A stretch of 64,000 nt of DNA. It comes from Cordylochernes scorpioides (lineage: Eukaryota; Arthropoda; Arachnida; Pseudoscorpiones; Chernetidae). The position numbers were made by a program, and so were the translations under genes. Below are positions 1 through 64,000 of the stretch, one piece after another; within the stretch, counting starts at the first letter, position 1, and every line of letters begins with the position of its first letter. The DNA is taken from the NCBI GenBank assembly GCA_030710605.1, contig CP092863.1, positions 115,634,680 through 115,698,679 of the forward strand. The letters are read 5' to 3'. A model generated the notes under the pieces. That model was not told the origin of the DNA. It ran no database searches and saw only the letters and a program-made list of their open reading frames with translations.

Positions 1-610
1 GTATCTTTAACTTAGGGGCAATGATGGTTGACCCATCGCCCATATCGGAGATGTCGTCACAGAAACAGTGACTATATGCCCTAAGGACGTCTTCCCCTGT
101 CCTGATTTTATGTAGAGGTATACTGGGTGGTCTGACAGGCACCTCACTGGCCTGTAACGAGGACAGGAAGGCCGACTTAGTCGGTTCTTCGTCCTGCTCA
201 AAGTCTGATCTGACGCTTCCATCATGGTTGAGAGTGAGTCTTAGAGCCTTGAATCCTGGCATACCTAGGATTCCATCAAAGCCTAGCCCACCTAGATGGC
301 AGTATTCAAATGTTGTTTTTACTTCCCTGATGGGTTTTCCCCTGATATAGGCCCTAACCTCTATTAACTCACTCCCCAGTGACCTTAATTCACTCCCACT
401 AATCCCCTTAAGGAAGGTGGGTTTACCCAAACCTTCAGCGCTAATATCCAAGGAATCTATATTTACAATGTTGGCCTCTGAGCCTGTATCGATAATTAGT
501 CTGATAGTCCTATTACTCAGAGACCAACCTTTATCTACAAATGTACAAGTGATTACAGGTAGGCCGGCTAGAGTTCCCCCATTCCCTGCTTTGAGGCAAG
601 CCGGACCTAT
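1..610 (-). CDS. Retrotransposon aspartic protease, start of pol (partial)
   Basis: The frame is open from just after the gag stop to the window edge, about 200 codons. The active-site triad lies in RLIIDTGSEANIVN, followed by a hydrophobic LGFDGILGMPGF segment typical of the flap and C-terminal part of retropepsins (seen). These enzymes cut Gag and Gag-Pol during particle maturation (family knowledge). It has no start codon of its own near gag. It is in the -1 frame relative to gag and joins it through the heptamer at 610-616. The frame is not interrupted inside the window, which suggests a recent copy. The C-terminal part and the rest of pol are off the window. Confidence 0.85.
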   Translation of the reverse strand, partial: MGPACLKAGNGGTLAGLPVITCTFVDKGWSLSNRTIRLIIDTGSEANIVNIDSLDISAEGLGKPTFLKGISGSELRSLGSELIEVRAYIRGKPIREVKTTFEYCHLGGLGFDGILGMPGFKALRLTLNHDGSVRSDFEQDEEPTKSAFLSSLQASEVPVRPPSIPLHKIRTGEDVLRAYSHCFCDDISDMGDGSTIIAPKLKI

Positions 611-1575
611 TTTTTTGTCATGGCTGTGCAAATTCTTGCCATGTGGCCTGTCTCCCCGCATCTGAAGCACCTGATGGGTGTCCGCGTTGCTTCGGGGCCC
701 TCATACCCCCTTGGCGCTCCTCCCTTGGTTGTTGCTGGAGGGCCTTCCTTGCGCTGTTCTTGTGGGGCTCTACCGTTGGGGTTCTGTTGGGGTCTCTCCT
801 GCCTGGTCCCTTGTATAGTGGGCTGGTTGTTCTGAGCGGAACCTCCTCTCCGCTGGAAACCTCTGGCCTGGTTGGTGTCCCACCTGTTTCCCATATTCAT
901 CCTGGGTTGCTCCCTGTGGGTCCTCCTCAGGTCCTGGTTTTCCGTCTCCAGGTTCTTTAACTTGGATTCCAGCCGGGCCATCTGGCTCGTCAACTCCCTC
1001 AACTTCCTGGCACTCCCCTCTTCATCTTCCATTTGGCATCTGGAGTACTCGTCATCCCTTTCTTCGATCTGGTGGAGACTGCTCACAATTACCTCCCATG
1101 ACTCATTCTGGAGTTGGTGGGCTCTCTGCCACAGGTTTGGACAGAGTCCAGTGAGGAAGATATCAGCGACTTCAGTGATGTCGATCCTCAGGCCATCTGA
1201 CTCGGCTTCTGAGGCAAGGCTCCGCACTCTGTTCGCGTATTCCTTAACCTTTTCTCCGGGCCTTTGTCTACAGGAGAAGAACTTCTTCCTGGCTTCTCTC
1301 TTGGGGGCCCTCCTGGAGAATCTCTGTTCCAGGTTTTCCTTTAATTCGTTGTATCCCAGTTTGATCTGGGAGGCCTGGAGGGCGAACTCTCTCGCAGCTC
1401 CTCGAAGGTGATTGTCCAGGAGGATCCTCCTCCTAGAATCATCCAGGGCTTTCACATCGTAGACCAATTCGAAGTCCCGGATGAACTTGTCGAATGGTAT
1501 GAGCCCATTTCCCTCAAACTTCTCCAAATGGTATAGCGCAGACGGCAACGGCGTCTGGCTGGGGTGAGGGGTCAT
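607..1575 (-). CDS. gag: Retrotransposon Gag with one CCHC zinc knuckle
   Basis: 322 codons from an ATG, with no internal stop. Residues about 15-180 look like the helical Ty3/gypsy gag domain (YHLEKFEGNG near the start, then an FSRRAPKREARKKF segment). A coiled-coil-like acidic stretch follows at about 180-225. Then comes an Arg/Gln/Gly-rich nucleic-acid-binding tail with one zinc knuckle, CFRCGETGHMARIC, near the C-terminus (seen). Gag packages the element RNA into cytoplasmic particles (family knowledge). The frame stays open upstream of this ATG for about 30 codons without another ATG, so this start is chosen. The stop TAG directly follows a poly-A heptamer, so a share of ribosomes probably continues into protease. 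Confidence 0.9.
   Translation of the reverse strand: MTPHPSQTPLPSALYHLEKFEGNGLIPFDKFIRDFELVYDVKALDDSRRRILLDNHLRGAAREFALQASQIKLGYNELKENLEQRFSRRAPKREARKKFFSCRQRPGEKVKEYANRVRSLASEAESDGLRIDITEVADIFLTGLCPNLWQRAHQLQNESWEVIVSSLHQIEERDDEYSRCQMEDEEGSARKLRELTSQMARLESKLKNLETENQDLRRTHREQPRMNMGNRWDTNQARGFQRRGGSAQNNQPTIQGTRQERPQQNPNGRAPQEQRKEGPPATTKGGAPRGYEGPEATRTPIRCFRCGETGHMARICTAMTKK
610..616 (-). promoter_or_regulatory. Programmed -1 frameshift heptamer A AAA AAA at the gag/protease junction
   Basis: The last gag codons read ACA AAA AAA TAG, which places a perfect X XXY YYZ slippery heptamer directly before the stop. A one-base backward slip moves the ribosome into the frame encoding the protease, which is open for the next 600 bases. 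No other joining mechanism is visible. I did not establish a downstream pseudoknot. Confidence 0.8.
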
Positions 1576-1880
1576 CTCCAGGGTGCATGGTTCTCTCTCA
1601 GTCTGCTGTCTGAAATATTCCAGATTAGTAGTGGGGATTGAGAAGAGAATCTCATGTATTAATGGGGGCAGGGAACCGAGGGGTGAAAGATGGGTTCATG
1701 GCCCAAAAGGGAAAGGAAATGGGAGAGGTACATGTTCATCCATGTGGGTGGGTAGTAATCTTAGATCAATGCTCTTTCTGGGTTTATTGAAACTAACTAG
1801 CCATGATGGTAGAGGCGCTGTTCTCACTTCCTCTACTGTACATCAGAATGAACTATAATTATTACTAGTGTATTATTATT
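1576..1880. other. Short spacer between leader and gag of the left LTR element
   Basis: About 300 bases just 5' of gag (minus-strand sense). This is where similarity with the right, non-coding copy stops. No conserved gene was recognised. In the right copy the corresponding position begins the unrelated purine-rich DNA at about 24926. Confidence 0.5.
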
Positions 1881-2477
1881 CCAACAGCCTATGACCTTTA
1901 AACCTTTATACCTTCATATACACTCGACGGGGTAGTCACCTTGTTAAAAAAAAAAATCTATAATGTCATAGATCAGCTAGGGGGAGAACATAACAAAATT
2001 GTGCGAATAGTCTGTTTCAACTACTGATTGTAAGCCTATTAAACTCGTTCTCTTTAGGTTGGCTCGCTCATTAATCTTCAATCTACGTTCAATAGTCATA
2101 TTGAGTTCACATGGATGCTAGATGTAAACTGTATCAAAATAGTGTAGTTTTCTAGTTTCCGAATTATATGACAGTTAAAAAAAAAAAAAAAACAAGCATT
2201 CTGGAAATATCTCGCACTGGCTACTATAAAAAAAAATTGAATGGGGTACATCTCTGATCTTACAGGATACCTCATGGCTCATAGAATTGAATCGCTCATT
2301 TCTCACTAAAATATTCACACAGGGTATGGAGGTCTCCAGCGGTTCTATAGCTATTGGTCAACTAAATTAATAAATGGCAGGAATTGAAGCTAGTTTAAAT
2401 GCTCATGTGCTGTTTTGTCATGCGTCTTTATGTCATCTGCAAAGGAAAGTGTCGCCTCAAAGGACCTAATTCTGGGA

Positions 2478-2750
2478 CTAACATCCGCTGCACATTTCAG
2501 GAAGGAGTGGTCGTCCATACAATAGCAAGATATCATTTTGCTGCCAATGTACAATGTTGAGCATTTTCCATGTCGTCATTTTGTCGATCCCCAATCTTCT
2601 AGGGTGTTTCTTTAAGCATTTCTCGATGTCATTTAATGCTCCATGCGATCCCGCCCGGCATTCAATAAGTAAGTATTTGATCGTACCACCTCCAGGAGAC
2701 CATCCCATTGCGGCCGAATCATTTCCCACCCAACTTATAACGCCGTCCAT
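2478..2750 (-). CDS. Small hypothetical ORF in the leader, sense to the LTR element
   Basis: 90 codons from an ATG (MDGVISWVGNDSAAMGW...) to a TAG, ending in LLPEMCSGC. I do not recognise the protein. The composition looks protein-like (few homopolymers, a KKHPRRLGID segment), unlike the AT-rich surroundings. The right copy has the same sequence at about 24062-24334 but lost one base near codon 8, which breaks the start there. Downstream of that base the frame is kept, with about three amino-acid changes. It could be a captured exon, a leader uORF or chance. Confidence 0.35.
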   Translation of the reverse strand: MDGVISWVGNDSAAMGWSPGGGTIKYLLIECRAGSHGALNDIEKCLKKHPRRLGIDKMTTWKMLNIVHWQQNDILLLYGRPLLPEMCSGC

Positions 2751-4357
2751 ATCGCGTAATTGAAATTAGTGTAAAACTCAAAGAATAAGACCTTAATCTC
2801 TTAATTCTTTATTAATTTCAGTTGGCTCAACATGAATCTTCTCAATTATTAATTTAGTACAGTGGCGTGACATGTCACACTTCTTCTAGTTCTTTCGCAA
2901 GCTCGATTAATCCCAGTGAAAGCCAGTTCAGGCGTCAATCCCGTGCTAACCCGTCATGCATGACTTCAAATTTGGAAATTATTAGACCTGAATATTTGCA
3001 GTGGCATCTGCTTCCACTGAAAGTATTTAAGACACAAGGCTGCCTCTTTAAATCACTGTCTTTACTCCCACATGCCTGTGTAAACTTTAACCATGACCTT
3101 ATCAATTCTCAAAATTCTGCCTATCGAGTATCCTGAGAATCAATGTTCTTCTTGTCTACGGCGGATTAACACAATAATTGTTCCCTAGAGTTATCTGCGT
3201 CGAGTGGTCAGTCTGTACTACTAATTCTCCACTCTAACTCCAGGATTCCTTTATCTACTCAGGCTGTTCAAAATTTTTCAAGACAGTTGTTCAAATCCCC
3301 AATGATAATCTGCTAAATTTCGATAATTATTGAAATTCTCATTAAACAGACTAACTACACCTTCCTGACACAGAAGTGTCCAGCATCAAGATATGGCGTA
3401 CTGCCCATTTCTTCATTTGATGACTGTGTCAAATTACAGCTGAAGAAACATACTAAGCATATAACTGGTTTAAATTTCATGTAATCTCATCATGCCTTCT
3501 GCTGGCAAATATTTACTGTAAAAATTCAATACTATCAAGATGGTTTTATTTGTCTTCATCCAAAAAAAATGTTTCAGAAATAGAATCTTGGAAATCTCTA
3601 CTAAAGACAAAAATTATACATTTGTCAATTCAGGATAACCTTCCCTTGTCAGAGTGTATACAGGATATTTAAGATCATATGCAGTTGGAGGCATCATGAA
3701 AAAAAAAAAAGTCGGTTGCCTGACGCGTCTTTTTATGGTGATCAAATTTCTCTCTTCACGGGTACGCTAACTGGATCTTCAATTCTATTTTCACCTTAAG
3801 GCTCATATATCTGGATGCACAGGCTAGTATGATTTGATAGAAAGCGCTATTAAAATGAAGTTAAGATATTTGTATCCAGCAATAATTATCAGAACTCACC
3901 TCTGCTGTGAGAAAATTATATCAGAGCTATGATGAAAAAAAATGCTAAGTCATTTCAGTAGACTACTGTAAAACACTGATCACCGTTCTAAATTTGAACC
4001 ATGGGAAATCCAACCTCATTTCTCATACTGTATATAATAATTTGAGAAAGTAAAATAAAGAAATTGTAATCAATGGTGCTCGCAACAGAATTCAAAATGA
4101 TTGAGACACAGAACATTATAAATAATGTCCAGCAAGCAGGGTACCAAACCATCTTTATATTACAACATTTCCACAAAATATCTATAGGGCGATATGTTAC
4201 ATTCCATACTCACAAACATCTATAACAATAGCCAACTACTTAAGAAACTCTGGCATCCAAACGTATTACTGTAATTCCCCTAACATAGGCTCCACCATAA
4301 AAGTCCGCTATCTAAAATAATCCTACTATCATAAAACCCACTAACCAAAACAGAGAA

Positions 4358-4628
4358 TAAAAGGCAATATATTCCGTAGAGTGTAACAGCTGCCAAGTAA
4401 TACGCAGGGGAGACAGGAAGGAGAGTCAGCAATAGAATATATGAACATAGACGCAACGTTATTAATCAAGACAATAGGTCTCTAATTTTCCAATACTGCA
4501 AAGGAACAGGTCACACTTTCGCATTAGGAGAACCTAGAATACATTACAATAACATGAACAGCAAATATCAAAGGCTTATAATTGATTTTCTATTATTCAG
4601 AAAACACAATAGCATTAATAGAAAATAG
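4358..4628 (+). pseudogene. Penelope-like GIY-YIG endonuclease relic inside the LTR-element leader (left copy)
   Basis: Translated on the plus strand with a few stops, this reads YAGETGRRVSNRIYEHRR..., then RSLIFQYCKGTGHTF and YQRLIIDFLLF...NSINRK. It lines up with the intact endonuclease at the right window edge (YVGETGRHVNIRIHEHKR, RSLIVQHINETGHSF, HQRLIIESIL, SLNRK). It is therefore a decayed C-terminal GIY-YIG domain of a Penelope-like element. It lies antisense to the LTR element and at the same place in both LTR-element copies, so it was captured before they diverged. Confidence 0.8.
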
Positions 4629-4939
4629 ATTTGCCCGAAACATATAACACAATATATCCTAGTACCAGCTAATAATATCAACAATAATATAAGTAACTTA
4701 TATGTAATAGCCAATAACTATTATAAAACTACTTAAATAATAGAATTTCTAACCTATAAGATAATTCATAGAATATAGCAAACAATAGTAGAATATGTGT
4801 AATACCTTAATCAAAAAAATATGTCTTAAGAAAACAAATAATATGCAAAACTTTCTAATGTATATATATATGTACATAGAATCATAATAGTTTTAGCATC
4901 AGGCGACGTTATATTTTCTTGATATATTGTATATGTTTC

Positions 4940-4978
4940 TCCTGTAGAAGGGCGGACAAGCTCGAAAGCTCGAGAAGA
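4940..4978 (+). ncRNA. Hammerhead-like motif downstream of the captured Penelope-like relic (left)
   Basis: The pattern is CTGTAGA, a GGGC-type stem with a short loop, then CGAAAGC. The same pattern with the same order occurs downstream of the endonuclease at the right window edge (63331-63377) and in the right leader. The core departs from the hammerhead consensus CTGANGA at one invariant position, so it is probably an inactive derivative. Penelope-like elements are known to carry hammerhead motifs in their terminal repeats. Confidence 0.45.
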
Positions 4979-5288
4979 CCAGAATAAAAGATACTCATCC
5001 CCATAGACGTTTTATTTTGATATCAGAAATCAATGATAATATTAAGGTTTTGCCACAAACAATGTGAATCGTAAAAGACAGCGGCGAGAGATGCGGTATA
5101 CACCGCCTCAACATAACTTTCATTGCCTGATAAAATGCCAGTGAAACGGAAAGCATAAATTAAAATTCACGATTTATAATAGACTGTTAATCTCAGGATG
5201 CGTGGACTACTTCACCAATACTTAAAAAATAGTATGGCTTTTCATTAGGTATATATTTCTAAAGTATAGGGGAAGAAACATATACTAA

Positions 5289-5312
5289 ATTCGAGCCCCG
5301 CGGCGGGCGACA
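5289..5312 (-). other. Primer-binding site, tRNA-Lys type (left copy)
   Basis: One base inside the LTR end, the minus strand reads TGTCGCCCGCCGCGGGGCTC then GAAT. Apart from TGT for TGG and a few positions this is complementary to the 3' end of tRNA-Lys(CUU), whose T-arm gives the GGGGCTCGAA part. The identical site is at 21494-21517. Confidence 0.7.
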
Positions 5313-5313
5313 T

Positions 5314-7089
5314 TGTTGGGTTCCCGGTTTGGATAGATGAAAAGGGAGGATACACGATGTGACTTATTAAAGTTTCCTTACTTAAGTATATATATATATA
5401 GCAATTTAGGCCAACAACCCCATGTATATAACCCGCAGCAAGACCTTAATGTTGTATAATAGCAGCACAGCTGTCAGTGATGCACTATCGGCATATGTCT
5501 TTACATCATCACATGTAATGCAATTCGTGCAAACAGGATAAATAAAATAAATAAAAAAAAAGAAAAGGGGGGAAAAACTCTGTAATTGATTAAGAGTTGA
5601 GCTAAAGCAAGGATTGAGCATATAATATTGTCAGAACAATGGTCTAAAGATGGAAACAGCCGCGACACTATTATACAATTTCATCAGACAACCCATGAAA
5701 TCGTTATTAAATTGGGCAATCTATAAAACACTGAAACACAGACACTCTCGGCAATGTATGTGGCCGGTAATTTATGGGAGACTTGATTATTAGTAACATT
5801 CCCTTCAAATAGGTAATAAACATACAACATTTCATTTAAACAGTGGGAATAGCACCATAAGGCAAATTATGTATGAAATAGGTAACAGAGGAAACAAGAA
5901 AATTTCTCTAGATATTTATTTAAATATCTTAAAATTTGGGAACATGTCTATACTGACGAGATATGCTATTTACATAGTAAAATTTAGATAGAGGTGACCT
6001 GAAGTTACTTTATAGCCCTTTAGGGCCCATGCGAAATCTAGGTTGGTTACTACACAAAAGGGGGGGGGAAACCTAGATCTCCATCTATTCTAGCGGGACA
6101 AAATATACGAACCCTAACACTCCTTTTTAAGTCACTTAAAGCCCTTTAGGGCCCATTCAGAATCTAAATAGATTAGCTTCTGTTCGAAAAATAAAAAGGG
6201 GGGGGGGGGGGCTAAACCATAATGGCGAGGGGCTTACCTTCTCTCGAAAGCGGCGGCAAGGTCTGGTCTCCTCTACGTCTCAGGCCCGACTAAAAATCGT
6301 CCTTCTCACTGAGCGACTTCGATCGAATCTCGCCTTTTGGCAAAGAACCTCCTCTTATTCATGTCTCTCTCCATTTTCATTCGCCGAAAGAAACACCAAT
6401 CAAAATGGCCAACGCTCCAGTATCAATTTCATAGACGCCCCAGGCCTCATCAAAATAGAACATATAGTATTACCAAAACAAAAAAATCTAAAGAGAGAAA
6501 CAACCACGGCACTAGTGTAAGATTTCAGACTCCAGGCCTCTTCCATCAAAATAGAACATATAGTATTACCAAAACAAAAAAATCTAAAAAGAGCAACACC
6601 TACGGCGATAGTGTAAAATTTCAGACCCCAGCCCCCTCCCCTCCACATGGATTGAAATAAAATCCTCCCTTTTTCTCGGGACGATATATATATATCGCCC
6701 CCCCTCCGTCTTAGCTAAAATTGACACAGGTCCCTTTTCACTTGAACTGTAATATAACGCTTTCCTTTCTCGGGAAGGATTTTTTTATAAGGTTCAGTCT
6801 TTTAGAGATCTTCCTTCTCCATTTTTTTTCTGGTCACCTTTACCTAAATTTTTGGTGAGGGGAATATATGTACATATGAAACAACAGTTTCCAGCTCGGA
6901 TGTCTCTGGATGTCTTCTTCTTTACCAGGCATCAGCTTTCGGCATGGAAGTCTGGTGTCATCTGTTGTCTAGGTTTCTGGGCAAAAAGAATGGTCTGTAA
7001 GTCTATGTGGGAGGGAAGCCATGTATCCATTTGATTTGATTATACATACGCCTTCTGTTGGGGTATGGTTACAAAAACGTGCCCCAACA
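5314..7089 (-). repeat. 5' LTR of the left element (1776 bp)
   Basis: It begins TGTTGGGGCACG and ends GGAACCCAACA (minus strand), giving inverted TGTTGGG/CCCAACA ends. It is longer than the 1.63 kb LTRs of the right element, mainly because a segment of about 140 bp around 6050-6190 is duplicated. Both copies of that segment contain GGGCCCTAAAGGGC and a poly-G/C run. A TATA-rich palindrome and a splice-donor-like GTAAG match those in the right LTRs. Confidence 0.9.
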
Positions 7090-7538
7090 CAACCAACCCT
7101 TGGTGACTCTTATCTATTCTCCCCTGAATGCCCCTCTCATTCTTACAACTTTGTTAACCTTCTACCAGCTCAGGACCTTTTATAGAGAATTATTGATTAA
7201 TCAATTATCGAACTTCTATATTGTCATTTCAAAATCCTAACCTTCGCCCTTCATTTATGATAATATATTTCGTAGTTCATCTCTATCCTATCCACCGACC
7301 CACACCATCTAGCCAATGGTGTGTTCGTCACAGGATGCAGATTGACTAACTGCTAGATCAACTCCCTTTTGTTCTCACTTGAACAATCTGCATCGAGCGG
7401 CACAGTTCGCTTCTTCTTCTCGCGCCACACGTTCGCCACACGGACCCTGTCTTCAAATCTATTTGATATGATCCTGTCGACTCTTTATGTGATATGATCC
7501 TGTCGACTCTTCTGTGATGATCCTGTCGACTTTCAATG
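7090..7538. other. Intergenic DNA outside the left LTR
   Basis: No gene recognised. A short run around 7455-7535 repeats GATCCTGTCGACTCTT about three times. Confidence 0.5.
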
Positions 7539-7846
7539 TGGCAATATAGTGATAATATTGTGGTGGGGAAAGGGAAATAATCACGCCACAAATAGGTAGA
7601 GGAATTTCAGGCAACAAGCGAGAGAGAGGTAGCGCGAGGGGATGTCACCGCTGAACGACCGTTCGTGTCGCCACCACCCCCCGACTGTCCAAAAATAGGT
7701 CTGAGGGTTCCAAGAAAAGCCCCCTCCGGCATGTGGCCAGTGGTTCAATATGGCCGTAACTTAGCTGCGTTCTCTCTCTACGTCTCTCTCACTCTGGGCG
7801 ACTGTAGATTTACTTTATTATTCCTGGAAGAGCATATATTATGACA
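7539..7846 (+). repeat. Possible solo LTR, copy 1 (also at 62743-63037)
   Basis: It starts TGTGG(C/T)AATAT and ends near TTATTATTCCTGGAAGAGCA followed by a TATTATGACA-type end, so the ends would be TG...CA. The stretch at 62743-63037 shares both ends and a middle block around GACCGTTCGTGTC. No convincing target duplication was found, so the LTR reading is tentative. Confidence 0.4.
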
Positions 7847-7895
7847 TATACGTATATATATATTTTTTTTTCTAAATAAAAAAAGTATATTCTGA

Positions 7896-8103
7896 TCAGG
7901 AGCACATGAGCTTTTTAGATAGCAGAGCGCCATCTATTGGAACAGAAATCAACTAAACATTGATTCAGCCTGTTCCCTGAAATTGAATGAGAAAATGGGT
8001 TGGCCAAATATCAGGGAACAAGCTAAATCAATGTTTAGTTGATTTCTGTTCCACTAGATGGCGCTCTGTCATCTAAAAAGCACATGTGCTCCTGATCAGG
8101 ATA
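7896..8103. repeat. Fold-back element, family A (AGATGGCGC arms)
   Basis: Nearly perfect inverted arms of about 95 bp. Reading inward they carry CTGATCAGGAGCACATG, an AGATGGCGCTCTG block (GCGCCATCT in the left arm), a TTTAGTTGATTTCTGTTCC block and a TTCCCTGAAAT-type block, with a short unpaired centre near 7985-8000. No coding capacity. Confidence 0.8.
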
Positions 8104-8186
8104 TGCCTTCTTTATTTTTAATACCAACACCTGACCTTTTATTTTTTTTTCTATTATTTTTTCACATATATTTTTTTAATTAGAAA

Positions 8187-8268
8187 AAAGTGCCCAATGC
8201 GGGATTCGAATCTGGGTTGTAGCGGTCAAAAACCAATATTTTAGACCATCCTTCCATCGACCCCCACT
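8187..8268 (-). repeat. tRNA-like head of SINE family 1, truncated
   Basis: On the minus strand it carries a box-A-like GGATGGTCTAAA and a box-B-like GATTCGAATCCCGCATT, matching the heads at 31880-31967 and 57770-57830. The SINE body does not follow, so the copy is truncated. Confidence 0.7.
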
Positions 8269-8471
8269 TATCAATTTAATAATAAAAAGGATGTATGTCT
8301 CGTTCCATATCTGTCAATACATGACTTTATGGACAAAAATTATCCAATTTGATCTGTTAGTGACCATCACTCAGCTCATCTAGTGACCTTCTGGTAGCTT
8401 TCTTGATCCCTTCTAACCAGCTCATTGGAGGTCTTCTTCTCTTCAATTTTCCCAACATTGTATTTTCTTTA

Positions 8472-8613
8472 TGATGCATTAGCGCGCCATCTGTTATCAA
8501 AATTCGAAACTATTATAGACGCGTATGATTCTTTTTAAAAATAAACAATTTATACTGCCCTTACTACAATGGAAATTATGTATGATAACAGATGGCGCGC
8601 TAATGCATCATAA
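8472..8613. repeat. Palindromic MITE with 27-bp terminal inverted repeats
   Basis: Ends read ATGATGCATTAGCGCGCCAT and its complement, enclosing about 85 bp including AGACGCGTATGATTC. Related sequence occurs at 12520-12680 and 13318-13400. No coding capacity. Confidence 0.75.
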
Positions 8614-8744
8614 TATAATTGCTAAAATAAAAGATACAATTTGATATTTGCGGAAAAGCGATTGCTCGAAGCATATTATATATTTATAAATGAAAAAACG
8701 AAAAAAAAATAAATAAAAAGATCAGGTGTTGAAATCAATATTAA

Positions 8745-9002
8745 AAATGGCATATCCTGACCAGGAGCACATGTGCTTTACAGAAGGCAGAGCGCCATCT
8801 GGTGAAACAGAAATCAACTAAACATTGATTTAGCCTGTTCCCTGATATTTGGCCAATCCAATTTCTTGATAAATCAAGAAAAGCCATCGAAGAACGCCAA
8901 ATATCAGGGAACAGGCTAAATCTATGTTTAGTTGATTTCTGTTTCACCAGATGGCGCTCTGCCTTCTGTAAAGCACATGTGCTCCTGGTCAGGATATGCC
9001 AT
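8745..9002. repeat. Fold-back element, family A, larger copy
   Basis: Arms of about 120 bp beginning ATGGCATATCCTGACCAGG and ending with the complement. The arms carry the same AGATGGCGCTCTG and TTTAGTTGATTTCTGTT blocks as 7896-8103. The centre contains a short palindrome, TTTCTTGATAAATCAAGAAA. Confidence 0.8.
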
Positions 9003-9170
9003 TTTTAATAATGATTTCAACACCTGATCTTTTTATCTTTTTTTTCTTTCGTTTTTTCATGTGCTAAGCGTATTTACGCAAGTTTGGCCTTAAATACCCA
9101 TTTCTTGGTTTTTTAAGAGGCCTCTGGGACCAAAAAATCTTTTTTGGTCCAGTGGTACAGCCTACTCCAC

Positions 9171-9357
9171 ACTGACGAGCGCCAAAAGCGCGAAACACGT
9201 TCGTGGATGGCTTTTCTTGATAAATCAAGAAATTGGGTTGGCCAAATATTAGGGAACAGGCTAAATCAATGTTTAGTTGATTTCTGTTCCACCAGATGGC
9301 GCTCTGCCTTCTGTAAAGCACATGTGCTCCTGGTCAGGATATGCCATTTTTAATATA
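9171..9357 (+). repeat. Single-arm copy of family A, preceded by a hammerhead-like core
   Basis: A half unit of the family-A arm (TTGGCCAAATAT..., AGATGGCGCTCTG..., ending TCAGGATATGCC). Directly upstream is the hammerhead-like motif 9172-9208 and the palindrome CTTGATAAATCAAG. It shows what the unfolded unit looks like: motif, palindrome, body, end. Confidence 0.65.
9172..9208 (+). ncRNA. Hammerhead-like core in family A
   Basis: CTGACGA is followed by GCGC-CAAAA-GCGC (a perfect 4-bp stem II) and then GAAACACG with a CACG/CGTG hairpin as candidate stem III. The position that should be the U before the cleavage site is G, so cleavage is doubtful, but the core architecture fits. Confidence 0.5.
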
Positions 9358-9854
9358 TTTATAAATGTATGTAATTCTACTGTCCTCAAAGCTTATGTCC
9401 ATAGTTCATCTAAAATACCCATTCCAAGAGTCTAGCATCAGTATCACTATAAAAGGAAGTTCCAAAAATGCAATATAACAGCGGTATGGTAGATTAAACT
9501 GGTGAAACCCCTGGGAGGGTTCACCACTGATGAGCCAGGCCCTCCCATTGATTTTTTCATTGTAGTAAGGACATTAGAAATGTTTATATTCAAAAAGAAT
9601 CTTATGCGTCTATAATAGTTTTGAATTTTGATAATAGTCTTTTCTATACCATTTCCTCTCATTATATGTCCGAATGTAGTTCAGGCTTTAGAACTATAAG
9701 GTAATAAGACCAAATAAATAATTAGTTTGTGACCTTTCGGTAACAGTGTTGTTACCATAATCAAAAGAATGAGAATTTTTTTTTTATTATGCTCAGTTTA
9801 CAGGTGTTACATTAGAATCACCTTGTCGTAGCTTTTTTTTTTTTTTTCAATTTT
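9358..9854. other. AT-rich spacer with two repeat fragments
   Basis: 9480-9600 holds a dispersed block with TGATGAGCCAGGCCCTCCCA, seen again near 13430, 34795, 52600 and 58020. 9698-9765 is a decayed arm of the hammerhead-like element (GGTAATAAGACCAAATAAA, then TTTCGGTAACAGTGTTGTTA). No gene recognised. Confidence 0.5.
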
Positions 9855-10224
9855 ATTATCCCTAGTACATGTGGTACAGGCCATGATAATCATGGTGGGA
9901 AGAAGTTGGCAACTGCTTTTAGTGTAAGTGCATGACATGTCTACACATGTGAAAAGCAGTTTGACTTTGCACTTACAAATGTGCCTGAACCCTGTTTGGT
10001 TACTTGTACTCTGCTACTACAAATGCCGAGTTGGCCGAGTAAAGGTGGTACCTCCCCAGACCTTGCAGCTATTGGGTGATGAGATCCTAACTAAACGTTT
10101 GTTCCGTGTCGTTGGAAATTGGGATTAAAAAAAAAAAAAATGTCAGAAGTGGGATTCGAACCCACGCCTACAAGAGTAGACTGCGACCTGAACGCAGCGC
10201 CTTAGACCGCTCGGCCATCCTGAC
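9855..10224 (-). repeat. SINE family 1, copy with a tRNA-Leu head
   Basis: Minus-strand order: tRNA-Leu(CAG) head (10224 to 10141), an A/T-rich linker, then the body seen in other copies (ACAAATG, TCACATGTGTAGACATG, CCATGATTATCATGGCC, CCACATGTACTAGGGATAA) and an A-rich tail. Other copies in the window share the body but have a different tRNA-like head. Confidence 0.8.
10141..10224 (-). tRNA. trnL-CAG: tRNA-Leu (CAG), near-perfect; head of a SINE or a tRNA gene
   Basis: The 84-nt minus-strand sequence folds as a class II tRNA. The acceptor GTCAGGA pairs with TTCTGAC, the anticodon arm is CTGCG-TTCAGGT-CGCAG with anticodon CAG, there is a short variable arm, and the T-arm contains GGTTCGAATCC. 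Box A (TGGCCGAGCGG) and box B are intact. It decodes CUG leucine codons if functional. The base after GAC is the discriminator A, and no CCA is encoded. Because a SINE body follows directly, it may be only a recent SINE head. Pol III transcription looks possible either way. Confidence 0.8.
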
Positions 10225-10476
10225 TTAATATAAATTGTATCACAGCAAGTTCTTAAATAGTACTGTTATTAAGTGTGTAAACAAGATAGCAGATAAGAAG
10301 AAAATCGTTTTCCAAGAAAAAAATTTTTTTTTTTCTTAAAATTAGAAATGAGAAAAACCCTCTTTTGCATATCTGTAAATTTATTCATTTATTTGGATTT
10401 TTATTTATTTAACATATCGGACGCGATATCCCAGCTTGGAATACTTGCACCTAAATACATTTTAGCAGCTTATATA
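10225..10476. other. Spacer before the Tc1 element
   Basis: AT-rich DNA without a recognised feature. It ends in the TA at 10475-10476 that was duplicated by the Tc1 insertion. Confidence 0.5.
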
Positions 10477-11895
10477 CACTGCGTGACATTGAAAATGGAA
10501 CACCAAGAAATAGTGGCCAGAAAGTGATGAAACTCGGCAGACAGAGAGAGACAGGGACGAACAATAAGTGATCTTTATTTCAAAATGATAGTCATAATAC
10601 AGAGCGAGAACGGCGTCGGCTTAGTAGCAAATAGGACCACCGCGGACGGCGATGCACGCAGCAACACGTCTAGGTAGAGAGTCAATCAGAGTACGGATGG
10701 CATCCTGAGGGATGGCTCTCCATTCCCTCTCAACCATTTGCCACAGTTCGTCTTCTGAACGCGGCTGTGGCAAGGCATGCAAACGGCGTCCAATGATGTC
10801 CCAGACGTGCTCGATTGGTGAGAGATCAGGAGAGTACGGTGGCCAGGGAAGCATCTGTACATCTTGCAGAGCTTGTTGGCTAATGCGAGCAGTGTGCGGT
10901 CGGGCGTTATCCTGCTGATAAAGGGCATTGGGTACCCCCTGAAGGTAGGGGAGTGTCACCGGTCGCAGCACATCATCAACGTATCGTTGGGCCGTCATAG
11001 TGCCCTGAATACGAAGTAAAGGTGACCTGGAATCATACGCGATTGCGCCCCAAACCATGATTCCACGTTGTCGCACGGTGGGGCGTTCCACAATTGCTGC
11101 CGGATTGGACCTTTCTCCACGTCGACGCCACACGCGTACACGGCGACTATCACTGGACAAGCAGAAACGCGACTCATCTGAGAACACGACCCTGTGCCAT
11201 TCCGTCATCCACGTCGATCTAGCCCGGCACCATTCCAAACGTTGGCGCCTATTCGGTGGGGTCAATGGCAGTCTTCTTACTGGACGGCATGAGTGCAAGC
11301 CATTAGCAACATTTCGACGGGAAATGGTTCTTGTCGAGATGGAATGATCTAGTGTGTCTTGCACATGTTGCAGGATGGCGGTACAAGTGGCTTGTGGGGC
11401 CGCCACTGCTTGTCGAAGGATACGCCGATCCACACGTGCTGACGTCACTCTGGTTGCACCGACATTCCTATAAATTGCCACATTTCCTTGTTCCAACCAT
11501 CTTCTCCACAGTCGGTGCACCGTGGACGCACCAAGGTGTGTATCAGCTGCGATTTGACGTATGGACCAACCTGCCTTTTTCAGTCCGATCACCATGCCCC
11601 TCGTAAAAGCGTCTGTCTGTTTGAACTGCCTCCGTTTACGATGACCTGGCATTCTCTGTTATTACACGTGTCTTTTGACACAATAACAAAATTTCTACAA
11701 TGATTTTCCTTGAAGAAATAACGACACGAATACTGTCCTTTCTGCAAGTTCCTTCCCTTATATCTTACTCCATGTGCGCACGAGAGCTGCGCATTTTACA
11801 TCATTTGCATAACTCGGTTAGGCGCGTCTACCCTGAAATTTGCATAATTTTCTGGCCACTATTTCTTGGTGTTCCATTTTCAATGTCACGCAGTG
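10477..11895 (-). mobile_element. Complete Tc1-type DNA transposon (1419 bp)
   Basis: The ends are inverted repeats of 47 bp, identical by eye, starting CACTGCGTGACATTGAAAAT. They are flanked by TA on both sides (10475-10476 and 11896-11897), the normal target duplication of Tc1/mariner elements. The single transposase gene is uninterrupted and lies on the minus strand. Intact ends and frame suggest a recent, possibly active copy. Confidence 0.95.
10621..11652 (-). CDS. Tc1-family transposase, intact
   Basis: 343 codons from ATG to TAA, the normal length for Tc1 transposases. The N-terminus holds a helix-turn-helix DNA-binding region (about residues 10-60; SIRQIAADTHLGASTVHRLW). The catalytic core has the first Asp in VVFSDESRF, the second in YQQDNARPH and the Glu in SPDLSPIEHVWD. 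I count 32 residues between the second Asp and the Glu, two fewer than the usual DD34E. The enzyme cuts at the inverted repeats and reinserts at TA (family knowledge). It is GC-richer than its surroundings, as expected for a recent arrival. No frameshift or stop was seen. Confidence 0.95.
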   Translation of the reverse strand: MPGHRKRRQFKQTDAFTRGMVIGLKKAGWSIRQIAADTHLGASTVHRLWRRWLEQGNVAIYRNVGATRVTSARVDRRILRQAVAAPQATCTAILQHVQDTLDHSISTRTISRRNVANGLHSCRPVRRLPLTPPNRRQRLEWCRARSTWMTEWHRVVFSDESRFCLSSDSRRVRVWRRRGERSNPAAIVERPTVRQRGIMVWGAIAYDSRSPLLRIQGTMTAQRYVDDVLRPVTLPYLQGVPNALYQQDNARPHTARISQQALQDVQMLPWPPYSPDLSPIEHVWDIIGRRLHALPQPRSEDELWQMVEREWRAIPQDAIRTLIDSLPRRVAACIAVRGGPICY

Positions 11896-11897
11896 TA

Positions 11898-12360
11898 CAA
11901 TTCAATAAACAAGACTAAAAACAAAATTAAAACTGAAACGTTGGTTTTCTCAAACAAAAAAGAAAATCTAAAATGAATATATTTACAAAAATTCTTGAAT
12001 TTTACATAGGTGTCTTTGTTATATACAAATTCGCACATTTCTTCAATGGGTTAAAAATGATTACTTCTGTAGCTGTGAAAGAATGGACATTCTATCAATA
12101 AATATATTGAGTCTTCTTATCTACAGAAGCAGGTAGGAACATCCGTTGGATTTGGTCTTAATATCTTGTAGTTCTAATCTATAATCCAAATTGTGCCTTT
12201 TTCATAGATCAAGCTTTATTCACATATTTGGGATTGTAAGGATCTAACAGAATTAATTTCATTTAAAATTGAAACATTTGACTTTTTATATGCCAAAGGC
12301 ATGCTGAGTAAAATAATCCCATACATATCATAAATATAAATTTTAGACACAATGTGAAAA
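11898..12360. other. AT-rich spacer
   Basis: No gene. 12164-12215 contains a head fragment of the hammerhead-like retroelement (TTCTAATCTATAATCCAAAT then TGTGCC). Confidence 0.5.
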
Positions 12361-12371
12361 AACCACGCGTC

Positions 12372-12890
12372 CGTGGTTAGCTTTTCTTAATTAATTAAGA
12401 ATGGGTATTTGGCCAATTCTGGAATAATTAAAAATCAACGAGAATAGTTGATATTTATTCCGATAGATGGCGCAACCCATCAGCAACTCTCAGTTGCACG
12501 ATAAGGAGATGCCTTTATTTATTTTAGACACGTTTGATTCTTTTTAAAATTAAACACATTTCTATGGTTCTCCCATCTATTGCAGTAAAGACAGTAGAAA
12601 TTTGTTTTATTTTAAGAATAATCAAACGCGTCTAAAATAGTTTCACTTTCTTATAACAGATGGCGCGCTAATATACATCATCGTATTATAAATAAATAAA
12701 TAAAGAAAAAAGAAGAAAACATCTCCTTATCGTGCAACTGAAAGTTGCTGATGGCTTGCGCCATCTATCGGAATAAATATCAACTATTCGTTGATTTTTA
12801 AATTATCCAGAATTGGCCAATTACCCATTCTTGATTAATCAAGAAAAGCTAACCACGTACGCGTTTCGGGTTGTTGGCCTTCGTCAGCGT
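12372..12890. repeat. Fold-back element, family B, with a MITE-like insert
   Basis: The outer arms carry GGTTAGCTTTTCTT, TTGGCCAA, TGATATTTATTCCGATAGAT then GGCGCAA, and GTTGCACGATAAGGAGATG. The left arm is 12372-12520 and the right arm 12720-12860. The centre (12525-12690) contains sequence related to the MITE at 8472-8613. The right arm continues into a hammerhead-like core on the minus strand. Confidence 0.7.
12856..12887 (-). ncRNA. Hammerhead-like core in family B
   Basis: The minus strand reads CTGACGA, then AGGCC-AACA-ACCC (a weak stem II), then GAAACGCG. The spacing relative to the AAGCTTTTCTTGATTAATC-type palindrome and the arm is the same as in family A at 9172, so the two families share a plan. 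Stem II is imperfect, so activity is doubtful. Confidence 0.45.
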
Positions 12891-13439
12891 GATGCAAGCT
12901 GTACCTCAACGACAAAAAAAAAAGATCATTCAGGTATCCTGAAAAATTATGAAATGGGTAGTTAAGGCTAGAATTGTATGAGAACGCTAAACAATGATTA
13001 AAAATAGTACAAATTTTCTGTTTTAAATTGTGTTTTAAAAACATGTTATTGTTAAGTTTTCTCGTGTTTTGAACAATGTGTCCAGTGATTACATTAAAAG
13101 AAGATGATTTGATGTAATTCAGTGATAAAGTGGGGAGATTGTCTATAAATATTTCAACGCTTATCTTTCTTGATAAGTTGAGATAACTCCAGAGTTGCTG
13201 ATAGATAGTACCAGTTGGATCTCATCACCTGCTGTCATATCCAGCATTCTTCCCTCCAGGAACCTTCGTTATAAATATCTCTATAAAACAACACAATATC
13301 AATTTGATGCACAGGCACGCCATCTGTTATAAAAAAAATCGAACTATTTTTGACGTGTAGTGTTTAATTTTGAAATAAAATTATTATTTACTACCCTCAC
13401 TGCAATGATAAAATAATGGAAAGGCCTGGCTCATCATTA
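12891..13439. other. AT-rich spacer before the LINE
   Basis: No gene. 13318-13400 repeats part of the MITE centre (GCCATCTGTTATAAAAAAAA). 13405-13445 repeats the GCAATGATAAAATAATGG...GGCTCATCA block also seen near 9500 and 58020. Confidence 0.45.
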
Positions 13440-15916
13440 GAAAGCCCACCCGCGTTTAGATAATCCTCCCACCTTCTAGGGAACTGGTTAATGGGCAGGG
13501 TAGCCGGGCGCTCTAGCATGCGGCGGGCAGTGACGGGGATGACTTGCTAGAACGGCGTGGCCGACCTAGAAGCACTACGACCTCCGCGATGGTGTTTACT
13601 CGGTAGGTCCCGCACAGATTTTCGTCGTTAAGACGACGGCAGAAACTGGTCAGCGACGCGGCGTCAGCCAGGGCGCAGCGCGTAGGCCGAGTGAGGGGAG
13701 GGGCAGGGCCAGCGAAGTCCCCAATTCAGGCATTGACCCACCGGGTAGGAGCGAGAAGGTCGGGTGGCCGGAGAAGGCGGCAGCCACCTATGATGGGGAG
13801 GTTCAGGAGTTGATGTGGTGTAAGCACAGAGTGGTCTAGCGTGAAGATGTCAGCGACCGCCTCCCAGATCTTAAGAAGCCGGAGACGCCGTGGCGAGTGC
13901 CAGGACCCAGATGGAGGTGGATATAGCTACGCATCGCTCTCGACCAGCCAAGAGTAGGCATTACGGCTTCCACGCAGTGCGGTCTGCACGCCCTTGAAGC
14001 ACGACAGCCGCAGCTGGGTCTCGATGTCGATGAGGCCGAATCCTCCAAGAGAGACAGGTCTCGCCAGGACGCTACCAGGAAACCAGGCGGAGCGCTCCGG
14101 CCCCCAGATGAACCGCGCAAGACGTGCCTGGATCTTGTGGGTAGTACGGTCGGTAGGCAGGTAGCCGTGGATGTGATGGACCACCGAGAGAGAGGCCGCG
14201 GGTGTAGGGAGACACCTCGTTATAGCAGCTTCGAGCAGGACCAGGATATGTCGTTCTTGAGATGAGTTTTGATTTCCTGGCGTCACATTGCAGCCTAACA
14301 CCTTTAGCTCAACCGACGACCAGGAGATGCCCAGTGGAGCGTCGTTGCGGGTACGCCAGGCGTCGCACCATAGACCTTTGCTCTTGGTGAATTTCCCTTT
14401 ATGCCGGAAGCGATCCGGAAGTTATCGGAGTCCGCTACGCTGAACTGATCCTCACTGTGAATTAGCAGGAAGATGTCGTCGGCGTAGGCGAGGACATTAC
14501 CGGGGCCGAGCGCTTGCTCAAGGCGACGTAGGAGAGGGCTTGTGGCGAGGCTGAACATTGCGGCGCTGATGGCGCAGCCCTGTCTCACACCGTTCAGAAG
14601 CTGGAAGGGTTTGGTGTGGAGGCCTCCGGCTCGGACTGTTGCGTCCGCTCCGGCATAGAGGAGGAGAAACCACCCGATGAAGACCTGTGGCAGCCGCAGC
14701 GAGACCATCGGGGACACCAAGAAGCCGCGGTCTAGGGTGTCGAAGGCAGACTCGAGGTCGGTGGAAATGACGGCCAGCGTCGACCTCGTCGCACACGCGC
14801 GCCTTGTTCCAAGAAGGGGACCTACCGGGAACGGCGTATGTCTGGCACTGAGGTACCAGAACAGCAAGATCGGGCTGCAGACGCCGGAGGAGGATGTTGC
14901 CCAGAACCCGGTAGTCCGCCGTGGGGAGCGAGATAGGCCTGTAGCCGTGGAGCCCAGGGCCGCCGTGATATTTGGGGACCAGGCAGATGGTGCTGTGCCG
15001 CGTCGATGTAAGCAAAGCCCTGCGGAGTTGGGAAGCCACGTAAACGCGCTTGAGAGCGTCGACGAAGAAGTCCTCGAAAGCCATGTAGAACTCGCAGGAC
15101 AAGTCATCTCATCCGGGGGCCCTTCCAAGCGGCGGATGGCGGTGTCGATCTCTGTCGCGAAGATCGCGGGGCGGAGCAGGGGATCGTCCTCTTCGAGGAT
15201 GAGGGGGGTCGTCGTCCCCCGGATGAATTCTGTAGCGGCGTTGGATTCGCACGACTGGCTGGCGAAGCGGAGCTGGAGGGTAGAGTAGACCCTGCATTGT
15301 AGCTCCGTACCCTCGATGATGTTGCCTTCTTCATCGCGGATGTTCGTCCTTGCAGGCCGGCACACACGAAGCGCGCGCCCAAGGTTGGGCAGTGATGGAT
15401 AGTCCGCTTCCATCGACGCAGCCTGGCCTGCAGGAACCGCCTGGCCCGCGCGATGTGGCCGTCGTCAGCGACGTGAGGGACGTTGAGGGATCTCACCTCC
15501 GCCAGCAGCTCAGCCTTGATTGAAGACCAGCTGCTCCACAGATCTTCCTCGGTCATATCTATGATAGCTGAAGAGGTTGTTTCTATGATCGTTCCAGATG
15601 TTCGACAATGGGCTCCGAGCGTAGCATGGCGGCCACGCAGGGTTGGCGACGTGAAGGAGACACGCCCAGCTGGTGAAATATAACTCAATGATCAAAGCCT
15701 GTATCGGATGGTACTGTACTGGACGATATTATCTACTGTGAGGGTTAGAAATCGAAACCGAACGTGTCGGGTTAAAACATTTTCCTAACATGGGCGTTAT
15801 TTCCCTTGGCTCATGAGCCAGGTTGGAAGCATAGTATTGTCGTACATACTTCGGTCTAGGCAGCCCACTATCCACCGGTGTACTTGGCGATACGATCCGG
15901 GAAGCGAGAAGGACCC
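13440..15916 (-). pseudogene. Tx1-like (L1 superfamily) LINE ORF2: reverse transcriptase part, decayed
   Basis: GC-rich DNA in an AT-rich region, read on the minus strand through at least three frames. It contains GYRPISL followed by a VPGR-type motif (YAVPGRSPSWN), DLESAFDTLDRGFL, GVRQGCAISAAMFSLATSPL and the catalytic LAYADDIFLL. A C-terminal domain follows at 13927-14301 (IQARLARFIWGPERSAWFPG). These fit non-LTR reverse transcriptase blocks of the Tx1 group. Frameshifts around 15100 and 14300 and stops near 15700 make it non-functional. The endonuclease part lies at 18795-19440, separated by the Ty3/gypsy element. Confidence 0.8.
15912..15916. repeat. Target duplication GACCC, left
   Basis: GACCC lies directly before the 5' LTR and again directly after the 3' LTR at 18795-18799. 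Confidence 0.9.
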
Positions 15917-16102
15917 TGTAGAATAGTATGAAATATATAAGTGATGTGAATATAAGAAAATGGAATTAAGAACAATAGACTGACGGTGTTTTGTAAACAT
16001 ATAATTAATCTTTACTAAATTTAAATGTGTGTGATAAATAAATAATTATAATTAAATAATAAATATATAAGTTGTAGTTTATAAAAGATAAACAACACAA
16101 CA
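15917..16102 (+). repeat. 5' LTR (186 bp) of the deleted gypsy element
   Basis: Begins TGTAGAATAGT and ends AACAACACAACA. It is very short for Ty3/gypsy and AT-rich. It contains TTAATCTTTACTAAATTT where the 3' copy has AATAAATTT. Confidence 0.9.
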
Positions 16103-16106
16103 TATT

Positions 16107-16124
16107 TGGCGACGAGGATTAAAA
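16107..16124 (+). other. Probable primer-binding site
   Basis: TGGCGACGAGGATT follows the 5' LTR after a few bases, the expected place and TGG start for a tRNA primer site. The tRNA was not identified. Confidence 0.55.
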
Positions 16125-16154
16125 AAAAAAATAATTAAATAAGCGTAAAAGAAG

Positions 16155-16383
16155 ATGGCAAATAATTTGACGTCTCCATTACCGTTGAACCTTTTAATGC
16201 TACAGATTTGTATTCCGAGTACAAACATTGGATGAATTCATATTTAATTTATGAATTAGCAAGCGGTGTTTCAACAAAGAAAGATGACGTTAAAAGGGCA
16301 ACACTTTTGCATTGCCTTGGACCACAGGTCCAAAGAATTTTCTTTAATTTGCCAGAAGAAAAAGATACGTATGAAAAAACAAA
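16155..16383 (+). pseudogene. Gag remnant of the deleted gypsy element
   Basis: An ATG at 16155 begins MANNLTSP, and after a one-base frameshift the frame reads DLYSEYKHWMNSYLIYE, ASGVS and RATLLHCLGPQVQRIFF. That is the beginning of a Ty3/gypsy gag domain. It ends after about 75 codons, where it runs straight into the end of reverse transcriptase. Confidence 0.7.
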
Positions 16384-18588
16384 AGTAAATGTAAATTTGC
16401 TCTAAATGAATTGGAAATATTAGGCCATATTGTTAGTAAAGATGGAATTATACCTGATCCAAAGAAAATAGAAAGTGTTCTAAGTTTTTCAAAACCTGAA
16501 AATGTAGATTCTCTAAAATCATTTTTAGGTACATGCGGATTTTTAAGAAAATTCATTCCAGACTTTTCAAAGTTAGCTGAACCACTTAATAATTTGACAA
16601 GAAAGGACATAAAATGGAAGTGGAGCAAGAAAGAAGAGGACTCATTCAGAAAATTGAAAGAAGCTCTTACAAAAAATCCATGTTTAGCCTATTTTGACAT
16701 GAATGCACCTACCGAAGTAATTGCTGATGCTAGTCCTGTAGGTTTAGGAGCTGTTTTACTACAAAGACAAAATGATGGAAGCAAAAAGCCAGTGGCCTAT
16801 GCAAGTAGATCATTGACTAATGTTGAGAGAAGATACTCACAAATAGAGAAAGAAGCTCTTGGGTGTGTGTGGGCTGTTGAGCATTTCAATGACTATTTAT
16901 GGGGAAATAAATTTGTACTTAAGACAGATCATAAACCATTGATTTATATGCTTAATCCCAAGAAGGCAACAGTCTTGCCACCAAGAATTGAAAGACTTAG
17001 TTGGAGACTTCAACCTTATGATTATGAAATAGAGTATCTTAAGGGCAAACAAAATATTGCAGATATATTTTCAAGAAAACCTTTAACAAATATTTCATGT
17101 GAAAATATTGTTGATGATTATGTGGAAAAAGTACTTTCCATATTTTCAGAAGAAATGAAGGCAATTTCCCTCAATGATATCAAGAAGCAAAGTGAAGCAG
17201 ATCCATTTTTCAAATTTCTAACTAAAATAATTCAAACTGGAAATTGGCCATATCAAATTGATGATGATGAACTTAAAAGTTTGCACAAATTTAAGGAAGA
17301 ACTTTCAGTTTATGATAATCTCATTTTAAAAGGAAAGAGAATTGTTATACCAACAGATCTTAGAAGAAATATTTTAGACTTAGCTCATGAAACTCATCAA
17401 GGGATTGCTAGAACTAAACAAATTTTAAGAGAAAAATACTATTGGCCCAATATGGACAAAGATATAGAAAGACGTATAAAGAATTGTTACATTTGTGAAG
17501 TCAATCAACCTTTTGGGCATGACCAACCTTTAACAACCATACCAATACCTCCTAGACCATGGTATAAAGTAGGAGTAGACTTAGTTGGACCAATTGATTC
17601 AAAATATATTTTGACACTTATTGATTATTATTCATCGTTCCCGGAAGCGATTATAATACATGATATTTCTTCGAAAACTATAATTTCAAAATTAAAAGAA
17701 ATTTTTGCAAGATATGGATTTCCCATTGAAATAGTTTCAGATAATGGTCTTCAATTTGTAAGCAAAGATACTGAGCAATTTTTTATGAAATCAGGTATAA
17801 AACATATAAGAATGTCACCATATTATCCTAAAAGCAATGGAAAAATTGAACGTTTCCACAGATATTTAAAAAAGCAACTTATTTCAGTAAAATTGCAAGG
17901 AAAGGATTGGAAAGAAGAACTTCAATGTGTTCTAATGGCATACAGGTCGACTCCACACCCTTCTACTGGGAAAACACCAGCATTATTGCTTTTTTCCAGG
18001 GAAATTAGAAATAAGCTCAATGATATAAATGACAATGATTCTCTTATGGATAAAGAAGTGATGGAGCATAATCAAGCCTATAAAGAAAGAACGAAGAAAT
18101 ATGCTGATAGCAAGAATAAGGCCTTGCCTCATGACTTCAAGAAAGGTAATATTGTTTATGTCGTAAACACTGAAATGAAAAGCAAGTTGACACCAAATTA
18201 TGACAACCAAAGATTTATCATTCTAGAGACTATATCTCCAAATTCATTCAAGTTAGTCAATACTGAGACAGGTAGCTTTATCATTAGGAATGCAAAGCAT
18301 TTAAGACATGCCAATGTCTTACAAGATTTTAACAAAGGAATTGATTTGAATACCACTTTGATTAAGACTCCAGAAATTAGAATGGAACTTCCTAGTACTT
18401 CAAGGTATCTACCAGAACAAGAAGCAACCTTAGAAGATATTGTACCAGAAGAGCAGATTGCTATATCTGATATGGACTGTTTATACCCAAATGAATCACC
18501 TAATGAGAATGAAAACAAGACTGTCATCACTAGAAGTGGAAGACAAATACATGTTCCTTCTAGATTTAAGGACATGATTAGATACTAA
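16384..18588 (+). CDS. pol: Pol fragment: RNase H and integrase, uninterrupted
   Basis: The frame begins with the last reverse-transcriptase residues (KCKFALNELEILGHIVSKDG), so the catalytic YxDD block is gone. Counting from the ILGH segment, RNase H carries Asp in VIADASPVGLG, Glu in YSQIEKEAL, Asp in KTDHKPL and Asp in NIADIFSRKP. Integrase has a zinc finger (HETH ... CYIC) and a DD35E core: Asp in VGVDLVGP, Asp in SDNGLQF, Glu in SNGKIERF. A C-terminal tail of about 200 residues follows. About 730 codons without a stop is striking in an element lacking gag and reverse transcriptase. It has no proper start codon and is probably not translated as such. Confidence 0.9.
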   Translation, partial: SKCKFALNELEILGHIVSKDGIIPDPKKIESVLSFSKPENVDSLKSFLGTCGFLRKFIPDFSKLAEPLNNLTRKDIKWKWSKKEEDSFRKLKEALTKNPCLAYFDMNAPTEVIADASPVGLGAVLLQRQNDGSKKPVAYASRSLTNVERRYSQIEKEALGCVWAVEHFNDYLWGNKFVLKTDHKPLIYMLNPKKATVLPPRIERLSWRLQPYDYEIEYLKGKQNIADIFSRKPLTNISCENIVDDYVEKVLSIFSEEMKAISLNDIKKQSEADPFFKFLTKIIQTGNWPYQIDDDELKSLHKFKEELSVYDNLILKGKRIVIPTDLRRNILDLAHETHQGIARTKQILREKYYWPNMDKDIERRIKNCYICEVNQPFGHDQPLTTIPIPPRPWYKVGVDLVGPIDSKYILTLIDYYSSFPEAIIIHDISSKTIISKLKEIFARYGFPIEIVSDNGLQFVSKDTEQFFMKSGIKHIRMSPYYPKSNGKIERFHRYLKKQLISVKLQGKDWKEELQCVLMAYRSTPHPSTGKTPALLLFSREIRNKLNDINDNDSLMDKEVMEHNQAYKERTKKYADSKNKALPHDFKKGNIVYVVNTEMKSKLTPNYDNQRFIILETISPNSFKLVNTETGSFIIRNAKHLRHANVLQDFNKGIDLNTTLIKTPEIRMELPSTSRYLPEQEATLEDIVPEEQIAISDMDCLYPNESPNENENKTVITRSGRQIHVPSRFKDMIRY

Positions 18589-18591
18589 CTA

Positions 18592-18606
18592 AACAAGGGA
18601 GGAATA
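18592..18606 (+). other. Polypurine tract of the deleted gypsy element
   Basis: AACAAGGGAGGAATA lies directly 5' of the 3' LTR, the position of the plus-strand primer. Confidence 0.75.
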
Positions 18607-18794
18607 TGTAGAATAGTGTGAAATATATAAGTGATGTGAATATAAGAAAATGGAATTAAGAACAATAGACTGACGGTGTTTTGTAAACATATAATTAATC
18701 TTTAATAAATTTAAATGTGTGTGATAAATAAATAATTATAATTAAATAATAAATATATAAGTTGTAGTTTATATAAAAGATAAACAACACAACA
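18607..18794 (+). repeat. 3' LTR (188 bp) of the deleted gypsy element
   Basis: TGTAGAATAGT...AACACAACA, almost identical to 15917-16102, followed by the GACCC duplication. Confidence 0.9.
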
Positions 18795-19440
18795 GACCCT
18801 ATCCAGCCGAGAGGCGTCAACCCTGCTCCCATAGCTGGCCACTCTGGTTGGAATGTTAACGGCGCCGAAGAAGGTGGCTATGTCGACATGGGCTGTTTGA
18901 TCCTTCAGCTCAGAGAGGGCCTTCACCGAGCTGAAGACTGTGTCGTTCGTACATTCCTCGTTGATGTTGAGGTCGCCCAACACCCACGCGTCATCCTGGA
19001 CCGCAGCGACTGCGTTTATCTTCAGCTGTTGGTGCCGCTCGTTCCTGGCCGTGGACGTCGATGGAGACGATGTGACTCGGCCTTAGGAAACCTTGTCGCA
19101 GGAAAGCGACGCCCGGTTTGAAGACGCTGGCGAGGCCCGAATTCCTACTAGCTGTAGGAGGCATGACGACAGCGCTGTAACCTAGGCAGAGATCTCGCAC
19201 AATCGCCCATCGAGGAGGCGTTGGTCTCCTGTACAAAGGCAACGTCCACGCCATGTTGGCGCAGGAAGTGGCAGAGCTCGATGCTCCTCTCGCGAGCGGC
19301 GAGCACGCGGACGTTGATGGATGCTAGGGTGAAAATCCTTGGCAACACGTGGTCTGAGCGCGGATGGCCACGAGATCCTTGTAGAGTGCTGTCTGGGTTG
19401 GCGCTCGAGCATTTCCAGAGGCCACCTTATAAATCCCGAG
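18795..19440 (-). pseudogene. Tx1-like LINE ORF2: endonuclease part, decayed
   Basis: The minus strand reads LASINVRVLAARERSIELC, VDVAFVQETNA, then NSGLASVFKPGVAFL, then VLGDLNINEECTNDTVF and ASRLDRV. This is an AP-type (APE) endonuclease with its N-terminal Asn block, QET, GDLN and SRLDR motifs in order, and at least two frameshifts. The domain is split from the reverse transcriptase part by the gypsy insertion, whose target duplication lies just after SRLDRV. The start of the LINE is near 19440-19470. An ORF1 was not recognised. Confidence 0.75.
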
Positions 19441-19470
19441 ATTTTGGGCATTTCCCATTTACTTGAGGAA

Positions 19471-19857
19471 GTTCTGTATGCCAGGAAGGAGACAAAAGCC
19501 TCTATGATTTCTCCAGCCCGATATGTTCGGGCTCATTAAAGAGGAATCTAGGGATCCTGTCTAGCAGTTCGTTTTAGCTGTTGGCAAGTTTTGGAGCTGT
19601 TTCCGTAGGGGATGGAAAGATGGTGCTCCTGATTGTTCTAATTACTCTATAAATATGATTAAATTGTGATGAGAGAAGTGTTGAGTTGAGCGGTAGTGGA
19701 ACACAAAAGAGAGATAGAGATGGATGGTCAGGCATTCATATAGTTACAGCTAAAGTGGGCTCACAGCTCTGAGTGACATAGCGGCTACATCTTGCCCTAC
19801 TGTCCCATCAAACTGTATCAGAGTTTATATTTGGAATGTCCCAAAGAGATGGGTATC
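19471..19857. other. Spacer before the large LTR element
   Basis: No gene recognised. It ends in the TCAG copied by the LTR element insertion. Confidence 0.5.
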
Positions 19858-19861
19858 TCAG
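19858..19861. repeat. Target duplication TCAG, left
   Basis: TCAG precedes the 5' LTR and recurs at 31617-31620 after the 3' LTR. Confidence 0.85.
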
Positions 19862-20257
19862 TGTTGGGGCACGTTTTTGTAACCATACCCCAACAGAAGG
19901 CGTATGTATAATCAAATCAAATGGATACATGGCTTCCCTCCCACATAGACTTAAAGACCATTTTTTTGCCCAGAAACTTAGACACTTGGTGACACCAGAC
20001 TTCCATGCCGAAAGCTGATGCCTGGTAAAGAAGAAGACATCCAGAGACATCCGAGCTGAAAACTGTTGTTTCATATGTACATATATTCCCCTCACCAAAA
20101 ATTTAGGTAAAGGTGACCAAAAAAAAAAAAAAAATGGAGAAGGAAGATCTCTAAAGGACTGAACCTTATAAAATATCTTTCCCGAGAAAGGAAAGCGTTA
20201 TATTACAGTTCAAGTGAAAAGGGGCCTGTGTCGATTTATAGCTAAGACGGAGGGGGG

Positions 20258-20277
20258 CGATATATATATATCGTCCC
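20258..20277 (+). promoter_or_regulatory. TATA-like palindrome in the LTR
   Basis: CGATATATATATATCG lies in the middle of the LTR, is present in all three LTRs (a slightly changed copy at 30377), and is a candidate core promoter. Inference only. Confidence 0.4.
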
Positions 20278-20491
20278 GAGAAAAAGGGAGGATTTTATTT
20301 CAATCCATGTGGAGGGGAGGGGGCTGGGGTCTGAAATTTTACACTATCGCCGTAGGTGTTGCTCTTTTTAGATTTTTTTTGTTTTGGTAATACTATATGT
20401 TCTATTTTGATGGAAGAGGCCTGGAGTCTGAAATCTTACACTAGTGCCGTGGCTGTTTCTCTCTTTAGATTTTTTGTTTTGGTAATACTAT

Positions 20492-20710
20492 ATGTTCTAT
20501 TTTGATGAGGCCTGGGGCGTCTATGAAATTGATACTGGAGCCGTTGGCCATTTTGATTGGTGTTTCTTTCGGCGAATGAAAATGGAGAGAGAGATGAATA
20601 AAAGAAGGTTTTTTGCCAAAAGGCGAGAGATTCGATCGGAGCCGCTCAGTGAAAGGACAGTCTGCAGACAGGAGACCAAAACCTTTGCCGGCACTTTCGA
20701 GAAAAGGTAA
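20492..20710 (+). CDS. 72-codon ORF in the LTR, ending at a splice-donor-like site
   Basis: ATG to TAA, 72 codons, rich in Arg and Lys (RRMKMEREMNKRRFFAKRRE). The same frame is intact in the 3' LTR (30617-30835) but broken in the left element. Its TAA lies within AAAAG|GTAAG, so in a spliced RNA the frame would continue into a downstream exon. No similarity recognised. It may be a short upstream exon, or chance. Confidence 0.3.
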   Translation: MFYFDEAWGVYEIDTGAVGHFDWCFFRRMKMEREMNKRRFFAKRREIRSEPLSERTVCRQETKTFAGTFEKR

Positions 20711-20711
20711 G
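20702..20711 (+). promoter_or_regulatory. Candidate 5' splice site in the LTR
   Basis: AAAAGGTAAG matches the donor consensus (AG|GTAAG). The left copy keeps GAGAAGGTAAGC at the same place despite surrounding changes. An intron from here could remove the 3.4 kb leader. No acceptor was identified. Confidence 0.35.
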
Positions 20712-21493
20712 CCATTTGTCATTATGACTTAGCGCCTTCCCCCCCCCCTTTTGTGTAGTAGCCAACCTAGATTTCGCATGGGCCCTAAAGGGCTATAAAG
20801 TAACTTCAGGTCACCTCTATCTAAATTTTACCATGTAAATAGCATATCTCGTCAGTATAGACATGTTCCCAAATTTTAAGATATTTAAATAAATATCTAG
20901 AGAAATTTTCTTGTTTCCTCTGTTACCTATTTCATACATAATTTGCCTTATGGTGCTATTCCCACTGTTTAAATGAAATGTTGTATGTTTCTTACCTATT
21001 TGAAGGGAATGTTACTAATAATCAAGTCTCCCATAAATTGCAGGCCACATACATTGCCGCGAGTGTCTGTGTTTCAGTGTTTTATAGATTGCCCAATTTA
21101 ATAACGATTTCATGGGTTGTCTGATGAAATTGTATAATAGTGTCGCGGCTGTTTCCATCTTTAGACCATTGTTCTGACAATATTATATGCTCAATCCTTG
21201 CTTTAGCTCAACTCTTAATCAATTACAGAGTTTTTCCCCCCTTTTCTTTTTTATTTATTTTATTTATCCTGTTTGCACAAATTGCATTACATGTGATGAT
21301 GTAAAGACATATGCCGATAGTGCATCACTGACAGCTGTGCTGCTATTATACAACATTAAGGTCTTGCTGCGGGTTATATACATGGGGTTGTTGGCCTAAA
21401 TTGCTATATATTTATATACTTAAGTAAGGAAACTTTAATAAGTCAAATCGTGTATCCTCCCTTTTCAACTATCCAAAACCGGGAACCCATCAA

Positions 21494-21517
21494 TGTCGCC
21501 CGCCGCGGGGCTCGAAT
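21494..21517 (+). other. Primer-binding site, tRNA-Lys type (right copy)
   Basis: TGTCGCCCGCCGCGGGGCTC then GAAT, one base after the LTR end, identical to the left copy. The 3'-terminal TGG expected for pairing with CCA is TGT in both, so the change is ancestral to the family members seen here. Confidence 0.7.
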
Positions 21518-21829
21518 TTAGTATATGTTTCATCCCCTATACTTTAGAAATATATACCTAATGAAAAGCCATACTATTTTTAAGTATTGGTGAAGTAGTC
21601 CACGCATCCTGAGATTAACAGTCTATTATAAATCGTGAATTTTAATTTATGCTTTCCGTTTCACTGGCATTTTATCAGGCAATGAAAGTTATGTTGAGGC
21701 GGTGTATACCGCATCTCTCGCCGCTGTCTTTTACGATTCACATTGTTTGTGGCAAAACCTTAATATTATCATTGATTTCTGATATCAAAGTAAAACGTCT
21801 ATGGGGATGAATATCTTTTATTCTGGTCT

Positions 21830-21868
21830 TCTCGAGCTTTCGAGCTTGTCCGCCCTTCTACAGGAGAA
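21830..21868 (-). ncRNA. Hammerhead-like motif of the captured Penelope-like relic (right)
   Basis: The minus strand shows CCTGTAGAAGGGCGGACAAG then CTCGAAAGC, identical to 4940-4978. Confidence 0.45.
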
Positions 21869-22184
21869 ACATATACAATATATCAAGAAAATATAACGTC
21901 GCCTGATGCTAAAACTATTATGATTCTATGTACATATATATATATACATTAGAAAGTTTTGCATATTATTTGTTTTCTTAAGACATATTTTTTTTTATTA
22001 AGGTATTACACATATTCTACTATTGTTTGCTATATTCTATGAATTATCTTATAGGTTAGAAATTCTATTATTTAAGTAGTTTTATAATAGTTATTGGCTA
22101 TTACATATAAGTTACTTATATTATTGTTGATATTATTAGCTGGTACTAGGATATATTGTGTTATATGTTTCGGGCAAATCTATT

Positions 22185-22458
22185 TTCTATTAATGCTATT
22201 GTGTTTTCTGAATAATAGAAAATCAATTATAAGCCTTTGATATTTGCTGTTTATGTTATTGTAATGTATTCTAGGTTCTCCTAATGCGAAAGTGTGACCT
22301 GTTCCTTTGCAGTATTGGAAAATTAGAGACCTATTGTCTTGATTAATAACGTTGCGTCTATGTTCATATATTCTATTGCTGACTCTCCTTCCTGTCTCCC
22401 CTGCGTATTACTTGGCAGCTGTTACACTCTACGGAATATATTGCCTTTTATTCTCTGT
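22185..22458 (-). pseudogene. Penelope-like GIY-YIG endonuclease relic in the leader (right copy)
   Basis: Inverted counterpart of 4358-4628. The minus strand encodes the same GETGRR...EHRR and YQRLIIDFL segments with stops. Lies antisense to the LTR element. Confidence 0.8.
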
Positions 22459-24061
22459 TTTGGTTAGTGGGTTTTATGATAGTAGGATTATTTTAGATAG
22501 CGGACTTTTATGGTGGAGCCTATGTTAGGGGAATTACAGTAATACGTTTGGATGCCAGAGTTTCTTAAGTAGTTGGCTATTGTTATAGATGTTTGTGAGT
22601 ATGGAATGTAACATATCGCCCTATAGATATTTTGTGGAAATGTTGTAATATAAAGATGGTTTGGTATCCTGCTTGCTGGACATTATTTATAATGTTCTGT
22701 GTCTCAATCATTTTGAATTCTGTTGCGAGCACCATTGATTACAATTTCTTTATTTTACTTTCTCAAATTATTATATACAGTATGAGAAATGAGGTTGGAT
22801 TTCCCATGGTTCAAATTTAGAACGGTGATCAGTGTTTTACAGTAGTCTACTGAAATGACTTAGCATTTTTTTTTTTTCATCATAGCTCTGATATAATTTT
22901 CTCACAGCAGAGGTGAGTTCTGATAATTATTGCTGGATACAAATATCTTAACTTCATTTTAATAGCGCTTTCTATCAAATCATACTAGCCTGTGCATCCA
23001 GATATATGAGCCTTAAGGTGAAAATAGAATTGAAGATCCAGTTAGCGTACCCGTGAAGAGAGAAATTTGATCACCATAAAAAGACGCGTCAGGCAACCGA
23101 CTTTTTTCTTTTTCTCATGATGCCTCCAACTGCATATGATCTTAAATATCCTGTATACACTCTGACAAGGGAAGGTTATCCTGAATTGACAAATGTATAA
23201 TTTTTGTCTTTAGTAGAGATTTCCAAGATTCTATTTCTGAAACATTTTTTTTGGATGAAGACAAATAAAACCATCTTGATAGTATTGAATTTTACAGTAA
23301 ATATTTGCCAGCAGAAGGCATGATGAGATTACATGAAATTTAAACCAGTTATATGCTTAGTATGTTTCTTCAGTTGTAATTTGACACAGTCATCAAATGA
23401 AGAAATGGGCAGTACGCCATATCTTGATGCTGGACACTTCTGTGTCAGGAAGGTGTAGTTAGTCTGTTTAATGAGAATTTCAATAATTATCGAAATTTAG
23501 CAGATTATCATTGGGGATTTGAACAACTGTCTTGAAAAATTTTGAACAGCCTGAGTAGATAAAGGAATCCTGGAGTTAGAGTGGAGAATTAGTAGTACAG
23601 ACTGACCACTCGACGCAGATAACTCTAGGGAACAATTATTGTGTTAATCCGCCGTAGACAAGAAGAACATTGATTCTCAGGATACTCGATAGGCAGAATT
23701 TTGAGAATTGATAAGGTCATGGTTAAAGTTTACACAGGCATGTGGGAGTAAAGACAGTGATTTAAAGAGGCAGCCTTGTGTCTTAAATACTTTCAGTGGA
23801 AGCAGATGCCACTGCAAATATTCAGGTCTAATAATTTCCAAATTTGAAGTCATGCATGACGGGTTAGCACGGGATTGACGCCTGAACTGGCTTTCACTGG
23901 GATTAATCGAGCTTGCGAAAGAACTAGAAGAAGTGTGACATGTCACGCCACTGTACTAAATTAATAATTGAGAAGATTTATGTTGAGCCAACTGAAATTA
24001 GTAAAGAATTAAGAGATTAAGGTCTTATTCTTTGAGTTTTACACTAATTTCAATTACGCGA

Positions 24062-24334
24062 TATGGACGGCATTATAAGTTGGGTGGAAATGATTCGGCC
24101 GCAATGGGATGGTCTCCTGGAGGTGGTACGATCAAATACTTACTTATTGAATGCCGGGCGGGATCGCATAAAGCATTAAACGACATCAAGAAATGCTTAA
24201 AGAAACACCCTAGAAGATTGGGGATCGACAAAATGACGACATGGAAATTGCTCAACATTGTACATTGGCAGCAAAATGATATCTTGCTATTGTATGGACG
24301 ACCACTCCTTCCTGAAATGTGCAGCGGATGTTAG
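24062..24334 (+). pseudogene. Leader ORF, frameshifted copy
   Basis: Same as the 90-codon ORF at 2478-2750, but one G is missing after ATAAGTTGGGT, so the ATG-led frame breaks at codon 8. The remaining 82 codons keep their frame to the same TAG. Confidence 0.4.
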
Positions 24335-24925
24335 TCCCAGAATTAGGTCCTTTGAGGCGACACTTTCCTTTGCAGATGACATAAAGACGCATGACAAAAC
24401 AGCACATGAGCATTTAAACTAGCTTCAATTCCTGCCATTAATTAATTTAGTTGACCAATAGCTATAGAACCGCTGGAGACCTCCATACCCTGTGTGAATA
24501 TTTTAGTGAGAAATGAGCGATTCAATTCTATGAGCCATGAGGTATCCTGTAAGATCAGAGATGTACCCCATTCAATTTTTTTTAATAATAGCCAGTGCGA
24601 GATATTTCCAGGATTTTTTTTTTCTAACTGTCATATAATTCGAAAACTAGAAAACTACACCATTTAATACAGTTCACGTTTAGCACCCATGTGGACTCAA
24701 TATGACCATTGAATAAAAAAATCGAAGACTAATGAGCGAGCCAACCTAAAGAGAACGAGTTTAATAGGCTTACAATCAATAGTTGAAGCAAACTATTCGC
24801 ACAAATTTGTTATGTTCTCTCTCTAAATGATCTATGACATTATAGGTTTTCTTAACAAGGTAACTACCCCGCCGAGTGTATATGGAGTTATAAAGCTTAA
24901 GGGTCATAGGCTGTTGGAATAGAGT

Positions 24926-27900
24926 AGTTCAAAATTAAGAGTGATAATAGATCGGGATCCAGATCCCGATGACGGGTTTCAGGGAAATACCAGAGGGATG
25001 AAAAGGTAGTGAAATGTGTTAAAAACGATGGAAGAGAGGTGATGAAAGAGGTGTTGAAAGTGATGAAAAGGCGATGAAATATGATGAAAGAGGCGCTGAA
25101 CTGTGTTATAAGGTGATGAATAAGAGATGAAATGTGTTGAAAGCGTTGAAGAGAGATGTGATGGAAGTAAGTTGAAAGGCGTCGAGGATGATGAAGGATG
25201 ATGAAAGAGTGAGAAAGCGTTGAATGTTGATGAGAGAGAGATAGAAAGATGCAGAAAGATGTTGAAAGAGAAAGTATTGAAAAAAGTTGGATAAAGAGTT
25301 TTGTAAATAGTAGATAAAGATTGATGGAAGAAAGTACATTTAATGTATAAAGCGTAGCTGTCGACCGCAATATCGCCTCGATAGAACTATCCCTTTTAAA
25401 ATAAGACATATTATGCACTGGGGGTTTGTGTAAGCTGATTTACGGCAACAGTATACACTATTTAATATAGATAGGTCTTTATTAATTACAATATTAGGTT
25501 ATACAGTATATTAAATAGCAAATATGTCTTAGTGTTATGGTGAACTTTAAACAGTTTGCAGTTTTTTTTTTTAACATGTGTTCTAGTGCTAAGTGTTGAA
25601 AGGAGCTTTAACACCATGTTTCAGGGTTTGTGTGTTATTTGTCTCAACCTTGTCTTTGTGCAGAATACCGTCTCACAACCTTACTGTAGTGTTTGTTGCC
25701 ATCTTTAAAGATCTTCACAATTTGTTTTAATATTAGTGTGTCATTTAGAGAAAATTGTCACAACCTTATCCTTGTATAGAACACCGTTTTTACACCGTTT
25801 TATTTAATAAGTTATATGAGAGATTTTAGATATAGTATAAGAGTTACTATTTACATGAGCCAAATCGACCCAACAGTTAGAGCAAGAGGGGGGAACTCAG
25901 ATATTTCCTCCTTTCACGTGACGCGACTGTTCACCCCGACCGGTCGTGCCAGATAAGAGGGAATACCAGGAAACTCTGTCCTCCTGACATCGCTCCCTCA
26001 ACATGAGGAACGTCATCCCGCTGCTTACTAGTCGGTCACAAGACCTTAGGCAGTCTGTTCTTGCACTTCGGGTTTGTGATAGGGCTCCATGCTCGCTACA
26101 AGGACGACATCTTGGGTTTTCGTGTTCTCCTAGTGTAGAATTGGCTCAGCCTCATTTTTAGTATAGTATATAATTAAGAGTCGCCTCACAACCTTGTTTT
26201 AATATGACACACCGTTATGAAGAGCTTGTACAACCTGTCAGGATATGATTTAGGAAAATTTTAGTTTCTTTTTATTGTTATGTTACAATTTTATCCAACA
26301 ATAGAACCAGAGCGAACTCAGAAGTAATGAGACGAGGGGAGTTGACAGAGTTAGTGTGAACAGTTTAACTTTACGCAGGTCTACAAGGGTGAAAAGGCCC
26401 CCACAGTGTAAATTCTGCTTAGACTGTCGCCACTAACTAGGATTTTGGAGTGTGTACGGAGAATCAGCTCGATAGAATGAGAAGTTTAGAGATTTCAACC
26501 TTTTTTTTTTTTCATTTAAAACCTTTTTTTTTTTTTTAAATAGAACTTCATTAGGATTCCTTTTTTTTTTATATACAAACTATTTCTTGTTAAAACCCGA
26601 GTTTCAAAGACCAATGAGAATAATGTATACCATTGTGAATTAACTATTTAGTGTAAATCTGAAATTTTAGTTATTATCAGGAGTAATAGGTGAAGGAAGG
26701 TGTAGGAAATCACAACTTAAAGGGGGGCTATGTCTAAAACAACGAACCTAATAGGCATCCTATGGCTTGTGTTGGGTAATTCAGAAACCCTATAATCCCT
26801 GGCCTTCAGGTAGTAGCTTTGAAATAGGTTTCTAATGAGGACATGAAAGGTCAATCTCTCAGAGTAAAGTTGTGAAGTATAGGGACCCTAAGCCAGGGGT
26901 AGAAGTTAGGTAGACCCAGACTGTAGTTGATCCTTGGAAAGCACTTGAGAATGTTAGAGTTGGGTAGTGAATCATAAACCCTATAAATCCATCTTTCAAT
27001 AGAGTGTTGAGGTCGGACTACTGCAAAGGGGACAGACGCAAGATGAAGTAGGAAGAAAGTGACTTCACCCACGGTGGCTAGGGGAGTGACTCAATTCCGC
27101 TTTTATGAGGTGTCACGTTTAATGGTCCTTTATTCGCCATTATAATTTGTGTGTGTCTTTATAGAATTGTCGTGAATAGTCACTTAGTGTCAAAGCAAGG
27201 GCAGTTTTTGAAATTACATTTTTTTAGGTAGGTTAGCTTTCAGATTATTTAGAATTGTTAACCATTTTATTAACAATCATTTATCGAGTATAAAGTATTA
27301 GTATATATAGAGCTTGTACAGAGGCATTTTCTTTTGAGTAACCTAGGGCTTTAGTTCCCAATTTGTTTTAATTTTATTATTTATTTGATTTCACATTTAG
27401 TCCTGGAGATTAGTAATAGTTAGAGTAAATGTTAACATTGACGATTGAAGTGCTTTGGCTTTTATAGTAGTTTCTAGCTTTAGTTTATGTGCAAGATGCG
27501 AATGAAATTGAATGAATGGGAAATCTTAGTGAATGTGTCCAAGGATAGAAACAATTATACTGTTAGACCAAAGGCATATTAGAATAGTGTAGGGAATTAA
27601 TAGGTTCGATTTTTAATTTTGATTTCATTATTTGTTAGGATCGGAAGCCTCACAGGACAACTACAACTCTATCTAGTTAGAAAATATTCGCTCCCTTTTG
27701 TTAGGTCCCTCGTTAGGGGGTATAATTTCCCTTTGATTTTCTTTTATCTTAGTTTAGCTTGAATTCTAAGGATTGTGGATAAATGATCCCTATCCCGACC
27801 CTCAGACTTGGAGATAGTGGGAGGCAGGGATCAAGCCGACAGCCCACTCACCTCCTCCTCGCAAGAGGAAGCGAAGAGGTATAGATTGAATTTTATGCAG

Positions 27901-29969
27901 GATGGGGGATTTGTTTTAGCCATGCCGTATAGCCTGGGGTATAACGGCGCGACCTTGGGTAACCGATCTGACACCGTAGTTTCGACGCTTTTAGCGTGGC
28001 TGGAGCGAGGGTATTCCAGACGGGAGGTCCTGTAAGATTGGCAAGTAGGCAGAGATTGCCCAGTTATTCTAGACGAAGTGTTTCCGTCTATTGAATTTTT
28101 TTGGTACCAGTTTGATCCCCCATAGCTAGCGGAAGTTTCTTCTAATAAAGGATTCGCCCTGCCATACGTTTTGTTGGAATGAATTCGAGCATAAGACCGA
28201 TTCGAGAGGCAGAATAAGTAATTATTAGGACCTTCAACGAGTTTAGACTCGTTCCATGTTAGGATAAGATTTTAAAGTATTAGTTAACTATAATGACCGC
28301 GAACGAGACGCCAGAACGAGCCAATGAGTCAAAGTTTTAGAAGTGTTGTATGGAGGACAGTAGAATTAAGAGCAGTTATACAGGAAGTAGAATCCTGAAG
28401 GAATTTGTAAAAGGAACCAAAATTTAAGATTGATAAAATTCAAACTTATAAGATGTAGATTTATAGGATTCAAGTCAATGAATAGAGAGTATATTAGTAG
28501 ATGAAAGTAATATGAATTTCTTGGAAGGGGGAGGTAGCTGAACTGTACACACCCCAGAGGCAAGGTAAACGGAGCCACAAACAAAATAGTAGAAATTGAT
28601 TAGTCGCTCTGCCAAAACAGAAAAGAAATTCTCTTCATACGGTTGTCACCCTAGATTTAAATGGACTGTGTAGTTTAATAGAGGTCTGGGCTATGCTCCA
28701 TTTGACCAAGATTCTAAATGACGTTCCCATCTGGGTTGAGAGAGTATTGTAATTTGAGGAATCTAACACACAAGAGAGAACCCACCCTCCAGTAGGATCG
28801 GGATAGACGAATATTACCCAGTGACCAACTCGTGATTCCAGACTGGATAAGATTGAAACTTAACTGAGATACTAAACCTTGAACCTTCAGCGCACAAATA
28901 TATATTATGTTTACATTTTCTTTTTCAATATGTTATTATTTTTATATCATATATATTATATTATAGTCATATACTATTCATTTCAACAATTTTATTTTGA
29001 CATTCATGATATTAATATTTATATTAAATATTTAATTATATATATTTTGTCACCATATATAATCTTGTAGTAGTTTTCTTTTGTCATCTATCATGGGATG
29101 ATTTTTATCACTTATATCTTAACATATTTAATCACTATCTACATGATATGTTTTACTTCAATATATATGTTATACTCATCATATAACATGGAAGGATTCA
29201 TTTTATCATTACATATTTCGTGCCTTATTTAATGATTACTTACACAATTCGTTCTCTGTAATTTTTTATTTAGCAAAAGTCATCATGTCATAGGCTAATC
29301 ATTATATACCAAGATATTTCTTTCAGCTAACTATAATTATCCTTTCCTTTGATTGTATATATATATAACTATACCACACGAATGTCTTGATTGGCACGAA
29401 AATAAAGATGCTGGCATGTTTTAGGAGTTGGACTAGTCAGTTATTTCTAAACGACTTCTTGGCGCCCAATTTTTTATATATAATATGTAATAGGGAAATG
29501 TCCTAACTGTATTGTTAGCAGAAAGAAGGTAGCAATGAATCCAGCACCCCAAGAGGCAAGGATGGGGTTGAAAGGACTTACCACAAGGAAGGCCTACTCC
29601 TCAAGGCCAAAGAAGAAAGTGGAAGGGTGGTATATATACCCATGAATGGTAAGACAGATGACCTTGCTTACTTCCATACATATGATATGACTGTCCCCCA
29701 TGACCTATGTTGATAACAGTGTGCTGACAGAATAATAACACATAAAAACCCCTTTGCCAGGATGCACAATGCCCACTAATGTTCGGAATAATAAACATCT
29801 AGAATAGCATACCATCATTTTGATTAGCCTTATCTTCCCTATAGGTTTCGGTACACCTGGCTTCACCTAGTAATGGAAAATGCATTGTGCTAGAAATGGG
29901 CCTGCTTTCATAGTAACTGATGAAAGGCAGATGAATAATGAATAGCACAAACGCATTTGTCCATTACTT
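24926..29969 (+). other. 5 kb apparently non-coding interior of the complete LTR element
   Basis: 24950-25340 is purine-rich with degenerate GATGAAA repeats. 25560-26260 has several diverged CACAACCTTG...ACACCGT blocks, perhaps old tandem repeats. 27640-28060 is less AT-rich and holds a 75-codon ORF (27808-28035, not recognised). 28885-29470 is extremely AT-rich. No reverse transcriptase, integrase, protease or zinc-knuckle pattern was found on either strand. Confidence 0.6.
27808..28035 (+). CDS. Hypothetical 75-codon ORF in the non-coding interior
   Basis: ATG to TAA, MEIVGGRDQADSPLTSS... then LGYNGATLGNRSDTVVSTLL. It coincides with the least AT-rich part of the interior. No family recognised. 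It could be a remnant of a lost gene or chance. Confidence 0.2.
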   Translation: MEIVGGRDQADSPLTSSSQEEAKRYRLNFMQDGGFVLAMPYSLGYNGATLGNRSDTVVSTLLAWLERGYSRREVL

Positions 29970-29983
29970 GGCAGGAGGAGGAT
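29970..29983 (+). other. Polypurine tract of the complete LTR element
   Basis: GGCAGGAGGAGGAT lies directly before the 3' LTR. Confidence 0.75.
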
Positions 29984-31616
29984 TGTTGGGGCACGTTTTT
30001 GTAACCATACCCCAACAGAAGGCGTATGTATAATCAAATCAAATGGATACATGGCTTCCCTCCCACATAGACTTACAGACCATTTTTTTGCCCAGAAACT
30101 TAGACACTTGGTGACACCAGACTTCCATGCCGAAAGCTGATGCCTGGTAAAGAAGAAGACATCCAGAGACATCCGAGCTGGAAACTGTTGTTTCATATGT
30201 ACATATATTCCCCTCACCAAAAATTTAGGTAAAGGTGACCAAAAAAAAAAATGGAGAAGGAAGATCTCTAAAGGACTGAACCTTATAAAATATCTTTCCC
30301 GAGAAAGGAAAGCGTTATATTACAGTTCAAGTGAAAAAGGGCCTGTGTCGATTTATAGCTAAGACGGAGGGGGGGCGATATATATATATTGTCCCGAGAA
30401 AAAGGGAGGATGGTTTTTCAATCCATGTGGAAGGGGGGGGGGGGGGGGCTGGCGTCTGAAATTTTACACTATCGCCGTAGCTGTTGCTCTCTTTAGATTT
30501 TTTTTGTTTTGGTAATACTATATGTTCTATTTTGATGGAAGAGGCCTGGAGTCTGAAATCTTACACTAGTGCCGTGGCTGTTTCTCTCTTTAGATTTTTT
30601 GTTTTGGTAATACTATATGTTCTATTTTGATGAGGCCTGGGGCGTCTATGAAATTGATACTGGAGCCGTTGGCCATTTTGATTGGTGTTTCTTTCGGCGA
30701 ATGAAAATGGAGAGAGAGATGAATAAAAGAAGGTTTTTTGCCAAAAGGCGAGAGATTCGATCGGAGCCGCTCAGTGAAAGGACAGTCTGCAGACAGGAGA
30801 CCAAAACCTTTGCCGGCACTTTCGAGAAAAGGTAAGCCATTTGTCATTATGACTTAGCGCCTTCCCCCCCCCTTTTGTGTAGTAGCCAACCTAGATTTCG
30901 CATGGGCCCTAAAGGGCTATAAAGTAACTTCAGGTCACCTCTATCTAAATTTTACCATGTAAATAGCATATCTCGTCAGTATAGACATGTTCCCAAATTT
31001 TAAGATATTTAAATAAATATCTAGAGAAATTTTCTTGTTTCCTCTGTTACCTATTTCATACATAATTTGCCTTATGGTGCTATTCCCACTGTTTAAATGA
31101 AATGTTGTATGTTTCTTACCTATTTGAAGGGAATGTTACTAATAATCAAGTCTCCCATAAATTGCAGGCCACATACATTGCCGCGAGTGTCTGTGTTTCA
31201 GTGTTTTATAGATTGCCCAATTTAATAACGATTTCATGGGTTGTCTGATGAAATTGTATAATAGTGTCGCGGCTGTTTCCATCTTTAGACCATTGTTCTG
31301 ACAATATTATATGCTCAATCCTTGCTTTAGCTCAACTCTTAATCAATTACAGAGTTTTTCCCCCCTTTTCTTTTTTATTTATTTTATTTATCCTGTTTGC
31401 ACAAATTGCATTACATGTGATGATGTAAAGACATATGCCGATAGTGCATCACTGACAGCTGTGCTGCTATTATACAACATTAAGGTCTTGCTGCGGGTTA
31501 TATACATGGGGTTGTTGGCCTAAATTGCTATATATTTATATACTTAAGTAAGGAAACTTTAATAAGTCAAATCGTGTATCCTCCCTTTTCAACTATCCAA
31601 AACCGGGAACCCATCA
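29984..31616 (+). repeat. 3' LTR of the complete element (1633 bp)
   Basis: TGTTGGGGCACG...GGGAACCCATCA, followed by TCAG. Nearly identical to 19862-21492, with differences mainly in a poly-G run near 30430. This indicates recent insertion. Confidence 0.95.
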
Positions 31617-31620
31617 TCAG
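31617..31620. repeat. Target duplication TCAG, right
   Basis: Second copy of the 4-bp duplication. Confidence 0.85.
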
Positions 31621-31636
31621 TCCTACAGAAAGTTCT

Positions 31637-31967
31637 GTTTTTTTTTAATTATTATTCCTAGTACATGTGGTACAGGCCATGATAATCATGGTGAGTAGTT
31701 AGCGACTGCTTTTACTGTAAGTGCACCACATGTCTACACATGTGAAAAGCATTTCGATTTTTGCACTTACAAATGTGCTATAGCCCTGTTTGGTTACTTG
31801 CACTCACTGGTGGGGTTGGACTTTTGCAAGAATCGGGGGCCATTGGAGCATTTAAAAAAATATATTATTAGAAAAAAAAAATGTCCAATGTGGGATTCGA
31901 ACCCAGGTTGTAGCAGTCGAAAAAAAAAAACGGTTTAGATCACCCTTCCACCGACCCCTAGAAGTTT
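31637..31967 (-). repeat. SINE family 1, full copy
   Basis: The minus strand carries the tRNA-like head (box B GGGTTCGAATCCCACATT, 31880-31967), an A/T linker, the body with TCACATGTGTAGACATG and CCATGATTATCATGGCC, and the GGAATAA tail. The head differs from tRNA-Leu. Confidence 0.85.
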
Positions 31968-32232
31968 CTGTGTTCCAAATTGATTTTTTTTAGCTTAGTT
32001 GACCTCGCTCTCTGTCTCCACAATAATTTGACAATCTATATTTGATACTCAACCAAATACACAATTAAATAGAAAGTTAAAAAAGACAAACTTCAGGATG
32101 ACACAGCAATTTACTTAAGTCACAAATCAACATTTATAAGATACAAGATAAGCAACAAGTGAAGTTTTCAGAGAGAGAGAGAGTAACAAAATATAAATAA
32201 TATAAATATTGAAATTTAATAATCTGTACATA

Positions 32233-32671
32233 TTCTATATACAGTTACGAGCGTCATCATCTCTGTCACCGTTTGCTTTTTTTTGGAATGGCGCTCTCCT
32301 ATTGGTTGGCTACGATCACGTGGCTACGATGGCGCCGCCACTACACGCGAGACACTTTGTTTTTTACTTTGCCCCCCCCCCCCCCCCCCCCCACTCGCTT
32401 TTTGGTTTTTGTAACTATTGTGTTGGAGCGGGTCACTCCTTAAATAAATGCATATATTAGTTAATAACTAAATGGAATCCTCTCTTTCTTTTTCCCAGTA
32501 AGAGACGCCTACGGAAGCCAACAGTACATAGACAGATAAAGCACATAGGCTATAGTTATTAACTAATATATGCATTTATTTAAGGCGTCAATTTATAATT
32601 GTAACAAATAGTATTTGAATCAAAACATTCAATTGGGTAAAACACGGGCGTTGCCCGGGTCATTCGGCTAG
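32233..32671 (+). mobile_element. Non-autonomous Helitron, copy 1 (439 bp)
   Basis: Starts TTCTATATACAGTTACGAGC after an A, and ends with the hairpin ACGGGCGTTGCCCGGGT and CATTCGGCTAG before a T, the CTAG end expected of Helitrons. The same family is at 43241-43654 and 61286-61617. Inside, 32439-32585 has 31-bp inverted repeats (TTAAATAAATGCATATATTA) around a spacer. No coding capacity. Confidence 0.8.
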
Positions 32672-32689
32672 TAAAATATAATAAAAAGC

Positions 32690-32760
32690 AGTCGCTAACT
32701 ACTCACCATGATTATCATGGCCTGTACCACATGTACTAGGGATAATAATAATTTTAAAAA
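32690..32760 (+). repeat. SINE family 1, 3' end only
   Basis: AAAGCAGTCGCTAACTA, CCATGATTATCATGGCC, CACATGTACTAGGGATAA and an A-rich tail, i.e. a 5'-truncated copy. Confidence 0.75.
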
Positions 32761-33388
32761 AAGAACCATGTGGAAATGTGATAGCTGTCTCTTTAGGACA
32801 TTCCAAATATAAACTCATTCAAATAAATACTTTGCTACATAGCTCCTTCCCTATGGGAGCTGTGACCCACAACCGGCAAACATTGTAGATACTGACATGG
32901 ATCTAACATGATTCTGTCAAGTTTTGCCTTAATAACCTGTACATAAAATAAATACTTTTATAAAATATTTTTGTTATTAGGTCTATTTTGATGATTGAGG
33001 TAGTTTTTAAGGGAAAAACTTGGTGTCTGGATTAAAATTGGTTTCTTGTATGCAGATTAATTCTATATTACACTTGTCATCTAGAAAGATTTCATTCAAT
33101 TTCTGTCTACTTCCTCTGGTATATAGTTATACCATATACACTCATAGACAAAACTTAAAGAAGTTGTACATTTTAACATGTATATCATTATAAGTTTTTT
33201 ATCAAGTGGTTAAATGGTTTTCACACATCTGTATAAACATATTTTTCCCATCAAATATATGCACATTGTCTCCATTAGGTTTTATTTTAAAAATATTAAA
33301 AGGTTAAAATAGATTTAAAACTAGAGGGAAAAGATCGGGATTGTTTTAAATTGAAAGATCACATTCCTTGTATATAAAGCCTTTCTAC
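32761..33388. other. AT-rich spacer
   Basis: No gene recognised. 33132-33185 has a diverged end of the mariner-like MITE (CACTCATAGACAAAACTTAA). Confidence 0.5.
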
Positions 33389-33827
33389 TTTATACACTCA
33401 TGAACTAAACTTAAGGAAGTTGTATACCTTTCAACATGTATATTGGGATTCAGACAATAACTCTGAAAGATATTACAGTGACCTTTATTGAAGTCACACG
33501 AGATAACCAATATACACTCATGGACAAAACTTAAGGAAGCTGCACCTTTCAACATGTATATTGGGATTCAGACAATAACTCTGAAAGATATTACAGTGAC
33601 CTTTATTGAAGTCACACGAGATAACCAATATACACTCATGGACAAAACTTAAGGAAGTTGTACCTTTCAACATGTATATTGGGATTCAGACAATAACTCT
33701 GAAAGATATTACAGTGACCTTTATTGAAGACACACGAGATAACCATGTGTGAAGGGCCTCTGTCTCCTTCAAAAAATAAACGACCAGCGACATCAAATAC
33801 TTTCCTTTTGTCCATGTGTGTAGGTTG
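33389..33827 (+). repeat. Tandem array of mariner-like MITE left halves plus one full copy
   Basis: A unit of about 120 bp, beginning CACTCATGGACAAAACTTAA and running through GGGATTCAGACAATAACTCT and TGACCTTTATTGAAG, is repeated three to four times head to tail. The last copy continues to the other inverted end (TTTTGTCCATGTG near 33810). Confidence 0.75.
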
Positions 33828-33933
33828 CAGTGAACGATTCTGGTGAACAGTGAGACCAGTCCATTTCTTGATCATGCCATTCCACAAGCAGTAGTCGCGT
33901 TGGCTTCCAGGTGGGGACATCATTATAACTAAC

Positions 33934-34269
33934 ACATATTTTACAAGGTAATAAGACCAAATCCAAATAAATAAATAAATAGTGTGACAGTAACAATGCT
34001 GTGACCGAAACGTCACACACTATTTATTTAGATTTGGTCTTATTACCTTGTACAGTAGAACCTCCATGAGAGGACACTCACACTAAAGGACACCTCTCTA
34101 TAAAGGACAGTTTTCATTTGCAAAATTGTCACTTTTGCTATTTAGTAACTCTCTGGTAAAAGGTCACCTCTCCCTAAAGGACACATTAGCTTTGCAATTA
34201 GGTGTTGTCCTTTACAGGGAGGTTCTACTGTATGTATAATCTATAATCCAAATTGTGTGCCTTATCATA
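33934..34269 (-). repeat. Hammerhead-like retroelement copy, interrupted by a Tigger MITE
   Basis: Inverted arms (ACAAGGTAATAAGACCAAAT ... ATTTGGTCTTATTACCTTG) flank hammerhead-like sequence at 33985-34010. The distal head (TATAATCTATAATCCAAATT then GTG) lies at 34233-34269, beyond the MITE. TAACACAT occurs on both sides (33923 and 34267 areas) as a possible target duplication. Confidence 0.65.
34053..34230. mobile_element. pogo/Tigger-like MITE (178 bp)
   Basis: Inverted ends CAGTAGAACCTCC and GGAGGTTCTACTG, flanked by TA on both sides (34051-34052 and 34231-34232). It sits inside a hammerhead-like element, so the empty site can be inferred from other copies of that element. Confidence 0.85.
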
Positions 34270-34921
34270 ACACATCTCTTTTATATTGTCGCAAAGTATT
34301 TATTATTTTATTAACAGAGTATCATTTTTGATGTTTATACTTTGCTACTCTGTAAACTTCCCTCTTTGCTTATCTTTTGTTTATCATTCTTAGTTTGTTC
34401 TTGCCTGAAATAAATTGTCTCATCCTGAAGTTTGTCTTCTCTAATTTTCCACGTGGCAATATATTTCTATCACATGTATAACATACTGTAATAGGGATAA
34501 TCCCCTCCTTTCTGTATGACAAGCTAACCAAGATCCCAGGGTGAAGTTGGGTAAAGATGGAAGGACTTTAGCTACGGGGGGATGTCACATATGTGAGAGG
34601 AACAGGCGCCATGACAGTATTCCAGTGTGGAAGTGAACAGACAGTTTTAGGCACATCAGTCATGACAGAAGCAAGTTGTCTCCAGGCATGTGACTGTGTG
34701 GATTAACAAGGAAGACTGTGTCAAGGAAGATCCTTCTTGTGGCGGACAATGAAAACATCTACTGTATATAATTATTGACTCCCTCAAAACTCCACTAATG
34801 AGCCAAGCCCTCCCAATATATTTTTTCATCGCAGTAAGGACATAGAAGTTTGTATTGCGTACAAAAGAAACATTCAGACTTTTAAATCCTTTCATTTTAT
34901 ATGTATATATAGTATTATCTC
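34270..34921. other. Spacer without recognised gene
   Basis: 34790-34850 contains the dispersed block with AATGAGCCAAGCCCTCCCA. The rest shows nothing recognisable. Confidence 0.45.
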
Positions 34922-35212
34922 TTCTAGTACACGTGGTACAGGCCATGTTAATCATGGTGGGTAGTGGTTGGCAACTGCTTTTTACTGTAAGTGCACCACA
35001 TGTCTACACATGTGAAAAGCAGTTTGACTTTTGCACTTACAAATGTGCCAGAGACCTGTTTGGTTACTTGCACTTGCTGGTGGGGTTGGACTTTTGCAAG
35101 AATCAGGTGCCATTGGAGCAATTTTTTTTTAATAAGAAAAAAGTTCCCAATGCAGGATTCGATCCCAGATCGTAGATTGAACCAATGGTTTAGACCATCC
35201 TTCCACAGACTC
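34922..35212 (-). repeat. SINE family 1, full copy
   Basis: Tail and body at 34925-35110 and a decayed tRNA-like head at 35140-35212 (box B region GGATTCGATCCC on the plus strand). The body matches the other copies closely. Confidence 0.8.
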
Positions 35213-35377
35213 TTGTACACCAAACACCTAAATAAAATAAATAAAAACAATTTTAAAACTACACTAAAACACATCTATGGCAAACCCCAATGGAACTGTG
35301 GTTTACTATAGCCATTATAATCATAGTTGGATCCTTTGTTGTGGCTCTCAGAAAACCCCAGTTTATATCACTTATTC

Positions 35378-35848
35378 ACCAATCACCTTTCAGTACCTTT
35401 GTCTGAAGATGGTAACAACGCTATTACAGAAACTCTGCCTTTGCCGGTCCCAAGCCCTAGTGAAAAAGGAGGAGGGGGAGCAGTGACAAGCTCACTAAAA
35501 AACCTGGGCTCAGCTGGCCCGGCTGATAGTACCCTGTAAGGGCTCCAGGATGAGCAGCGTTTGTACTCCATGTTAGGAGCGGCTGCACATGGCATCTGTT
35601 CCTCATGTCAGAGGCGACCATTTCTTTTGGAGCTAAGTCGGCCTGCCACTGAGTAGTGCTCCCAGTCTTAATGACAAAGGCAGACACATTCAACTTCACC
35701 CAGTCATGATGGTTGTCAAACAGACACCATCAAGGGTCACAACTTGATACCCTAATATGATTGAGTGAAGATAAGAAAGAAGAAGAAGACCAATCCCCTT
35801 TCAGTATCTTTGTCTGAAGAAGGTAACAACACTGTTACCGAAACATCA
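35378..35848 (+). repeat. Retroposon family 2 flanked by a 58-bp duplication of a hammerhead-like element
   Basis: The retroposon (35436-35789) runs from TGCCTTTGCCGGTCCCAAG to the GATAAGAAAGAAGAAGAAG tail. It is flanked by two copies of an element arm (35378-35435 and 35790-35848), both beginning ACCAATC and containing TTTGTCTGAAGA. The second arm continues to 35890. Confidence 0.7.
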
Positions 35849-36002
35849 CACACTATTTATTTATTTGGATTTGGTCTTATTCCAGTGTGTTTATATTCTA
35901 TAATTAAAAATTGCAGCTTATAATACCCTTGTAATGTTATTAAAAACTTACAATTCAGATACTTTTAATGTTTTTTGGCACACAAATTTACCTCTTTCTC
36001 AT

Positions 36003-36240
36003 AATCTAGTCTTCTTTCTTATCTCCACTCAATCATATTAGGGTATTAAGGTCATAGAGCTTGTTGATGGTGTCTGTACCTGGGGATGAGTAGAGCTCAT
36101 CAATGAATGAGTCAATACAGTCAATGATGTGGTTTGGGGTTGTTGCAGGTTGAGAAAGTGAGAAAACCTTGCAACCATTCTGTCATTGTCCGTAGATGAC
36201 CAGACTTAAGTCTGGAAATCAAATACTGTTGAAATCTTCA
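36003..36240 (-). repeat. Retroposon family 3 (shares its 3' tail with family 2)
   Basis: The minus strand starts GATTTCCAGACTTAAGTCTG, runs through ACTGTATTGACTCATTC, and ends with TAATATGATTGAGTGGAGAT then AAGAAAGAAG. Its 5' part is unrelated to family 2. Another copy is at 42500-42740. Confidence 0.7.
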
Positions 36241-36327
36241 AGTGATGGCATCAACATTTGGAATTCATTTTATTCAGCTCATAGGAACAATAACTTCTTA
36301 GGTCCATTGAAGTCCATCAAAAATTAT

Positions 36328-36700
36328 AAGGTACAATTTGGATTATAGATGATAGATACAAGAAGACCTAATCCATTATGTATTATTATTTTCTTTTGTA
36401 GCTATAATCTCTAATCCAAATTGTGCTTTATCAGGGTAATAAGACTAAATTCAAATAGTGTGTGACATTTCGGTAACAGTGTTGTTACCATCTTCAGACA
36501 AAAGAACTGAATAAGAAAAAATATCGCAACATTTTTGAGCATTATTTAAGAACATGTGATAATTTTTCTCATTTAAGTCTTTTGTCTGACAATGGTAACA
36601 ACGCTCTTACTAAAATATCACACACTATTTATTTATTTGGATTTGGTTTCATTACTTTGTGATTCAGTACTTTTGTCTGATAATGGTAACAACACTGTTA
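36328..36700. repeat. Decayed hammerhead-like elements
   Basis: A head fragment at 36328-36378, an arm with TTTCGGTAACAGTGTTGTTA at 36430-36510, and diverged opposite arms at 36575-36660 and 36664-36700. Confidence 0.55.
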
Positions 36701-36845
36701 CCCTAAGTCGGCCTGCTACTGAGTAGTGCTCTCAGTCTTAATGACAAAGGCAGACACATTCTACTTCACCCAGTCATGATGGTTGTCAAACAGACACCAT
36801 CAAGGGTCACAACTTGAAACCCTTCTTCTTCTTTCTTATCTCAAA

Positions 36846-36945
36846 GCCATGATAATCATGGTGGGTAGTTAGCGACTGCATTTACTGTAAGCGCACCACA
36901 TGTCTACACATGTGAAAAGCAGTTCCACTTTGCACTTACAAAGTC
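36846..36945 (-). repeat. SINE family 1 body fragment
   Basis: Minus-strand TTTGTAAGTGCAAAGTGGAA, TCACATGTGTAGACATG and CCATGATTATCATGGC, without head or tail. Confidence 0.65.
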
Positions 36946-36959
36946 TTGAAACCCTAATA

Positions 36960-38245
36960 CAGTAAAACCCCGCTAATACGAACCCTGGATATAACGAACC
37001 TTCCCTTATAACGAACCCACGCCGATTCCCAATTCCATTCCATTGAAAATACCATCGTTATAACGAACTTTGCGATTTTTAGAATAACGAACTACCCCTA
37101 TAACGAACCTATTTTCGGTCCCAAAATAATAAAATCTATTAAAAATACTATGCTTATAACGAACTTAGAATTGTAATTAAAAAAAAAAATTAAAACAACC
37201 AAATTTTTAGCATGTTTCAGCTCGCGGATCGCGATTTCAAAACAATAAATTTAGCGGCATTGTTTGTTTTGAATTTTGCACTTTATTTTTGCTGTATGTT
37301 GTATAAATTTTAACACATTATACTTTTTATTAAATAGAATATATTTTCATCCATTAAATTTGAAATATAAAAATACAAATGGCTTCCAAAATGAAGAAAA
37401 CAAAGGCATTTTAAAAACAAAAGCGTTATTTCTTAAAAAAAAAAAAGGCCATTTTCAGAACTTTTCAAAGTGAAACAACACAGGCAAAATGTTAAGAACA
37501 TATTAAAATAAGAGAATATAACTTTTCTATTATAAAAGATAAAATATAAAGCTATTAAAATTGTTACAAAGAGGAATCAACCTCAACTTTTGCCGCGATC
37601 GTACGTTTTAGGGCTAAAAAAAAAAAAATCCAAATAAATGGTCCCGTGATCAAACAAAAACTATTTTTATGCCATTAACTATGGTGATTTTAAAGTCAGC
37701 AATGTTTTGCATGACAGGTTTAAAAAAAAAACGAAATCTAGACTTAGAAGAATATGTGGGAAAATGAAATGGAAGAAAAACACAAACTTTATTTGAATGG
37801 TGCAATGCTTGAAGAATGCTTTGAAGCAACAAGGTGTTAGAGCCATTTTTCCAAGTAAACAATGTATTATATAATGTGATAATGATGTTTTAAAATCATT
37901 TTATATCTTTGAATATATATTTAATAAAACTTTGCCTAGGATTTGTCTTGATTTTTAAATTAGACATAGAGGTGCATGTATGTTAATGACAAGAAGAACC
38001 TATCATCTAATGATTTCTATTATTATTCAGTATTAATGTAAGGAAATTGGTCAATTAAGGGAATTAAAACAAAGTGACCACTATTAAGAGGAAGCCTCTT
38101 CCAGTGTGTATGGCTGTCCTTTAATTATACGGTCTAAAAATTTTGAAAAGTAAAAAAAATGGCAAAACCGTGGCTATAGTGAACCGTGGCTATAGTGAAC
38201 CAAAAGCTCTGTCCCATCGGGGTTCACTATAGAGGGGTTTTACTG
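36960..38245 (+). mobile_element. Decayed pogo/Tigger-like DNA transposon (1286 bp)
   Basis: Inverted ends CAGTAAAACCCC and GGGGTTTTACTG, flanked by TA. Repeated TATAACGAAC blocks lie in the left subterminal region. The insertion interrupts family 2 exactly within AATATGATTGAG, and other family 2 copies show the empty site. Only a remnant of the transposase DNA-binding region is recognisable. Confidence 0.8.
37639..37740 (+). pseudogene. pogo-type transposase DNA-binding remnant (CENP-B-like HTH)
   Basis: GPVIKQKLF, then after a frameshift GDFKVSNVLHDRFKKK. This resembles the DFKASxGWLxRFKKR block of Tc5/CENP-B-type helix-turn-helix domains. Stops surround it, and the catalytic domain was not recognised. 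Confidence 0.5.
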
Positions 38246-38281
38246 TATGATTGAGTGGAGATAAGAAAGAAGAAGAAGAAC

Positions 38282-38400
38282 ACTGTTACCGAAATGCCAC
38301 ACACTATTTATTTGTATTTGGTTTTATTTACCTTGTATTTCTAATCTATAATTCAAATTGTGTTATATCAGTATGTATCACATTTGTTATTTATCAGTAA
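38282..38400 (+). repeat. Hammerhead-like element, decayed arm and head
   Basis: ACACTGTTACCGAAATGCCA, then CACACTATTTATTT and a head with TCTAATCTATAATTCAAATT. Confidence 0.55.
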
Positions 38401-38807
38401 TCACATTTAAAAACATTTTTTATTTTATTGTCAAAGATGATCAAATAATTAAACAACACAGAAAAACAGATAATTCATGATTTTTTTTTCTCTCGCTATT
38501 TTAAACGATAACAAAGATTTCTTATATCTATAAACATATAATATGTAAAATATATTTTTTTATACTTGGAGATATGCTATTTTGAAAAAGAAAAAATATA
38601 TATATATTTATTTATATAAAATAAAATGTAATATAATAAACAATAAAAAAAACTTTCATTTTGTTTCTTTTTTTTTAAACTATTTTTTAAAAAATATTAT
38701 AAACACTTTTACAAAAATCTATATATAAAAACCTTTTTTATAACATTAAAAAAAAAAAAGAAAAAAAAAGGTTTTATAATAATTTTTAAAAACAAAATAT
38801 GAGAAAT
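38401..38807. other. AT-rich 3' flank of the TBC1D20-type gene
   Basis: Very AT-rich with A and T runs. TTTATT/AATAAA-like sequences occur, and on the minus strand some may serve as polyadenylation signals for the gene, but none can be singled out. Confidence 0.4.
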
Positions 38808-39953
38808 TTAATTTGCATGATACATATATGCAACTGCTGCTATTGCAATGGATATAGAAATGGTTATAGTCCATTGTGATGTTGGGAGGAATTTGGTCAA
38901 ATGTGTCATAATTTTAGATCGTCTGCTTACTTGTACTTTACGTGGTGAATACCAATGATGTGAAAATTTACTTCCAGTTTCTTTATAAATATTATTTTGT
39001 ATCTTTTTAAGATAATCTGGTGAATAAGTATTAAAAAGTTCTTTTGCTTTATTAATATGTTCTTCAATATTAATTTTATATGGAATGTTACTAAGTACTG
39101 CATGTACACAAGCCATATTACATTCTTCTTGCAATACAATAGGTGCATTTTCCAAAACACTTGATGCAATAATATATAATGGAAAAGTATGATGACTTAC
39201 TATGAATAAATCAAACAGACGAACAACATCTTCATAATTTGTTAAAACATGGCCATACCAAGTTATTAACCAACTTAATCCAAATAAAACACCAACTTCT
39301 GATTCTAAAAGATAATTATAAAGTTCTTTCTGTTCTTTTTGTATAATTAGATAAATATTGCTAAGCATTTCAACTGTTTTTTCCATTGTATCTTCAAGAA
39401 AAATTTTAAAATGGGTTTTTGAAAGTTTTTCTATTGCAATAAATGCATGTTCTTCACCCAAAACAAGAAGAAATGTTATACAAATATCATGAAAACCTTG
39501 ATAATAATGAAGTTTTGGATTTTTAATCAAAATTCTCATTATCAGACGAACTAATTCATCTAACATACCTGTCTTTTTGCTTTCATCTATGCTGGGTGGA
39601 AATCTTTTGAGGGATCTTTGTACATCCATAACAACCAAAGCATAATTTGGATGATTCTCAATTTCTTCATTTGTAGGTCTTGGTGAAGTTTCATAATAAT
39701 TAAGGTTCAAAAGAATCGGCCATATTTTTCTTCGCAAATGATCTGAGAGAAGTCCATGTTCTTCTATTGCTAACTGCTTCAAAGACTTCTCATCTTGTTT
39801 CCTTAGTGCAGAAATTATTTTCAACAACTTAGGTTTATAAACAGGATCTTTAAAAAATGCTTTCGTTTCTTCATCTATCTCAAATTTCCCATCTCGAATT
39901 TCTTCATCCAACTGATCTATGCCTTCCAAGTTATTTGATAATGCATCGGTCAT
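38808..39953 (-). CDS. TBC1D20: TBC1D20-like Rab GTPase-activating protein, single exon
   Basis: 381 codons from the first ATG (MTDALSNNLEGIDQLDEE). An upstream in-frame TTG is not used. The TBC domain spans about residues 60-300. The two catalytic fingers are present: Arg113 in VVMDVQRSLKRFPP and Gln152 in HYYQGFHDICITF. A hydrophobic C-terminal segment (about 360-378, SQWTITISISIAIAAVAYMY) fits a tail anchor. TBC1D20 is an ER-anchored GAP that stimulates GTP hydrolysis by Rab1/Rab18-class Rabs in ER-Golgi traffic (family knowledge). Length is close to the roughly 400-residue vertebrate protein. There is no intron, stop or frameshift, and I see no flanking target duplication or poly-A that would prove a retrocopy. 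It is the only clear host protein gene here. Confidence 0.92.
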   Translation of the reverse strand: MTDALSNNLEGIDQLDEEIRDGKFEIDEETKAFFKDPVYKPKLLKIISALRKQDEKSLKQLAIEEHGLLSDHLRRKIWPILLNLNYYETSPRPTNEEIENHPNYALVVMDVQRSLKRFPPSIDESKKTGMLDELVRLIMRILIKNPKLHYYQGFHDICITFLLVLGEEHAFIAIEKLSKTHFKIFLEDTMEKTVEMLSNIYLIIQKEQKELYNYLLESEVGVLFGLSWLITWYGHVLTNYEDVVRLFDLFIVSHHTFPLYIIASSVLENAPIVLQEECNMACVHAVLSNIPYKINIEEHINKAKELFNTYSPDYLKKIQNNIYKETGSKFSHHWYSPRKVQVSRRSKIMTHLTKFLPTSQWTITISISIAIAAVAYMYHAN

Positions 39954-41752
39954 TATCTCAATCTCCAATTATCTAGAATACATATATAAAATAATATTTT
40001 TGAACTAATACTCACACAAGAAAAGATAAACCTCACAAAATAAGAAATAAACACGAATGTTATTGCGAAACTAATAGTGCCAGATAATTATTTTTAAAGG
40101 TATTTATGGTCTATGAATTTGATTTTAAAAAAAATTCATATAATATTATATTTTTATTTTTTGTCATTTTTTCGAAATAGATTTCTTGCAATGAGCAAAC
40201 TGGAATAAATTCTGATAAATCGCTACATTTAATATTAAACTCTTTTATGTAGCCTAAATAAAATTGAGGGTGTAGGGTAGTAGGTATCATAAAATATATT
40301 AAGAAAAAAAAAAAGAATTAAAAGAAATAAAATATCTTGATTATCATTTAAAGATAAATTATATTGGTTAGAGAGCTCTCTAAATTTATTATTGAAACAT
40401 AAAGCCTTTCTTCTCAGATATATTCTTTAGATTTATTACGCCAAAACTTTAATAATACTTAGAACTGACTGTGTTGTAGACATGTTTGTTGAATGGGGGC
40501 CGTTTTTATATATTTGAAAATATTATTTATTTTAAATTAATTTAATAAAATTTTAATTCTCTGATATTGGTATTCTCTCATTTTTTATATGTAAAAATAT
40601 GATTTCAAATAAATATAAAACGAGTGAAAATCCCAAAAAATAAAAAAGTGAAGAGTAAGAAAATATGTTGATGCAGTTAAATGGAGAGAGAAGCGAACAA
40701 AAGAAAAAAAAGTGAAAAGAAAGATTTTAAAGATTGTCCCATAAAAGATTAAGTCCATAAAATGAAAGGGAAACAAAACAAGTTTGCAGAAAATATTAGA
40801 GGTCCAAAGATTACGAATTAATTTTGAGACAGAATATCAAAGACCTGCAGAGAATTACAGTATTATTTATAAATTATTTATAATTAATTTTTTTTTGGGC
40901 ATTATATAGGCATATAGCGCTGATCTCCTGATTATGAAATGTAAAATTTTAGTGGCGCGAAATTAGGATATTGTACCTTGACAAAATTTCAGGTTTATTT
41001 ATTCTTAGAATTTCACTTTGCTTGTGTAATATGTTCAAGTTCTATACTTTATCATTTAGATTAAGAAAAAACTTAATTTAGGGGCTTAGAACTGGCTGTC
41101 GTACTAATGTTCTAGTAGGAAATATCTTTATTTACGGGCTGCTAACCAGAATGGATTATTTTTTAGCCCGATGTTCTAGTATTTAATTATTTGGATAAGA
41201 TCAGTTTCACTTTTTTTTTTTTTACCAAATGCAAAATGTGAATGTTTTAAAATTATATTAAAAAAAAATAAAAATAAAAAAATATTTTTTCTGTGATTCT
41301 ATTTTTTTTCCATATCATCATTTATTGTGTTTATTTATTTTTGCAAAGGCCATACGTCAATTTTAATTTTAAACACTTATTATTGTCCTTTTATTTATAT
41401 ATTTTTAAATGGCTCAAGGAAAGCTCAAAGTTAAAACAAAAGCCCCAATTAAAATTCAAAAGAAAAAGACAAATCGCATTACTAAAGGTATTAACTTTTG
41501 CCCACATGGTTTATACTTTGAATATAAAATATTCTTTAGATTATACAATCATATATAATTATAATAATACACACATATAAATCAATTTTATATTCACATA
41601 TGTGTGTACATCAAAATAGAAATTTTAAACCAAATACATTATCAGGGTTAGATAATTATGCTGGCAGTGAAAACCGTCTGCGATTGTATTATTCCTCAAC
41701 TACTAGCCCTCACTAATCGCGGTAAACGGAAATAGTTCCATTTTAAAAATAA
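39954..41752. other. AT-rich 5' flank of the TBC1D20-type gene and intergenic DNA
   Basis: No gene or repeat family recognised. Short ORFs here are low-complexity. No clear promoter element was recognised immediately upstream of the gene. Confidence 0.5.
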
Positions 41753-41960
41753 CCAACCTCACTCATGGACTAAACTTAAGGGATTGGAAAGTCTTTGATG
41801 TCACCAGACCTGTTTTTTTTTCTTCTTTAAGGCACCAGAGGGAAACTTTGTTCACACTTGGTTATCTCATGCGTCTTCAATAAAGGTCACTAATATATTT
41901 CAGAGTTATTGTCTGAATCCCGATATACATGCTGAAAGGTATAACTTTCTTTAGTTTTGT
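41753..41960. mobile_element. Mariner-like MITE, full copy
   Basis: Begins CTCACTCATGGACTAAACTT and ends TTTAGTTTTGTCCATTTGA, with the TGTCTGAATCCCGATATACA block inside in the opposite orientation to 33389-33827. Confidence 0.7.
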
Positions 41961-42499
41961 CCATTTGACTGTAATTTCCATTTTTCCAAAAGTTAAACTT
42001 TTCAACACCACATCCATAATATTGGGGAGATACTGAAATATTTGGCCATATTCAAAACATTGTCTCTATATTAATTAGAGGGTGCGATTGTAAACAAACA
42101 ATACAATTCGGTCAAATTTGCATGATAGGTTTAATTTCAGATTTGGTCAAATTTTTAGAAATTCTCAATAAAATTGAGATACTCATACATGTCAAGACTG
42201 CCCAACAACAAACCCAGCAAGGTCAACAAGAAAACCAAATGGTTTATCATCTCATATCTTTCTCCAATCATGAGGAGTCTTTTCAACCGAAAGAATCTCC
42301 AATGAGAGTCCCCTCCCTCCCGGAGAGACTAATCTAAATTGATCTTTACCTAGTATTTTGGGGGATGTTAAAATGTATCTTCCTCTATTGTTCAGTTGAA
42401 ATTTGAGATCATCTCCTGCATGTATTGTTTTGTAATTGAATTAAATAAATATAAAAATATTTGCCGAGTTTATTTTATTCAGAAATTGGGAGGTTCTGT
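41961..42499. other. Spacer without recognised gene
   Basis: A 71-codon Gln-rich ORF (42122-42337) is present but resembles nothing I know. Nothing else recognised. Confidence 0.4.
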
Positions 42500-42740
42500 C
42501 CTCCCAACAGTCTTTGATTTCCAGACTTAAGTCTGGTCATCTACGGACAATGACAGAATGGTTGCAAGGTTTTCCCACTATGTACTAAGTGTCAACCTGC
42601 AACCCCAAAACACATTATTGACTGTATTGACTCATCCATTTATGAGCTCTACTCTTCCCCGGCAGACACCATCAAAAGTCTCAAGCTTTACAAGCTTGAT
42701 ACCATAGTGTGATTGAGTGGAGATAAGAAATAAGAAGAAG
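42500..42740 (+). repeat. Retroposon family 3, second copy
   Basis: From GTCTTTGATTTCCAGACTTA through GACTGTATTGACTCATCC to AAGCTTGATACCATAGTG and GATTGAGTGGAGATAAGAAA. Same 3' tail as family 2. Confidence 0.75.
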
Positions 42741-42758
42741 AGAAATTTTGGGGGACAA

Positions 42759-42784
42759 GCTTTCACTCAGTCGCGCTTCATCAG
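42759..42784 (-). ncRNA. Hammerhead-like core, degenerate
   Basis: The minus strand shows CTGATGAAGCGCGACTGAGT then GAAAGC. CTGATGA and GAAA are present but stem II is poor. Confidence 0.3.
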
Positions 42785-43027
42785 GCCACTGGCTCCGCAA
42801 AAAGTCGTGCAACATACATATAATAGGGATTCACAGAAATACAAATGAAAAAAAAATCAAATATAAAAATAGTTTCCGAGTTGTAGAGGGTTAGGGGGAC
42901 AATGGGGGTGGACATTATATCTGTGTTGAATATGCTGGAACTGTTGATCTTCTGTTGTCTTTGGAGATTGTAGATTCTAGAATGAGTCTATTGTTTTGTA
43001 GAACACTCAGAGATTTTTCAAGGTTCT
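42785..43027. other. Spacer
   Basis: No recognised feature. The segment ends in TTCTAAAC, part of the duplication flanking the next element. Confidence 0.4.
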
Positions 43028-43677
43028 AAACACAAGGTAATAAAACCAAATAAATAAATAGTGTGTGACGTTTCGGTAACAGCGTTGTTACCATCTTCAG
43101 ACAAAAGTACTGAATGTCATTCATGTCTGAAGTAAGTCATTTAGTACTTTTGTCTGAAGATGGTAACAACACTGTTACCGAAACGTCACACACAATTTAT
43201 TTATTTGGATTTGGACTTATTACCTTGTGTTTATAATCTACTAGCCGAATGACCCGGGCAACGCCCGTGTTTTACCCGATTGAATGTTTTGATTCAAATA
43301 CTATTTGTTACAATTATAAATTGGCGCCTTAAATAAATGCATATATTAGTTAATAACTATAGCCTATGTGCTTTATCTGTCTATGTACCGTAGGCGTCTC
43401 TTACTGGGAAAAAGAAAGAGAGGATTCCATTTAGTTATTAACTAATATATGCATTTATTTAAGGAGCGACCTGCTCCAACACAATAGTTACAAAAACCAA
43501 AAAGCGAGTGGGGGGGCAAAGTCAAAAACAAAGTGTCTCGCGTAGTGGTGGCGTGATTGTAGCCAACCAATAGGAGAGCGCCATTCCAAAAAAAAAAAGC
43601 AAACAGTGACAGAGATGAAGACATGACGCATGACGCTCGTAACTGTATATAGAATAATCCAAATTGTGCCTTATCAA
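43028..43677 (-). repeat. Hammerhead-like retroelement copy, interrupted by a Helitron
   Basis: Inverted arms at 43028-43105 and 43145-43240 each carry TTTCGGTAACAGCG-type hammerhead-like sequence. The head (TAATCCAAATTGTGCCTTAT) continues at 43655-43677 after the Helitron. GTTCTAAAC flanks both ends (about 43018-43027 and 43679-43688) as a target duplication. Confidence 0.8.
43241..43654 (-). mobile_element. Non-autonomous Helitron, copy 2 (414 bp)
   Basis: On the minus strand it starts TTCTATATACAGTTACGAGC and ends with the hairpin ACGGGCGTTGCCCGGGT and CATTCGGCTAG. It splits the element head ATAATCTA|TAATCC exactly between A and T, the expected Helitron target. Confidence 0.85.
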
Positions 43678-43819
43678 AGTTCTAAACGTTCTTGTTTCAG
43701 ATAAAAGACCCAAGAAATGCAAGGTGGTAACTGAAAGCCAGAAAATTAGCAAAGTAAGTTTTTCTTTTTCTTTTCTTTAATTGTTATCATCATTATCATA
43801 TAGGACAGCCATTTACTGA

Positions 43820-44560
43820 TACAGTAGAACAACATCCATGTAAAGGACAACACCTAATTGTGCAAAGCCAAAGTGTTCTTTAGGGAGAGAGATGTCCTCT
43901 AGTGGGAGTATCCTCTCATGGAGGTTCTACTGAACGTCATTTCCTCCTGTTCTGCTCAAATTCTCTTCCCATCTTATAATTCCAGACCATTCTTTGGAAG
44001 CATCAAACCAATCCTTTCTTGGTCTACCTTCCTGTAAAGGACAACACCTAATTATGCAAAGCAAAAGTGTCCTTTAGGGAGAGGTGTCCTCTCATGGAGG
44101 TTCTACTGTACATGGAAAATCATTTCACCCTGTTCTGCTCAAATTTTCTTCCCGTTTTATAATTGCAGACCATTTTTTGGGAGCATAAAACCAATTCTTT
44201 CTTGTTCTACCTCCCGGTAAAAAAACAACACCTAATTGCAGAGCCAAAGTGTCCTTTAGGGAGAGAGGTATCCTCTAGCAGGAGTGTCAGTGTCCTCTCA
44301 TGGAGGTTTTACTGTACATGGAAAATCATTTCACCCTGTTCTGCTCAAATTCTCTTCCCGTCTTATAATTCCTGACCATTCTTTGGAAGCATCAAACCAA
44401 TCCTTTCCTGGTCTACCTCCCTGTAAAGGACAACACTTAATTGCAGAGCCAAAGTGTCCTTTAGGGAGAGGTACCTCTTACCGGAGAGTTGCTGAATAGC
44501 AAACTGTCCTTTGTAGAGAAGTGTCCTCTAGCTGGAGTATCCTCTCTTGGTTCTACCTAC
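43820..44560. repeat. Cluster of pogo/Tigger-like MITE copies, degraded
   Basis: At least three or four copies of the TAGGGAGAGAGGTGTCCTCT...GGAGGTTCTACTG and CCTGTAAAGGACAACACCTA ends. They are separated by a repeated segment with CATTTCACCCTGTTCTGCTC and ACCATTCTTTGGAAGCATCA, so a unit of about 220 bp has been amplified in tandem. Confidence 0.65.
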
Positions 44561-44611
44561 TGTATCTCATAGAGATTTTTTAATTTAGATTTGTCCTTGA
44601 TACTTCTTCTC

Positions 44612-44915
44612 TCGGGGGGTCCGTGGAAGGCTGGTTAAACCGTTTGGTTTTCGACCACTACGACCCGGGTTCGATTTCCGCATTGGACACTTTTTTCTGT
44701 TAAAAAAAAAAATTCTCCAATGGCCCCTGATTCTTGCAAAAGTTCAACCCCACCAGCGAGTACAAGTATCCAAACGGGGCTCTGGCACATTTGTAAGTGC
44801 AAAGTCGAACTGATTTTCACATGTGTAGACATGTGGTGCGCTTACAGTAAAAGCAGTCGCTAACTACCCACCATGATTATCATAGCCTGTACCATGTGTA
44901 CTAGGGATAAGCAAA
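44612..44915 (+). repeat. SINE family 1, full plus-strand copy
   Basis: Head at 44617-44690 (GGGGGTCCGTGGAAGGCTGG, box B GGGTTCGATTTCC), linker, body (CACATGTGTAGACATGTGG, CCATGATTATCATAGCC) and tail GTGTACTAGGGATAAGC plus A-run. It gives the orientation for the family. Confidence 0.85.
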
Positions 44916-45202
44916 AAAAAAAAACTTCTCTCACAGCAAACCTTTGTTATAAAAAGAAAGTGCCTCAGAGATCACAAACCAGTAGCTAGTTTCCTTTTAT
45001 CTCAAACATTTCCTGTTTTGGTGACTCCCCGTGTGAGTTTCGCTTTGACAAATATGACACAAGGTCATCCATTGTCATCAAAATATGCAACTAGGTGTCC
45101 CTTTACAGAGAGCTTCTACTCTACACCATAGTAAAAAATAAACTACATATGTTACGATAAAAACACCGCCTCCGAATATAAGTTTCCTTTTTTTTTTTTG
45201 CT

Positions 45203-45390
45203 TATCCCGAGTACACGTGGTACAGACCATGATAATCATGGTGAGTAGAAGTAAGCGACTGCTTTTTTACTGTAAGTGCACCACATGTCTACACATGTGA
45301 AAAGCAGTTTGACTATTGCATTTATAAATGTGCCAGAGACCCGTTTGGTTACTTGCACTCGCTGGTGGGGTTGGACTTTTCCAAGAATCT
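45203..45390 (-). repeat. SINE family 1, copy lacking its head
   Basis: Tail and body present (minus strand); the tRNA-like head is missing beyond 45390. Confidence 0.7.
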
Positions 45391-45548
45391 AAGTCAAGAA
45401 TATAAGCTTCTTACTTTATTAAACATTTTCTTACTCTGATTTCAGGTACTGTAAAACCTTTCAACAGGACCATACAAATGAAATGAATCTCAATTTTTTT
45501 TTTAAACTACTATTTGTATCTTATAAATTATTTACATATCTCAGAGTA

Positions 45549-45711
45549 CAGTAGAACCTCCCTGTAAAGGACAACACCTAATTGTAAAGCCAAAGTGTCC
45601 TTTTGAAAGAGGTGTCCTCTTACCGGAGAGTTGCAAATAGGTAAAAATGGTAATTTTTGCAAATGAAAACTGTCCTTTATAGAGAGGTGTCCTCTCATGG
45701 AGGTTCTACTG
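45549..45711. mobile_element. pogo/Tigger-like MITE (163 bp), full copy
   Basis: CAGTAGAACCTCCCTGTAAA at one end and GGAGGTTCTACTG at the other, flanked by TA (45547-45548 and 45712-45713). Confidence 0.8.
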
Positions 45712-45776
45712 TATTTGTTTATGGTGTAAAATATAATTAGTATTGACTTTTTTAACTATCCACATTTAACACACCG

Positions 45777-46143
45777 TCTTTGCCAGTCCCAAGCCCGGAT
45801 GAAAAAGGAGAAGGAGGAGCAGTAAAAAGCTCACTAAAAAACCTGGGCTCAGCTGGCCCGGCTGATAGTACCCTGTAAGGGCTCCAGGGATACAGGATGA
45901 GCAGCGTTTGTACTCCATGTTAGGAACGGCTGCACATGACATCTTTTACTCATGTCAGAGGCGGCTTTTTCTTTTGGAGCTAAGTCGGCCTGCCACTGAG
46001 TAGTGTTCCCAGTCTTAATGACAAAGGCAAAGACATTCTACTTCACCCAATCATGATGGCTGTCAAATATCTTTTTCAAAAGTCTCAAGCTTTACAAGCT
46101 TGACACCCTAATATGATTGAGTGGAGATAAGAAAGAAGAAGAA
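45777..46143 (+). repeat. Retroposon family 2, full copy
   Basis: Begins CTTTGCCAGTCCCAAGCCC and ends CTAATATGATTGAGTGGAGA then TAAGAAAGAAG. The start matches other full copies, so the 5' end is defined and not random truncation. Confidence 0.75.
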
Positions 46144-46154
46144 CACACATGTGC

Positions 46155-46565
46155 CTTCTTCTTATCTCCACACTGGGTGAAGTAGAATGCGGCTGCCTTT
46201 GTCATTAAGACTGGGAACACTACTCAGTGGCAGGCCGACCTAGCTCCAAAATAAATGGCTGCCTCTGACATGAGGAACAGACGCCATGTGCAGCCGCTCC
46301 TAACATGGAATACAAACGTTGCTCATCCTGTATCCCTGGATTAGGAGCCCTTACAGGGTACTATCAGCTGGGCCAGCTGAACCCAGGTTTTTTAGTGAGC
46401 TTGTTACTGCTCCCCACTCCTCCTTTTTCATCCGGGCTTGGGACCGGCAAAGGCGGAGTTATTACCTTATTTATTATGGTTGAAACACTCTCTGGAACAA
46501 TGGCAGATCGAAGAGAAGTTTTTACAAGCTTGACACGCTAATATGATTGAGTGGAGATAAGAACA
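46155..46565. repeat. Retroposon family 2, inverted copy plus a tail fragment
   Basis: 46155-46470 (minus) ends at GGGACCGGCAAAGGCGGAGT and lacks part of its tail region. 46505-46565 (plus) is a tail-only piece. With 45777-46143 it forms a tail-to-tail pair. Confidence 0.65.
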
Positions 46566-46829
46566 TGTGTTAAATCTCTCCTCTGTGTGGCAGGCTTTGG
46601 AGAAATCCATCAGAGCCAGGATTGAGACCCAACTCAGAGAGAAAGCCTTCTCTACGAAATGAAGCTGGAAGTTCTAAATCCACTGCTAGTTGCCATCGTG
46701 TAAATTTGTCTTCACACCACAGATGAGAGTGTGTTGAAATAATAAAGTTTATTTTTCCTTTTAATTCTCTCTCATTTGTTATGCTAACTATTTTACAAAG
46801 CATATGTTGGTGAAGGTCTATTGATATAG

Positions 46830-47000
46830 CACAATTTGGATTATAAATTATAAACACAAGGTTACACTCATGGAGTGAAAACTTAAGGAAGTTGTACCTT
46901 TTACCATGTATATTGGGATTGAGACAATAACTCTGAAAGATATTACAGTGACCTTTATTGAAGACACATGAGATAAAAAAGTGTGAACAAAGTTACCTCT
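46830..47000. repeat. Hammerhead-element head joined to a mariner-like MITE end
   Basis: GCACAATTTGGATTATAAAT and ACACAAGG, then a MITE left half from CACTCATGGAGTGAAAACTT. Confidence 0.5.
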
Positions 47001-47001
47001 T

Positions 47002-47113
47002 CTTCTTATCGAGCAACTGGAAGTTGCTGATGGCTTGCGCCATCTATCGGAATAAATATCAACTATTCTCGTTGATTCTTATCGAGCAACTTCCAGTTGC
47101 TCGATAAGAAGAA
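47002..47113. repeat. Hairpin built from fold-back family B arm ends
   Basis: CTTCTTATCGAGCAACTGG ... CCAGTTGCTCGATAAGAAG encloses GCTTGCGCCATCTATCGG and an AATATCAACTATTCTCG segment. Confidence 0.65.
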
Positions 47114-47258
47114 GCCTTTTTCTTAATTTATGCACCTTATCCCAGTACAATATTACATTTGTACTATTTTTTCACAAAGTTACCTCTGTCTCCTTAAAAA
47201 AAAATAGACTCCCAACGACATCAAAGATTTGTCCAATAGTAAACAATAGACCATCATA

Positions 47259-47375
47259 CAAGGTAATAAGACCAAATCCAAATAAATAAATAGTGTATGA
47301 TGTTTCAGTAACAGTGTTGTTACCGAAACGTCACACACTTTTATTTATTTGGATTTGGTCTTATTACCTTGTGTG
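47259..47375. repeat. Hammerhead-like element collapsed to one core between inverted arms
   Basis: ACAAGGTAATAAGACCAAAT ... ATTTGGTCTTATTACCTTGT with a single GTTGTTACCGAAACGTCACA core in the centre. The two inverted arms share the stem. Confidence 0.65.
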
Positions 47376-48056
47376 AAGGTCTATTGTTTACTATTGGACA
47401 AATCTTTGATGTCGTTGGTCGTCTATTACTAATAAAGTATATTTTTCCTTTTATTTCTCTCTCTTTTGCTGTGCTAACCATTCTGCCAAAACATATGTTG
47501 TTGAAGATCTATTGTTTACTATTGGACAAAACTTTGATGTTGTTGGTCTTCTATTTTTTTGAAGGAGAAAAAAAGGTAATTTTTTTTCACACTTGTTTAT
47601 TTTGCGTGTCTTCAATAAAGGTCACTGTAATATCTTTCAGAGTTATTGTCTCAATCCCGATATACATGCTGAAAGGTACAACTTCCTTAAGTCTTGTCCA
47701 TGAGTGTAGATGTTGTCCTTTACAGAGAGATTTCACTATAGCAAGTTATTGAAATAATATTTAATGTATATAAGAATTATTTGAAACTTTGAAAAGTGCA
47801 AAATATGTTTTCCATCAAATTTAAGGATATAAGGCAATTCTGTTTTAGACAAAATATGGTTTTGTAGATATGCATTTAAGGATCTTGAATGATCAAGGTT
47901 AACTGACCTTGTCTTCATTGTTTGCGGAAGAGCATTGCTTAATGCAAGTATTTATACAAGGTGGCCCATAATTCCCAAATTTTTTTATTAAAAATTAAAA
48001 GGGTTTGGAACTTATGGGTCACCCTGTATGTAAATATACTCTCCTAAAAGCTTATG
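47376..48056. other. Spacer with repeat fragments
   Basis: A duplicated GAAG(G/A)TCTATTGTTTACTA segment near 47388 and 47504, and the right part of a mariner-like MITE at 47595-47710. No gene recognised. Confidence 0.45.
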
Positions 48057-48682
48057 TGCACTCATGGACAAAACTTAAGGAAGTTGTACCTTTTAGCATG
48101 TATATCGGGATTCAGACAATAAATCTGAAAGATACACTCATGGACAAAACTTAAGGAAGTTGTACCTTTTAGCATGTATATTGGGATTGAAATAATAACT
48201 CTGAAAGATACACTCATGGACAAAACTTAAGGAAGTTGTACCTTTTAGCATGTATATCGGGATTCAGACAATAACTCTGAAAGATACACTCATGGACAAA
48301 ACTTAAGGAAGTTGTACCTTTCAGCATGTATATCGGGATTGAGACAATAACTCTGAAAGATATTACAGCGAGCTTTATTGAAGACACGAGATAACCAAGT
48401 GTGCATACACTCATGGACAAAACTTAAGGAAGTTGTACCTTTTAGCATGTATATCGGGATTCAGACAATAAATCTGAAAGAAACACTCATGGACAAAACT
48501 TAAGGAAGTTGTACCTTTTAGCATGTATATTGGGATTGAGACAATAACTCTGAAAGATATTGCAGTGACCTTTATTGAAGACACAGGAGATAATCAAATG
48601 TGAACAGCCTCTTTCTCCTTAAAAAATATATGACCAGCGATATCAAAGACTTTCCACTTCCTTAAGTTTTGTCCATGATTAT
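48057..48682 (+). repeat. Tandem array of mariner-like MITE left ends with a complete right end
   Basis: A 76-bp unit from ACACTCATGGACAAAACTTA to AATAACTCTGAAAGAT recurs about six times. The last copy extends to the opposite terminus (CCTTAAGTTTTGTCCATGA). One unit in the middle is longer. Confidence 0.8.
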
Positions 48683-48684
48683 AT

Positions 48685-48891
48685 TGTCAAGAAACTCCAT
48701 CCAGATGGGACACCTGTCAATCATCCCTGGATCCCAGGGGGGGGGGACCACAGGTGTGAGGGGTTCTCGGAAGCTGATCTGTAAATAAGGATAATGGGGT
48801 AAGTTGTACAAAACTATCTCTCCCTATAAATACCCCTCATAATAAATTAATTATCCCCAAACTTGTCCTTGCTTTATTTATCTCCGCGACA
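48685..48891 (+). repeat. 5' LTR (207 bp)
   Basis: Lacks about 40 bp (the ACGCCGTTCATTAGGATTAT region) present in the 3' LTR. Confidence 0.85.
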
Positions 48892-48896
48892 TATTT

Positions 48897-48916
48897 TGGC
48901 GGAGACGCTGGGTAAC
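48897..48916 (+). other. Probable primer-binding site
   Basis: TGGCGGAGACGCTGGGTAAC just inside the 5' LTR. The tRNA was not identified. Confidence 0.5.
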
Positions 48917-48991
48917 GTGACGGAACTTCGAAGAAGTCGACGTCTACAGGGACGTGAACCAATTATTGAACTTTTGCCACAACGAATAAAA

Positions 48992-49780
48992 ATGGAAGAC
49001 GACCACAACCCTACTGTTAGCGGATCCTACCTCCCTTGTCAGCGCCAACGAGATCCATCAACCTTTTCTGGAGATGGAAATATAAACCCTAGACAGTGGT
49101 TGAAGGAGTACGAGAGAGTGCCGAAGTACAACAGATGGGACGACACCATGAAGCTTGCCAACGTCGTCTTTTACTTGAACGGAACTGCTGGAAGGTGATT
49201 TAATAATAACGAAGAATCATTCAACTCGTGGAGAAGCTTTGAAGACGCATTTCGCAGTGTGTTCGGACTGCAGGAGGATTCTGCTCGACGCGCCGAGGAA
49301 GTTCTGAAGTCAAGAGCACAGAAGGCCGAGGAATCCAGCTAGTCAAATATCCAGGAGATTCTTAGTCTCTGCCACCAGGTGAACCCTCGCATGGAAGAAG
49401 GTGAGATAGTTGTTCACATTATAAAGGGAATTTCGGAGGACACATACCAGGTATTGGTGGCGAAGGACATACAGACAGTAGATGAAATCCTGAAGTTTTG
49501 CCGTCATCTGACAACCGTCAAGCAGCGCAGGATCGGCCGTACGAAATTCGCCAGGTTGTCAAACGTAATGCCCATTTCATGAGTTGACGACTTGGCCGGC
49601 TTAATTCGCCGCATCGTTAGAGAAGAAATACAAAAGGTCTTCTCACCACCTGAAGTAGTCAATCCTCTCCGAGAGGTGAACGCTCTGGAACAGACTGTGA
49701 GGGAAGAAGTTAGCCGTGTTCTCCAACCTACCAGAGCACAAATCAACGTGGTAAAACAACAACCAACGCACGCCCTATAA
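48992..49780 (+). pseudogene. Gag of the decayed gypsy element
   Basis: From ATG (MEDDHNPTVSGSY), DPSTFSGDGNINPRQWLKEY, MKLANVVFYLNGTAG, then after a stop near 49196 EESFNSWRSFEDAFRSVFG and RMEEGEIVVHIIKGIS. The order fits Ty3/gypsy gag of the type common in chelicerate genomes. Further stops lie near 49342 and 49580. No zinc knuckle was found. Confidence 0.75.
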
Positions 49781-49809
49781 TATCGACCGACTAACCCCAA
49801 CCCAAAAAT

Positions 49810-50882
49810 GGACGCAAAATTAAAGCATTGGTGGATTCAGGAGCAGACTTTTCTGTTATTTCAGACAAATTTCGACGCGAACTAAAGACATCTCTCTTCA
49901 AAGAACCAGGTCCCATCTTAAAGCCGCAAATAAAAATTTAATAGAGACCCTAGGAAAATGTGTCCTGAACATAGAAGTTAATGGTATGAAGATATCCTTT
50001 GAATTCGTTGTTATGGTGGAATGCAGCCATGACATCATATTCGGATGGGACTTCTTCAAAGCCACCGAAGCTGTCATTGATTGTGGCAGAAATGAACTTC
50101 ATCTCGGGGAAACCTCCGTCCTGGAATCTCGAGAGGAGGAAAACCAGAGATTTTTTGCTTCAGACGACTTTGTCATCCCGCCTAAATCAATAAAGAAGAT
50201 CAGTGTGATAAACGAAGAAATATGCGGTGTTAGAGATGTTTTAGTCTCAGCTTCTAAGGACTTATTATTAAGAAAAGAAGTTCCTATACCAAACTCATTG
50301 GTTACATTTCGACACGGCCGAGGTAGCATTTGGGTTGCGAATGGAGCGTCTTGGCCGCAACTGATTCCATCAGGAATGAATATGTGCACCATGGAAAGTT
50401 ATGAGAATGGAAATATCTGCAGTCTTATCGAATCCAGCGATAAGTTACAAGAAACGCAGCTAAAGTCACGTGAATGGTCGCAGAAGATAAACCTTACTCT
50501 AGATCCAGGGCTGTCTGAAATTCAAAGGTTACAGCTTGTTTCATGCCTTGACGAGTTTATTGACATATTTGACTTTGGGGGAACTCCTATTAAGCCCACC
50601 AGTACTGTGAAGCACAAGATAAACACAGGAGACCACTCTCCTATCAAACAGCGGCCCTATAGAGTAGCACCAAGTGAACGACGACTAATTCAAGATGAAG
50701 TGAACAAGATGATTGAAAATCACATCGTGAAGCCCTCTGAAAGTCCTTGGTCATCTCCTGTTATTCTAGTTCGAAAGAAAGATGGGACCTGGAGATTCTG
50801 CGTAGATTATCGTCGATTAAATAAGATAACAAAAAAGATGTTTACCCGCTGCCACGCATTGACGATGCCTTGGACAGTTTAG
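49810..50882 (+). pseudogene. Protease and N-terminal reverse transcriptase
   Basis: Protease active site [15 protein letters not shown] at 49817-49860, a one-base frameshift near 49920, then [20 protein letters not shown]. Reverse transcriptase begins with [17 protein letters not shown] and continues through [19 protein letters not shown] and [11 protein letters not shown], ending in a frameshift at about 50840. Confidence 0.8.
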
Positions 50883-51470
50883 CTGGCTCTAGTTACTTCT
50901 CCACGATGGATCTCTTCGGTCCGGATATTGGCAGATTGAAGTGGACGAAAAAGACAGGGAGAAAACTGCCTTCATCACTCCAGATGGGACACTCCAGTAA
51001 TGCCTTTCGGTCTATGCAACGCTCCAGCAACGTTTGAAAGAATGATAGATAGTGTTCTGGGCAGTCTTAAATGGTACATGTGCCTTTGCTACTTGGGCGA
51101 CATCGTAGTTTACGCACCTACCTTTGAGGAACATCTACGTCGTCTACAACTTGTATTAAGGTGCATCCAGAAAGCTGGACTAAGCTTGAACCACAAAAAG
51201 TGTCTTTTTGGATCAAGGAGGATAAAGATTTTAGGACACCTTGTTGACGCCAATGGAATTCATCCAGATAAAGTTTCCGAGGCCAAAGAATATCTCTGAA
51301 CTAAGGAGCTTTCTTGGATTATGTTCCTATTACCGAATATTTATTGAAAACTTTGCCGACAAAGCTAGATCTTTACATGACCTACTGAAGACTGAAAAAC
51401 AATTCTATTGGGATGCAGCTCAAGAGAAAGCGTTTGAAGTCCTTAAAACAGCTCCTGGTTGAAGATGTTA
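50883..51470 (+). pseudogene. C-terminal reverse transcriptase with a mutated catalytic box
   Basis: MPFGLCNAPATFERMIDSVL is followed by CYLGDIVVYAPTFEEHLRRL. The YxDD box reads YLGD, so one catalytic Asp is lost. ILGHLVDANGIHPDK and SELRSFLGLCSYYR follow in a shifted frame. Confidence 0.8.
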
Positions 51471-52130
51471 TCTTGAAGCATGGAGCTCCTAGAGAAATGA
51501 TAACAGATCGCGGAAGAAATATCATTTCTCAAGTAATAAAAGAGATCAATGCTCTGTGCGGAATTGTACACAGAGTTACAACGGCCTACCATCCCCAGAC
51601 CAACGGCCTGACTGAAAGGTTCAACAAAACTCTGGGAGATATGTTGTCCATGTACACAGGTGTTGAGCAGAAGGACTGGGACCAAGTTTTACCCTATGTA
51701 ACTTTTGCTTACAACACTGCTAAACAGGAGGCGACACTCCAGCTACACTCCGTTCTTTCTTGTCCACGCCCGCGAGGCCGAGACCTATATCGATGCTGTA
51801 CTACCTTACCTACCAGATGAGATCTCTGACGACTACGTTGGAGAACTTGTGACCAGAGCTGAGGAAGCGCGTCAACTCTCCCGATCACGCCTTCTGCAAT
51901 CACAGGCGAAAGACTGTATACTTTACGACCAGGAACATACTCCAGTCTATTACCAGAAGGATGATCTTGTGTGGGTTTTTACTTCCATCTGAAAAGTAGG
52001 GCTCTCAGAAAAGCTTCTGAAGAGATACTTCGGTCCCTACAAGGTGACCAAGAAGCTTTCAGAAGTTACGTATGAAGTAGAGCCCGAGCCCGTGGACCCA
52101 TCTCCCCGATCACGGAAAGCCAGGATATCG
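51471..52130 (+). pseudogene. Integrase core and C-terminal part
   Basis: HGAPREMITDRGRNIISQVI and TAYHPQTNGLTERFNKTLG carry the second Asp and the Glu of the DDE triad. The first Asp and the zinc finger are missing because the reverse transcriptase joins directly to this point. GREAE/DDLVWVF segments follow in other frames. Confidence 0.75.
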
Positions 52131-52245
52131 TCCATGTCATTCGGATGAAGCCCTACCTGGACCCTGAAGAACAACCTTCCATTCTGCTAGGGAACACAGG
52201 CCGTGATAGATTTCCTTCCAGAACAAGGGCTGAGACAAGCTGTTT

Positions 52246-52263
52246 TCTCTAAAGAGGGAGTAA
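52246..52263 (+). other. Polypurine tract
   Basis: CTAAAGAGGGAGTAA directly before the 3' LTR. Confidence 0.65.
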
Positions 52264-52511
52264 TGTCAAGAAACTCCATCCAGATGGGACACCTGTCAAT
52301 CATCCCTGGACTCCAGGGGGGGGGGACCACAGGTGTGAGGGGTTCTCGGAAGCTGATCTGTAAATAAGGAAAACGGGACGGTGGCTGACGCCGTTCATTA
52401 GGATTATCTTTAACTTGGGGTAAGTTGTACTTTCTTTCTCTCCCTATAAATACCCCTTATAATAAATTAATTATTCCCAAATTTTCCCTTGCTTTATTTA
52501 TCTCCGCGACA
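52264..52511 (+). repeat. 3' LTR (248 bp)
   Basis: TGTCAAGAAACTCCATCCAG ... CTCCGCGACA, then ATAT. Confidence 0.9.
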
Positions 52512-52705
52512 ATATATAATTTTCTAAAATAACTAAGATTACATCCTTCATTGTTACAAATATAGGCAGAATCCTTCAATACACCACGATGAGACAAACC
52601 CTCTCCCAATATTTTCATCATAGTAAAGACACTAGGAAGTTTATTTTATTTGTAAAAGTAACATTCAGGTTTTAAATAATTTTTAAAATTATTATTTAAA
52701 AAGTT

Positions 52706-54027
52706 TTCTTCCTCCTCCTTTAATGCCTTCCTCTACTGAGGGACCATGTGGCCCAACCTCAGTAGAAGAAAGCACTGAAGGAGGGAGATATGGAGAGACC
52801 ATGTGGCCCACCCTCAGTAGAGGAAGGCACTGAAGGAGGTAGATATGGAGAGACCATGTATCCCAACCTCAGTAAAGGAAGGCACTGAAGGAGGGAGATA
52901 TGGAGAGACCATGTGGCCCACCCTCAGTAGAGGAAGGCACTGAAGGAGGGAGATATCGAGAGACCATGTGGCCCAACCTCAGTAGAAGAAGGTACTGAAG
53001 GAGGGAGATATGGAGAGACCATGTGGCCCAACCTCAGTAGAAGAAGGTACTGAAGGAGGGAGATATGGAGAGACCATGTAGCCCACCCTCAGTAGAGGAA
53101 GGCACTGAAGGAGGGAGATATCGAGAGACCATGTGGCCCAACCTCAGTAGAAGAAGGTACTGAAGGAGGGAGATATGGAGAGACCATGTAGCCCGACCTC
53201 AGTGGAAAGAAGGTACTGAAGGAGGGAGATATGGAGAGACCATGTGGCCCACCCTCAGTAGAAGAAGGCACTGAAGGAGGGAGATATGGAGAGACCATGT
53301 GGCCCACCCTCAGTAAAGGAAAGCACTGAAGTAGGAGATATGGAGAGACCGTGTGGCCCAACCTCAGTAGAAGAAAATACTGAAGGAGAGAGATATGGAG
53401 AGACCATGTGGCCCACCCTCAGTAGAGGAAGGCACTGAAGGAGGGAGATATGGAGAGACCATGTGGCCCACCCTCAGTAGAGGAAGGCACTGAAGGAGGG
53501 AGATATGGAGAGATCATGTGGCCCGACCTCAGTGGAAAGAAGGTACTGAAGGAGGGAGATATGGAGAGACCATGTGGCCCACCCTCAGTAGAAGAAGGCA
53601 CTGAAGGAGGGAGATATGGAGAGACCATGTGGCCCACCCTCAGTAAAGGAAAGCACTGAAGTAGGAGATATGGAGAGACCGTGTGGCCCAACCTCAGTAG
53701 AAGAAGGCATTGAGGGTGGGCCACACAGTATCTCCATATCTCCCTCCTTCAGTGCCTTCCTCTACTGAGGGTAGGCCACATGGTCTCTCCATATCTCCCT
53801 CCTTCAGTGCCTTCCTCTACTGAGGGTGGGCCACATGGTCTCTCCATATCTACCTTCTTCAGTTCCTTCCTCTACTGAGGGTGGGCCACATGGTCTCTCC
53901 ATATCTCCCTCCTTCAGTGCCTTCCTTTACTGAGGTTGGGATACATGGTCTCTCCATATCTACCTCCTTCAGTGCCTTCCTCTACTGAGGGTGGGCCACA
54001 TGGTCTCTCCATATCTCCCTATATGTG
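52706..54027. repeat. 55-bp minisatellite with orientation switches
   Basis: A unit of about 55 bp (CTGAAGGAGGGAGATATGG, AGAGACCATGTGGCCCA, CCTCAGTAGAGGAAGGCA) is repeated about 18 times forward (52742-53715), then about 5-6 times in reverse (53716-54027). A short reversed piece also precedes it (52706-52741). Some units are variants with AACCTCAGTAGAAGAAGGTA. Open frames across it are by-products of the 55-bp period. Confidence 0.95.
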
Positions 54028-54280
54028 TCATCCAGTCCATTGTTTTAGATAATCAGTGTATCCCTGTCATCTCCTTCCCCTCGATCACTTCCCCCTGAGC
54101 TTTCCCTCCAACACTTTCAGCAATGTCTCTCCTGCTGATCTGCATATCACATGTCCAGCAAACGTATTCAAAGATAACAGGGATCAATATTTTGGTAGTA
54201 GTGCTTCTTATCATACAGAGTAATTGGGTACATTTCCTGTTTGATGGGAACATCACACAAAGGTAGGAATACAACTATTA

Positions 54281-54520
54281 ACATTTATCTGGGCTTAGTA
54301 GGATAGCATCCTTCATGTCTATGGTACCAAGGGGTACAAGACTCTAGACATACTGTCCTGGTCACCTCCCCGCCATGTTGAGGCAGTTAACAGGACTTTG
54401 GGAGTGCTCTACATTTAGCTGGGCTTAGTAGGACAGCATCCTTCATGTCTATGGTACCAAGGGGTACAAGACTCCAGACATACTGTCCTGGTCACCTCCC
54501 CACTATGCTGAGTATTTTGG
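54281..54520 (+). repeat. 130-bp tandem duplication
   Basis: CTGGGCTTAGTAGGA(T/C)AGCATC and GGTACCAAGGGGTACAAGAC recur 130 bases apart with few differences. Confidence 0.85.
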
Positions 54521-54545
54521 TAATATTCCTCAATAAAGTAAAATG

Positions 54546-54900
54546 ATAAAGCACAATTTAGATTATAGATTATGAACACAAGGTAATAAGACCAAAATAA
54601 AATATATAATTAGTGTGTGACGTTTCAGTAACAACGTTGTTACCATCTTCAGACAAAAGTACTGAAATACTAATTATTTATTTGGATTTGGTCTTATTGC
54701 ATTGTGTTATTAAAATTTAAGAAAAAGAACATTATAGACTAAGAAACACAAGGTAATAAGACCAAATCCAAATAAATAAATAGTGACGTTTCGGTAACAC
54801 CGTTGTTACAAAAATGTCACATACTATTTTTTTTTTTAATATTTATTTGGTCTTATTACCTTTTGTTTTTAATCTATAATCCGAATTTTGCCTTATCATT
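54546..54900. repeat. Two adjacent hammerhead-like element copies in opposite orientation
   Basis: The first (54546-54710) has its head at the left (GCACAATTTAGATTATAGAT), the second (54747-54900) at the right (TAATCTATAATCCGAATTTT). Cores are partly decayed. Confidence 0.6.
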
Positions 54901-54904
54901 AAAA

Positions 54905-55045
54905 AAAAAAAGATATCTCCTGATTCTACAACTGAAAGTTGCTGATGGTTTGCACAATCTATTGGAATTAATATCATCAACTAATCATTTATATACAATA
55001 TTTAGTTTATTTTTGTTCCACTAGATGGCGCTCTGCCATCAGTAA
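54905..55045. repeat. Chimera of fold-back families A and B
   Basis: Family B end (CAACTGAAAGTTGCTGATGG) runs into the family A end (GTTCCACTAGATGGCGCTCT), joined at a TTTATATACAATATTTAG centre. Confidence 0.55.
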
Positions 55046-55149
55046 ACAGTAAACTTTCGCTCTCCAATAAGAATCTCTCTTTTAAAACTATTAAATGATC
55101 AGAAAAAGACAGATTTTTAGATAACTAAATAGAAAAAATCAGATTCCTG

Positions 55150-55560
55150 GAGCTTTAAAGTATATACACAACATATATGTTGTAACCCAGAGTAAATGTG
55201 AATAAACTAGCAGTCGCGAAAATGGAAAGGTTCTTCCCACACGTGGACAGCAAGAAGCAGAGGCAGGGCTAGATGTTAGCACCGAGAGGGTTGGAGACAG
55301 CCCACGGGACAGAGGTGGAGGCCATGACACAAACCTGGATGCCTAACACCGAGACAAGGAGAGAGAGCCAGAAACAGCCTGCGTTGATGAACATACGCTA
55401 TCACTCTCTGAGCGGACACTGCTGTGTTGACCTCGGGCGCGGTCGCCTGTAAAACCTCGGAAGGGGCCCCTTCCTGGGCATCGGCTATGTCCTTTGAATC
55501 TTTGCCTCGTAGCTGTCTCCAGACCCCCCTGTTTTGCTGTTTTTATTTTTACCTCATCAT
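55150..55560. other. GC-richer patch of unknown nature
   Basis: Clearly less AT-rich than the flanks, with open frames on the minus strand rich in Ser and Pro that resemble no family I know. GTGAATAAACT could be a polyadenylation signal on the plus strand. It could be a piece of an LTR or an exon, and no test from the sequence decides. Confidence 0.3.
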
Positions 55561-57085
55561 TTGAGTTTGAATACAAAAAAGATGAAACAGATTATATTAA
55601 TAAAGATATAGCATATCATACAAAATATGGGGGGTGGTAGCAAATAGGAACAGCGTACATTTTATTAGGAGGGTATGATCTTAAACTATTGACTCTAACT
55701 TAAAGAATAGATATGTAAACTATAATAACAGTGTTATTATTTTAAATTTAAAATTTAATACATATATACAGACATATATATATATATATATATATATGTA
55801 TTTTAAATTACCTACATTTCTCATTGATCTTATTATTTTATAAACCTTAGAACCAATTCATTAAACTGGATACCGCTTTAATTATTTTTTCGTTAGATCT
55901 ATCAAATGATGATTAATCAACACACCACCAGGTTTTAAACTTATTCTGGCTTTTAATAATATAAAGAAGAATAAAAATTAGTACATGACTGAAGGGAAGT
56001 CATTATTTTTCTCTTTCTTTGCAATGAGATCTGAATATATCAACAGAAAGAAGTGAAACATAGTTTATGAATTCCAGTATTAAGAAATTATACATAATTC
56101 GATTCACTTTTTAGCTTAAAAAACTGTAATACAACAACTTTTGAAAAATGAGCGCCATCACATATAAAATAAATTTAATTAAAACATATTATATAGAAAA
56201 ATTATACTTAAAATATATAATTTCATAAAATTTTAGCCATGTTTAATCCTTTGTAATGCGTGAAAATACAATTAAGAAATTTATATATATATATATAAAA
56301 ATAAAAATAAATAAATAAATAATTTCTATAAAATTCCTACTCAATAAAAATAATGTCGTTATTTGAAAGCAAAACGAAACTTAAAGAGAAACTGTTAGTC
56401 TTTTTAATAATCACGTTAAATCTCTCTTCCTCTCTGCTTAATATAATAATATAATAGTTTTATATATTTTTTCCTAACTTTTCAAACAATAATATCTCTT
56501 TTAAAATATTCCATAGAAATTTGATTTAAATTATCCATTATGAACAAGATAGTTAATATACCTCTTTTTTTTCACATATCGGACTGAAAAATTCTTTGCC
56601 ATAAAAAATAAAAGAAGATTTTTATACGGAATTATCTGGAGATTAGTTCAAGTGGGAATTCTTCTTTATATTGGAGTGTAAGTGAAAACTCTCTTAATCT
56701 CTCTCGCTTAATACGTATTTTAAATATAATTTTAACATTCAACTTTTTATTATAATTAATTTGGCAGGGGGATAATTTTTTTTATCTCCGCGTCTATTTA
56801 ATCATGTGTTGTTTATTTTAATTATAAACCATAACTTTTTATTTATTATTTAATTGTATTTATTATAGCAAACACTTTAAATTTAGTACACAAATATTAA
56901 TATTCAAAAGTAAAATATCTTCTAATTATTATGATATTCATCTTCTCATATCATTATATTTCTTAACACTATTCTATAAACCTCAACATACTTTATAGAC
57001 TAGAGTTATTACAACAATATAATAAAAATGCCAAGTATAAATGATAGAAAAGAACAAATTTTGGCAGGTTGAATTTATATATATA
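55561..57085. other. AT-rich spacer
   Basis: A (TA)n microsatellite at about 55775-55800. Otherwise no gene or repeat family was recognised. Confidence 0.5.
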
Positions 57086-57462
57086 CTAGCAGGTGTACCC
57101 GGCTCCGCCCGCGAGGGAAGTTGTTTTCTTGGCCGACTGTTTTACATATGGTGTTATCTTAAAATTGCTTGTTTTGAATATTTTTTAGATTGAGATTATT
57201 AGCTAGTATGTAAAAAAATGAACTCTGTTGAAATTTAATTTTGTATTTTATATAAATAAAATTAACTCTGTTGATTTTTTTTTGTATTTAATCGATAACA
57301 GCGAAGTTACGCATGTTAATGTTAGGAAAAATATTTTGATGTTAAGCAAAACCTGCTCCATCTCGTTTTACATGAATGTTGAAAATTTGGTCGAAATTGA
57401 TGCATTGTAACGAAAGTTTTTAGCGAACACCACTTATGAAATTTCCATTTTATTAATATAGA
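57086..57462 (-). mobile_element. Non-autonomous Helitron, another family (377 bp)
   Basis: The minus strand starts TCTATATTAATAAAATGG after an A and ends CGCGGGCGGAGCCGGGTAC then ACCTGCTAG before a T. The 3' hairpin and CTAG end fit Helitrons. Confidence 0.75.
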
Positions 57463-57466
57463 TATA

Positions 57467-57525
57467 CTAGAGGAAGGACCGGGCTTTGCCCGAGAATTCC
57501 CCTGAATGTTCATCAATAATTTTTT
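57467..57525 (-). mobile_element. Helitron 3' end, truncated
   Basis: Plus-strand CTAGAGGAAGGACCGGGCTT then TGCCCGAGAATT, a CTAG end with hairpin. The rest is cut off by the SINE that follows. Confidence 0.6.
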
Positions 57526-57532
57526 TTTTTGC

Positions 57533-57830
57533 ATATCCCTAGTATACGTGGTACAGGCCATGGTAATCATGGTGGGTAGAAGTAGGCGGCTGCTTTTACT
57601 GTAAGTGTATCACATGTCTACACAATTGAAAAACAGTTTTACTTTGCACTTACAAATGTTCCAGAACTTGTTTGGTTACTTGCACTCACTGGTGGGGTTG
57701 GACTTTTTCAAGAATCGGGGGGTCATTGGAGCATTTTTTTTATATATCAGAAAAAGTGCTCAATGCGGGAATCAAACCCGGATCGTAGCAGTCGAAAACC
57801 AATGGTTTAGACCATCCTTCCACCGACCCC
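57533..57830 (-). repeat. SINE family 1, full copy
   Basis: Tail and body at 57535-57720, tRNA-like head at 57755-57830 (minus-strand GGTGGAAGGATGGTCTAAAC, box B GGTTTGATTCCCGCATT). Confidence 0.85.
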
Positions 57831-58227
57831 CCACATCAATAATAAATAGTAGAAGTGCCATAGAATAGTAATACAAAAGTAACCACAGACAAAAAGTGTG
57901 TGTGATGGCAAAAATGGTCCTGGATAAAATTCTTTTCATCTTACTGTTGTTTTTTTTTTTTTCAAATTCTAAATTTTTATTCTACAGCCCTTACTGTGAT
58001 TAAAATAATTTGGGAAGGGCTTGGCTCATCAGTGGGAGTCCTTGTGAATGTTCACATGGAGCAATGATGATCTTCCACAATCAATATGGTTAGTTAGGCA
58101 TAGATTGAACATATAATTGATAATAATAGATGAAATTGTTTATATTTCCTATTGAGATGTGATTGTGTTGTTTATATGTATTCTATGTGCACATCTTTTT
58201 AGTTTGAACGACGAACACAAAATCCTA
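57831..58227. other. Spacer
   Basis: 58000-58050 holds the dispersed TTGGGAAGGGCTTGGCTCAT block. No gene recognised. Confidence 0.45.
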
Positions 58228-58590
58228 TCTTCTTCTTCTTTCTTATCTTCACTTAATCATATTAGTGTATCAAGCTTGTAAAGTTGACAACCATCATGAC
58301 TTGGTGAAGTAGAATGTGTCTGCCTTTGTCATTAAGACTGGGAGCACTACTCAGTGGCAGGCCGACTTAGCTCCAAAATAAATGGCCGCCTCTTACATAA
58401 GGAACAGACACCATGTGCAGCCACTCCTAACATGGAGTACAAACGCTGCTCATCCTGTATCCCTGGATTAGGAGCCCTTACAGGGTACTATCAGCCGGGC
58501 TAGCTGAGCCCAGGTTTTTTAGTGAGCTTGTTACTGCTCCCCCTCCTCCTTTTTCATCCGGGCTTGGGACCGGCAATGGCGGAGTTTACA
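58228..58590 (-). repeat. Retroposon family 2, full minus-strand copy
   Basis: From the reversed tail CTTCTTCTTTCTTATCTTCA to GGGACCGGCAATGGCGGAGT. Confidence 0.75.
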
Positions 58591-58756
58591 CAAAAACCTA
58601 TGAAACTGTTAACATTATTTGATCTATGTACATACCATTTGTCTCTTATAATGGAAAATATACGATGTTGTTACTGTTTGTGTTTGATAACATTCAACAA
58701 TGTCTGACATTTCAATCAGCTTTGTTTCTTCCCATTAACAATTTCTGGTTCTGTGA

Positions 58757-58935
58757 AATAAAGGATTTGTAACAAAGATCTTCATGCAACGTCAAACTGA
58801 TAGTTGACCATGCTACCTCCATGTCTTTCGCCAACTTAGCCATGGTGCGTCCAGGATCAACATCATCTTCACTTTCAACTTGTCAACAAAATCTGATGTT
58901 CGATCGTTTTGCTGTGGCAATTTTTGACAATTAAA
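58757..58935 (-). pseudogene. Mariner-type transposase fragment (DNA-binding region)
   Basis: The minus strand reads DPGRTMAKLAKDMEVAWSTI then SLTLHEDLCYKS, resembling the second helix-turn-helix of mariner-type transposases (HEDL-YKS block). It is short, with a stop upstream and no catalytic part. Confidence 0.55.
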
Positions 58936-59235
58936 CAACTTTATTGACATCTCGTCAATCTTTACACTCAAAGGGAGTTATAAGGTAATGATATAATGGT
59001 AGGAATGAAGAGAGATATACAATCGACGTCGTCCGGATCAGGAGCTTAAAGCCGCCTTGAATCTAGACAGATCCCTGTCATTTGGGGAGTTCATGTTCGG
59101 AACATGTTTGATGATCGTTTTGCTGTGGCTTACCTGCTTAGATGATACTTTTAATCAGTTCATCTGCTTTTAAAAATTTCATAAACCATTCATATTTCTT
59201 GTTCTTATATATTTCTTAAATGTTTTAATTTCTGT
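58936..59235. other. Spacer
   Basis: A second TGATGATCGTTTTGCTGTGG copy near 59110 repeats part of the transposase fragment region. Nothing else recognised. Confidence 0.4.
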
Positions 59236-59241
59236 TTACTC

Positions 59242-59277
59242 CTGATGAGGACAAAAGATTTTTGTCGAAACATCGAG
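59242..59277 (+). ncRNA. Hammerhead-like core with consensus CTGATGA
   Basis: CTGATGA, one G, a perfect GACAAAA/TTTTGTC stem II with loop GATT-type, then GAAACATCG. One extra base separates CTGATGA from stem II, as in the main family. Confidence 0.5.
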
Positions 59278-59535
59278 GTAATACATCAAGAAATATGAAT
59301 GCCGGCCAGACAGCCTCTATTTTTACCAAACCATTCAATTATCTTCTTTGCCAATTTTCCAGCACAAAGAGATTCAAGGATCTCTGTTCTTCTGTCTTGT
59401 TACCGGCTCATTTTCTTGCTTGTTTGAACGTGTCTATATGTCTTGTGACAGTATGAACTACACCTTAGATAGGCTATTGACAAGTATGCACTCAACAACC
59501 GCTGGAAGACAGTTAATAAAGAAATTCCAAATTTA

Positions 59536-59700
59536 CCTCAACAGTAGAACTACCTCTCTGTAAAGGACAACACCTAAGTACAAAGCCAAAGTGTCCTTTA
59601 AGGAGAGATCTCCTCTTATCAGAAAGCTGCCACACCATCAAGCTTTACAAGCTTGACACCTTAATATGATTGAGTGGAGATAAGAAAGAAGAAGAGAAAG
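59536..59700. repeat. Tigger-like MITE fragment and retroposon tail
   Basis: CAGTAGAACTACCTCTCTGT then AAAGGACAACACCTA at 59543-59630, then AAGCTTGACACCTTAATATG and the GATAAGAAAGAAG tail at 59640-59697. Confidence 0.6.
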
Positions 59701-59727
59701 CTGTTAAATAGTAAAAATGATCTTTTA

Positions 59728-59883
59728 GCAAAGAAAAACTTGATAAGGCACAATTTGGATTATAGATTATAAACACGATTTAGTACTTTTGTCTGAAGAT
59801 GGTAACAACGCTGTTACCGAAACGTCACACACTATTTATTTATTTGGATTTGGTCTTATTACCTTGTGTTTGCAAAGAAAAAC
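59728..59883 (+). mobile_element. Hammerhead-like retroelement, single-arm copy with 12-bp target duplication
   Basis: The element 59740-59871 has the head GATAAGGCACAATTTGGATT and then one arm: TTTGTCTGAAGA, stem GGTAACA/TGTTACC, GAAACGTCACACAC, and TATTTGGATTTGGTCTTATT. GCAAAGAAAAAC lies on both sides (59728-59739 and 59872-59883). This is the simplest, intact form of the family. Confidence 0.85.
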
Positions 59884-60045
59884 AGTTTTTTTTCTAGAGA
59901 GGTGTTCTCTATCGAGAGTTTCCTTTAATGAATGTTCTACCATATTCTTATATAATTAATTATTCACTTTTTAAAAATTATTATCCCATTGTATAATTAT
60001 ACAAGGTCATGGAGACTATATTCATAGATCAAATTCACAATTTCA

Positions 60046-60418
60046 ACTCCGCCTTTGCCGGTCCCAAGCCCGGATGAAAAAGGAGGAGGGGGAGCAGTAA
60101 CAAGCTCACTAAAAAACCTGGGCTCAGCTGGCCCGGCTGATAGTACTCTGTAAGGGCTCCAGGGATACAGGATGAGCAGCGTTTGTACTCCATGTTAGGA
60201 GCGGCTGCACATGGCGTCTGTTCCTCATGTCAGAGGCGGCCATTTATTTTTGAGCTAAGTCGGACTGCCACTGAGTAGTGCTCCCAGTCTTAATGACAAA
60301 GGCAGACACATTCTACTTCACCCAATCATGATGATGGTTGTCAACAGACACCATCAACAAGCTCTACAAGCTTGACACCCTAATATGATTGAGTGGAGAT
60401 AAGAAAGAAGAAGAAGAC
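60046..60418 (+). repeat. Retroposon family 2, full copy
   Basis: Begins CTCCGCCTTTGCCGGTCCCA and ends TGATTGAGTGGAGATAAGAA then AGAAGAAGA. Confidence 0.8.
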
Positions 60419-60569
60419 AATCTTGGTAGAGTTGGAATACAGGTCCTGTCTTGAGGCTTCCATACATTCCAAGAGGTGGTCTGGTGAGATCTCTTTGGTC
60501 CTGTAGATGGTGCATTGTGGGAAGGTCTATTATTTACTATAATAATTGATAACCATTATAGGATTATGA

Positions 60570-60752
60570 AAAAAGGCATCTTCTTATCGTGCAACTGAAA
60601 GTTGCTGATGGCTTGCGCCATCTATCGGAATAAATATCAACTATTCTTGTTGAAAAAAAAAAAAAAATCAACGAGAATAGTTGATATTTATTCCGATAGA
60701 TGGCGCAAGCCATCAGCAACTTTCAGTTGCACGATAAGGAGATGTCTTTTTT
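60570..60752. repeat. Nearly perfect hairpin, fold-back family B
   Basis: Arms of about 75 bp (CATCTTCTTATCGTGCAACT...CAACTATTC and complement) with an A-rich centre. Contains GCTTGCGCCATCTATCGG in both arms. Confidence 0.85.
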
Positions 60753-60893
60753 AATAATTATGCACCTTATCCCAATACAATATCACATTTGCATTATAGG
60801 ATTAGTTTACCTTTAAAAAGGGTGTCAGTAGGGCGCTAAAAAATATCGGAAATAAATAAAAAAAAAAGGTTATAGTAAATATTTGATCACATG

Positions 60894-61242
60894 TCTATAT
60901 ATATATAAAAATGAATGTTTGTATGTATGTTTGTTTGTTTGTATGTCCGGTATACAAATTCGCAGTAGTTCACTAATTCAAACCAAAATTTCCATACATA
61001 GGTAAAAAAATATGGGGAAGACGATAGGCTATTTTTAAAAAATATATAAATCAATTATTAAAACTATATATTCAAATTATTCTATTTAGCTCATGAACAG
61101 CGCCCTCTATCAAAGATTAAATTATGCTGATGCAAACAAATAGATAATGCTAATAAAAAACAATTATAAAAAAAAATCTTATCTAAATATATATCACTCG
61201 GGTAGATATGCACACGGGGCGAAGCCCGGGTCACCCGTCTAG
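60894..61242 (+). mobile_element. Non-autonomous Helitron, third type (349 bp)
   Basis: Starts TCTATATATATATAAAAATG and ends GGGGCGAAGCCCGGGTCA then CCCGTCTAG before a T. Confidence 0.75.
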
Positions 61243-61285
61243 TTACTTAATATAAAGTAATAACGTGTTATCTATATATAGAAAA

Positions 61286-61617
61286 CTAGCCGAGGGCAAC
61301 ACCCGGGTTTTAACCGATTAAATGTTTTTATTCAAATACTATTTGTTACATTGATAAGGCACAATTTGGATTATAGATTATAAACACAAGGTAATAAGAC
61401 CAAATCCAAATAAATAAATAGTGTGTGACATTTCGGTGACAGCGTTGTTACCATCTTCAGACAAAAGTACTGAATGTATTTATGTACTGAATTCAGTACT
61501 TTTGTCTGAAGATGGTAGCAATGCTGTTACCGAAACGTCACACACTATTTATTTATTTGGATTTGGTCTTATTAACTTGTACTATTTGTTACAATTATAA
61601 ATTGGCGCCGTGGATAT
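61286..61617 (-). mobile_element. Helitron 3' part (family of 32233), split by a hammerhead-like element
   Basis: Plus-strand CTAGCCGAGGGCAACACCCG then GGTTTTAACCGATTAAATG, continuing after the insert as ACAATTATAAATTGGCGCC. The 5' part is missing or diverged. Confidence 0.75.
61338..61593. mobile_element. Hammerhead-like retroelement, inverted pair with 13-bp target duplication
   Basis: The element 61351-61580 has head, reverse arm, a short centre and forward arm. ACTATTTGTTACA flanks it on both sides (61338-61350 and 61581-61593). The uninterrupted target is seen at 32600-32635 and 43290-43320 in other Helitron copies. Confidence 0.9.
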
Positions 61618-62290
61618 CACTCTTGTGAAACGTCCCGCTCCAAACTCTGTGTGTTTTCAAAATATAAAAATAAAATGTAAATTTTCACAACGATATTTGA
61701 AAATTGTATTATTTTGATTTTTTATATGAATATATTTTAAATTCGATATATATACATAAAATGATAGCAAGTGATTTCTTGTTCCTACGCCATCTGGAGA
61801 TGCCGGTTATGTAAATTTCTATCTTTTTGCTTATTCAGAAGATTAACATATTTGTAAATATAATTGTGTATATAAGGAAGTGTAAGTTTAATAAAAGTGT
61901 GTCAGTAACAATCAGGTGTTGGTGAATTATTAGTGTCATCAGGGTGTTGTGGGCACTTTTAAGGAAGCATATAGGCTTCGGTTGGAGACCAGAAGAAGTC
62001 TGGCAAGAAGATACAGTCAACACAACTATTTAGATAAGGCAAGACATATCCAGCAAGCTTTCCGAGCTTAGAAGGTGAGGCAGTGATCGTATCCGAAACA
62101 CCATCATTATGTCACTCAAGGTCATTCTTGTTAAACGTCCCGTTCCACCAATTCCCTTGCACCGTCCATCCTTCCTCAAATTTACTTCGCTAAGTTTCCG
62201 CATTGAGACGCTTGGTTGCGAGTTAATAACTTTAAGGATATTCGAGATAGAAGCCTGAAAATTTGCCTATAAGTTTTTCCAGATTCAACT
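61618..62290. other. Spacer
   Basis: No gene or repeat recognised except TACGCCATCTGGAGATGCC near 61788. Confidence 0.4.
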
Positions 62291-62662
62291 CTTTATAATG
62301 TTGATAAGGCACAATTTGTATTATAGATTATAAACACAAGGTAATAAGACCAAATCCAAATAAATAAATAGTGTGTGACGTTTCGGTAACAGCGTTGTTA
62401 CCATCTTCAGACAAAAGCACTGAATGAGAAATTTCACCACAGCATGGTTTATAACAGATAAAAAGAAGTGTGTTTCTCAGATAAATATCTTCTTATCTGC
62501 CTTCTTGTTTACACACTTGATAACAGTAACTATTTAAAAACATGCTGTGGTAAAATTTCTCATTATTACTTTTTTCTGAAGATCATAACAACGCTGTTAC
62601 CGAAACGTCACACACTATTTATTTATTTGGATTTGGTCTTATTACCTTGTCTTTATAATGTT
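62291..62662. mobile_element. Hammerhead-like retroelement, inverted pair with 12-bp target duplication
   Basis: The element 62303-62650 has the head, a reverse arm (62335-62420), a central part with a second inverted pair (GAGAAATTTCACCACAGCAT and complement) and a forward arm. CTTTATAATGTT flanks it at 62291-62302 and 62651-62662. Confidence 0.9.
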
Positions 62663-62742
62663 AAAATTTCAGTCAGATTAGTTACGTATTATGAACGTGT
62701 ATAGCCGACAAACATACATACATACACTGACTTATATATATA

Positions 62743-63037
62743 TGTGGTAATATGATGAGGTGGGAAGAGAAATAAGGACACCACAATTTAGAAGAGGAAC
62801 CCAGACAACCAGAGAGAGAAAGAGGGAGAGACGGGCCCAGCAAAGCTGGGCGGCCGTTCGTGTCACACGCAATTCCCAACTGTCTTAAAAGTCCCAAGGT
62901 GTTAACGGACGGGTCTCAGTTGTCGCCCCTTGGAATGTCGCTGATGTCTCAAGTGACCGGACTTTACCCTCCCGTCTCTCTCTGCGCTGGCTCTAGGTTT
63001 GCTTTATTATTCCTGGAAGAGTATATATTATTGCATA
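62743..63037 (+). repeat. Possible solo LTR, copy 2
   Basis: TGTGGTAATATGATGAGG ... TTATTATTCCTGGAAGAGTA then TATATTATTGCA. See 7539-7846. Confidence 0.4.
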
Positions 63038-63330
63038 TGGCCCCTGTTGAAGAAGGCTGAACATGGTTTGAGTATACTTATAGCTGGAGAAGCCAGGAAT
63101 AGAGAAAATAATTTTATAGTTGAAATTAATTAAGGTTATGGTGACATAGTTTTATGTAAATAAAATATTGTATTGTACACAAGTAAATATTATTTACAAG
63201 CATTTTAAAATCTAAGAAGAGTTTCAAATTTAAAGGATTGTTGAAAATATAAAAGTCATTAAAGGCTATATACAATAACATCTAATGTTCAAATCAATAA
63301 GCTTGAGGGATAAGTCTCTTTTAAATACAT
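63038..63330. other. AT-rich spacer
   Basis: No feature recognised. Confidence 0.45.
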
Positions 63331-63377
63331 TTATTTCAAGCTTTCGGGCTCAACCGCCCTTCGACAGGAAAAATTAT
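63331..63377 (-). ncRNA. Hammerhead-like motif in the 3' region of the Penelope-like element
   Basis: Minus-strand CCTGTCGAAGGGCGGTTGAG then CCCGAAAGCTTGA. Stem II is GGGC/GCCC. The core reads CTGTCGA, one mismatch to CTGANGA. Lies about 170 bases downstream of the endonuclease stop, the same order as in the captured relics. Confidence 0.5.
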
Positions 63378-63545
63378 ATTAGTTACTAAAGTTTTCGGAT
63401 CTAATCTATATATACATTTGTGAGACGCCTGTGTCTCGAGTGTAATGCGAGGCTTGCCGCGGGAGGGGATGAGATCTTTGAAAAAGATGGCCGTTTAGCC
63501 CATTGAAATATCGGAAATAAAAGATTATTTATTGAATCGCAGAGT

Positions 63546-64000
63546 TCATGATACCGAGGGGGGTTTGGTGGCTGCAGGGAATATTACATTGTAAATTTCA
63601 GGTAAATCAATTTTTCTATTGAGGCTATGGAATTTACTTGATAGGATAGATTCAATGATTAGTCTTTGGTGTTTGTTGGCAATATTGGAATAGTAAATTT
63701 TCGGTGATGCAATGTTGAAGGAATGGCCAGTTTCATTTATGTGCTGTACTATTAAGGATCTATGGTCTAAGTTATCAATATTTCTTTTGTGTTCATGAAT
63801 TCTAATATTGACATGTCTCCCGGTTTCGCCTACGTAGACTTTTGGGCAGTTCAAACATTCTATGGAGTAAATAGCGTTTCGTGGTGTGCTGCTAGGTTCA
63901 TTGAGTTTCATGATCTGGTTTCGGAGAAGGGATCCAGAGGTAGGTGCGCAGGTGAAGTAGGTTTTGATTCCAAATTTCAATAAGAATCTCGCTATTGTGG
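63546..64000 (-). CDS. Penelope-like element, C-terminal GIY-YIG endonuclease (partial)
   Basis: The frame is open from the window edge to a TGA at 63546, about 150 codons, and no true start is inside. It shows AIYSIECLNCPKVYVGETGR (the GIY and YIG boxes with a Cys-x2-Cys knuckle between), HEHKRNI, NETGHSF, QRLIIESIL with the catalytic Glu, and SLNRK. The endonuclease nicks target DNA for primed reverse transcription (family knowledge). The reverse transcriptase would lie right of the window. No stop or frameshift, so this copy may be young. The tail KPPSVS is short. Confidence 0.88.
   Translation of the reverse strand, partial: TIARFLLKFGIKTYFTCAPTSGSLLRNQIMKLNEPSSTPRNAIYSIECLNCPKVYVGETGRHVNIRIHEHKRNIDNLDHRSLIVQHINETGHSFNIASPKIYYSNIANKHQRLIIESILSSKFHSLNRKIDLPEIYNVIFPAATKPPSVS

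Follow-up and report, generated by a model that had tools for sequence, protein, structure and literature searches.

PAc of Anolis, among the closest described counterparts of the repeats analyzed here, cleaves and extends both DNA strands in vitro. It starts reverse transcription internally, its "tail" is the stretch between two reverse-transcription start sites, and ribozyme mutants leave insertion in vitro unaffected (PMC11167929). For rotifer Penelope-like elements (PLEs), self-priming on an antisense template was inferred, according to the accessible part of that report (PMC3846280).

Here, we analyzed 64 kb of Cordylochernes scorpioides DNA (the window). An original prediction had described short repeats in it as a non-autonomous, ribozyme-bearing retroelement, perhaps served by a PLE. 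We found that the repeat unit is the leader, or pseudo-LTR (pLTR), of a PLE, present as 5′-truncated copies in inverted pairs. The short repeats are very probably insertions of this leader end of the PLE, made at staggered nicks with priming from two sites, A and B.

Results

The repeat unit and its source element

The leader contains a TATA-like box, a hammerhead-like motif and two reverse-transcription start sites, and the insertions consist of one inverted and one direct 5′-truncated leader copy, joined head to head with their 3′ ends outward. A 17-nt "head" had been assigned to each copy; the sequence is present, but rather than a separate part it is the extended tail (CCTTGTGTTTATAATCTATAATCCAAATTGTGCCTTATC) in reverse complement, that is, the PLE 3′ tail as seen in the inverted arm. 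With up to three mismatches it occurs 10 times in the window (shuffle mean, 0.22), and exact copies number 17,592 + 18,274 = 35,866 genome-wide (reversed-pattern control, 0).

The suspected link to a PLE was substantiated at two loci, L071 and L173, where the leader is joined to a GIY-YIG-encoding frame. L173, elsewhere in the genome, reads pLTR, 860-codon open frame, pLTR (leader at 1-307; the end of the coding sequence together with a leader at 2537-3108; a spacing of 2824 bp between coding copies), a partial tandem arrangement that places a pLTR on both sides, as in PLEs. The near-identical L071 fragment matched the Pfam GIY-YIG domain (PF01541; E = 1.5e-5). The L173 protein was 28% identical over 521 aa (E = 5e-58) to the protein of another PLE family (family 1), which matches RVT_1, and the L173 frame weakly matched a retron-type reverse transcriptase in PDB (E = 0.0046); searched whole, the 860-aa frame had no Pfam match. 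These matches indicate that the source element encodes a reverse transcriptase and a GIY-YIG endonuclease in one frame. L071, with its PLE coding sequence, shows the same architecture as the short copies, and head-to-head orientation was found among scored coding copies up to 8 kb apart in 29 of 32 cases for family 3 and 30 of 31 for family 1. The window's own PLE fragment belongs to family 1, and its inverted partner lies just beyond the window at G000:C1:115699115 (+); it was rejected as the source of the short copies because its leader differs.

Table 1. Leader insertions, hammerhead-like cores and PLE coding sequence in the 64-kb window.
Feature	Position	Strand	Description
Older fragments of leader unit	36326..36664		Tail-tail, 36326-36432; no-tail/no-tail, 36432-36664
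Copy 4	43032..43678	-	Anatomy as in copies 1-3, opposite orientation
Copy 4 target duplication	43023 and 43679		GTTCTAAAC, 9 bp
Copy 4 core	43067..43100	-	0 mismatches
Copy 4 core, other arm	43154..43187	+	1 mismatch
Empty-site counterpart of copy 2 target	43300..43312		Single ACTATTTGTTACA, in another host-repeat copy
Pair	47258..47374		Junction is stem II (GGTAACA..TGTTACC), common to both arms
Two older pairs	54545..54897		54545-54708 and 54731-54897; each one tail and one no-tail end
Copy 1 target duplication, left	59728..59739		GCAAAGAAAAAC
Copy 1	59740..59871	+	Inverted arm cut down to tail (R587-621) plus direct leader arm
Copy 1 core	59793..59826	+	0 mismatches to CTGAAGATNGTAACAACGCTGTTACCGAAACGTC
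Copy 1 target duplication, right	59872..59883		GCAAAGAAAAAC
Copy 2 target duplication, left	61338..61350		ACTATTTGTTACA
Copy 2	61351..61580	+	Tailed inverted arm R498-621, filler, tail-less direct arm R499-588
Copy 2 core, inverted arm	61427..61460	-	2 mismatches
Copy 2 core, direct arm	61506..61539	+	2 mismatches
Copy 2 target duplication, right	61581..61593		ACTATTTGTTACA
Copy 3 target duplication, left	62291..62302		CTTTATAATGTT
Copy 3	62303..62650	+	Tailed inverted arm R474-621 plus longer tail-less direct arm R406-597
Copy 3 core, inverted arm	62377..62410	-	0 mismatches
Copy 3 core, direct arm	62576..62609	+	1 mismatch, weakens stem II
Copy 3 target duplication, right	62651..62662		CTTTATAATGTT
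PLE coding sequence, other family (family 1)	63546..63998	-	C-terminal part, GIY-YIG-like, below Pfam cut-off

Insertions in the window

The clean 12-13-bp duplications reported around copies 1-3 were found exactly where they had been placed (Table 1). The direct leader arm of copy 1 runs from R499 to the no-tail site, and in copy 2 the putative RNA 5′ end is the starting point of each arm. Copy 2 is nested in another repeat, an unoccupied copy of which also lies within the window; when its flanks are joined, 56 of 59 positions match this empty site, which holds a single ACTATTTGTTACA, and the duplication is therefore the footprint of insertion. Copy 4 likewise has a duplication, of 9 bp, and is the same kind of insertion, but it is split by other sequence from roughly 43241 to 43653. 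No target duplication was detected around the tail-less pair at 47258, the two older pairs at 54545-54897 or the older fragments at 36326-36664.

One end of each kind

Outer ends were classed as "with tail" (site A, R621) or "without tail" (site B, about R588-604). Sampling of heads and arms covered the first 5 Mb of one contig, and a similarity search seeded with copy 3 supplied 29 of the pairs, copy 3 itself included. Loci L009-L038, L069 and L070 and exact duplicate elements were dropped before parsing, after which copies 2 and 3 were counted once, under L039. Among the 152 inverted pairs parsed, 67 had a target duplication, compared with 3 of 758 swapped-flank controls; the outer ends of these 67 were A/B in 63, ?/A in three and ?/B in one, with no A/A and no B/B. 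Strict removal of repeats and of one tandem array left 54 A/B, 2 ?/A and 1 ?/B (n = 57), a recount that dropped 10 of the 67 pairs, some of them probably good. The samples that had not been chosen by their tail (arm-selected and incidental, including copy 2) gave 24 A/B, 2 ?/A and 1 ?/B, or 20, 1 and 1 after strict removal. By alignment, all 152 pairs also included 17 B/B, 3 A/A and 13 with an unclassified end; the B/B and A/A pairs all came without a target duplication. Copy 4 accounts for one of the 17: the parser overlooked the insertion that had separated its tail and scored 43021-43240 as a tail-less pair. The rest may have decayed or may be genuine exceptions. Single arms were rarely flanked by an apparent duplication (4 of 94 parsed).

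In a second PLE family (family 1), 12 of 14 distinct pairs had one end of each class and the remaining two had one end broken off earlier; these pairs were taken from fetched loci and had to show two arm ends, with target duplication no criterion.

Duplication lengths were read at 59 sites, after four of the 63 A/B pairs were dropped for repeated or tail-derived duplication strings. They ranged from 9 to 19 bp, mostly 13-15 bp, with 13 bp at 23 sites, and a T-rich motif was located 3′ of both inferred nicks. The reading as a reverse-transcription product with variable duplications was borne out, and the fixed length that had been named as counter-evidence was not found at these 59 sites. In a few cases (e.g., L064 and L119) the insertion is nested, and the target string is that of another leader copy.

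Arm starts and inner junctions

In a histogram of 178 arms, compiled without 34 stem II pairs and the 29 pairs that the copy 3 search had supplied, 35 began at R497-500, 29-32 nt past the TATA-like TATTTAAAAA at R468. R497-500 (near R498) is the putative RNA 5′ end.

The points at which the two arms meet were nearly all different: 46 breakpoint pairs were distinct among 48 and, after removal of repeats, 42 of 42, or 35 groups at a tolerance of 3 nt, which was adopted as differences of 1-2 nt fall within alignment noise. Each pair therefore arises de novo, and the simplest route is priming from the two nicked strands. This finding bears on whether the whole palindrome, with fixed head and tail, replicates as an element in its own right, a non-autonomous retroelement of SINE- or retrozyme-like type that borrows the PLE enzyme. 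The outer ends are indeed fixed, copy number is very high, and the short copies are, as predicted, without coding sequence; in addition, the 924 exact palindromes in which stem II is common to both arms could be a replicating class. A separate replicon of this kind is nevertheless unlikely: the unit and the "head" are the leader and the tail of a PLE, inner breakpoints differ in most copies, and PLE-coding copies share the architecture. Full-length relatives of copy 3 had suggested a replicating palindrome; the fetched ones (30 loci from 40 scored places) start their arms variously, and the idea was dropped because their breakpoints differ.

Alternatively, the template or one cDNA could fold back and be copied, as proposed for rotifer PLEs in the accessible part of that report (PMC3846280), and the stem II palindromes offer a natural fold-back point. 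However, the tail-less arm reached farther upstream than the tailed arm in 34 of 65 pairs (shorter in 17, equal in 14; the 29 pairs found with copy 3 were left out), and in 15 of 29 pairs with a duplication once repeats were removed. Because a copied arm can neither outreach its template nor add a tail absent from the template arm, we regard self-priming as very unlikely; stem II pairs, 25 of 90 A/B pairs, lie outside the reach of this comparison. The divergence of arms within pairs (0.049; 58 pairs) and between them (0.057; p = 0.04) does not tell one template from two, as a star-like family would give similar values.

The hammerhead-like motif

The 34-nt core occurs 10 times in the window with up to three mismatches (mean of 100 shuffles, 0.00) and 14,575 times exactly in the genome. 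Cores had been reported in every copy; they are perfect at 43067, 59793 and 62377, but the remaining cores of copies 2-4 carry one or two changes. Stem III is the palindrome ACGT, as predicted. In all three PLE families stem III is palindromic and one unpaired base precedes stem II; stems I and II differ between the families and are complementary in each, the only level at which covariation was seen. Among copies, the covariation expected in GGTAACA/TGTTACC amounted to a both-sided change in 2 of 173 cells, in one of the seven pairs, and the other six showed no both-sided change that keeps pairing. The pattern of CUGANGA, stem II, GAAA and NUH is complete in family 3, and each of the other two families breaks it at a single core position, A6 to U in family 1 and U4 to C in family 2. 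When 59600-62800 was searched against Rfam, as had been proposed, the matches listed up to E = 10 included no hammerhead, and the same held for the leader loci L069, L070 and L173. Judged by sequence and covariation, the motif is hammerhead-like and a candidate ribozyme. In these copies, the proposed dimer is unlikely to cleave in cis, since their two cores point in opposite ways and the copy 2 transcript is predicted to fold into a single long hairpin (-143.1 kcal/mol; z = -23.9).

The abundance of exact cores, the greater conservation of core positions than of the rest (98.2% vs. 96.0%; p = 0.003) and the 6 of 178 arms whose first position is the predicted cut site, R548, would suit a ribozyme-driven retrozyme templated by cleaved, circularised RNA. 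A footprint at R548 is not claimed, because a second sample had no distinct peak there (15 of 100 arms, vs. 21 at 552, 16 at 550 and 13 at 546). Direct tandem repeats of ~300 bp, a retrozyme trait, were not the rule among the 100 listed arms; adjacent arms within 400 bp were mostly inverted (-+, 12; --, 2; ++, 1). Together with the Rfam result and the indifference of insertion in vitro to ribozyme mutants (PMC11167929), this leaves the retrozyme reading a remote one. Still less credible is a MITE-like DNA transposon, which would explain short, abundant, non-coding repeats with inverted arms at both ends, but which should have duplications of fixed length and equal inverted termini, whereas duplication length varies, the termini are unequal by ~30 nt, inner breakpoints vary and the unit is a PLE leader.

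Discussion

In the mechanism that we propose, the PLE protein would nick both strands, leaving 3′ overhangs of ~13 nt, and the two 3′ ends would each prime the copying of PLE RNA, site A serving one and site B the other. Synthesis of both cDNAs would end, in many cases on reaching the 5′ end of the RNA near R498, ~30 nt past the TATA-like box, and the two would then be joined end to end via filler or the stem II near-palindrome. Since the start sites are only 90-125 nt from the RNA 5′ end, short leader-only palindromes are expected, and a separate non-autonomous replicon is therefore not needed. More generally, we think it rather likely that PLEs integrate by twin priming that is obligately asymmetric: one strand starts copying at A and the other at B, the tail shows which strand started at which site, head-to-head palindromes are the normal product, and the leader-only ones, much of the 35,866 exact heads, are strong-stop products. 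The elements are of a known kind; what can be tested is the two-site rule. Our searches of mainly open literature found no paper on twin priming in PLEs.

The tens of thousands of short products in this genome are a readable record of the PLE insertion reaction: they preserve where copying starts, the stagger and the motif of the nicks, the putative 5′ end of the RNA and the points of joining. Common to two families ~28% identical in protein, the two-site rule predicts a specific outcome in the existing in-vitro system. It also accounts for the way in which PLE leaders can populate a genome with short inverted pairs, which could pass for MITEs, retrozymes or microRNA precursors.

Animal non-LTR retrozymes, in the accessible part of their description (PMC7229834), are likewise short, non-autonomous repeats in which hammerhead motifs are combined with target duplications. 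They are arranged in tandem, carry canonical type I hammerheads and have circular RNAs, whereas here the pairs are inverted and the core is minimal, without an Rfam match. The Penelope elements of Adineta vaga, as far as the accessible part of that report describes them (PMC3846280), share the inverted pLTRs, head-to-head arrangement, palindromes at the junction and short target duplications, with a 31-bp tail on one pLTR. The tail is optional there, whereas one tail per pair is the rule here among pairs with duplications; self-priming was inferred there, whereas arm lengths argue against it here; and duplications of 8-10 bp there compare with a mode of 13 here. The likeness to PAc, of the Penelope/Poseidon type with GIY-YIG, extends to the reverse transcriptase plus GIY-YIG protein, the pLTR tandem, a hammerhead motif close to where the ORF begins, internal start sites that bound the tail, and the use of both strands (PMC11167929). 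Unlike in PAc, the open frame here starts downstream of the hammerhead, and the motif therefore probably lies within the leader; the sampled copies, too, are mostly leader-only palindromes. Finally, the two ends here use different start sites, whereas PAc showed no difference between strands in vitro (PMC11167929).

Leader Units of a Penelope-Like Element

The target duplications that the original prediction assigned to its three named copies and to a fourth were all present in the window. Copy 2 (61351-61580) is hosted by another repeat, an empty copy of which also lies inside the window; its flanks, when joined, were identical to the empty repeat at 56 of 59 positions, with ACTATTTGTTACA single. 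When reverse-complemented, the 17-nt head of the elements forms an unbroken extension of the direct arm's tail (..TTATTACCTTGTGTTTATAATCTATAATCCAAATTGTGCCTTATC), and a single unit, the leader (pLTR) of a Penelope-like element (PLE), accounts for every part. Arms are 5′-truncated leader copies, and a pair consists of an inverted and a direct arm joined head to head with their 3′ ends outward. Inverted arms of the window copies extend to ..CCTTATC, and their direct arms end ~30 nt short of this point, at or just past ..CCTTGT. Scanning of the genome (2.62 Gb, 24 contigs), in which the window occupies C1:115634680-115698679, yielded 35,866 occurrences of the exact head (reversed control, 0), 31,952 of a 32-nt arm pattern and 14,575 of the hammerhead-like core with its loop left free. 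Only one outward-facing couple <1 kb apart was seen among 100 exact heads listed. A separate fold-back repeat occurs at window 60563-60758, with 91-nt arms that are 96% complementary and 14 nt between them.

At locus L071 (C17:13,946,000-13,947,400), a GIY-YIG-encoding frame (PF01541, E 1.5e-5) lies upstream of the unit and ends just short of the leader. A tandem copy at L173 (C17:4,329,100-4,332,700) consists of a leader, an 860-codon open frame (counted stop to stop) and a second leader. Over 521 aa, the L173 frame shared 28% identity with a protein from a different PLE family in the genome, a protein that itself matches RVT_1. A Pfam search with the whole 860 aa gave no match, and the PLE assignment therefore rests on the L071 fragment and the pairwise comparison. 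The source of the leader unit was named PLE family 3, the PLE at the window edge (63546-63998) family 1, and another family 2. Leader positions refer to R, a 621-nt reference (L071 632-1252).

Positions of family 3 leader features (R) and of open frames in the window
Feature	Position	Strand	Remark
TATTTAAAAA	R468		
Arm-start cluster	R497-500		35/178 arms, stem II class left out; the uniform null used is crude
ATG, hammerhead region	R520		
Predicted hammerhead cut	R547/R548		
No-tail ends	~R588-604		
Tail end	R621		
386-codon open frame	window 38808-39968	-	presumably resembles a TBC-domain host gene
345-codon open frame	window 10621-11658	-	presumably resembles a Tc1/mariner-type transposase

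Different Ends in Duplication-Bearing Pairs

With L009-L038, L069 and L070 excluded and exact duplicates removed, 152 head-to-head pairs were parsed, and a target duplication was found in 67 of these, compared with 3 of 758 controls with swapped right flanks. The duplication-bearing pairs comprised 63 with one tail and one no-tail end (reverse transcriptase start sites A and B, respectively), 3 unclassified/tail and 1 unclassified/no-tail; none of the 67 was tail/tail or no-tail/no-tail. A strict recount, which dropped repeated duplication strings and one tandem array, left 57 pairs (54 tail/no-tail, 2 unclassified/tail, 1 unclassified/no-tail, and none with like ends of either kind). Among all 152 pairs, 119 were tail/no-tail, 17 no-tail/no-tail and 3 tail/tail, and 13 had an unclassified end. 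No target duplication was detected in the 20 like-ended pairs, which include copy 4, whose tail is separated by an insertion. Since selection of the first sample relied on the tail, the arm-chosen and accidental samples carry most weight; their duplication-bearing pairs were 24 tail/no-tail, 2 unclassified/tail and 1 unclassified/no-tail (20, 1 and 1 after strict removal).

Across 30 loci of family 1, arm 3′ ends fell mostly in two classes, R1:265-273 and R1:290-298. When pairs were made distinct by joining loci on coordinates and scored by arm ends alone, 12 of the 14 with both arm ends visible had one end per class, and in the other two an end was broken off prematurely, at 125 and 177. A head-to-head orientation was seen for 29 of 32 neighboring coding copies <8 kb apart in family 3 (best 150 of 33,147 candidates) and for 30 of 31 in family 1 (best 150 of 48,881). 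Short head-to-tail arrays of leader parts, with units of ~119 bp and ~35 bp, were observed at L047 2703-3023 and L008 1501-1602 and are perhaps the onset of satellite formation.

Proposed Nicks, Priming, and Joining of Arms

Fifty-nine target duplications measured 9-19 bp, with 13 bp in 23. With the tail end placed leftmost, AAC adjoins the duplication on one flank (A 58%, A 58%, C 36%, against backgrounds of 36% for A and 14% for C), and the opposite flank carries nTTT (T 63%, 49%, 46%, against 36%). A T-rich motif is found 3′ of both putative nicks on the primer-supplying strand, which fits the expectation for a two-strand cut with 3′ overhangs.

Arm starts were variable, with 46 distinct start pairs among 48 duplication-bearing pairs outside the stem II class. 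After repeat removal, 42 of 42 were distinct, or 35 groups if starts within 3 nt were merged; the largest group held four pairs in which each arm begins at the putative 5′ end of the RNA. Of 65 pairs, 34 had a no-tail arm that exceeded the tail arm in length, 17 had a shorter one and 14 had equal arms (15, 6 and 8 of 29 duplication-bearing pairs after removal). An arm copied by fold-back can neither outgrow its template nor gain a tail, and two priming events per insertion are therefore the simplest account. Arms are joined within stem II in 34 of 123 pairs (924 exact junctions genome-wide); the complementary halves of stem II could allow annealing of two cDNAs, and fold-back copying may also explain pairs of this class. 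The succession of the nicks, the involvement of two separate RNA molecules and the repair steps are inferred.

Hammerhead-Like Motif and Other Structured Elements

Hammerhead-like leaders were also observed in two further PLE families, at L069 (family 2) and L070/L024 (family 1), with a palindromic AGCU stem III. In family 3, the core sequence is CUGAAGA-U-GGUAACA-ACGC-UGUUACC-GAAA-CG-UC; families 1 and 2 have other stem I and stem II sequences, which still pair, and their cores contain CUGUCGA and CCGAUGA, respectively, with one non-canonical position each. Eleven non-CpG core positions of family 3 were 98.2% conserved versus 96.0% elsewhere (one-sided p 0.003). Variation among non-CpG core positions was greatest at position 7, which is free (A 151, T 24, G 1, C 1). 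Pairing kept across families and core conservation within family 3 favor, at the level of sequence, a functional motif in the PLE. A role for the hammerhead within the short elements themselves is opposed by several observations: the two cores of a short element are mutually antisense, copy 2 folds into one hairpin, and arm starts showed no clear excess at the predicted cut site. Moreover, ribozyme mutants of a published PLE insert normally in vitro, and hammerhead cleavage required protein (PMC11167929).

Type-P1 twister matches occurred at window 60040-60094 (+) and 46411-46465 (-), scoring 48.6 bits (E 4.6e-9) and 44.4 bits (E 3.7e-7), both below the gathering score of 67.2; one sits in an apparent repeated element (GCCGGTCCCAAGCCCGG..). 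Palindromes at window 61423-61543 and 43063-43191 matched Rfam mir-2513 on both strands (70.8-75.3 bits; gathering 89), the consensus of which includes CUGAAGAUGG. PLE palindromes may have been annotated as microRNA precursors in some families.

Comparison With Known PLEs

A literature search, in which subscription papers were thinly covered, turned up no statement that the two ends of each insertion derive from distinct start sites, nor one that interprets leader-only palindromes as strong-stop products. PLE hammerheads and internal reverse transcriptase starts are already published (PMC11167929), and another report describes inverted pLTRs, a tail on one pLTR and the head-to-head layout (PMC3846280).
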